A stretch of DNA of 35,926 bases. Origin: Candidatus Synechococcus spongiarum LMB bulk15M (GTDB lineage Bacteria > Cyanobacteriota > Cyanobacteriia > PCC-6307 > Cyanobiaceae). A model generated the notes under the pieces. That model did not search any database and was not told where the DNA came from. It worked only from the letters and a program-made list of their open reading frames with translations. The DNA is taken from assembly GCA_002018045.1 (NCBI GenBank), contig MWLD01000051.1, positions 1-35,926 on the forward strand, in the 5' to 3' direction. The translations under genes were made by a program, and so were the position numbers. Positions 1 to 35,926 of the stretch are shown here, in pieces. The first letter of the stretch is position 1; each line of letters begins with the position of its first letter.

Positions 1-38
1 GTTGGAATTTTTCTGAGGTTGAAATGGGTGAAATCGCT

Positions 39-56
39 GTCGCTGAGCGGCTTTTT
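39..56 (+). terminator. Possible small hairpin followed by five T
   Basis: GTCG and CGGC (39-42 and 48-51) can pair around a five-base loop, and TTTTT follows at 52-56, just before the first CRISPR repeat. The stem is short and contains a G-U pair. It could end a transcript coming from the left, for example a cas gene or a tracrRNA lying outside the window, but nothing in the sequence proves this. Confidence 0.25.
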
Positions 57-65
57 GGGATCGGT

Positions 66-2414
66 AGTGTAGCAAACCGAGGAAGGGCCGCAATCCGCAG
101 CCTGGGCAGCTCGGGGTGAATGCTTCGGTCGAGTGTAGCAAACCGAGGAAGGGCCGCAATCCGCAGCGAACGAGCATTACGGGTCGTCTGGATGGCCAAG
201 TGTAGCAAACCGAGGAAGGGCCGCAATCCGCAGCGGCCTCTGCCATGGCGCCACCCGATGCGTCAGTGTAGCAAACCGAGGAAGGGCCGCAATCCGCAGC
301 GGTAGTTCATTGTATTGCCACGTCCAGAAGAGTGTAGCAAACCGAGGAAGGGCCGCAATCCGCAGCGCCATTGCCGCCCGCCACTGCCGCCTGACCAGTG
401 TAGCAAACCGAGGAAGGGCCGCAATCCGCAGCGGCCGGTCGTGTTTCGGGTCCCGACCGAAAAGTGTAGCAAACCGAGGAAGGGCCGCAATCCGCAGCAG
501 GGCGCTGCGGTGGTCCCGACGACTCTTGAGTGTAGCAAACCGAGGAAGGGCCGCAATCCGCAGCCAAAGGCGCTGGACATGGACCTCTTGCTGAAAGTGT
601 AGCAAACCGAGGAAGGGCCGCAATCCGCAGCTCCACCTGGATGGCAAAACTGTTGAGTTTGAGTGTAGCAAACCGAGGAAGGGCCGCAATCCGCAGCTTC
701 ATGTTGACGCCCCGTTCTAACGTTTTGAGTGTAGCAAACCGAGGAAGGGCCGCAATCCGCAGCCGCCTCGGTCCACTGCGTGGGGGTCTGGGTAGTGTAG
801 CAAACCGAGGAAGGGCCGCAATCCGCAGCCGATCACGGTCAGGTGGCGGCGGCCACCATAGTGTAGCAAACCGAGGAAGGGCCGCAATCCGCAGCACATA
901 TCCAACAATCAATGCAGCGAAAGATAGTGTAGCAAACCGAGGAAGGGCCGCAATCCGCAGCCTTCCCCCTTTGGTTTCAGGCTCAAGGATCAGTGTAGCA
1001 AACCGAGGAAGGGCCGCAATCCGCAGCGGTGCCCGGTGCCCGCATGAGCCCCCCGGCAGTGTAGCAAACCGAGGAAGGGCCGCAATCCGCAGCGCCGGAT
1101 CCGACCCGATCGCTTTTGTTAATAGTGTAGCAAACCGAGGAAGGGCCGCAATCCGCAGCCCGCAATTCAGCGGTCAGCTCGTGGCACGGAGTGTAGCAAA
1201 CCGAGGAAGGGCCGCAATCCGCAGCGTGGCGCCAGGCGTCACCGTGAGCGTGCGCAGTGTAGCAAACCGAGGAAGGGCCGCAATCCGCAGCTGGTCAATC
1301 TGTGTGACAACGCTTGACACAAGTGTAGCAAACCGAGGAAGGGCCGCAATCCGCAGCTGGACGTGGGGGTGCTCTGTCGGTGGTGACAGTGTAGCAAACC
1401 GAGGAAGGGCCGCAATCCGCAGCGCGGTCGGGGTGATGAATTTTCCGGTGGGGAGTGTAGCAAACCGAGGAAGGGCCGCAATCCGCAGCGCCCCACAACG
1501 TGCCGGCGGTGACCGCACCAGTGTAGCAAACCGAGGAAGGGCCGCAATCCGCAGCATGGGATCGGTCATGGGCAGTCAGGGGAGAAGTGTAGCAAACCGA
1601 GGAAGGGCCGCAATCCGCAGCAATGAGAGCACTGGCCTCCACCCGTCCAGGAGTGTAGCAAACCGAGGAAGGGCCGCAATCCGCAGCAGCACGCTAGTGG
1701 GGCAGCGGGTCATGAGGAGTGTAGCAAACCGAGGAAGGGCCGCAATCCGCAGCGTGCGGGAGCCGCCACCGGACTGGAGCCGCAGTGTAGCAAACCGAGG
1801 AAGGGCCGCAATCCGCAGCGTGGTGGTCCAGCAGAGCCAGCAGGCTGGGAGTGTAGCAAACCGAGGAAGGGCCGCAATCCGCAGCACCTATCAGTAATGT
1901 AGGCTATGGAGTCTGGAGTGTAGCAAACCGAGGAAGGGCCGCAATCCGCAGCACCTCCATCTCTCAACACTTATAGCCTAACAGTGTAGCAAACCGAGGA
2001 AGGGCCGCAATCCGCAGCACGCGGAGAGCGAGGCCGTCGGTCGGCACGAGTGTAGCAAACCGAGGAAGGGCCGCAATCCGCAGCGTCAGGGAGAGGGAGA
2101 CAGGCATGAGAGTGAGTGTAGCAAACCGAGGAAGGGCCGCAATCCGCAGCCTCCGGAGGCGCCGCGTCAATGGAGTCATGAGTGTAGCAAACCGAGGAAG
2201 GGCCGCAATCCGCAGCCCAACGAAGGCAGACTGTGAAATCTGGGCCAGTGTAGCAAACCGAGGAAGGGCCGCAATCCGCAGCTCTGCCATGGCGGAGTGG
2301 CTATGCTGTAACAGTGTAGCAAACCGAGGAAGGGCCGCAATCCGCAGCTTTCTGCAATATCTGGCCGAGAGCTGCCGAAGTGTAGCAAACCGAGGAAGGG
2401 CCGCAATCCGCAGC
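66..2414. CRISPR. CRISPR array, 36 perfect 36-bp repeats, type II-C-like repeat
   Basis: Thirty-six copies of a 36-bp repeat start at 66, 132, 199, 265, 331, 397, 463, 529, 596 and so on to 2379. No variant repeat was seen, including the first and last. The 35 spacers are all different; 32 are 30 bp and three (at 168, 565 and 1886) are 31 bp. On the + strand the repeat begins AGTGTAGCAAACCGAGG and ends GCAATCCGCAGC. On the - strand it reads GCTGCGGATTGCGG at the start and TTTGCTACACT at the end, which closely resembles repeats of type II-C Cas9 loci in Alphaproteobacteria (recalled, not searched). The 36+30 unit also fits type II. By that analogy crRNAs would be read on the - strand. No cas gene is in the window, so the type and direction remain inference. 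The 66-bp period (22 codons) creates long spurious open frames on both strands. Confidence 0.97.
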
Positions 2415-2442
2415 AATAGGGGGTGGGGGGCTTGTGGACACG
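2415..2442 (+). repeat. 28-bp direct repeat, left copy, abutting the CRISPR array
   Basis: This G-rich 28-mer begins AATAGGGGGTGGGG and ends CTTGTGGACACG. It starts at the base after the last CRISPR repeat and is identical, in the same orientation, to 4752-4779. The two copies bracket the ATPase/TOPRIM gene pair. The G-runs could in principle form unusual DNA structure. Confidence 0.9.
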
Positions 2443-2618
2443 GGACCTCGAACCTCGATAACCCCGGTTCCGGATAAGGAGATCAGAGGGAAACGACCTT
2501 CCCCCCAGGATGCCCTCCCAGCATGAGAAAGTCGGTTGGGGAGAGGTTATCAAGTGTTCACCAGTACAATGCCCAACAGCTACCTGCTACTCTCGGAAGA
2601 ACCAGGCAACAGAGGCAG

Positions 2619-3818
2619 ATGACGGCCCGCGACTCCGAGATCCGCCGCGACAAGCGGCAGGGCCAAAGCGGTGGACTCTTTTTCACGTCCCTGCAGATGG
2701 TGCATTGGCGCAATTTTCAAGGACAGGTGGATATATCTCTTACCCCACGGGTGTTTTTGCTGGGTCCCAATGCTTCCGGCAAGTCCAATATATTGGATGC
2801 CCTGCGTTTTCTGCGGGATACGGCGGACAAAGGCTTGCAAGCCGCCATCAGCAGCCGGGGCGGAATGGGGGCAATTCGCAGCCTCCATGCCCGACGACCG
2901 CCAGGGTTCACGCTGGCCGTCACTGTGGGCAATAAAACCCGGCTAGACCAATGGAAGTACTCGCTGCAAGTCCGTAATCACCCGCAAAAGCACATACCCG
3001 AGGTGGTGGCGGAAAGCGTAACGGATCCTCAAGGAAGTCAGGTGCTGCGCCGCCCAACACAGGAAGACAATGACGATCCTGACCGGTTGCGGCAAACCCA
3101 TCTGGAGCAGGTGGTGGCCAACCAGGGTTTTCGGCCCCTGACGGAGTTTTTAACGTCCGTTCGCTACTTGCACGTTGTCCCCCAGTTGATGAGGGATCTG
3201 GAGCGTTCTGCCGGGCGCCGCAACGATCCCTTTGGAGCCGACTTTCTTGAGACCATTGCCACCACACCCCAGCGCACCCGCGATGCCCGACTGCGGAAAA
3301 TCAGCAAGGTCCTGCAGATTGCCATTCCCCAGCTTGAGGACCTCACCCTGGAGCAGGACGAGGGGGGGCACTGGCATTTACAAGTTCGCTTTGTCCACTG
3401 GCGCAAGAGTCCGGCCAAGCAGGATGAACGGGCCTTCTCCGACGGAACCCTGCGCCTCATCGGCTTGCTCTGGTCCCTGGCCGAGAAAGGGGGACCCCTG
3501 CTGCTGGAGGAGCCGGAATTGGGCTTGCACACGGCCTTGGTCCGCCGATTGCCCAGCCTCATGGCTCGCCTGTATCGCCGTTCGCCACGGCAGCTATTGA
3601 TCACCACCCATGCATCTGATCTCCTCAATGATGAGGGCATTGGCCTGGATGAAGTGCATCTCCTGAAACCTGGAGGCCAGGGTACAGAGATTATTCCAGC
3701 AACGGATCATCAACCCACTGCTTCTCTCTATAGCGGAGATGGGCAGTTACCCCTTGGCGAGATTCTCATGCAAGCCGTAGCCCCGGAGCAGGTTGATCGA
3801 TTTTCCATGGCAGAGTAG
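2619..3818 (+). CDS. AAA family ATPase, split OLD/PARIS-like defence component
   Basis: A 399-residue SMC/RecF/OLD-like ATPase. Visible motifs are a Walker A GPNASGKS (49-56), an ABC-like signature SDGTLRL (274-280), Walker B LLLEEPE (294-300) and an H-loop TTHASDL (329-335), with the usual divergent region between the two halves. This is the AAA_21/AAA_15 layout used by defence ATPases that act with a TOPRIM nuclease. ATG at 2619 is preferred because AGAGG lies five bases upstream; an in-frame ATG at 2523 would add 32 residues that do not look conserved. The next gene starts 12 bp after the stop, so the two probably form one operon. Family role (known for OLD and PARIS): ATP-dependent sensing of infection that controls a partner nuclease. 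Its role here is inferred. Confidence 0.85.
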   Translation: MTARDSEIRRDKRQGQSGGLFFTSLQMVHWRNFQGQVDISLTPRVFLLGPNASGKSNILDALRFLRDTADKGLQAAISSRGGMGAIRSLHARRPPGFTLAVTVGNKTRLDQWKYSLQVRNHPQKHIPEVVAESVTDPQGSQVLRRPTQEDNDDPDRLRQTHLEQVVANQGFRPLTEFLTSVRYLHVVPQLMRDLERSAGRRNDPFGADFLETIATTPQRTRDARLRKISKVLQIAIPQLEDLTLEQDEGGHWHLQVRFVHWRKSPAKQDERAFSDGTLRLIGLLWSLAEKGGPLLLEEPELGLHTALVRRLPSLMARLYRRSPRQLLITTHASDLLNDEGIGLDEVHLLKPGGQGTEIIPATDHQPTASLYSGDGQLPLGEILMQAVAPEQVDRFSMAE

Positions 3819-3830
3819 GGAGGTCATAAG

Positions 3831-4436
3831 ATGACAATCAACCAGCCTGTCCATGCTGTAGTTGAGGGATTAATTGACGAGGCTGTTGTCAGGAAATTAT
3901 TTGCTGAAATCGAGATTCAATGTGGAACAATCTATGTTCAGAATGGCATCAATAATTTGCTCAGGAAATTACCGAATTACAATCAAAGCGCACAATTCTA
4001 TTCATGGTTTTCTTTATGCGATCTTGATCGAAAGCCCTGTGCGCCAAGTCTCCGTCATGAAATAATTCAGACCTTCCCGGGTGGACAATCGCCTGGGATG
4101 CACATTTGCATTGCAGTCCGGGCTGTGGAGGCCTGGTTCATGGCTGATCGGGGATCATTGGCTCGGCATCTGTCCATTCCCAAGGCGAAGATCCCTGCCA
4201 ATCCCGAGCAGGTAGACGACCCCAAGCGGGCCATTGTGGACCTGGCGCGCCAATCACGTTCTTCTGTGGTGCAGGGTACTGTTGTGCCGTCGGAGCGTAG
4301 CGGTCGTTCCGTGGGTACTGGCTACACAGACGCCATGATCGAGTTTGTGCAGGACAAGTGGCGCCCTGTGCGCGCCAGCCAAACAGCCCCCAGCTTGGCC
4401 CGCGCCCTTGACCGTTGCCGGGCGTTGGGCAAATAG
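3831..4436 (+). CDS. TOPRIM-like protein (DUF4276-type), partner of the AAA ATPase
   Basis: A 201-residue protein with a TOPRIM-like acidic pattern: VVEGLIDEA near the N-terminus (Glu12, Asp16, Glu17), then CDLDRKP with the DxD pair Asp64/Asp66, followed by a conserved-looking RAVEAWFMAD segment (97-106). This arrangement matches DUF4276-like proteins, which usually sit downstream of an AAA ATPase and are thought to be the metal-dependent nuclease half of a two-gene OLD-like system. A good Shine-Dalgarno (GGGAGGTC) lies before the ATG. Together with the gene before it, this is most likely an anti-phage abortive or nuclease system. The protein could also bind nucleic acid without cutting it; the fold is inferred from motif spacing only. 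Confidence 0.75.
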   Translation: MTINQPVHAVVEGLIDEAVVRKLFAEIEIQCGTIYVQNGINNLLRKLPNYNQSAQFYSWFSLCDLDRKPCAPSLRHEIIQTFPGGQSPGMHICIAVRAVEAWFMADRGSLARHLSIPKAKIPANPEQVDDPKRAIVDLARQSRSSVVQGTVVPSERSGRSVGTGYTDAMIEFVQDKWRPVRASQTAPSLARALDRCRALGK

Positions 4437-4532
4437 CGCCGTTACTTTCACGGCCACAGCATCAAAGGACTCCGGACGAACAACGCCCTGGACGACCCCG
4501 CACCCATGGTGACCAGCGATTGGCCAAGGTCA

Positions 4533-4694
4533 TCAATGTTGCACCGTGCTGAAGTGCGTTGCCTGCACAGGGTCATGGCGGAGAAACGCGATGCAAAGCT
4601 CCTCAAACGCCGTCCCCATGTCCCGCCTGCGGCTGAAGGACGCCTGGACGTCCTCTTGACGCCAGCTTTGCAGAATCTCGTCAAGGGGATGCAT
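4533..4694 (-). pseudogene. Remnant of the N-terminus of a large helicase/restriction protein
   Basis: A 53-residue reading frame begins MHPLDEILQSW, contains RRRDMGTAFEELCIAFLRHD and ends at two tandem stop codons. The segment resembles the N-terminal Mrr-like region of very large type ISP/LlaGI-like restriction helicases, where a conserved 'G..FE.L...FL..DP' block opens the protein. Nothing of the helicase body is found further along, so this would be a leftover 5' fragment. The match is from memory and short. The rest of 4437-4810 shows no convincing gene apart from the 28-bp repeat. Confidence 0.35.
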
Positions 4695-4751
4695 AGGCGG
4701 TGGGCAAGTTCTGCCTTGGGGGGCAGTCGCCGAGAAGGGGTGCTGATCGAG

Positions 4752-4779
4752 AATAGGGGGTGGGGGGCTTGTGGACACG
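4752..4779 (+). repeat. 28-bp direct repeat, right copy
   Basis: Identical in all 28 bases and in orientation to 2415-2442. It lies between the helicase remnant and the end of the PIN-domain gene. With the left copy it bounds a 2.3-kb segment containing the ATPase/TOPRIM pair. Confidence 0.9.
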
Positions 4780-4810
4780 ATCCTTCACCGCAATAGCGTG
4801 GCTGAACTCG

Positions 4811-5314
4811 TTAAAGACTTTGTGAAAACTGGCTTGTTTTAAAGTTGAGCCTCTTGATAAGCTGCCAAGTGTTGCAGTGGCTGATGCCGAGATCTTTACA
4901 AACATCCGGAATATGGCGGTTCGCGCGTTTTTTACCAGGCTTTGAGACTTCGTTCGTTACAACGATACGTTCTTCAGTGTCGCGCAATGCATAGGCAATC
5001 AGAAATAGATCACCACCACAACTTTCCAGCTCCTTATCATTCAGATCCGATGCATATTTATTAACGACTTTATTAAGTGAAATGTTATCAATAGTCTCAT
5101 TCAGATATAGCGCAGCTTTGTTGTCCTTTAACCAGTGATCAAGATGATCTTCTTTGTTACCAGGAAGAATCTCCTCATAAATTTCATGAGGAATCTTGAC
5201 CTGCTGTTGTTGTGCATAGATCAGGAGCCAATTCCAAAACTCGGGGATCCGGTCAATGGGATAAAATTTATAGTGGGCGTCAATGAGGACGTTGGTATCC
5301 AGAAGATAAAGCAC
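4811..5314 (-). CDS. PIN-domain protein, DUF4411 family (probable toxin RNase)
   Basis: A 167-residue PIN-like protein. The N-terminus LYLLDTNVLIDAHYKF carries the first catalytic Asp of the fold. Later acidic positions occur in the middle and in CGGDLFLIAYAL, and the C-terminal VTNE segment completes the pattern of DUF4411 proteins. The start is GTG at 5314. A strong Shine-Dalgarno (GAGGAGGTGA) precedes it and overlaps the stop of the upstream gene, leaving four bases between the genes, so translation is probably coupled. DUF4411 proteins commonly occur downstream of XRE/ImmA-IrrE genes as toxin-antitoxin-like pairs. PIN toxins cut RNA; the target here is unknown. The gene is more AT-rich than the backbone genes, which suggests transfer. 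Confidence 0.85.
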   Translation of the reverse strand: MLYLLDTNVLIDAHYKFYPIDRIPEFWNWLLIYAQQQQVKIPHEIYEEILPGNKEDHLDHWLKDNKAALYLNETIDNISLNKVVNKYASDLNDKELESCGGDLFLIAYALRDTEERIVVTNEVSKPGKKRANRHIPDVCKDLGISHCNTWQLIKRLNFKTSQFSQSL

Positions 5315-5318
5315 TTAA

Positions 5319-6524
5319 TCACCTCCTCAACAAATCCTGGTGTTGAAATAACTTGCCAACCTGATAGGGCTTGATGCCTAGAATTCTCGCCACCCTGGCG
5401 GTTGATAGGGCATCGGAATCCATCATGCGTTGGCAGAACTGGAGCAAGGCCGGGCCAATGCGGTGCGCACGAACCGTGTAGTAGTCGGGACCACCTGACT
5501 GGGTCGTTTTTTTCTGGTCACGTTCACGCTTCTGCCACCCCGCAAGGAATGCTGAACATAGCGTATTACAGGTCTCTTGGTCAATACGATCAGCTTGCAG
5601 GAGCCGGTAAGCAACCATCATGTTGCTGAGGTTGTGGTCACTTGCAAAGCTGGTCACTTGCTCATTAATGTCTGCATGGTGAAGGGTCAGGCTTTCCAAT
5701 CGCCCATCCGGCAAAAGCCATTCCCCAGCAATCTGGTTGCAAAACTTTTCTTCCCGTCGGTGCTTCGCCTCACTGCCGCTCAGACCAGTCTGGCCCAGCA
5801 GCAGGTGAATCAACTCGTGCAGAAGTGTAAAAGACCATGCGGCAGGGGGGAAGTCGTATTCGTTGATCACCACAAAGGGGGCAACGGAATCAGCAATGGC
5901 AAAACCACGGAAAGCCTGAGGTCCAATTCTTGTGTGATGGCTGCCCAGATTTCCTTTGAGCACAACAAAGACGCCCCTTTGCTCCACATGGGAACGCAGC
6001 AGGGCAAAAGCCAACTTGGCATCCTGCTCTTTGTAATAGCGGCTCCTCAACTCTTCCGGCAATAGCTCTTGTAACAGTCTGTGGGCGGTTGTGGGATCGG
6101 TCCGCTTCTGCAACGCGCCAATGAACTCCAGGGGCCTGGCTTCGTCCTCGGCAATCAAAGTTGCCCGAACCATGTCCTGGCGGCTGAGCACATCGCGAAC
6201 CAGGGCATCCACAAGGGCATCCACATCGGGTTCCAGCGGGGAAGATACCCCTGCCGGTCGGCGGAAGTCCGTACCCCGCTCACCTTGCCGGGGCGGGGCG
6301 GGTAAGTAAAACGTGAGCAGGGGGCGATGGTAGATCCTGGCCATGGCGGCCAGCTTGGACCGCGTTGGCGCCTCCTCCCCACGCTCCAGGGCGGCAAGCC
6401 GTTCAGCCGCCGTCATTGTCCTTGTGTCCTTGAAGCCAAGCTTTGCCGCGGCCTCTACCTGGGTCCGGCCCGCGGTCTTCCGCGCCCAAACCAGAACTTC
6501 AGGATTGACGGTGACGGTCGGCAT
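5319..6524 (-). CDS. XRE-family regulator with ImmA/IrrE metallopeptidase domain
   Basis: A 401-residue protein. An N-terminal helix-turn-helix (about residues 8-60, including TQVEAAAKLGF and KLAAMARIY) is followed by a long linker and a DUF955 (ImmA/IrrE) zinc peptidase domain with the HELIH motif at 236-240. ImmA/IrrE proteins cleave partner repressors, while XRE-DUF955 fusions next to PIN genes serve as antitoxin and autoregulator of a toxin pair. The ATG at 6524 is chosen because family members begin almost at the VNPEVLVWAR segment; an in-frame ATG at 6587 would add 21 residues. It is the first gene of a two-gene operon with the DUF4411 gene. Whether it acts as antitoxin, protease or both is inferred. 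Confidence 0.85.
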   Translation of the reverse strand: MPTVTVNPEVLVWARKTAGRTQVEAAAKLGFKDTRTMTAAERLAALERGEEAPTRSKLAAMARIYHRPLLTFYLPAPPRQGERGTDFRRPAGVSSPLEPDVDALVDALVRDVLSRQDMVRATLIAEDEARPLEFIGALQKRTDPTTAHRLLQELLPEELRSRYYKEQDAKLAFALLRSHVEQRGVFVVLKGNLGSHHTRIGPQAFRGFAIADSVAPFVVINEYDFPPAAWSFTLLHELIHLLLGQTGLSGSEAKHRREEKFCNQIAGEWLLPDGRLESLTLHHADINEQVTSFASDHNLSNMMVAYRLLQADRIDQETCNTLCSAFLAGWQKRERDQKKTTQSGGPDYYTVRAHRIGPALLQFCQRMMDSDALSTARVARILGIKPYQVGKLFQHQDLLRR

Positions 6525-6677
6525 GGCAAGGAGCCTAACCCCCGTTGAGGAGGGCAGCAGTCCCCGATGCTCGTTATCCATGAACAAGCATCACAAAACC
6601 GTGACACCCCTTCTTCAGGTTCTGAACGAGCCCTTCCCCACAAGGCCAAGGACCAGCGCCCAAGCCTCCGGCAACGC

Positions 6678-7217
6678 CTAAACCGCCCCGTTGCCATGGC
6701 TGCGGGGACCCACCGCTGAACCCTGGCTTGGTTTGGCGTCGGTGATAGCGCTTGTGGCGCCCTGGTTGTTCGGCAACGGCAGTGGGTCGTCACGGAGCAG
6801 GGCCGCCACCACGGTCTCCAGTTGGTCGGCCTGGAGCAGACCCACGGAGCGTCCTCGCACGCTGCCGTCGGGTCCGTAGAAGAGAAAGGTGGGAACGCCA
6901 AGCACCTGGAACTGGTCCAGTTCCTGCTCCCAGAGGGGATTTTCCACGTTCAGTAACACCAGATCCAACGTGGCTCGGTGGGCTTGTCCGAGTTGCGCCA
7001 TGGTGGGCTCCATCTGGTGGCACACCTGACACCAATCTGCGTAAAACTCCACCAGGGTGGGCTTGCCGTTGCCGAGGGCCTCGTCCAGGGGCAGGGAGGT
7101 GCGCGCCAGAGCTTCAAGACCCTGGCTGTTCAGGGAGCGGGTCCAGAACACCACCACGGCCAGCAGCGCAGCTACGACGGCCAGGGCCTTGGCCATGGGG
7201 CGGTCTTTGTTGTCCAT
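6678..7217 (-). CDS. txlA: Membrane-anchored thioredoxin-like protein TxlA/HCF164
   Basis: A 179-residue protein with one N-terminal membrane segment (about 9-25) followed by a thioredoxin domain. The redox motif is WCQVC (62-66), in the sequence FYADWCQVCHQME, and the cis-proline region is GVPTFLF. The variable CxxC interior is typical of cyanobacterial TxlA, the relative of plant HCF164, which passes reducing power across the thylakoid membrane for cytochrome b6f maturation. The C-terminus is a low-complexity tail. It has its own start (ATG 7217) and points away from the following ferredoxin gene. Confidence 0.85.
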   Translation of the reverse strand: MDNKDRPMAKALAVVAALLAVVVFWTRSLNSQGLEALARTSLPLDEALGNGKPTLVEFYADWCQVCHQMEPTMAQLGQAHRATLDLVLLNVENPLWEQELDQFQVLGVPTFLFYGPDGSVRGRSVGLLQADQLETVVAALLRDDPLPLPNNQGATSAITDAKPSQGSAVGPRSHGNGAV

Positions 7218-7288
7218 TTCTCGGGGGACAGGACAGGTCTTTCTAATGGTCTCCGATTGCTAGTGTTTGCCGAACGCCTGAGTTTGCC

Positions 7289-7732
7289 ATGAAGCAGCGG
7301 CTGACGTTGCGCCTGCCTCGGGAGGCGTTGAACCAACCCATCACCTACCGGCTGGCCATCGACTACGACGTGGCCTCCAAAATCATTCGGGCGCAGATCG
7401 GTCCCCACCAGGAAGGGGTGATGGTGGTGGAGCTGGCAGGGGATATCGACGATCTGGCAGCAGCGACAGCGTGGCTGCGGCAGCAGGGGTTGGTGGTCAC
7501 TACGGCAGTGGGTCAACTCAGCATTGATCGGGACTGCTGTGTGGATTGCGGCATCTGCACCACGGTCTGTCCCACAGGTGCGCTACACATGGAACGGCCC
7601 CATTGGATCCTCCGGTTTGAAGTCCGGCGTTGTGTGGTGTGCGAACAATGTATTCCCAGTTGTCCCCTGGGGGCCATTCATCTGAATCTGCCGGCGCCGT
7701 CCGGCAGCAAGACCCGCCACGCCCAGGGGTGA
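7289..7732 (+). CDS. NIL-domain 4Fe-4S ferredoxin-type protein
   Basis: A 147-residue protein with an N-terminal NIL domain (about 1-75), the small ligand-binding fold also found in methionine ABC transporter ATPases. A two-cluster ferredoxin follows: CCVDCGICTTVCP (83-95) and CVVCEQCIPSCP (115-126). Each half has the CxxCxxCxxxCP spacing for a [4Fe-4S] cluster. NIL-ferredoxins are common in cyanobacteria and have been linked to homocysteine/methionine and sulfur metabolism, but the exact reaction is not settled. The gene is divergent from txlA and convergent with the transglycosylase gene; the 83-bp gap to the latter holds nothing recognised. Confidence 0.85.
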   Translation: MKQRLTLRLPREALNQPITYRLAIDYDVASKIIRAQIGPHQEGVMVVELAGDIDDLAAATAWLRQQGLVVTTAVGQLSIDRDCCVDCGICTTVCPTGALHMERPHWILRFEVRRCVVCEQCIPSCPLGAIHLNLPAPSGSKTRHAQG

Positions 7733-7815
7733 CGCCATCGATCAGCCCTTGCCGGCGCGTGTTGCACAGCGCCCGGTGTATTGGCTGATCGCCAACCGGC
7801 TCGTCGTGTTCACGG

Positions 7816-9741
7816 TCAGCCGGGGCGCTCGCTTCGGTTCTCCCCTTCCTTGGCCACGTCCTGCCCTGTCGGGTCCGGGCAGGGTGTGCCGTGGAGGCAG
7901 CTATAGGTCCACCAGAACCCCAGCACGTTTTTGACATAGAGACGCGTCTCGTCATAGGGGATGGCTTCGATCCAGAGCTCCGGCTGTTCTGCCAGACCGT
8001 CCGTGCCCCAACGGGCCACCGCTGCAGGCCCGGCATTGTAGCTGGCAATGGCAAGAATGGGTTGCTGGCGCCAATTCCGTAACTGCTGCGCCAGATAACG
8101 GGCGCCCAGATCCGCATTGATCTCGGCATCCAGGAGTTGGGTCTCCAGATCCTGATCTGCCAACTCTGTGGGAATCGACGCCCTGGACATGAGTTGAGCT
8201 GCTGTGGCAGGCATGAGCTGGAGCAGGCCCAGGGCGCCGACAACGGAGCGCTGAGCAGGTCGGAAGCGACTTTCCTGGCGGGCCGTGGCCAGCAACAGGG
8301 CTGGATCCAGCCCGTGACGCCGGGCTGCTGCCGCCAGGATCCGGCCGTAGAAGATGGGGTGGCGGACCTGCTCGAGGGCCAGGAGTTGACCTTCACTGGC
8401 GGGGCGGTTCCAACTGGCGTCGTCCAACTGCTCCAGCCCCATCCATGGATCCATGACAGCCAGTCGGAGCTGCCCCTCAATCCAGAGTTCGTCAGGGTCC
8501 CGAGGAGCCGTGGCGCTGCGCCAATGGCGCCAGTGCTCCCAAGCCAGCACGTCCAGCCCCGTGTTCCATAACCATGTCACGGCGTCGTCTCTGCTGCTGC
8601 GCCCCAGCGACGCTGTTGGAGAGAGTGGGAGAACCCGCGGCAGGGGAGACGGCCAGCTCACCTGCCCAAGGCGCACCTGGCTGAGCCAGCCGTAATAGCT
8701 CCACGGGGCCGACTGCGCCACCTGACGCCAGATCCGCACCGCCTCCTCCGACTGCCCCAGTTGCTGCTTCACAAAACCATGCCAGAAGTCCAGGCGGATG
8801 GCCTCGGCCAGGGTGAGACGGGGGGTGTTGGCAGCAGTGGCCAGTGCCTGTCGGGCCTGGAGCCAGGATCGCTGCAACAGCAACTCGCGAATGGCAGGCC
8901 ATGGATCCTCCGTGGCGGCGCCGGACTCGGCAACTCCTGGCCGACAGGCCTCGGCGGCGGCAGGATTGTCCACCCGCAACAAGGCATCGGCCAGGAGGGC
9001 GGCCGCAGTGGCGGGAAGTTGACTCCCCTCTTGCAAGCAGAGGTTGGCCAGGAGGGATTCGCTCCCCACTTGCCGTGGTCCCCAGCGGGCCAGGTGAAGA
9101 GCGCCGTCCAACTGGTGGGGGCCGGGGGTGCGGGCTGTGGTGAGGGCCGAGGCCAGGCTGGACGGATGGGCCGGAAACTGTTCCAGCAGTTCCTGATGCA
9201 GCGCATCGCCAGGCGTCCCCAGCCAGTATCGAGCGTCGGCGCTGGCCGGGGTGTCGGGAAAGCGAAGCAACAGGCTGCGCCAATGGGCATCTGCAGCGTC
9301 CGTCTGTCCACGGCGTTGCTCCGCCGTGGCCAACAGGACCAGCACCACGGAGGGCTCCGTGCGCAGACCACGGTGTTCTCCCCAGGCTTGCCCCGATAAC
9401 CAGTCCAGGTGATCGTCCGGGCTTTCCGCTGCGGCCGCCAGCACCAGGCGGGCCTGACGACGTCGTGACGGATCGGGACTGTAGCGGGCCGTACGGCGCA
9501 GCAGTGCCGGGGAACTCCAGCGATTGAGGAGGGGGCGGTTCCGAGCCAGGGCATGGCGCCCCGTCACCAGCAGAACCCAGCTCAACAGGCTGACGGCGCC
9601 CAGTAGAGCCACACCCGCACCCAGCTCGCGCCGACGTCCGTGGCCAAGGGATGGAGTTCCCCGGCACTGCTGCGCCGTAACGGCGCAGCAGTGCCGGGGA
9701 ACTCCAGCGATTGAGGAGGGGGCGGTTCCGAGCCAGGGCAT
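7816..9741 (-). CDS. Soluble lytic murein transglycosylase (Slt-like), 5' end rearranged
   Basis: A 641-residue frame. The C-terminal third is a lysozyme-like SLT domain with the catalytic Glu in ATARQESRFRP, then GLLQLMPATA, IASYNAGP and IPYDETRLYVKNVL. The preceding part is an alpha-helical superhelix like the Slt70 U-domain. The enzyme cleaves peptidoglycan glycan strands to 1,6-anhydro-muropeptides at the cell wall. The N-terminus is disturbed: a 187-bp event repeated the membrane-anchor segment (9493-9651 and 9680-9838). Because 187 is not a multiple of three, the original upstream frame, which could start at ATG 9961, now runs out of phase. The present frame can start at ATG 9741, inside the second copy in a shifted frame, or at GTG 9612, directly before the anchor helix VALLGAVSLLSWVLLV. 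The catalytic part looks intact, so the gene may still work. Confidence 0.8.
   Translation of the reverse strand: MPWLGTAPSSIAGVPRHCCAVTAQQCRGTPSLGHGRRRELGAGVALLGAVSLLSWVLLVTGRHALARNRPLLNRWSSPALLRRTARYSPDPSRRRQARLVLAAAAESPDDHLDWLSGQAWGEHRGLRTEPSVVLVLLATAEQRRGQTDAADAHWRSLLLRFPDTPASADARYWLGTPGDALHQELLEQFPAHPSSLASALTTARTPGPHQLDGALHLARWGPRQVGSESLLANLCLQEGSQLPATAAALLADALLRVDNPAAAEACRPGVAESGAATEDPWPAIRELLLQRSWLQARQALATAANTPRLTLAEAIRLDFWHGFVKQQLGQSEEAVRIWRQVAQSAPWSYYGWLSQVRLGQVSWPSPLPRVLPLSPTASLGRSSRDDAVTWLWNTGLDVLAWEHWRHWRSATAPRDPDELWIEGQLRLAVMDPWMGLEQLDDASWNRPASEGQLLALEQVRHPIFYGRILAAAARRHGLDPALLLATARQESRFRPAQRSVVGALGLLQLMPATAAQLMSRASIPTELADQDLETQLLDAEINADLGARYLAQQLRNWRQQPILAIASYNAGPAAVARWGTDGLAEQPELWIEAIPYDETRLYVKNVLGFWWTYSCLHGTPCPDPTGQDVAKEGENRSERPG
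9493..9651. repeat. 159-bp duplicated segment, copy 1 (inside the transglycosylase gene)
   Basis: Matches 9680-9838 with one visible difference (G at 9640, A at 9827). It encodes, on the - strand, the segment from GHGRRRELG through the anchor helix to SSPALLRR. Copy 1 is the one joined in frame to the rest of the enzyme. Confidence 0.95.
9652..9706. repeat. 55-bp perfect palindrome between the two copies
   Basis: Bases 9652-9678 are the exact reverse complement of 9680-9706 with one base (A at 9679) between. The left arm is therefore an inverted copy of the first 27 bases of the duplicated unit. This geometry suggests a fold-back template switch during replication. Confidence 0.95.
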
Positions 9742-9838
9742 GGCGCCCCGTCACCAGCAGAACCCAGCTCAACAGGCTGACGGCGCCCAGTAGAGCCACA
9801 CCCGCACCCAGCTCGCGCCGACGTCCATGGCCAAGGGA
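9680..9838. repeat. 159-bp duplicated segment, copy 2
   Basis: Second copy of 9493-9651, offset by 187 bp and in the same orientation. Its first 27 bases also form the right arm of the palindrome. It lies between the transglycosylase body and the divergent glmM gene and probably marks the original 5' part of the transglycosylase gene. Confidence 0.95.
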
Positions 9839-9977
9839 GAGACAACGAAGGCGCCTGGCATTGACGCAGGCAAACGATCCTCTCGGCAACGCTCTGCGCC
9901 AGGCTGCCGGTTCAGGGTGGGATGCACTGGCAGATCCCTGGTGGTGTCGGGTAAGGTCCATCCACGGGAATCTTTCT

Positions 9978-11363
9978 ATGAGCCACCTGCTTCTCGCTGA
10001 ACCCGCCCTGGCCGTGGAGCCCCCCGCACCGGTCTTTGGCACTGACGGCATCCGTGGGCGGGTGGGGGTTGAGTTGACACCGACTCTAGCGCTCCAGCTC
10101 GGCTATAGCTGTGGCCATGTGCTGGAACAGGACCGACCTGTGTTGTTGGGTCGAGATTCCCGCAGGAGTAGCCCCATGCTGGTGGCCGCTCTGCAGGCGG
10201 GTCTCCTGGCGGCGGGGCGGGAGGTGTGGGATCTGGGCCTCTGTCCCACTCCGGCAGTGGCGTGGTTGACCCGCCGCCAGCAGGCGGCAGGGGGACTCAT
10301 GATTTCCGCCAGCCACAACCCTCCGGCAGACAACGGCATTAAAGTGTTTGCCCGGGACGGGTGCAAACTGCCCCGGCGCCGGCAGCGGGATCTGGAGCAG
10401 TGGCTGAAACGTTCAGCGCCCCCGGGATGCCATGCGGGGGGCAGCAGCCACCAACGCCATGACCTGCTCAAGGTCTATGAACAGGGACTACTGGCGCAGT
10501 TGGAGTCCGGGCAGAGACAACGCTTGCGGGTGATTCTGGATCTGTGCTGGGGCGCAGCCACGTCTTGCGCGGTCAGCCTGTTTGAGCGGATGGGAGCGGA
10601 GGTGACCGTCCTCCACGGCCAGCCGGACGGCAACCGGATCAACGTGGGTTGTGGAAGCACCGCCCTGGGCCTGCTGCAGCAGGCCGTGGTGGACCAGGAA
10701 GCGGATCTGGGGATTGCGTTCGACGGGGATGCAGACCGCTGTCTGGCCGTGGATCACCGTGGCCAACCTGTCAACGGAGACCATATTTTGTATCTCTGGG
10801 GTGGGGCGCTGGACGATCGGGGTTTGTTGCCGGAGCACCGTCTGGTGATTACCCGGATGGCCAACCTGGGCTTTCGGCGGGCCTGGACGGCGCGAGGCGG
10901 GGCCTTGGAAGAAACCCCGGTGGGGGACCAGCACGTCTATGCCGCCATGGAGCGTACTGGCGCAGCACTGGGTGGCGAACAGTCGGGTCACGTGCTCTGG
11001 AGACAACACCATGCCATCGGCGATGGCTTGATGACGGCTCTACAACTGACACAACTGATTGCCACAAGCAGTTGCTCCCTCGCCACGTTGGCTGGGGCAA
11101 GTTTTCGTCCCTACCCCCAGAAATTGATCAACGTGAGAATAACGGATCAGCAGACGAGACAGGGATGGAAACGTAACGCTCGCCTGCAGAACGGGATTGC
11201 GGCTGCAGAAGCCGCCATGGGCCAGGACGGCAGGATTCTGATTCGCGCCAGCGGTACGGAGCCGCTGCTGCGGGTGATGGTGGAAGCCAGGGAGACAACG
11301 CTGGTGGACGTGTGGTGCCAAAAACTGGCATCCCTGGCCGCGGCTGAACTTCAGCCGTCGTAG
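9978..11363 (+). CDS. glmM: Phosphoglucosamine mutase GlmM
   Basis: A 461-residue member of the phosphohexomutase family. The start of domain 1 is [11 protein letters not shown]. The phosphoserine loop [12 protein letters not shown] has the active Ser at 112. The metal-binding loop FDGDADRCL comes next, and the C-terminal phosphate-binding loop is [11 protein letters not shown]. The sugar-binding loop GGEQSGH is typical of GlmM. It converts glucosamine-6-phosphate to glucosamine-1-phosphate for UDP-GlcNAc and peptidoglycan. ATG 9978 is chosen because the family begins shortly before FGTDGIRG, although the frame is open far upstream. The 3' end overlaps the convergent glnA by 13 bp. Confidence 0.95.
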
Positions 11364-12772
11364 TACATGGTGAACTCGTAGGGATGGGGCCGTTGGCGCA
11401 ACTGCTGCACCTCCTCGTACTTGTAGGCAATCCAGTTCTCAATGAAGTCGTCGGTGAAGACGTCTCCTTGCTTGAGGAAGTCCTTGTCGTTTTCCAAGGC
11501 CTCCAGGGCTTCGTTAAGGGAAGCGGGAACCGTGGGAATCCGTGACAACTCTTCAGCAGATGCCTCGAACAGGTCAATCTCGGTCCCCTCGCCGGGGTCG
11601 ATCTGGTTCCTGATACCATCCAGACCCGCCAACACCATGGCGCTAAAAGCCAGATAGGGATTGGCCAAGGCATCACCAGGGCGGAACTCCAGGCGTTTGG
11701 CTTTGGGATCGGGACCGGTGAGCGGAATCCGGACAGCCGCGGAACGGTTGCCCTGGGAATAGACCAGGTTCACGGGCGCTTCGAAGCCTGGCACCAGGCG
11801 TTTGTAGCTGTTGGTGCTGGGATTGGTGAAGGCCAGAAAGGCAGGGGCGTGCTTGAGAATACCACCGATGTACCAGCGTGCCGTTTGGGAAAGGTTGGCA
11901 TAACCCGCTTCACTAAAGAACAGGGGGGCGCCGTCTTTCCAGAGGCTTTGATGCACGTGCATGCCTGTGCCGTTGTCGTTAAAGACCGGCTTCGGCATAA
12001 AAGTAACGGTCTTTCCATACTTCCGCGCAACATTACGAATGACGTACTTATAAATCATTACGTTATCAGCGGTGGCCAACAACTCATCGAACTTGAAGTT
12101 GATTTCGTTTTGCCCGGCAGTGGCCACCTCATGGTGGTGCTTCTCCATGGACAGGCCCAACCGGCACATGGTCAGCAACATCTCGCTGCGGATGTCCTGG
12201 AAGGTGTCGCTGGGGGGCACCGGGAAATAACCCTCCTTATAGCGGGGCTTATATCCCAGGTTGCCTCCTTCTTCTTCCCGGCCTGTATTCCACTGACCTT
12301 CAATGGAATCCACCTTGTAGTAGCAACCGCTTTCCGCAGATTGGTAGCGCACGTCGTCAAAGATGAAGAATTCCGGCTCAGGTCCGAAAAACGCCTGATC
12401 CGCAATGCCGGTCTCCCGTAAGTAGCTCGCCGTCTTTTGAGCCAGGCTACGGGGACAGCGTTCATAGGGTTGACCCGAACGGGGCTCCTTGATGGAGCAG
12501 ACGAGGCTGAGGGTGTTGTCGCGGTAGAAGGGATCGATCCACGCAGTGTCCGGATCGGGCACCATGGCCATATCGGACTCGTTGATGGACTTCCAGCCGC
12601 GAATGGACGAGCCGTCGAAAGCCAGGCCGTCGACGAAGGCGCCTTCGTCGATCTGAGACGCGTGAACCGTGAGGTGCTGCCACATTCCCGGCAGATCGAC
12701 GAATTTCAGATCCACCAGCTCAATGCTTTCCTTGCGGATCAGATCCAGAATGTCCTGAGGAGTTTTGGCCAT
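11351..12772 (-). CDS. glnA: Glutamine synthetase type I
   Basis: A 473-residue GSI-beta-type enzyme, the normal length. Recognisable elements are DGSSIRGW near the N-terminus, [11 protein letters not shown] and the metal-ligand region [10 protein letters not shown]. The ATP-binding segment [28 protein letters not shown] and the C-terminal FEFRPGDA-like strand (here [16 protein letters not shown]) follow. It condenses ammonia with glutamate and is the main nitrogen assimilation step in the cytoplasm, feeding GOGAT. The gene is single, divergent from apcF, and has an NtcA-type promoter upstream. The start ATG 12772 gives the family N-terminus [12 protein letters not shown]. Confidence 0.98.
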
Positions 12773-12790
12773 AGATCAGGCTAGAAAACA

Positions 12791-12805
12791 AGGGGAAGCA
12801 CCCCT
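12791..12805 (-). other. Short hairpin in the glnA leader
   Basis: AGGGG and CCCCT pair around a five-base loop in the untranslated leader of glnA, about 19 bases before the start codon. I could not align it with the known cyanobacterial glutamine riboswitch consensus, so its role is open. Confidence 0.3.
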
Positions 12806-12814
12806 GAATCAGGA

Positions 12815-12857
12815 AGCTTAAGAAGCAGTGAAGCGGATTTTTTGTATCAAGGGCAAC
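12815..12857 (-). promoter_or_regulatory. NtcA-type promoter of glnA
   Basis: On the - strand, GTTGCCCTTGATAC (12857-12844) fits the NtcA pattern GTN10AC, close to GTAN8TAC. It is followed after 23 bases by TAAGCT (12820-12815), which fits the TAN3T -10 box. This spacing is typical of NtcA-activated promoters, where NtcA with 2-oxoglutarate replaces the -35 contact. A glnA gene under NtcA control is well established in cyanobacteria. Confidence 0.65.
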
Positions 12858-12981
12858 GGTTTTATCCAAAGGAGCGGAGGGGAACCGTAACCATTTCTGT
12901 CAAATTCTCCTCGGCCCTGCCTCTCCGAGCGCCTCCGTCAAATGCCGGTGATACGCTGGGACAGCCCGTCAATTGAGTTTC

Positions 12982-13500
12982 ATGGCAGATGCGCTTGCTG
13001 CCCTGATCGGCCGGTATGACCTCAGTGGTCGCTATCTGGACCGTGATGCCGTGGACCGGATTGGTGATTACTTCAGTGCGGCGGAGCAACGCCTGGCGGC
13101 AGCGGAGCGAATCAGCGGTGCGGCCGGGAGCATCGTCCGCGAGGCCAGCGCCCGCTTGTTTCGTGCCGAGCCCGACCTGCTCAATCCCGGTGGCAACGCC
13201 TACACCACCCGCCGTCTCTCCGCCTGCCTGCGGGATATGGACTACTTCCTTCGCTACGCCAGCTATGCACTGGTGGCGGGTGACAACCGGATCCTCGACG
13301 AGCGGGTCCTCGGCGGACTGAACGAAACCTACAAGTCCCTGGGGGTGCCCACAGGTCCCACGGCCCGCAGCATCACGTTACTGGCCGACGTGGTGGAGGA
13401 AATCCTTGTGGATGCCGGGATACCGGCCGGACCCCTGGTCCGCGCTCCTTTCCAGCATCTGGCCCGGGGCCTGGCGGAGGCGAACGTGCGCAACCGCTGA
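12982..13500 (+). CDS. apcF: Allophycocyanin beta-18-like subunit ApcF
   Basis: A 172-residue phycobiliprotein. The chromophore cysteine is Cys82 in SACLRDMDYFLRYASYAL, and the Asn of NPGGNAYTTRR (Asn72) is the site methylated in beta-type subunits. The N-terminus GRYLDRDAVDRIGDYF and ERVLGGLNETYKSLGVP fit ApcF better than ApcB. ApcF replaces one ApcB in the core trimer and helps pass energy from the phycobilisome to photosystem II. It is divergent from glnA; ATG 12982 is preferred over the upstream TTG at 12973. The C-terminus is more alanine/arginine-rich than in typical ApcF. ApcB would be the alternative. Confidence 0.85.
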   Translation: MADALAALIGRYDLSGRYLDRDAVDRIGDYFSAAEQRLAAAERISGAAGSIVREASARLFRAEPDLLNPGGNAYTTRRLSACLRDMDYFLRYASYALVAGDNRILDERVLGGLNETYKSLGVPTGPTARSITLLADVVEEILVDAGIPAGPLVRAPFQHLARGLAEANVRNR

Positions 13501-13594
13501 GTGGCATGTTCCGTGCCGTAACACCTGCCATAACACTTGGCTCCATAGTTGGTCCCACAGCGATTTAGCCTCTCCCCTGCGGTATCGGCCCTTC

Positions 13595-14767
13595 GTGACC
13601 CAGACTCTGCCCCCTCCCACAGCGTTCGCAGTCGACCAGGCGCATCGTCTGTCCCTGGAACCTCTCGCCCTGCCGGAGCGTCTGCTCCTCGGCCCTGGGC
13701 CTTCCAATGCCCACCCTGACGTGCTGGCGGCCCTGTCCCGTCCCCCTGTGGGCCATCTGGACCACACCTTTCTTCACCTGATGGGAGAAGTGCAGGAGTT
13801 GCTGCGCTATGCCTGGCAAACGAACAACCGGCTCACCATCCCCGTGAGCGCCACGGGCAGCGCCGCATGGGAAACGTGCATTGCCAACACCGTGGAGCGG
13901 GGTGACACCTTCCTGGTGGCCATCAACGGCTATTTCGGGCATCGGATGGCGGATATGGCCAGCCGCTATGGGGCCAACGTGGTCACCATCCACAAGCCCA
14001 TGGGGCAAGCCTTCAGCCTGGCAGAAATTGAAGTGGCCCTGGCAGAGCATCAGCCCAGGCTGCTGGGCCTGATCCATGCCGAGACCTCCGCTGGCGTCCT
14101 GCAGCCCATGGACGGTGTGGGTGAGGCTTGCCGGCGCCACGGCGCCCTGCTCCTTCTGGATACGGTCACGTCCCTGGGTGGAGTCCCTCTGTTCCTGGAC
14201 CGTTGGGGTGTGGATATGTCCTACAGTTGTAGCCAGAAGTGCCTCAGTTGCCCGCCGGGCCTGGGTCCGGTCACCATCGGACCACGGGCGGAGGCGCGCC
14301 TCAAGTCCCGCAGTGGCAAGGTTCCCAACTGGTACCTGGACGTCACGCTCCTGAGCCGGTACTGGGGCAGCGACCGGGTCTATCACCACACGGCGCCGGT
14401 GAACATGAATTACGGCCTGCGGGAAGCACTGCGTCTGCTGGCAGAGGAGGGACTGGAAACCGCCTGGCAACGCCACCGCCGCAATGCCGAATTGTTGTGG
14501 GAAGGCCTGCAATCCCTTGGCCTGAAGCTGGCGGTGGAAGAGCGGCTGCGCCTGCCCACCCTCACCACGGTTTGCATCCCCGAGGGCGTGGACGGCAAGG
14601 CTTTTGCTCGGGCCTTACTGGACGAAGAAGGGGTTGAGATCGGTTGCGGGCTGGGTGATTTTGCTGGCAAGGTGTGGCGCATTGGCCTTATGGGGCAGAA
14701 CAGCGCAGCGGAGAACGTGGAGCGGCTGATTGGCCTGCTGCGTAAACGCCTTGCCGCCGCTGTCTGA
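13595..14767 (+). CDS. Serine/alanine-glyoxylate aminotransferase family protein
   Basis: A 390-residue class V PLP aminotransferase. Motifs are LLLGPGPSNAHPDVLAALS at the N-terminus, the SATGSAAWE phosphate-binding turn, HAETSAGV, the cofactor-binding Asp in LLLDTVTSLGG, and the Schiff-base Lys in YSCSQKCLSCPPG. It transfers the amino group of alanine or serine to glyoxylate, which fits photorespiratory glycine formation. The GTG at 13595 is chosen because homologues begin shortly before this N-terminal motif; the longer upstream frame overlaps apcF. The 3' end overlaps tadA, on the opposite strand, by 80 bp. Confidence 0.9.
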   Translation: MTQTLPPPTAFAVDQAHRLSLEPLALPERLLLGPGPSNAHPDVLAALSRPPVGHLDHTFLHLMGEVQELLRYAWQTNNRLTIPVSATGSAAWETCIANTVERGDTFLVAINGYFGHRMADMASRYGANVVTIHKPMGQAFSLAEIEVALAEHQPRLLGLIHAETSAGVLQPMDGVGEACRRHGALLLLDTVTSLGGVPLFLDRWGVDMSYSCSQKCLSCPPGLGPVTIGPRAEARLKSRSGKVPNWYLDVTLLSRYWGSDRVYHHTAPVNMNYGLREALRLLAEEGLETAWQRHRRNAELLWEGLQSLGLKLAVEERLRLPTLTTVCIPEGVDGKAFARALLDEEGVEIGCGLGDFAGKVWRIGLMGQNSAAENVERLIGLLRKRLAAAV

Positions 14768-15224
14768 ACCAGTCCTGCAGCAGCACACCACATTCCCTGG
14801 CCAGGACCCCGCCCCGCCATGCCATGTGATGGTGGGCGGCGGGGCTTTTGCTCAGGTCCAGGGCGCCCCCTAGTCCCCCCCGCTTCTCATCGGCTGCGCC
14901 AAAAATCACACATCCCATTCGCGCTTGAATCAGGGCCGCGGCACACATGATGCACGGCTCCAGGGTCACCAGCAGGGTGCAATCATGAAACCGCCAGTCT
15001 CCTCGCAAGGCAGCAGCCTGCCGCAGGGCCACCAGCTCCCCATGGCCAAGGGGATCCGCGTCCCGCTCACGGCAGTTGGCGCCCCAGCCAACGCTGCGCC
15101 CGCGACCGTCAAGAATGACCGCCGCCACGGGAACCTCTCCAGCCCTCCCCACCATGGCTGCCCGGCGCAACAAGCGCCCCATCCACATGGTGGCGAGATC
15201 GTGATCCCAGCCTGATTCCATCAT
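14688..15224 (-). CDS. tadA: tRNA-specific adenosine deaminase TadA-like, with HGE motif
   Basis: A 178-residue cytidine-deaminase-fold protein. The zinc site is GHGELVAL plus EPCIMCAAA (PCxxC), followed by RMGCVIFGAADEKRGG, which is typical of TadA. The enzyme makes inosine at position 34 of tRNA-Arg(ACG). The catalytic triplet is HGE where nearly all homologues have HAE; His and Glu are kept, only the Ala between has become Gly. The C-terminus is extended and overlaps the aminotransferase gene. The start is one of two adjacent ATGs (15224 or 15221), leaving three bases to the divergent start at 15228, so both genes must share a very small control region. Confidence 0.85.
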   Translation of the reverse strand: MMESGWDHDLATMWMGRLLRRAAMVGRAGEVPVAAVILDGRGRSVGWGANCRERDADPLGHGELVALRQAAALRGDWRFHDCTLLVTLEPCIMCAAALIQARMGCVIFGAADEKRGGLGGALDLSKSPAAHHHMAWRGGVLARECGVLLQDWFRQRRQGVYAAGQSAAPRSPLRCSAP

Positions 15225-15227
15225 TCC

Positions 15228-16601
15228 GTGCAATCAACAGACCTGGACGCCTTCCCCTGCAGTTTGCCGCCCGACCAGCACAGTCCCACCATGGTGGCCC
15301 TGATCCGTCAGGCAGTGACATGGTTGGAGCGGTGGCATGAAGAGGCTGGGCAACGATCACCATTACCCGGTCCCGTTGCCCTGCCCCCCGTGGCGCCGGC
15401 GCCATGGGGGCTGGATGCCACCCGCCTCATGGAGGAGCTGGACCCGGTGGTGCGTGGTTCCTACAACCCTTGGCATCCTGGAGCCATGGCCCACCTGGAT
15501 CCCCCGCCCAACCCGGCCTCGGTGGTGGGGGAGTTGATCTGTGCCTGGCTCAACAACAACATGCTGGCGGAAGAACTCTCACCACTGCTCAGCCAACTGG
15601 AGCGGCGCCTGCTGCGCTGGATTGCCCAGCGTCTGGGTTTGGGGGACGACGCTGGCGGCATCATGGCCAGCGGTGGAACCGTTTGCACCATCACGGCCCT
15701 GGTCACGGCCCGCCATCAGCGGGGGCTGGATGAGCAACAGGCCTGCCTCTATGCCAGCGCCGATTGCCACAACTCCCTGGCCAAAGCCCTACGGGTGATG
15801 GGTTTGCCTGCTGCGAACCTGCGTCTGGTGCCTACCGATGCCACGGGGCGCCTGGACCCCCATCGACTGGATCAGGCCCTGGCCCGGGAAACGGAACCGA
15901 TCCTGGCAGTGGTAGCCACTGCCGGAACCACCATCCGCGGCGCTGTTGACCCCATCGGTCCCATTGCCGACATTTGCCGCCGCCGTGGCCTCTGGCTCCA
16001 CGTGGATGGCGCCATTGGCGCCGTCTGTGGTCTTGGTCAGCGCCATCAAGGGCGGGTCGCCCACATGGGCCGTGCCGACTCCCTCACCGTGAATCCCCAA
16101 AAATGGTTGGGCATTGCCAAGACTTCGGCCATGGTGTTGCTGCGCCAGCCCCGGGGATTGGTAGACACCTTTGCCACACCCCTGTCCTATATGGAGCCGG
16201 CTCGCGTGGCCCACGGTGGAGATTGCGGTCTCCAGGGAACCCGTCCGGCGGAGGTGCTGAAGCTTTGGCTCGGTCTGCGGCAACTGGGGCAGCACGGCAT
16301 TGACCAGCTTCTGGACGGGGCCCTGCACCGTGCTCGGGTGCTGCGTCAGGCCCTGTCCCCCTTGCCCCTGGTCATGCTGTCCGGGGATTTGCACATCGTC
16401 TGCTTCCGCCCCGGCGCCACCGGCAGCAGCGAGGCCTGGAGCCGCCACACCCGGGAGCAACTGCTGGATCAAGGCCTCATGCTCTCCCGCCCCCTCTATC
16501 GTGGACACCGCTACCTGAAAGCCGTTCTGGGCAATCCCTTCACCGGGGTGGAGCAGATTGCCACAGTGGTGGACACCGTCTCCGCAAGCCTCTCCCGTTA
16601 A
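15228..16601 (+). CDS. Pyridoxal-dependent decarboxylase (group II)
   Basis: A 457-residue aspartate aminotransferase-fold enzyme of the aromatic amino acid/glutamate/diaminobutyrate decarboxylase group. Features are the N-terminal LMEELDPVVRGSYNPWHPG, the substrate region GELICAWLNNNML, the cofactor segment TAGTTIRGAVDPI, LHVDGAIGAV with the PLP-nitrogen-binding Asp, and the Schiff-base Lys in SLTVNPQKWLGI. It decarboxylates an amino acid; the substrate cannot be told from the sequence. GTG 15228 gives the longest form; ATG 15291 is a possible alternative. The next small gene follows after three bases. Confidence 0.88.
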   Translation: MQSTDLDAFPCSLPPDQHSPTMVALIRQAVTWLERWHEEAGQRSPLPGPVALPPVAPAPWGLDATRLMEELDPVVRGSYNPWHPGAMAHLDPPPNPASVVGELICAWLNNNMLAEELSPLLSQLERRLLRWIAQRLGLGDDAGGIMASGGTVCTITALVTARHQRGLDEQQACLYASADCHNSLAKALRVMGLPAANLRLVPTDATGRLDPHRLDQALARETEPILAVVATAGTTIRGAVDPIGPIADICRRRGLWLHVDGAIGAVCGLGQRHQGRVAHMGRADSLTVNPQKWLGIAKTSAMVLLRQPRGLVDTFATPLSYMEPARVAHGGDCGLQGTRPAEVLKLWLGLRQLGQHGIDQLLDGALHRARVLRQALSPLPLVMLSGDLHIVCFRPGATGSSEAWSRHTREQLLDQGLMLSRPLYRGHRYLKAVLGNPFTGVEQIATVVDTVSASLSR

Positions 16602-16604
16602 ACC

Positions 16605-16862
16605 ATGGATCGCCCCAAGTTGGTGGCTCTGATCACAGGGATAGTCTCCATTGCCCTGGCAGTGCTCTACCTGGCCCTGGTGCTCGTTCTGGATCACCGC
16701 TCCGGACTGGCGCCGGCGCCGGTGGCGGGGTCGGTACTCGGTATGGTGAGACCTCCATTCACAAACGAGTTGGCACTCCATGCTCGACGAACGGCTTCGA
16801 GAAACTCGTCATGGGCATTGAGCAGCGCTTCAACGTCCCGTTCATTGCCGGAATGGCACTGA
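16605..16862 (+). CDS. Small single-pass membrane protein, 3' end replaced by islet sequence
   Basis: The frame begins MDRPKLVALITGIVSIALA and forms one membrane helix (about 8-29), then DHRSGLAPAPV. Within the 61-bp repeat (16664-16724) it leaves backbone sequence and runs on into the start of the methylase gene in another frame, so the last 40 or so residues are probably not original. Similar tiny genes sit after this decarboxylase in marine Synechococcus (recalled). The native 3' end may have been short. Function unknown. Confidence 0.55.
   Translation: MDRPKLVALITGIVSIALAVLYLALVLVLDHRSGLAPAPVAGSVLGMVRPPFTNELALHARRTASRNSSWALSSASTSRSLPEWH
16664..16724 (+). repeat. 61-bp direct repeat, left boundary of the methylase islet
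   Basis: Begins GCTCTACCTGGCCCTGG and matches 20269-20329 at 58 of 61 positions in the same orientation. It lies in the 3' part of the small membrane-protein gene. Confidence 0.92.
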
Positions 16863-18991
16863 AGGAAAAGCAGATCCAGCAGAATTATCGTCCTGTCATT
16901 GCTGTCCACAAGTGGTTTGCCCGACGTCCCGGGACGCTGTTCCGCGGACTGATGCTCGCGGAGTTCGGAGACGATGACCTGGAGCGTATGTTCTTTGAAT
17001 CAAACGACTTCTCGGGCCTTCGGATTGCCGACCCCTTCATGGGCGGTGGCACACCGTTGATTGAAGCCAACCGCATCGGTTGTGACGTCATCGGCTTTGA
17101 CGTGAATCCGATGGCCGCGTGGGTCGTCCGAGAAGAAATTCAAGGGCTTGACCTCAACAGCTACAGGCAAGCTGCCAACGAGCTTGTATCAACGCTGCAA
17201 GACCAGATCGGCGCCTACTATCGAACCTCATGCCCTCTCTATGGCGACCCTGACGTTCCCGTGAAGTCTTTTCTCTGGGTCAAGGTGCTTGAGTGTGACG
17301 CCTGCAGTTTCACGTTCGACCTGTTTCCGGGATATCTGCTTGCCGAAGACCGTCGCCACCCGAAGAACGTCGTGGTCTGTCACAAGTGTGGCGCATTGAA
17401 CGAGGTTGCAGAACGTCGTGCTCCAGGACACTGTCACGCGTGTGACGTCATTCTTTCCATCGCGGGACCCGCTCGTCAGGGGCGCTGCACATGTCCCTGC
17501 TGCGGGTACGAAAATCGTTATCCAGGTGACCGACGCGCTCCTCTAAACCATCGTCTCTTTGCGATCGAGTACTACAACCCGGAGAGAAAGCCGGTGCATA
17601 AGGGTCGCTTCTTCAAGAAACCCGATCCTGACGACATCGCACGGGTGGAAGCCGCCCGTGAACATTGGCGGCGCATGGACGAACGTTTTGTGCCCGACGA
17701 ACTAATTCCTCCTGGTGATGAAACCTCGCGACTGCACCGCTGGGGCTACAGTCGGTATCGACAGATGTTTAATCCTCGCCAGTTGTTGGGCCTGGAGGCC
17801 AGTTGCCGGTTGATTGCGGATGTACCGAACGAGAGGATCCGTGCCGCACTGGCCACCAACTTGTCGGATCTCTTGCGATACCAGAACATGTTGTGCCGCT
17901 ACGACACCATGGCTCTGAAGTCGCTGGATGTCTTTTCTATTCATGGTTTCCCGGTCGGTCTCGTGCAATGTGAATCCAACCTCCTGGGCATCATCAACGG
18001 TTCCGGTGTCAACGTAGGGTCGGGAGGCTGGTCGAACATTGTCCGGAAATACATCAGGGCGAAGAGCTACTGCGAAGCTCCCTTTGAAGTCCGATCCGAA
18101 GGAAAGCACAAGATACGTGTACCGATTGACGGCGAGTGGATAGGAGATTGCGCGAACAGCACGCGCCGGCGCATCGCCATCCACTGTGCAAACTCGGCCC
18201 AGGTTGCGCTGCCTGCCGGAACGCTGGATGCCGTGTTCACGGACCCGCCGTACTTCGGCAACGTCCAGTACGGTGAACTCATGGATTTCTGCTATGTCTG
18301 GCTCCGGCGACTGGCTCCGCCGGGTACGGAGGGTTTTGATCGGCCTTCCACACGGTCCACGGATGAACTGACCGGCAACGTTACCCAGTTGCGCGGCCTC
18401 GAGCACTTTGCGGAGGGACTGGCCAGCGTCTATTCCCACATGGCAGAGGCGCTGAAGCCTGAAGCACCTCTGGTGTTCACCTATCACCACAACAAACTGG
18501 ATGCCTACTGCGCCGTCGGGTTGGCGATCCTTGATGCCGGCCTCACCTGTTCGGCTACGTTGCCGTGCCCTGCGGAGATGGGAGGATCCATTCACATCCG
18601 TGGAACGGCTTCGTCTATTGTGGATACCGTCTTCGTATGCCGGGATTCCAGGGTCAGGCACGCCGAGAAGGAGACCCCGGCCACGGTTGCAGACCTGGTC
18701 GTGGTGGTTGCCCATGACCTCGCCCAATTAAGAATGGCGGGGAGAGCCGCAACTCACGGGGATGCCCGATGCGTCCTGTTCGGGCAATTGACGCGGGTAG
18801 CCGTGGAGCAACTGCGCCCGGACTGGAACCGATCCGCAACGACCGCTGAGAAGCTCTCACATCTACGGAACCGAATGGTTGCCTTTGGCGAGGTGGAAGC
18901 TCTTGCCCGCCAAGCGGCCGAGGCTTCATGCAAACCCAAATCACCCGTGCATACAGTGTCGGTCCAGAAAACCATGGGGGTACTATCGTGA
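16811..18991 (+). CDS. DUF1156-type DNA N6-adenine/N4-cytosine methylase
   Basis: A 726-residue methylase. The N-terminus IEQRFNVPFIAGMALKEKQ and HKWFARRPGTLFRG is characteristic of DUF1156 proteins. The SAM-binding motif is IADPFMGGGTPLIEA (Asp74 onwards) and the catalytic motif is DPPYFGNVQYG (478-488). The central part carries four CxxC-like pairs (CDAC, CHKC, CHAC, CPCC), suggesting one or two zinc ribbons. This type normally belongs to large defence operons; here the module is short. It should methylate the host DNA to mark it as self. Its TGA stop overlaps the GTG of the next gene (GTGA), so the two are translated together. The start has only a weak AGAAA upstream. Confidence 0.9.
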   Translation: MGIEQRFNVPFIAGMALKEKQIQQNYRPVIAVHKWFARRPGTLFRGLMLAEFGDDDLERMFFESNDFSGLRIADPFMGGGTPLIEANRIGCDVIGFDVNPMAAWVVREEIQGLDLNSYRQAANELVSTLQDQIGAYYRTSCPLYGDPDVPVKSFLWVKVLECDACSFTFDLFPGYLLAEDRRHPKNVVVCHKCGALNEVAERRAPGHCHACDVILSIAGPARQGRCTCPCCGYENRYPGDRRAPLNHRLFAIEYYNPERKPVHKGRFFKKPDPDDIARVEAAREHWRRMDERFVPDELIPPGDETSRLHRWGYSRYRQMFNPRQLLGLEASCRLIADVPNERIRAALATNLSDLLRYQNMLCRYDTMALKSLDVFSIHGFPVGLVQCESNLLGIINGSGVNVGSGGWSNIVRKYIRAKSYCEAPFEVRSEGKHKIRVPIDGEWIGDCANSTRRRIAIHCANSAQVALPAGTLDAVFTDPPYFGNVQYGELMDFCYVWLRRLAPPGTEGFDRPSTRSTDELTGNVTQLRGLEHFAEGLASVYSHMAEALKPEAPLVFTYHHNKLDAYCAVGLAILDAGLTCSATLPCPAEMGGSIHIRGTASSIVDTVFVCRDSRVRHAEKETPATVADLVVVVAHDLAQLRMAGRAATHGDARCVLFGQLTRVAVEQLRPDWNRSATTAEKLSHLRNRMVAFGEVEALARQAAEASCKPKSPVHTVSVQKTMGVLS

Positions 18992-20031
18992 AGTTTCCGT
19001 TTGAGGTCTCCTTTGAGGAAGTCCAGGCCGACCTGGATGTTTATGTCGATGCCGTGTTCGGTTGCCTGACGTCCGAGTTCCTTGTCATGCCTAAGGGCAA
19101 GGGATTCATCGAGTTTGCAGTGTTTGAAGAGGGATATGAACGCTTGAAGCGTGCAACAGGCGGGTTTCGTGAGGTAACGCCCGAGACAGTTGGCGCCGCC
19201 GTGTACGACACCCCGATTGCACTTGTTGTTCTCCGATGCATGATCGGTTTTACGCCTCCGGAATGGGCATACTATGCTAGCCGCCAGACTGGTATCAGTG
19301 TGACACAGAATGCAGCTCGTGCCATTGATCGCAATATCCGCATGGATCCGAAAGCTTCGTTGCCAAGTCCAGGGACCGTGCAGGGGCGGCGTATTCGCGC
19401 CCTGATCTCTGCCGCCTGTGATGCCCTTGCATCCGGTGTACCTCGACAGGCCAACGATACCCTGCACCGCCTGGACAAGGCCGATACAAAGGCAGGGCTG
19501 GTCAGCGTCAGGGCATCCGCCAGCCTCGGTGTTCCCTATTCCGTTCTTCTGTACGAACGCCTCCTGGGACGTCCTTTTGCCGGACATCGTGACTCGATCA
19601 GTGAACTGATTGGTAACGTGATTGAGAACGCCATTGAGAACGTATTGACGGAGGCAGGAATCAGCTTTCGCAAGACAAGGCGGGCAGAGCGCTTGGCGGG
19701 CTTTGACCAGGCGCCGGATTTCGTAGTGCCGAACGAGTTCAACCCCAAGGTTGTGATCGAGGCCAAACTGACGGAAGACGACGGCACGGCGCGGGATAAG
19801 GTTACCCGGGTCCAGCATCTTGGAGCCCTCAGCCTGGAAGGGCAACCTCCAGGCAGGCCGAGGTTCGAGGTCGTCGCTTGTATTGCGGGTAGGGGATTCG
19901 GCGTTCGCCGCGAAGACATGAAGAAACTGCTGCTCGCCACACGGGGCAAGGTGTTCACCTTGAGAAATATACCCGACCTTGTGGATAAAACACTCCTGAC
20001 GGACTTCCGCCCAATTTCCCATACAGTGTGA
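18988..20031 (+). CDS. Candidate PD-(D/E)XK nuclease coupled to the methylase
   Basis: A 347-residue protein that I do not recognise as a named family. The C-terminal half contains DFVVPNEFNPKVVIEAK (Asp244, Glu258, Lys260), the D...ExK pattern of PD-(D/E)XK nucleases, after a helix with ENAIENVLTEAGI. The N-terminal half has no obvious motif and may bind DNA. The GTG at 18988 overlaps the methylase stop, which favours this start over an upstream ATG at 18928. The arrangement suggests it is the restriction half of a two-gene restriction-modification unit. Alternatives are a nuclease that needs other subunits, now lost, or a regulatory partner. Confidence 0.6.
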   Translation: MKFPFEVSFEEVQADLDVYVDAVFGCLTSEFLVMPKGKGFIEFAVFEEGYERLKRATGGFREVTPETVGAAVYDTPIALVVLRCMIGFTPPEWAYYASRQTGISVTQNAARAIDRNIRMDPKASLPSPGTVQGRRIRALISAACDALASGVPRQANDTLHRLDKADTKAGLVSVRASASLGVPYSVLLYERLLGRPFAGHRDSISELIGNVIENAIENVLTEAGISFRKTRRAERLAGFDQAPDFVVPNEFNPKVVIEAKLTEDDGTARDKVTRVQHLGALSLEGQPPGRPRFEVVACIAGRGFGVRREDMKKLLLATRGKVFTLRNIPDLVDKTLLTDFRPISHTV

Positions 20032-20069
20032 TAGCCTGAGTAAGCAACCAGCCATGGGGTAGCAGATTG

Positions 20070-20219
20070 ATGTCCGAATTCAAATTCTCGCAACTGGGAC
20101 TGGCGAGCATATTGAGCCAGAACAGGCTGGTCGTGCCGCCAAACCAGAGAAACTACTCTTGGACAAAGGACCGTCAAAAAAAGCTGAGCGAACTGGCACT
20201 AACAACATGGCCGTTTTAG
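20070..20219 (+). pseudogene. Truncated DUF262 (GmrS-like) protein, 49 residues
   Basis: An ATG frame starts MSEFKFSQLGLASIL, contains VVPPNQRNYSWTKDRQKKL and stops at TAG 20217-20219. The 'P.QR.Y.W' block after a short N-terminal helix is the hallmark start of DUF262 proteins, which use a ParB-like nuclease fold and act against modified phage DNA (GmrSD, BrxU). Full proteins are several hundred residues long, so this is an N-terminal remnant. Its presence behind the nuclease suggests the islet once carried more defence genes. Confidence 0.6.
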
Positions 20220-20268
20220 CTGTGTGCAACTCAGATGAAATGTGAGACGGGGCGAATGCCTTAGCGCC

Positions 20269-20329
20269 GCTCTACCTGGCCCTGGTGCTCATTCCGGATC
20301 ACCGCTCCGGAATGGCGCCGGCGCCGGTG
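20269..20329 (+). repeat. 61-bp direct repeat, right boundary of the methylase islet
   Basis: Matches 16664-16724 with three differences. It overlaps the last codons of the GTPase gene (APAPAPFRSGDPE on the - strand). Similarity ends on both sides of the 61 bases. Confidence 0.92.
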
Positions 20330-21872
20330 CCTGGTGCGGCCGCTGGCCTGGCGGCAGGCCCTTCAGGCGCCGTTGCAGTGGCTCCACGATCCGCTCCACA
20401 GCCATGGCGAGAAAATCGTTGAGCCGGTTTTGGCGGCGATTCAGGTCGTAGTGCTTGCGAATGGCGGCGGCCATGCCCCCGTCTCCCCAGTCCTGATTGC
20501 GGCTGAAGTACTCCATCAGGCTGGCGCCTGCGACCCGGGTCAGCCATGCGGCGCTCACCCCTTGCAGTGCCTTGGCTACCACCAGTGCGGGCCAGGCGGT
20601 GCTGAGGGCGGTGGTGAGGAGCATGGCGCCCCCCTTCACCAAGCCCAACCCCGTCATGGTGCGCCCCACCGCCAGGGCCAGCTCCTGCCCCTGATCCCGA
20701 CCCAGCTTGACCCCATGGATCCGTCCCAGCTCCAGCACCATCTGGGCGTTGACCGCGGCTGCACCCAGAAGATCCAGCCCCGGCAGGGGCGTCAGGGCGA
20801 TAATTCCACCACCAATCCAGGCATAGCGCTCAATGACGGTGCGGCTATCCCGCTCCCGCTGGTTGGTGAGCACCGCCTCGGTATCCACGGAGAGGTGGTG
20901 GCTTTGCAGAAGAATGTTGTCGGCCATGAGCTCATCTCCTTCAAGGCGCAACACCTGAGCCAGGCGGCGCAGTAGAGCCGCCACCTCGGGGACGAACGAA
21001 GACGCCCCTGAGGCGGTGGTCAATCGTGGCGATGCACTGCTGGCGGAAATCACGTCCTCCGGCGGCAGTTGGGGAGCGCAGCGCTGCCGCAGCACCTGCA
21101 GCAGCCGCTGTTCCTGCTGTTGCCCCAGCAGGTCGCACTTGTTGAGCACCAGAAGAAGACGCTTGCCCAGGGACAACAGCAACTGCACCATGCGCAGTTC
21201 GCTGTCCCGCAGGTCACCGTCCACAACAAACAGCAGCAGGTCCGCCTGAACCGCTTTGCGCCGCGCCATGTCCTCCCGCCCCTGCCCATGGGCGCCGCTT
21301 TCCAGAATGCCTGGCGTATCCACCAGCCGCACACCACGGCTGAGGCCCGCCATGGGGAGGCGGTAGGCGTGGCTGGCCCGGGTGGAACCCATGGCAGGCT
21401 CTACGGAACCCACCTTGTCTCCCAAGAGGGCGCGGATCAGGGAGGTTTTGCCGCTGGACCCCGTGCCAAACACCACCACCACCAGATCTCCCCGTTCCAA
21501 CTCCGCCGCCACCTGGCGGCGCTCACCCTCCAGGACCTGGCGCACCACCTGGTCCTGCACCAGTTCCAACTGCTGCTCAATGCTGTCCAGATGTTCCCCG
21601 GCAGCCTCCCGCCTGGAGTCGAAGGCAACGGGAAGGGCCTTGCCTGGGGAACGCCTGGTCCACCGTAGGGATTTCCGTCCGTCCCATGTGGTCCATCCCA
21701 ACCAGCCCAGGGCCGCCAGGACAACAACAAACAGGGGCACTCCCCAACCACCCGCCAGGGTTTGCAGGCTCTGGGCCAGCCCCGCCAACAGGGTGACCAC
21801 CATCCACAAGGCCAGAAGGGCCACCAGCACCACGGCCACACTCCGGATCAGCCGACGGTTCCGTTTCCTCAT
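20289..21872 (-). CDS. Dynamin/Era-like membrane GTPase with DUF697 domain
   Basis: A 527-residue protein. Two N-terminal membrane helices (about 9-30 and 40-58) precede a GTPase domain with the P-loop GTGSSGKTSL, switch DTPGILESG and the NKCDLL specificity motif. A C-terminal DUF697 region follows, with hydrophobic helices including GGIIALTPLPGLDLLGAAA. Such proteins are conserved in cyanobacteria and plastids and are thought to act at membranes; the exact task is unknown. It is followed after three bases by lspA on the same strand (lspA is upstream in transcription). Its last codons lie inside the right 61-bp repeat, so the C-terminus may have been altered by the islet. Confidence 0.85.
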   Translation of the reverse strand: MRKRNRRLIRSVAVVLVALLALWMVVTLLAGLAQSLQTLAGGWGVPLFVVVLAALGWLGWTTWDGRKSLRWTRRSPGKALPVAFDSRREAAGEHLDSIEQQLELVQDQVVRQVLEGERRQVAAELERGDLVVVVFGTGSSGKTSLIRALLGDKVGSVEPAMGSTRASHAYRLPMAGLSRGVRLVDTPGILESGAHGQGREDMARRKAVQADLLLFVVDGDLRDSELRMVQLLLSLGKRLLLVLNKCDLLGQQQEQRLLQVLRQRCAPQLPPEDVISASSASPRLTTASGASSFVPEVAALLRRLAQVLRLEGDELMADNILLQSHHLSVDTEAVLTNQRERDSRTVIERYAWIGGGIIALTPLPGLDLLGAAAVNAQMVLELGRIHGVKLGRDQGQELALAVGRTMTGLGLVKGGAMLLTTALSTAWPALVVAKALQGVSAAWLTRVAGASLMEYFSRNQDWGDGGMAAAIRKHYDLNRRQNRLNDFLAMAVERIVEPLQRRLKGLPPGQRPHQAPAPAPFRSGDPE

Positions 21873-21875
21873 GAC

Positions 21876-22394
21876 CTACGATCTGCGGCTTTGCAGCAGG
21901 GTATCCAGCAACAGCAGTGCCACAGCCATGTTGATGGCCACGTCCGCCAGGTTGAACACGGGGAACCATTCGTTCACCAACGGCACCAACGGCACCCATT
22001 CAATCCAATCCACCACTGCGCCCAGACGCCAGCGGTCCAGACCGTTCCCCATGGCGCCAGCCAACAGCAACCCATAGGCCACGGCACTCGATAGACGCCG
22101 GGGTGGACGCCTCAACAGCCACAGCACCAGCCCCAGGCTCACCAGAAACGAGATCAACCCCAGCCACACCACGCCGCCGTGAAACAAGCTGAAGGCTGCA
22201 CCTGTGTTCTCCACCAGTCGCCACTGCAGGAGACCTGGCAGGACCGGTTGCACCTGACCCAGGTGGAGTTGATGCACCATCAGCGCCTTGCTCAGTTGAT
22301 CCAACGCCGTGCCGCCAGCGGCCACCAGCAGGCTGATGCCGGCAAGCCGTCGTTTCCGACACCGGAGATCAAGGTAGGGTTGTGGATTGGGCAC
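21876..22394 (-). CDS. lspA: Lipoprotein signal peptidase LspA
   Basis: About 172 residues with four membrane helices. The conserved blocks are DQLSKALMV, WRLVENTGAAFSLF, GAMGNGLDRWRLGAVVDWIE and FPVFNLADVAINM; the catalytic aspartates are in the last two. The enzyme removes signal peptides from prolipoproteins in the plasma membrane. The GTG at 22394 is preferred because it starts directly after the bioY stop; a TTG at 22436 would overlap bioY and adds an unlikely N-terminus. Confidence 0.9.
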   Translation of the reverse strand: MPNPQPYLDLRCRKRRLAGISLLVAAGGTALDQLSKALMVHQLHLGQVQPVLPGLLQWRLVENTGAAFSLFHGGVVWLGLISFLVSLGLVLWLLRRPPRRLSSAVAYGLLLAGAMGNGLDRWRLGAVVDWIEWVPLVPLVNEWFPVFNLADVAINMAVALLLLDTLLQSRRS

Positions 22395-22398
22395 GGTT

Positions 22399-22965
22399 TC
22401 AGTAGAGCAGGAGACGGCGGAGCAATGCGGCAGCAACGGCCACGGGGCAGGCCATCACCGCTTGCAGCAGCAGGGGCAGGAGCCAATGGCTGACCATCAA
22501 CTCCGGCCAAGGCATGGACCAGTGGCCCACCACTGCGCCCAGGAGCAAGTACGCTCCCCCGCACAGGGAGACCACCACAACCCCTGTCAGGGCCACAAAC
22601 CAGAGGCTGAAGGGATCCCGTAAAGCGACCTGTTGACCAATGCGTCCCACCAACCATGCACCGGGAATCAAGCCCAGTAAATAGCCAAATCCCGGTTCCA
22701 GCACGTAATCCGGACCACCCCCGGCATGGAAGACGGGAAACTGCGTCAGCCCGAAGGCCAGATAGGCCACGGCAGTCATGAGTCCAACGCGGGCGCCACA
22801 GATGAGAGCCGTCAGCAGCACTGCCGCCAACTGGCCGCTGGTGGGCAATTCCACCAGGCTGAGGCCCCCCAGGGTTGGCACTGCCATGGTGGGCTGGAGC
22901 AATCCCGCCACGATGGCCAGCAGCAGGCCCATCACAACACCCACCAGGTTCATCAAAGCCGTCAT
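22399..22965 (-). CDS. bioY: Biotin transporter substrate-binding subunit BioY
   Basis: A 188-residue membrane protein with about five to six hydrophobic segments. It has the BioY-type features LVELPTSGQLAAVLLTALICGARVG-like loop, LGLTQFPVF and the GFGYLLGLIPGAWLVG segment. BioY binds biotin as the S-component of an ECF transporter or works alone. It is the first gene of the bioY-lspA-GTPase run on this strand. A biotin-specific regulator site was not seen. Confidence 0.85.
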   Translation of the reverse strand: MTALMNLVGVVMGLLLAIVAGLLQPTMAVPTLGGLSLVELPTSGQLAAVLLTALICGARVGLMTAVAYLAFGLTQFPVFHAGGGPDYVLEPGFGYLLGLIPGAWLVGRIGQQVALRDPFSLWFVALTGVVVVSLCGGAYLLLGAVVGHWSMPWPELMVSHWLLPLLLQAVMACPVAVAAALLRRLLLY

Positions 22966-23045
22966 GGCATCGTTCGGGGATTGGAGTTGTCCGGCGGGAC
23001 GGTGGGGCTGGGTCTACACTCAAGCGCCCTTGCGCTGGTGGATCC

Positions 23046-23282
23046 ATGGAGCAGGTTGACGGGCCATGCCCGGCTTTTGACACAGGCGCCCTGGTTCACC
23101 TGATCCGGGATCAACCCTACCTGAAAACCGCAGATCCCATGCCCATGCTCCGTCCCCCGGATCTGGTGGAGGTCGGGGATGAGGGGGTAGTGGTGGAATT
23201 GCGCCCACGGAACATGTTGGCTGTACGCTTCCGGCGGGGCACGTTTCTCCTGGCTGCGGATCAGGTGGAGCCCGTCGACTGA
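23046..23282 (+). CDS. sipA: SipA-like regulatory protein (DUF3148)
   Basis: A 78-residue protein. The core LKTADPMPMLRPPDLVEVGDEGVV is the signature of SipA/DUF3148, a small SH3-like beta-barrel. In Synechococcus SipA binds the histidine kinase NblS, which controls responses to strong light and nutrient stress, so this gene probably tunes photosynthesis stress signalling. The ATG at 23046 fits; an N-terminal extension of about 13 residues precedes the domain. Its 3' end overlaps the convergent M16-like gene by 22 bp. Confidence 0.85.
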   Translation: MEQVDGPCPAFDTGALVHLIRDQPYLKTADPMPMLRPPDLVEVGDEGVVVELRPRNMLAVRFRRGTFLLAADQVEPVD

Positions 23283-24532
23283 GACCAGATGTGCCCCAGG
23301 GGCGCCGCCAGCGACTGGGGACCAACCACGGCGAGACGGGGTTGGCTGAGCCACTGGCGCACCACCCGTTGACATCCGGCGCCGTCCCGCTGTGCCACCT
23401 GGGCCAACTGCTGCTCTGCTGCATCCACGGCCATCCCGTACCCGCGCAGCAGGGCCAGCCGTTCAGCCACCTGGCCACTGGTCTGCAGGGCCGCCACTTC
23501 CTGCCCCTGCAGTTTGGTGTGGGCCAATTGCAGTTCCTTGGGTTGAAGGGGCTTCTCCAGAAGTCGCCACCACTCCGCCAGCAATAGCTCCAACGCCAAG
23601 GCTGCCCGCTCCTGGCTGGTTGAGAGGTGAGCCGTAAAAGGGGCGCTCCGCTGGCGTACGGGAAACAACACCCCCACTTCATAGGCCAGGCCGTGGGTTT
23701 CACGGATCACCTGGGGCAACCGGGCGCTCATCCCGGTGCTGAGGTGGCATTGCAGTAGGCGCAGAGTCGCCCGATCCTGGTGGTTGATCCCACAGGTGGA
23801 GGCCCCCAGAAGCAACACCACCTGCTCCGTGTCCTGGGGATGGAAGGTCATGGTGGCTGAACCGGGGAGAGCTACGGGCTGCTCCGCAGGAGCGGGAGAA
23901 GCGTTGGGTGTCAAAGCCGTGGCCAGAGCCGTCAGGTGGTCGGTGGTGGCCTGGTCCAGACGGCCCGCCGCGGCAATGACCATGGCGCTGCGCCTCCAGC
24001 CTTGATGTGCCTGGTGCAGTTGGCTGGATGTCAATGCCGCCACGTCTGCTTTCAAGCCAAGAGGGGCATGGCCGTATCCTCCATGGCCATAGAGCAGACG
24101 GCGGAGATCCGCCAGGGCGAGTTGGAGGGGATCCTCCCGCTGTTGATCCAGGGCTTGCAGGGTGAGTTGCTGCTCTCGCCGCACCTCACGGGGCGCCAGC
24201 CGCGGCGTTCGGACCATCTCCCGTAAGCGCTCCAGCAAGGGCGGAGCATCCGTGGCCATGCAACCCAGACACAACACCACGGCGTCTTCCCGAGCGCTGG
24301 CCGCAAAACAGGCTCCGCGAGCCTCCAACTCTTCCGCCAAGGCCACGGCATCCTGACGGACAGTTCCTCGCTGAATGGCACTGGCCAACAGGTGGGCCTG
24401 TCCCCGTTGCCCTGGCGGATCGGCGGCACTGCCCCCGGCAATCCACCAGCACAGGGCCATGACCCCGACATGGCGACGCTGCTGAACCAGCAACTCTACG
24501 CGCTGATGGCGGTGGTGCAGGTCAAGACGCAT
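23261..24532 (-). CDS. M16 (insulinase-type) protein lacking the zinc motif
   Basis: A 423-residue protein with the two-lobed M16 fold. The N-lobe segment GQRGQAHLLASAIQRGT occupies the place where active members have HxxEH, so zinc cannot be bound there; the R/Y pair region IRETHGLAYEVGV is present in the C-lobe. Cyanobacteria usually encode an active and an inactive M16 subunit next to each other. Here the active partner is not beside it; the upstream neighbour is a decayed GIY-YIG gene. The protein could be the non-catalytic subunit of a processing peptidase. Confidence 0.8.
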   Translation of the reverse strand: MRLDLHHRHQRVELLVQQRRHVGVMALCWWIAGGSAADPPGQRGQAHLLASAIQRGTVRQDAVALAEELEARGACFAASAREDAVVLCLGCMATDAPPLLERLREMVRTPRLAPREVRREQQLTLQALDQQREDPLQLALADLRRLLYGHGGYGHAPLGLKADVAALTSSQLHQAHQGWRRSAMVIAAAGRLDQATTDHLTALATALTPNASPAPAEQPVALPGSATMTFHPQDTEQVVLLLGASTCGINHQDRATLRLLQCHLSTGMSARLPQVIRETHGLAYEVGVLFPVRQRSAPFTAHLSTSQERAALALELLLAEWWRLLEKPLQPKELQLAHTKLQGQEVAALQTSGQVAERLALLRGYGMAVDAAEQQLAQVAQRDGAGCQRVVRQWLSQPRLAVVGPQSLAAPLGHIWSQSTGST

Positions 24533-24691
24533 GGGGAAGGAGGGTACGGCGAGTGAAACGGAGGCAGCCGGACAGGCAGCGGTGATCCGGTGGACAGGTC
24601 AGGAGCAACTGTTTGCACGGTCTGTCTCCCACAGTTGCCCCATGGTGTTGGAGAGTCTTGGCGGACCCGTGTCGCGTGGATCCGGGAGGCC

Positions 24692-25114
24692 TTAAAGCCA
24701 GGGGTTTGCAAGCATGACGCTATCCGGCAATTCGGAGCAACTGGGCAGAACGTCAATCATACTGCTGGTCTCGTCTCCTTCTTCGGTGCAACTTGCAAAA
24801 AGCGGGCCTTGACTTCCTTCACTGATTCGTCTAATAGCATCATCTTTCATATGGAACACGTTGAAGTGATCGCATGAGCATCCTGTTTTCACTCCACTAT
24901 CAAAGACCACGCAGAGCCTGGCGCCTGTCTTGTCATTCTTGGTAAGGAATTGGTGGCCCTTTTGATCCATATAACCTTTCTGACCGCCAACAATGAAGAA
25001 GTCATCCACATTGATTTCACTATTACCCTTATTTTCCTTGAAGGAACGTGCGTCCCGTAAGCCAGGGTCAAGTTTCTTTTGAACTTGGTCAAAGTCTGGT
25101 TCGAAGGTTGCGTT
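24692..25114 (-). pseudogene. Decayed GIY-YIG nuclease family gene
   Basis: The frame reads FEPDFDQVQKKLDPGLRDA, then VDDFFIVGGQKGYMDQKG and TKNDKTGARLCVVFDSG, then GPLFASCTEEGDET. These blocks in this order match the middle of a large GIY-YIG nuclease family (recalled). The next part should be the catalytic 'GTIYVLRS' strand, but here it is SSMIDVLPS and the frame ends at 24692. The upstream boundary is an in-phase stop at 25115-25117; a frame at 25089-25322 in another phase might hold a piece of the 5' part, but I could not match it. The gene is therefore truncated, probably frameshifted and catalytically dead. The rest of 24533-25378 shows nothing else. Confidence 0.55.
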
Positions 25115-25378
25115 TCAGGAATTCTACACCTTCAGCCGTCTTCTTCTCCCGGGGGTCGGTTGACGTGATGGACAGTAACCGTCCGTAGTCCTGTTTGAAC
25201 CGGAAAGCCTGCTGCGCCAAGCCACGAGCCTCTGAAGGCACAAACCCCGCCGCTCGCTCGGATTTAGCGTGCAGATGGAGAGAATGACGGTCGAGGCGGG
25301 TGTATGGATAGTCGGTTGACAAGGTTGATCAGGAGAACGCCCCGGCCACACATCGGCAGCCGGGGGTTCATCACCCAA

Positions 25379-26680
25379 CTAAGCACCGGCGGCCCAGCCC
25401 TCGTGAACGGTCTTGTCCCAAGCCTGTTGCTTGGGTTTGAGAGCCATGCGCACGGTGGCCATGGGAATGACCAGGCTCCAATGCAAGACGTACACCAGCG
25501 TCATCAGGACGGTGACGCCACGAATGACTGGCACGGGAGGACCGCTGTTGGCGGTTGGACAGCGCCAAAGGGCGGTCAAGGTGAACAGGAGGGTCATGGT
25601 GGTCAACGGCCAGGCCAGGGGAGCGGAGCGCCACACCACGGCCCCCACGGCATCCCCGGCCATCACCAGCGGCTGGACATATTGCAGGAGGAAAAAGGCC
25701 AGCACGTCCCGCTTGAGCCGTGGTTTGAGACGAGAACTCAGCAGCGCAGGCCAGTAGTCGAAGAAGCGCTGCAGTCCCCCCTCTGCCCAACGCTGATGTT
25801 GCCGCCAGAGCGCACCGATGGAACCGACAGCTTCCTCCCCCACCGGCGGGTTCCACACCACTGCAACGGGAACACCGTGAAGCTGGAGCCGCATGGTGAG
25901 GTCCAGGTCATCGGTAACGGTGGCTTCGTTGAAACCACCGCAATGCAGCAGGGCTTGGCGGGGAACGAACTGGCCGTTGCCCCGCAACTCTCCACAGCCC
26001 TGGTGCATGATGCGGCCCTGCTGAATCAAGGCGTCCGCGGCCATCTCAACGGCCTGAACCCGGGTGAGCAGGTTGCAGTCCGCATTGTGGACCGCCTTGC
26101 GCAACTGAAGCGCACGGCTGCTGTCCTGTAGCAGGGGGGTTAAGCGCTCCAGAAGTTCCGGATCAACCTGGGCATCGGCATCCAGCACAAGAACCCACTC
26201 TCCCCGCAGGTGGGGCAGCACCGCGTTCAGAGCGCCGGATTTCCACCCTTGGGCACCAGGGGGACGGTGGATCACGTGAAGACCGGGATGGCGCTCTTGC
26301 AGGCGATCCAGAATCTCCCCCGTACCATCCACGCTGCCGTCATCCACAAACCAGAGTTGGAGTTGCTCCTCCCCATGCCGCAGGGCCAACAGGTTGTTGA
26401 CCAGTTGCTCGATCACGGCAGCCTCGTTCTTGGCCGCCACCAGCACGTCAACTTGAGGAAGCCGGGCGGCATCCGAGGGCGCCTGCGGTGATGAGGGTTT
26501 GCTCCCGGGTTGGCGCCCCGCTGTGGGGAAAATATGGCGCCCCAGCAGCAGAGCCGCCACCACCGCAGGCCAAGGACCTCCATGGAGCCAGTGGGGCAGC
26601 AGTCCCAGCAAAAGAGACGTGGCTGCAAACAGGCCCGCTTTGCGGCGACGGCCTCCTTCCCAGCAAGCAATGGGATTCAT
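25379..26680 (-). CDS. Family 2 membrane glycosyltransferase
   Basis: About 433 residues. A membrane helix near the N-terminus is followed by a GT2 catalytic domain: VDVLVAAKNEAAVIEQL, WFVDDGSVDGT, the donor-binding LVLDADAQVD, TDDLDLTMRL and the acceptor motif QHQRW. Two to four membrane helices follow at the C-terminus. This layout is shared by processive or membrane-linked sugar transferases (cellulose-synthase-like, CrtQ-like). Substrate and product are not decided by the sequence; an exopolysaccharide or a glycolipid is likely. ATG 26680 is taken as the start; GTG 26686 is equally possible. Confidence 0.85.
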   Translation of the reverse strand: MNPIACWEGGRRRKAGLFAATSLLLGLLPHWLHGGPWPAVVAALLLGRHIFPTAGRQPGSKPSSPQAPSDAARLPQVDVLVAAKNEAAVIEQLVNNLLALRHGEEQLQLWFVDDGSVDGTGEILDRLQERHPGLHVIHRPPGAQGWKSGALNAVLPHLRGEWVLVLDADAQVDPELLERLTPLLQDSSRALQLRKAVHNADCNLLTRVQAVEMAADALIQQGRIMHQGCGELRGNGQFVPRQALLHCGGFNEATVTDDLDLTMRLQLHGVPVAVVWNPPVGEEAVGSIGALWRQHQRWAEGGLQRFFDYWPALLSSRLKPRLKRDVLAFFLLQYVQPLVMAGDAVGAVVWRSAPLAWPLTTMTLLFTLTALWRCPTANSGPPVPVIRGVTVLMTLVYVLHWSLVIPMATVRMALKPKQQAWDKTVHEGWAAGA

Positions 26681-26769
26681 GGGCACCAGAAACCGTGACT
26701 CTCCAGTTGCGCAGCGGTCGCCTCAAGGGCGGCAAGCCATGGCCTCAATCATGCCACATTCCTGTCGGT

Positions 26770-26780
26770 TACACTAAAAT
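26770..26780 (+). promoter_or_regulatory. Possible -10 region for rpmI
   Basis: TACACTAAAAT contains two candidate -10 hexamers (TACACT and TAAAAT) 24-34 bases before the rpmI start. No clear -35 box was seen. Confidence 0.3.
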
Positions 26781-26803
26781 TCTCCTCTACTGAACACCCC
26801 GTC

Positions 26804-27004
26804 ATGCCCAAACTCAAAACCCGCCGTGCAGCGGCCAAGCGTTTCCGGATCACGGGAACGGGTAAACTTCAGCGTCGTCATGCTTTCCGCAACCACCTGC
26901 TGGGCCATAAGAGTTCCAAGCGCAAGCGCTTCCTGGCTACTTCGGCAACAGTGGATCCCACGGATCATGATCGGGTGCAAGGAATGTTGCCCTACGGCAG
27001 TTGA
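26804..27004 (+). CDS. rpmI: 50S ribosomal protein L35
   Basis: A 66-residue basic protein of the usual length: [18 protein letters not shown], then HKSSKRKR. It is part of the large ribosomal subunit. rpmI and rplT are adjacent as in most bacteria, with 50 bases between. Confidence 0.97.
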
Positions 27005-27054
27005 CCCACATACTTGATATCCTCCCTCCCGAATCATCTCAGTAATCCCAGCCC

Positions 27055-27402
27055 ATGAGCCGCACCAGGAGAGGCAACGTTGCCCGCAAACGCCGCCAAA
27101 AGATCTTGAAGCTGGCCAAGGGCTTCGTTGGATCCAACGGCGCCTTGTTTCGTACCGCGAATCAGCGGGTGATGAAAGCCCTTTGCAATGCCTACCGGGA
27201 TCGTCGCCGCCGCAAGCGTGATTTCCGCCGTCTGTGGATTGCCCGCATCAATGCCGCTGCCCATGGCCATGGGCTGAGCTATAGCACTTTCATCGGTGGC
27301 TTGAAAAAAGCCGATGTGCGCCTGAACCGCAAAATGCTGGCCCAACTGGCTGTCCTGGATCCCGCCAGCTTTGCAGCCGTTGCAGCGGCGGCTCAACCTT
27401 GA
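27055..27402 (+). CDS. rplT: 50S ribosomal protein L20
   Basis: A 115-residue protein of normal size with the typical start [19 protein letters not shown], the [16 protein letters not shown] helix and [14 protein letters not shown] near the end. L20 is needed for assembly of the 50S subunit. Confidence 0.98.
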
Positions 27403-27429
27403 ATTCCATCGTCCCAAGCTCCAGCCACC

Positions 27430-27966
27430 ATGAATTCCCCTCTGCCTTCCCTCTATCTGGCAGGCCTGGTGGGCTTGTTGGCCATCCTCAGCATTGTGAT
27501 TGGTGTTCAGGCGTGGAAGGTGCGGCGTGACGAGGCAACGCTGCAACGGCTGCAACAGCAACTCGGTGACGGCAAGGCGGACCCTGTGAAGCTTTATGAA
27601 CTGGGCTCCGTGCAGTTGCGCAAGCGCCTTTTTCCCCAGGCGGTCGCCACCCTCGGCAAAGCGGCCCAAAGGGCTGGTCAGGAGCCCTCGGAGGGCCAGG
27701 CACTCATTCACAACGCCTTAGGCTACGCCCTGGCGGCCCAGAAGCAATACACCCAGGCCATCCGCCACTACCGCAAGGCCTTGGAGGCCAAGCCGGATTA
27801 TCCCGTGGCTCTCAACAATCTGGGTCATGCTCTGGAACGCCAGCAGCAGCAGAAAGAGGCCGCCAAAGCCTATGCCCGAACGTTGTCTCTGGATGCCGGC
27901 AACGCCATTGCCAAGCGTCGTCTGCAACGCTTGGAGAAATCCCAAGCGTCTACGCTGGATCAATAA
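27430..27966 (+). CDS. TPR protein, probably Ycf37-like photosystem I assembly factor
   Basis: A 178-residue protein with one N-terminal membrane helix (about 7-27) followed by about three tetratricopeptide repeats, for example [19 protein letters not shown] and [14 protein letters not shown]. The size, single anchor and TPR number resemble Ycf37, which helps assemble photosystem I trimers. The position between rplT and thiG is, as I recall, kept in marine Synechococcus. The identification is by architecture, not by a unique motif. Confidence 0.75.
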
Positions 27967-27985
27967 CACTTCACGATCAACGGTC

Positions 27986-28801
27986 TTGCCTTTATCCAGC
28001 ACCATTGAGGACCAGCCCCTGCAGATTGCAGGGCACTCCTTCAACAGCCGCCTGCTGACCGGGACAGGGAAATACCCTGATCCGGCAACCATGCAGGCCA
28101 GTCTGGAAGCCAGTGGTTGCGCCATGGTCACGGTGGCCGTACGGCGGGTGCAGACAGGTGCGGCAGGCCACAAGGGCCTCATGGAGGCCATTGATTGGTC
28201 CCGGCTGTGGATGCTCCCCAACACCGCAGGTTGCACCACTGCGGAAGAGGCGGTTCGCACAGCCCGCTTGGGGCGTGAGCTGGCGCGCATGGCAGGGCAG
28301 GAGAACAACACCTTCGTGAAACTGGAGGTGATCCCTGATCCCCGGTATCTGCTGCCCGACCCCATCGGCACACTCGTGGCTGCCAAGCAACTTGTTAAAG
28401 AAGGCTTCAGTGTTTTGCCTTACATCAATGCCGATCCCCTCCTGGCTCGCCGCTTGGAGGAGGTGGGCTGTGTCACGGTGATGCCCCTGGGTTCCCCTAT
28501 TGGCTCCGGTCAGGGTCTACGCAATCGTGACAACATTCGCCTGATGATCGAGGGTGCCGGTGTACCCGTGGTGGTGGATGCCGGTATTGGTGTTCCCAGT
28601 GACGCTGCCGAGGCCATGGAAATGGGGGCTGATGCCGTGCTCATCAACACCGCCATTGCCCAGGCCGATGCACCGGTAGCCATGGCCAGGGCAATGGCCA
28701 TGGCTACCCAGGCAGGGCGCCTTGCCTACCTCAGTGGCCGGATTCCTCAACAGCCAACGGCTGTTGCCAGCTCACCGCAGAGTGGTCGTGTCGGCCACTG
28801 A
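27986..28801 (+). CDS. thiG: Thiazole synthase ThiG
   Basis: A 271-residue TIM-barrel enzyme. Blocks include [60 protein letters not shown] and [17 protein letters not shown]. ThiG joins deoxyxylulose phosphate, dehydroglycine and ThiS-thiocarboxylate to form the thiazole of thiamine. TTG 27986 is chosen as start because it gives the usual N-terminal length; the frame also runs upstream through the TPR gene. Confidence 0.93.
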
Positions 28802-28914
28802 GACCATGCCATGGGGGCTGTGGCATCCGTGAAATCTCGCAACAGTGCGGCGCCCTGCGGCCACAACACCATCCATTCTCCATACATTCGCCCCAGGTGT
28901 TCTTCTTTCATGCC

Positions 28915-29097
28915 ATGACCGTTACCCAAGAGGATGGAGGCCGCCTCAACGCTTTTGCCCGTGAGCCCAAGATGGTGATTGCCGAACCGCTCACGGGCGC
29001 GGAGCAACGCCAGCGGCTCCGGCTCTACGGCCTGGGTGTGGTGCTGGTGGTGGTCACGATGGCCGTGACGGCCTGGGTGAGTCGTGGTCTGGTGTAG
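28915..29097 (+). CDS. Psb34-like (Ssl1498 family) small photosystem II protein
   Basis: A 60-residue protein with the conserved head GGRLNAFAREPKMVIAEP followed by a single membrane helix (about 39-56). This is the layout of the Ssl1498/Psb34 family, related to high-light-inducible proteins, which binds photosystem II during assembly or repair near CP47. The protein would sit in the thylakoid membrane. ATG 28915 is the natural start. Confidence 0.8.
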   Translation: MTVTQEDGGRLNAFAREPKMVIAEPLTGAEQRQRLRLYGLGVVLVVVTMAVTAWVSRGLV

Positions 29098-29135
29098 CTT
29101 GCCTAGCTGGAACGCCCTTGGCTGGAGAGGCACGC

Positions 29136-30326
29136 GTGAAGGTTCTTGTTCTTGGTGGTGATGGCTTTTGTGGATGGCCCTGTGCTCTCAACCTTGCGGA
29201 TCAGGGACATGACGTTGTCATTGTGGACAACCTCAGCCGCCGCAAAATCGACGTTGAACTGGGCATCACGTCCCTGACCCCCATTGCCACGGTCGAGGAC
29301 CGGCTCACGGCCTGGCAGGAGACGGGGGGACGGCCCATTCGCTTTGTTCTCCTGGATCTGGCCCGGGAATATGAGCGGCTACTGCAACTGCTGCGGGACG
29401 AGGCCCCGGATGCGGTGGTTCACTTTGCCGAGCAGCGAGCAGCGCCCTACTCCATGAAGTCCTCCGCCTGCAAGCGCTACACCGTTGACAACAACGTCAA
29501 CGGCACCCATAACCTCCTCTGCGCCATTGTGGAGAGCGGTCTGGACGTGCATGTGGTTCACCTGGGCACCATGGGCGTCTATGGCTATGGATCCCATCGG
29601 GGCGCCACCATACCGGAGGGCTACCTCACCGTGGACGTGCCCCAGCCGGACGGCAGCCGCTTCACGGAGCAGATCCTCCATCCCGCCAATCCGGGCAGCG
29701 TTTATCACATGAGCAAAACGCTGGATCAACTGCTGTTTTCCTATTACAACAAGAACGACGCCCTCCGCATTACGGACCTGCACCAGGGCATTGTCTGGGG
29801 AACCAACACGGAACTCTGTGCAACGGATCCTCGTCTGATCAACCGCTTCGACTATGACGGGGACTACGGCACCGTGCTGAATCGTTTTCTGATGCAGGCG
29901 GCCATCAACTACCCCCTCACCGTTCACGGCACCGGTGGGCAGACACGGGCCTTCATCCATATCCGCGATTCGGTCAAGTGTGTTCAACTGGCCCTGGACA
30001 ATCCTCCCGCCCCTGGGGAGAAGGTGAAAATCTTCAATCAGATGACGGAAAGCCATCAGGTGGGTCAACTGGCGCAGAAGGTGGCGGACATGACGGATGC
30101 ACAGGTGTCCCACCTGCCCAACCCCCGCAACGAGGCCAGGGACAACGACCTTACGGTGGATAACCGCTGTTTTCTGGATTTGGGCCTGGAACCCACAACC
30201 CTGGATGATGGCCTGCTGACGGAAGTGGTGGACATTGCCCGTCGCTACGCCGAGCGTTGTGATCGTCGTCGGATCCCCTGCACGTCCGCCTGGACGCGAA
30301 CCCAGGCAGAGGCCATTCACCCGTAG
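29136..30326 (+). CDS. sqdB: UDP-sulfoquinovose synthase SqdB
   Basis: A 396-residue short-chain dehydrogenase-type enzyme. The NAD-binding motif is VLGGDGFCGWP, the catalytic YxxxK is YHMSK, and EQRAAPYSMKS plus TDLHQGIVWGT are typical of SqdB. It makes UDP-sulfoquinovose from UDP-glucose and sulfite, the first step of sulfolipid formation. The GTG at 29136 has a good Shine-Dalgarno (GGAGAGG at 29123-29129). It is followed by sqdX after two bases, so both are one operon. Sulfolipid replaces phospholipid in marine picocyanobacteria when phosphate is scarce. Confidence 0.95.
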   Translation: MKVLVLGGDGFCGWPCALNLADQGHDVVIVDNLSRRKIDVELGITSLTPIATVEDRLTAWQETGGRPIRFVLLDLAREYERLLQLLRDEAPDAVVHFAEQRAAPYSMKSSACKRYTVDNNVNGTHNLLCAIVESGLDVHVVHLGTMGVYGYGSHRGATIPEGYLTVDVPQPDGSRFTEQILHPANPGSVYHMSKTLDQLLFSYYNKNDALRITDLHQGIVWGTNTELCATDPRLINRFDYDGDYGTVLNRFLMQAAINYPLTVHGTGGQTRAFIHIRDSVKCVQLALDNPPAPGEKVKIFNQMTESHQVGQLAQKVADMTDAQVSHLPNPRNEARDNDLTVDNRCFLDLGLEPTTLDDGLLTEVVDIARRYAERCDRRRIPCTSAWTRTQAEAIHP

Positions 30327-30328
30327 CC

Positions 30329-31480
30329 GTGCAGATCGCATTTTTTACCGAGACCTTTCTGCCCAAGGTGGACGGGATCGTGACCCGGCTCACCAGGACC
30401 GTTGAGCATCTTGTGGCGGCTGGGGACGATGTGCTGGTGTTTTGCCCGGAGGGGGCGCCTTCCTCCTACTGCGGCGCCCAGGTGATGGGGATTCCTGCTG
30501 TCCCTCTTCCCCTGTACCCGGAACTCAAGCTGGCCTTGCCCCGTCCCGTGGTGGCCGAGGCCATCGACCGCTTCCAGGCGGACGTGATCCACGTAGTCAA
30601 CCCTGCCATCCTGGGATTGGGGGGAATCTGGCTGGCCAAAACCAAGGCCATTCCCCTGGTGGCCAGCTACCACACCCATCTGCCCAAGTACCTGGAGCAC
30701 TACGGTCTAGGCATGTTGGAGCCACTCCTCTGGGAGTTGCTCAAGGCGGCCCACAACCAGGCCAGCCTCAACCTCTGCACCTCCACGGCCATGGTGCAGG
30801 AACTCTCCGAGCGGGGGATTCACAACATCGACCTGTGGCAACGGGGTGTGGATACGGACGCGTTTCACCCGAGGTTGGCCTCGGACCAGCGGCGGCAACA
30901 GCTTTTTGGTCCCCACCAGGAGGGAGACCCTTTGCTGCTCTATGTGGGCAGGCTTTCTGCGGAAAAACAGATCGAGTCCATTCTCCCTGTTCTCACGGCC
31001 CTGCCTCGGGCCCGGTTGGCCCTTGTGGGCGACGGTCCCCATCGTCAGCAACTGGAACAAACCTTTGCTGGCACCGCCACCCGTTTTGTGGGCTACCTGA
31101 GGGGTGAGGATCTGGCAGGGGCCTATGCCAGTGCGGACGCTTTTCTCTTCCCGTCCAGCACGGAAACCCTGGGCCTGGTGCTGCTGGAGGCCATGGCGGC
31201 AGGCTGCCCTGTTGTAGCTGCCAACCGTGGCGGTATACCCGACATCGTGACCGACGGGGAGAACGGCTGCCTCTATGACCCGGATCAGGACAATGGGCTC
31301 ATCATGGCCACGCGCCGCTTGCTGATGCAGCGAGAAGGCCGTCAGCAGATGCGGACGGCAGCCCGTGAAGAAGCAGAGCGCTGGGGATGGGGTGCCGCCA
31401 CGGCGCAACTGCGTGGCTACTACCAGCAGGTTGTGGGTCGTGGGTGGTGTCCTCTCCCGTCTCCGCTTGAGCGTTGCTAG
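30329..31480 (+). CDS. sqdX: Sulfoquinovosyltransferase SqdX
   Basis: A 383-residue GT4 glycosyltransferase. Motifs are FFTETFLPKVDGIVTRL, ASYHTHLPKYLEHYG, WQRGVDTDAFHP and the E-x7-E site PSSTETLGLVLLEAMAAG. It transfers sulfoquinovose to diacylglycerol at the membrane, the last step of SQDG synthesis. The GTG start lies two bases after sqdB. The 3' end overlaps the convergent penicillin-binding protein gene by four bases. Confidence 0.93.
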   Translation: MQIAFFTETFLPKVDGIVTRLTRTVEHLVAAGDDVLVFCPEGAPSSYCGAQVMGIPAVPLPLYPELKLALPRPVVAEAIDRFQADVIHVVNPAILGLGGIWLAKTKAIPLVASYHTHLPKYLEHYGLGMLEPLLWELLKAAHNQASLNLCTSTAMVQELSERGIHNIDLWQRGVDTDAFHPRLASDQRRQQLFGPHQEGDPLLLYVGRLSAEKQIESILPVLTALPRARLALVGDGPHRQQLEQTFAGTATRFVGYLRGEDLAGAYASADAFLFPSSTETLGLVLLEAMAAGCPVVAANRGGIPDIVTDGENGCLYDPDQDNGLIMATRRLLMQREGRQQMRTAAREEAERWGWGAATAQLRGYYQQVVGRGWCPLPSPLERC

Positions 31481-33273
31481 GGATTGAAATAAGCTTCCAT
31501 CACCACTTTGGCGATGGGCAACGCATGGACGGACCCCCCCCCCGGGCTATTGGCAGCGAAGGCCACCACCACAATTTCAGGAGTATCGGAGGGAGCGTAG
31601 CTGGCAAACCAGGCGTGGTCCGGGCCGTGGGAGGAGTTGTCTTCCGCGGTGCCGGTCTTGCCGGAAACATCAGGCAGGGTCTCGCTGTTCATGCCGTATC
31701 CGGTACCGTCCGCCACCACTTTGCGCAGGCCCCGCTGCAGGGTGGCCCAGGTCTCGGGTTGAAAGGAAACGGGTTGACGTTTCTCCAGCCAATCCACTGT
31801 TTCGCCCGTTTGAGGATCCAGGTCGGAGAAGTGGGGTTGCACCAGCCAGCCCCCGTTGGCAATGGCCGCATAGGCCCGGGCCACCTGGATGGGAGACACC
31901 TGCACCACAGACTGTCCAATGGAGGCACTGGCCATGTCTTCGGGAATCCAGGGGGTTTGACCAAGCTCTGCCCAGCCACGGCCTGCAGCGGCCCACTCCT
32001 CGTTGCCCACCAGGCCCGGATCCTCGTCAAAACCGATCTCGATGCTGCTGCGCTGGGTAAAGCCCAGTTTCACGGCGGCGTCATGGAGCGCCATGGAGCC
32101 TGATCCGACACCCACCTGATAGAAGAAGGTGTTGCTGGAGAAGCGCAGGGCGTCTTCATAGCCGATCTTGCCGAACCCCTCGCCGTTGTGCTCCGGGAAG
32201 CAGTGGCTGCCATAGGGAATGCAGGCAGTGGTGTGCAACTCGGTCTTCGGTGGGAAGGTCCCGGATTCCATCCCCGCAGCGGCTGTCACCACCTTGAACA
32301 CACTGCCCGGGTTATAGGGATTCAGTGCCCGGTTCAGCATGATCTTGTCGCGGGGGTCAAACAAGGCATCCAGTTCTGCCTGGGACTTGACCTGCTGGGA
32401 GAAAAAGTTGGGGTCGTAGGCGGGACGGCTCACCATGGCCAAAATTGCCCCGTCCCGTGGATCCATGGCCACGATGGCGCCTACAGGATATTTGGCAATG
32501 GCCTTCTCCGCCGCCTGCTGCAGGCCGAGGTCCAGGGTGAGTTGCAAGTCCTTGCCCGGCACGGAGGGCTTCTCCCCCAGGGGCCGCTGCACATCCCCGT
32601 TGGCACTCACCTCCAACGTGCGCCCCCCCCACTGCCCACGCAGGTGTTGCTCATAGGCAGCCTCCAGACCTGTGCGGCCGATGCGATCCTGGATCCGGTA
32701 ACCCTGGCCTGCCAGATGATACAACTCCTCCTCGGTGATGGGGCTGGTGTAGCCCAGGGCATGGGCCGCCGTGATGCCGTGGGGGTAGTCCCGCAGGTAG
32801 TCCACGCCCACCTCCGCTCCCGGAAGCTCATCGGCCTGCTCCAGTAGCTTGATGGTTTGGGCCGGGGTGAGTACATCCGTGAGGGCAATGCGGTAGTCCC
32901 CTGGACGAAAGCTGGCCCGCCGTTGTTCCAGCGCTTCCTCCGGCACGTCCATCAGGGCGCCAAGGCGGCGGCGCAGTCGATACCAACTGGGACCTGTTGC
33001 CTGCTTGGGCCACACGTAAAGCCTATGGACCAGTTTACTGGAGACCAGCACCTCCCCATGGCGATCCAGCATCTGCCCCCGAATGGGCTGACTGGGCGCC
33101 AGGCGCACGCGATTTTCCCGGGCGCTTGCCCGGTTCTGTTCCCCTTGAACGATCTGGAGCCAGAAGAGCCGTCCACCGAGCACCAGCACCAGCACCAGCA
33201 GAAGCCGCCATAGCAGACGATATTTGACGTGCCGCAGCGACTGCTCTTCCAGGGGCGTAGCGCCCATCGTCAA
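31477..33273 (-). CDS. mrdA: Penicillin-binding protein 2 (class B transpeptidase)
   Basis: A 598-residue protein with an N-terminal membrane anchor (about 23-42), a dimerisation domain and a transpeptidase domain. The active serine is in GSVFKVVTA (SxxK), the second motif is SSNTFF (SxN) and the third is SGKTGTAED (KTG). This is the PBP2 group acting with RodA in lateral wall synthesis. The start ATG overlaps the stop of the preceding gene (ATGA), so translation is coupled. RodA is not in the window. Confidence 0.9.
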   Translation of the reverse strand: MTMGATPLEEQSLRHVKYRLLWRLLLVLVLVLGGRLFWLQIVQGEQNRASARENRVRLAPSQPIRGQMLDRHGEVLVSSKLVHRLYVWPKQATGPSWYRLRRRLGALMDVPEEALEQRRASFRPGDYRIALTDVLTPAQTIKLLEQADELPGAEVGVDYLRDYPHGITAAHALGYTSPITEEELYHLAGQGYRIQDRIGRTGLEAAYEQHLRGQWGGRTLEVSANGDVQRPLGEKPSVPGKDLQLTLDLGLQQAAEKAIAKYPVGAIVAMDPRDGAILAMVSRPAYDPNFFSQQVKSQAELDALFDPRDKIMLNRALNPYNPGSVFKVVTAAAGMESGTFPPKTELHTTACIPYGSHCFPEHNGEGFGKIGYEDALRFSSNTFFYQVGVGSGSMALHDAAVKLGFTQRSSIEIGFDEDPGLVGNEEWAAAGRGWAELGQTPWIPEDMASASIGQSVVQVSPIQVARAYAAIANGGWLVQPHFSDLDPQTGETVDWLEKRQPVSFQPETWATLQRGLRKVVADGTGYGMNSETLPDVSGKTGTAEDNSSHGPDHAWFASYAPSDTPEIVVVAFAANSPGGGSVHALPIAKVVMEAYFNP

Positions 33274-33647
33274 GACTCCGCCGGATCGGCTGGTAGAGCT
33301 GCTTTAAGTCGGGCCACCCGCTCCGCCATGAGCGCCAGGCGCTCATGCAACTCCTGGAGATCCTCCCCCTGACCAGACGGGTCGGCAGACCGGGACTGCA
33401 CCTCCACGTCCACTTCCACTACAGGATTACCCAAGCCGGGCGCCAGTTGATCCAGAAAGTCCCGCAACTGGCGGGCATCGTCTTCCCCGTCCTGGCGCAG
33501 GTTGGCAACACCGTCCTGTCCTTTGAAAAGGTCGTTGAACAGCTCTCCGGCGCGGGCCGAGCGCAACCGAGACACAGCACCGAGACCAACCGGCAGCACG
33601 TCGTTGAGCATCTGCAACCGCAGGCTTTGCAAGGGATCGTTGGCCAT
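33270..33647 (-). CDS. Conserved small cyanobacterial protein, coupled to PBP2
   Basis: A 125-residue hydrophilic protein starting MANDPLQSLRLQMLNDVLP. The C-terminal part (about 90-120) is a probable coiled coil (LQELHERLALMAERVARLKA). ATG 33647 has GGAGAGG upstream; a longer open frame begins at 33803 without support. It overlaps the PBP2 gene by four bases, which suggests a part in wall growth or simply shared expression. No named domain was recognised. Confidence 0.7.
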   Translation of the reverse strand: MANDPLQSLRLQMLNDVLPVGLGAVSRLRSARAGELFNDLFKGQDGVANLRQDGEDDARQLRDFLDQLAPGLGNPVVEVDVEVQSRSADPSGQGEDLQELHERLALMAERVARLKAALPADPAES

Positions 33648-33929
33648 GGACCTCTCCACACGTGACCATGGTACGGAGTTCGCAAAGAGGGGTGGGTGGG
33701 TAGATAGCCAAGATGGATCATGTGTTAGAGTAGAGTTTCGTTTTGGAGTGCTTTCCCTTGCCTTCGAACCAAGTGTCTGCAAACCGGACCCACCAAACTC
33801 CATTTCATGGAGGCAACCTGAAGTCTCTCCATACCTTGGGCACTCGGAGCATGGGACGTACTGCTATGTGTCGGGCCACAAGATTGAGCTTGACTGGACT
33901 TGGCCTACTGGGCTTTGAGATCCATAGCA
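33648..33929. other. Non-coding stretch at the junction of backbone and restriction-modification genes
   Basis: No convincing gene, tRNA or repeat was found. Base composition changes here from the GC-rich backbone to the AT-rich restriction genes, so the left border of the transferred segment probably lies in this region. Confidence 0.5.
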
Positions 33930-34823
33930 ATGATTAAGGATTGGAAACAACATATGAACTCTCCAACACCATACAGGGACTTGACCCAGCGCCTGCAGCT
34001 TCTCATCAGAAAGCATCCCATTCTGATGAAGACGACTCTAAGTAATATATTCACAATGCGTTTGATTGGGAATAAAACGCATGGGGATTTAGCCGAGATT
34101 GCTATATCCGAGTTTATCAACCAATATATGTATGACTTTAGATCAATCCATGTCGGGAAAGATTTGTATCGAGCTAAATCAAAAGAAGAAGATATTAAGA
34201 TAATAAATGAAATAACGGAAGTCGAATTTCCTGTTAGTTTGAAAGCTTATGTCCATGGACCCTTACAATTATCTACTGATAAAAAATCCTCGATGTTTTT
34301 ATTTCTTCAAAATGAAGAGAATATAGAAACGGAAATTGTTAACCAAGAGAAAATAGAAAATATACTGAATAATCAAAGTTTTTCAGATTTTGGAGACATG
34401 AATGTTCTGTCTTTAGTTTATGAAGAAAAATCAAAACTCTGCAATATCATGATATTTGATTATATGCGTGCTCAAGGATCAATAAAACGAATTGTGCGTG
34501 AAGAACCTGGGCATCAAGGATCTGGGCGTAGAAGAAAACACCCAGTCTATAAATTCTATGGGATTAATAATGATTACATTTGTGAGGTGCGATATGGTGA
34601 TGCCGCAGCCAATGCACTTCAACGTGGGCTTTGGACACATACGAAAAATGCAAGTAAATTCTTTAATAGTATTACTGATGGATGGATTGAATATTCAGAT
34701 AATTTGGACTTAGTAAAACTTTTTTCCCATGCACTTGTTTCATCTAGAATAGGCCATATAGCAGCATTTAAAGAGGTGGAGAAAGATATTGTACAGATGA
34801 AACAGCAAGCTGGAATATTATAA
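33930..34823 (+). CDS. Probable type II restriction endonuclease
   Basis: A 297-residue protein encoded in very AT-rich DNA. The N-terminal third has THGDLAEIAISEF (Glu56), then KSKEEDIKI (Asp88) and EFPVSLKAY (Ser103, Lys105) ahead of GPLQLSTDK. This order resembles the acidic-acidic-xK active site of type II enzymes whose cognate methylase lies next door. It is followed after five bases by an adenine methyltransferase gene, the strongest evidence for its role. ATG 33930 or 33954 may be the start. The recognition sequence cannot be read from the protein. Confidence 0.7.
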   Translation: MIKDWKQHMNSPTPYRDLTQRLQLLIRKHPILMKTTLSNIFTMRLIGNKTHGDLAEIAISEFINQYMYDFRSIHVGKDLYRAKSKEEDIKIINEITEVEFPVSLKAYVHGPLQLSTDKKSSMFLFLQNEENIETEIVNQEKIENILNNQSFSDFGDMNVLSLVYEEKSKLCNIMIFDYMRAQGSIKRIVREEPGHQGSGRRRKHPVYKFYGINNDYICEVRYGDAAANALQRGLWTHTKNASKFFNSITDGWIEYSDNLDLVKLFSHALVSSRIGHIAAFKEVEKDIVQMKQQAGIL

Positions 34824-34828
34824 GTGAA

Positions 34829-35926
34829 ATGATGAAAAACTTATCCTTATTTCCAGAATTTATTGATAGCATACCCTTAACTGAGGGAATTAAGTATGCT
34901 GGCTCAAAACTTAAACTTTTACCTTATATTTTAAATTTAGCAAGACGTGTAAGAGCAAAAACTATACTTGATGGTTTTTCCGGTTCTACGCGAGTTGCTC
35001 AAGCATTTGCTAAATCTGGTTATAGAGTTATTTGTAATGATATTGCAATTTGGTCGCAAGTCTTTGCCAAATGTTATCTTGAGAATCAACGTGATAAAGT
35101 AGAATATACTAAGCTAATTCGTTGTTTGAACGAAGTAGCACCAAAGGACGGGTGGTTTACAGAGCATTACGGTGGTAAATCAAGAAATGGTAGTGCGGTT
35201 CAAGCTGATGGTTTGAAGAAACCGTGGCAGATTCACAATACTAGAAAGCTTGACGGTATTCGAGAAGAAATCGATAGATTATCATTATCTCCCATAGAAC
35301 AAGCTGTAGCTCTGACTAGTCTTATCATAGCATTAGATCGTGTTGATAATACAATAGGACATTTTGTTTCTTATTTAAACAAGTGGTCTTCTCGGTCATA
35401 TAATGATCTTATTCTCAAAGTGCCGAGTATATTTGTTACAGATCAGAAAAACGAAGTGCTGAAAAATGATGTGTTTGATATATGTGGAATTGATGCAGAT
35501 TTGGCTTATTTTGATCCTCCATATGGCTCTAATAATGAAAAAATGCCATCATCACGTGTCAGATACGCTTCCTACTATCATCTATGGACAACTGTTTGTT
35601 TAAATGATACTCCTGAATTATTTGGAAAAGCAAAGCGTCGATGTGATACATCAGATAAAGTCGCTGGTTCCGTGTTTGAGGAATTTAGAAGAAATCCTGA
35701 AACAGGAAGATTTATTGCAGTAGAGTCTTTAGAACGTTTAATTCAGTCTACATCCGCACGGTGGATAATTTTGTCGTATAATTCCGGAAGACGTGGTACA
35801 GCGGAGGAAATAAACAAGATGCTGTCCGAAAGCGGGAAAATTGTTGATGTTATCAAGGTGGACTATAAATGCAATGTCATGGCAAGCATGAAATGGACTC
35901 ACGAATGGCTATGCGAAACAGAGTTT
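34829..35926 (+). CDS. D12-class DNA adenine methyltransferase (3' end outside window)
   Basis: The frame is open from ATG 34829 to the last base (366 codons) and has no stop, so the C-terminus is missing. It holds motif X-like YAGSKLKLLPYIL (about 24-36), the SAM motif LDGFSGSTRVA (from residue 47) and the catalytic motif FDPPYGS (DPPY at 229-232), the order typical of Dam-like N6-adenine methyltransferases. The target-recognition region would lie between. It should protect the host DNA from the endonuclease before it. Base composition is far more AT-rich than the backbone. Confidence 0.9.
   Translation, partial: MMKNLSLFPEFIDSIPLTEGIKYAGSKLKLLPYILNLARRVRAKTILDGFSGSTRVAQAFAKSGYRVICNDIAIWSQVFAKCYLENQRDKVEYTKLIRCLNEVAPKDGWFTEHYGGKSRNGSAVQADGLKKPWQIHNTRKLDGIREEIDRLSLSPIEQAVALTSLIIALDRVDNTIGHFVSYLNKWSSRSYNDLILKVPSIFVTDQKNEVLKNDVFDICGIDADLAYFDPPYGSNNEKMPSSRVRYASYYHLWTTVCLNDTPELFGKAKRRCDTSDKVAGSVFEEFRRNPETGRFIAVESLERLIQSTSARWIILSYNSGRRGTAEEINKMLSESGKIVDVIKVDYKCNVMASMKWTHEWLCETEF

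What the first reader, a model, noticed from the sequence alone, without database searches (positions are those of the whole stretch)
16664..20329. 61-bp direct repeats bound an inserted methylase/nuclease islet without a recombinase
The repeats (58 of 61 identical) derive from the 3' region of two convergent backbone genes, and both genes keep a usable 3' end. This is the pattern of site-specific integration at gene ends, but the islet carries no integrase. It may be a passive element mobilised in trans.
Basis: partly seen in the sequence, partly recalled or inferred. Interest (0 to 1): 0.7.

Follow-up and report, generated by a model that had tools for sequence, protein, structure and literature searches.

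The report
Restriction-modification islet with decayed target duplication
A two-gene DNA-methylase/nuclease cassette inserted long ago between two genes of a sponge-associated cyanobacterium and duplicated about 500 bases of the target; the 61-base repeats seen today are what is left of that duplication, probably kept because the two neighbouring genes overlap there and each needs its own copy.

Summary
The repeats are real (16664-16724 and 20269-20329, 58/61) and bound a DNA methylase / PD-(D/E)XK nuclease islet with no recombinase. The window is a MAG of sponge-type Synechococcus; its genus has 10 held genomes. One (G008) has the empty site: decarboxylase, a small membrane-protein ORF and the GTPase adjacent, with one repeat. 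So this is an insertion with target duplication.

It does not look like site-specific integration. The left junction is shared by six genomes, but the duplicated copy on the right begins at different places in each. The longest begins about 520 bp back, inside the decarboxylase gene (G004); the shortest begins 6 bp before the GTPase stop codon (G006). The 61 bp are a decay remnant. In the empty site and in 20 outgroup loci the small ORF and the GTPase overlap tail-to-tail by 71-170 bp, so each needs its own copy.

Islet and backbone are similarly diverged with the same four-genome topology, so the islet is old and vertically inherited. The empty genome is nested among islet carriers, so it probably lost the islet cleanly.

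This fits the known 'insertion with long target duplication' of restriction-modification genes (Nobusato et al. 2000). The ancestral islet had a third gene (GmrSD type), now a 49-codon remnant here.

The parts
15228..16601 (+). backbone: PLP-dependent decarboxylase (left flank)
   Evidence: Pfam Pyridoxal_deC E 8e-44; orthologues in all 9 congeners
16605..16862 (+). backbone: small membrane-protein ORF; conserved core is codons 1-40 (16605-16724), the tail is new sequence from the islet side
   Evidence: homologues follow the decarboxylase in 20 of 20 outgroup loci
16664..16724 (+). left copy of the 61-bp direct repeat (codons 21-40 of the small ORF)
16728..16760 (+). left junction of the islet (GTATGGTGAG at 16741-16750), shared by six congeners; homology to the empty site ends at about 16727
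16811..18991 (+). islet gene 1: DNA methylase, DUF1156-like N-terminus, DPFMGGGT and DPPYF motifs
   Evidence: dN/dS 0.16-0.20
18988..20031 (+). islet gene 2: restriction-endonuclease-like protein, PD-(D/E)XK (P243 D244 ... E258-A-K260), start GTG overlapping the methylase stop
   Evidence: alignment A1; model resembles PspGI/BsoBI/SgrAI catalytic domains weakly; dN/dS 0.12-0.16
20070..20219 (+). remnant (49 codons, internal deletion of about 1.5 kb) of islet gene 3, a DUF262/GmrSD-type protein
   Evidence: first and last codons match the G004 gene, which hits GmrSD_N and GmrSD_C
20220..20256 (+). right end of the islet (CAGATGAAATGTGAGACGGGG), shared with G004
20269..20329 (+). right copy of the 61-bp direct repeat; carries the GTPase stop codon
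20289..21872 (-). backbone: GTPase with DUF697 (right flank), convergent with the small ORF
   Evidence: Pfam DUF697 1.5e-45; overlaps the small ORF by 128 bp in the empty site

Best explanation
A restriction-modification islet (methylase, PD-(D/E)XK endonuclease, and originally a third GmrSD-type gene) inserted once, before the sampled species of this sponge Synechococcus genus diverged, at the 3' end of a small ORF. The event left a direct duplication of at least about 520 bp, from decarboxylase codon ~325 to the 3' end of the small ORF. [quoted passage not shown] Since then the surplus copies have decayed differently in each lineage. What survives is set by need: the small ORF and the GTPase overlap tail-to-tail in the ancestral arrangement, so after the insertion the left copy serves the small ORF and the right copy supplies the GTPase's C-terminal codons and stop. 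In the window that overlap is the 61-bp repeat. Shown by sequence: empty site, shared left junction, variable right-copy length, reciprocal retention of the small-ORF copies, the gene overlap, purifying selection on both islet genes, and agreement of islet and backbone trees for four genomes. Inferred: a single insertion, decay of one long duplication, selection on the overlap as the reason for retention, and clean loss in G008 by recombination between the repeats. Not known: the enzyme that made the insertion.
For: Empty site in G008, on a 112-kb contig, with no methylase homologue anywhere in that 98%-complete genome. In empty-site coordinates (L034) the left copy ends at 1770-1786 in G000, G002, G003, G004 and G006, followed by the same '(G/A)GTATGGTGAG'-like junction (G005 too, with an internal deletion of the small ORF). 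The right copy starts at 1253 in G004 (with 1321-1638 deleted), 1625-1628 in G005, G007 and G009 (end of the decarboxylase plus the whole small ORF), 1692 in G003, 1698 in G000 and 1724 in G006; the GTPase stop is at 1730. Reciprocal retention: whole small ORF on the left only (G000, G002, G003, G006), on the right only (G005, G007, G009), on both sides (G004). Overlap of small ORF and GTPase: 128 bp in G008, 71-170 bp in 20 outgroup loci. Methylase DNA identity 83-87% against backbone 86-89%; quartet G000+G003 | G004+G005 in both islet and backbone. dN/dS 0.12-0.20 in islet genes. G008 groups with G002 and G004 at 100/100. In G006 the two copies are 81.6% alike, lower than its left copy against most other species' copies, so the duplication is old. 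Long and variable target duplications at RM genes are documented (PMC3031569; PMC1643837).
Against: The ~520-bp extent rests on one genome (G004), with an internal deletion. Independent insertions with different duplication lengths at the same left point are less parsimonious but not excluded, and in G000 the right-copy deletion would have to begin at or next to the islet end. In G005, G006, G007, G009 and G003 the left and right sides lie on different contigs or in rearranged surroundings, so the pairing of copies there is inferred. The backbone quartet has only 84/88 support. For G002 only the decarboxylase supports its place in the tree. Duplicated tracts are short (23-75 bp) in several genomes.
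Confidence: 0.77

Rival explanations
1. One reading: a passive element integrated site-specifically at the gene ends by a recombinase supplied in trans, with the 61-bp repeat as attL/attR.
For: Direct repeat at gene 3' ends, empty site with one copy, no recombinase in the islet.
Against: Duplication length varies from about 55 to about 520 bp between congeners with the same left junction. No tRNA in the window. Islet diverges in step with the backbone. No other cargo bounded by the same repeat was found: where the islet is gone, IS fragments or rearranged backbone follow.
Confidence: 0.07
2. Campbell-type entry: a circle or plasmid carrying the islet plus a piece of the decarboxylase/small-ORF region integrated by RecA-dependent single crossover, so the duplication is homologous DNA brought in by the donor and not a copy of the target.
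For: Gives the same anatomy (long direct repeats around foreign DNA, no recombinase) and explains how G008 could lose the islet cleanly. Copies within a genome differ about as much as copies between species.
Against: Needs a donor that had already joined the islet to congeneric backbone DNA; none seen. The shared left junction and tree agreement need only one event.
Confidence: 0.25
3. Several independent insertions or horizontal replacements of the islet at this locus by homologous recombination through the flanks.
For: Right junctions differ in every genome. In G003 the islet lies beside an M16 peptidase gene on the far side of the GTPase block.
Against: Identical left junction in six genomes. 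Decay products of one longer duplication explain the right junctions. Islet and backbone topologies agree.
Confidence: 0.12
4. Assembly artefact of metagenome bins (repeat-induced misjoin).
For: All genomes used are draft bins and several contigs end at or near the site.
Against: The islet sits in the decarboxylase-GTPase interval within single contigs in two bins (the window and the 32-kb G004 contig) and next to the decarboxylase in a third (G005), each with its own divergent sequence. Decayed remnants are unlike any misjoin.
Confidence: 0.02

Closest known systems
Insertion with long target duplication of restriction-modification genes (Nobusato, Uchiyama, Ohashi & Kobayashi 2000, Gene 259:99; described in PMC1643837, PMC3031569)
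   Same: RM genes inserted with a long, variable direct duplication of the target and no recombinase; empty site in a relative
   Different: Here the duplication is old and largely decayed, and the surviving 61 bp coincide with an overlap of two convergent genes. Known cases that I could read about are in Helicobacter; this one is in a sponge cyanobacterium. The original 2000 paper was not available to read.
Integrative elements with attL/attR in gene 3' ends (tyrosine-recombinase islands)
   Same: Direct repeat at a gene 3' end, host genes keep their ends
   Different: No recombinase, no fixed repeat length, no tRNA target
DUF1156 / Type-3-BREX-like adenine methylases (BREX-related systems, PMC12839542; NCBIfam NF042963; PADLOC DUF1156_MTase, HmaB)
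   Same: Methylase shows partial similarity (E 7e-28 to NF042963) and a weak DUF1156 N-terminus
   Different: 726 aa against about 960; score 97 bits against a cut-off of 1000; no DUF499 ATPase or helicase nearby; the partner is a single PD-(D/E)XK protein with no Pfam family
GmrSD (DUF262/DUF1524) type IV restriction enzymes
   Same: Third gene of the fuller G004 islet matches GmrSD_N and GmrSD_C
   Different: Interrupted by a stop codon in G004, reduced to 49 codons in the window, and not a general partner of the methylase-nuclease pair

Membership tests
Insertion with long target duplication of RM genes | Direct repeats flank the inserted RM genes and are single-copy in a relative's empty site | tested here: met
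   G008 empty site with one copy; two copies in G000 and G004
Insertion with long target duplication of RM genes | Duplication long and variable, not a fixed short transposase-type duplication | tested here: met
   About 55 to about 520 bp of overlap among congeners; part of the variation is later decay
Insertion with long target duplication of RM genes | Inserted unit is a restriction-modification system | tested here: inconclusive
   Methylase motifs and a PD-(D/E)XK partner, both under purifying selection, pair conserved in 71 of 77 distant loci; no activity known
Insertion with long target duplication of RM genes | Insertion generated by the copying event itself and not by homologous entry of a donor segment | not testable with these tools
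   The event predates the sampled species
Site-specific integrative element (att at gene 3' end) | Fixed att core shared by all insertions | tested here: not met
   Right copy begins at a different place in each genome
Site-specific integrative element (att at gene 3' end) | Encodes or once encoded a recombinase | tested here: not met
   None in the window islet or in the fuller G004 islet
Type II restriction-modification system | DNA methylase plus cognate endonuclease side by side | tested here: inconclusive
   Adjacent and overlapping genes, PD-(D/E)XK residues invariant in 28 sequences, weak fold matches to PspGI (Z 8.6), BsoBI (8.0), Ecl18kI (7.0); cleavage untested
BREX-related DUF1156 system | DUF499 ATPase and helicase partners | tested here: not met
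   Absent from the window islet and the G004 islet

The most novel reading that the evidence does not exclude
The overlap between the convergent genes acts as a filter: at such overlaps only insertions that duplicate the target leave both genes intact, and the surviving repeat is trimmed to the minimum the genes need. Repeats that look like att sites at overlapping gene ends would then be a general selection product and not a trace of a recombinase. In addition, the methylase / PD-(D/E)XK pair would be an unnamed restriction-modification family that moves between phyla without any recombinase.
Probability: 0.3. Interest if true: 0.55.

Novelty: new member of a known kind. Interest (0 to 1): 0.38.

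Why it matters
It gives a series of stages (empty, full, part-decayed, scar only) for one RM insertion with long target duplication across a genus. It shows how a repeat that looks like an att site can be what decay leaves of a longer duplication, trimmed to what two overlapping genes need. It also warns against reading direct repeats at gene ends as recombinase footprints. The methylase-nuclease pair carried here is widespread (242 matching stretches found; the nuclease is about 45-75% identical outside the genus) and, as far as I could find, uncharacterised.

Tried and rejected
(1) tRNA-type integration: no tRNA in the window. (2) General tendency of this RM pair to sit in target duplications in other phyla: direct repeats of 40 bp or more within 700 bp of both ends in 6 of 60 distant loci against 0 of 137 control positions (p 0.0007). 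Inspection shows mixed causes: L166 looks like fragments of a REP-type transposase gene, L112, L110 and L144 have three or more copies, L156 is a hairpin repeat; only L158 (73 bp) looks like a plain flanking duplication. I do not count this as support. (3) Horizontal mobility within the genus from tree conflict: none found. (4) Duplication age from a tree of the repeat copies: 120 bp give no well-supported branches. (5) Sequence match of the nuclease in Pfam, NCBIfam, PADLOC or PDB: none above cut-off. (6) Furuta et al. 2010 (PMC2853133) is not in the library, so published duplication lengths were not checked.
Full report
Observation. The window holds a 61-bp direct repeat, 58 identical, at 16664-16724 and 20269-20329, extending at lower identity to 83 bp. 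A 21-bp core occurs only at these two places (0.01 expected). Between them lie a DNA methylase gene (16811-18991) and a second gene starting with GTG at 18988, overlapping the methylase stop and ending at 20031. The islet is 0.54-0.60 GC against 0.64-0.68 outside. No recombinase is present. The flanks are a PLP-dependent decarboxylase and, convergent to it, a GTPase with DUF697. The repeat is its codons 21-40.

Source and relatives. The window is a contig of a 1.5-Mb draft genome with nine held congeners. Islet-bearing congeners are named in public records as Synechococcus sp. SB0662_bin_14, SB0668_bin_13 and Prochlorococcaceae bin jk18x1bzbins.87. From my own knowledge these bin series come from marine sponges, so the group is likely the sponge symbiont 'Candidatus Synechococcus spongiarum' or close kin; this is inferred.

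Empty site. In G008 (locus L034, on a 112-kb contig) the decarboxylase stop is at 1647, the small ORF runs 1651-1857 and the GTPase stop is at 1730 on the other strand, with one copy of the repeat and no islet. No methylase homologue is found anywhere in that genome, so this is not a collapsed assembly. In 20 loci from other genera of the family the three genes are adjacent in the same arrangement and the small ORF overlaps the GTPase by 71-170 bp. This arrangement is therefore ancestral.

The duplicated tract has no fixed length. In L034 coordinates the left copy ends at 1773 (G000, the window), 1770 (G004), 1782 (G003, G006) and 1786 (G002), and is followed in each by a short related sequence, (A/G)GTATGGTGAG or near it; G005 has the same junction after an internal deletion of the small ORF. 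The right copy starts at 1253 in G004, inside the decarboxylase gene, with 1321-1638 missing; at 1625-1628 in G005, G007 and G009, where a 20-50-bp end of the decarboxylase precedes an entire small ORF; at 1692 in G003; at 1698 in the window; and at 1724 in G006, 6 bp from the GTPase stop codon. The small ORF is whole on the left only in G000, G002, G003 and G006 (the right side of G002 is not assembled), on the right only in G005, G007 and G009, and on both sides in G004. The simplest reading is one insertion that left a duplication of about 520 bp or more, followed by different trimming of the surplus copies. In the window, G003 and G006 the right copy has been trimmed to within 6-38 bp of the GTPase stop codon, and the left copy carries the conserved 40-codon core of the small ORF. 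I infer that the need of both genes for the overlapping segment is why any repeat remains.

Age and inheritance. Methylase DNA identities among G000, G003, G004 and G005 are 83-87%, backbone genes 86-89%. Synonymous divergence is somewhat higher in the methylase (0.39-0.60) than in the backbone (0.30-0.41), and close to it in the nuclease (0.34-0.46). The four-genome topology is the same for islet and backbone: G000+G003 | G004+G005, supports 98/98 and 84/88. Both islet genes are under purifying selection (dN/dS 0.12-0.20). In G006 the two repeat copies are 81.6% alike, less than its left copy is to most other species' copies. On the decarboxylase+GTPase tree the empty genome G008 groups with G002 and G004 at 100/100, that is, within carriers or remnant holders; I infer a clean secondary loss, as recombination between the direct repeats would produce, or replacement by an empty allele.

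Decay of the islet. G004 carries a third gene after the nuclease that matches GmrSD_N and GmrSD_C, interrupted by an in-frame stop. The window keeps its first and last codons as a 49-codon ORF (20070-20219), G005 keeps only the start. G006 keeps the first ~106 bp of the islet and then a DDE_3 (IS630-type) transposase fragment; G003's original site has an IS4/5-type fragment after the left junction. G003 has the methylase and nuclease beside an M16 peptidase gene on the far side of the GTPase block: a relocation by an unknown route, without flanking repeats.

What the islet does. The methylase has the DPFMGGGT and DPPYF motifs, a weak DUF1156 N-terminus and partial similarity to DUF1156-type anti-phage methylases, far below their cut-off. 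The partner has no Pfam, NCBIfam, PADLOC or PDB sequence match above cut-off, but 28 homologues share an invariant PD(244)...E(258)-x-K(260). A model of moderate confidence (pLDDT 81.5, pTM 0.53) has its best, weak, matches among restriction endonucleases (BstEII, EcoT38I and BsoBI by Foldseek, E 0.1-0.3; PspGI Z 8.6, BsoBI 8.0 and Ecl18kI 7.0 by VIA-align). The pair is conserved next to each other in 71 of 77 distant loci in many phyla, where the third gene is not a regular partner. A two-gene restriction-modification system is the likely function; no activity has been shown.

Comparison with the known. Long and variable target duplications accompanying insertion of restriction-modification genes are described for Helicobacter (Nobusato et al. 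2000, as reported in PMC1643837; PMC3031569; PMC4978471). This locus works like that, and I file it as a new member of that kind, with the reservation that the copying step itself cannot be told from Campbell-type entry of a donor segment. It fails the tests for a site-specific integrative element: no fixed core, no recombinase.

Verdict. Observation confirmed; insertion confirmed; att-site and trans-mobilisation reading not supported. The instructive part is that the 61 bp are the remainder of a longer duplication and coincide with the overlap of two convergent genes.

Noticed in passing
window 16811-20031 and L092-L168: The methylase / PD-(D/E)XK pair is a widespread two-gene module (71 of 77 distant loci; 242 matching stretches) with no family name for the nuclease in Pfam, NCBIfam or PADLOC.
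   Followed up: partly
L085 (G003:C81) 5182-8402: In G003 the islet lies upstream of an M16 peptidase gene and not between decarboxylase and GTPase, while the left-junction scar remains at the old site.
   Followed up: partly
window 24540-25330: Lower-GC stretch with fragmentary ORFs upstream of the M16 peptidase gene, the same place where G003 carries the relocated islet; possibly a second variable site.
   Followed up: no
L038, L040, L082 (G007, G009, G005): Decarboxylase and GTPase regions lie in unrelated surroundings in several congeners; the break falls at this locus, as if the direct repeats or IS copies fed chromosome rearrangement.
   Followed up: partly
L033 7300-7700 and L083 right end (last 260 bases): IS630-type transposase fragments at both the left scar and beside the right repeat copy in G006 (the second one recognised by eye only).
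   Followed up: partly
L166 5338-5451 and 9283-9395: 114-bp direct repeat (94%) around the same RM pair in a deltaproteobacterial bin; it appears to be a fragment of a REP-type transposase gene, not a target duplication.
   Followed up: partly
L091 5295-6335: In G005 the nuclease motif reads IEPK where the other 27 sequences read IEAK; effect unknown.
   Followed up: no
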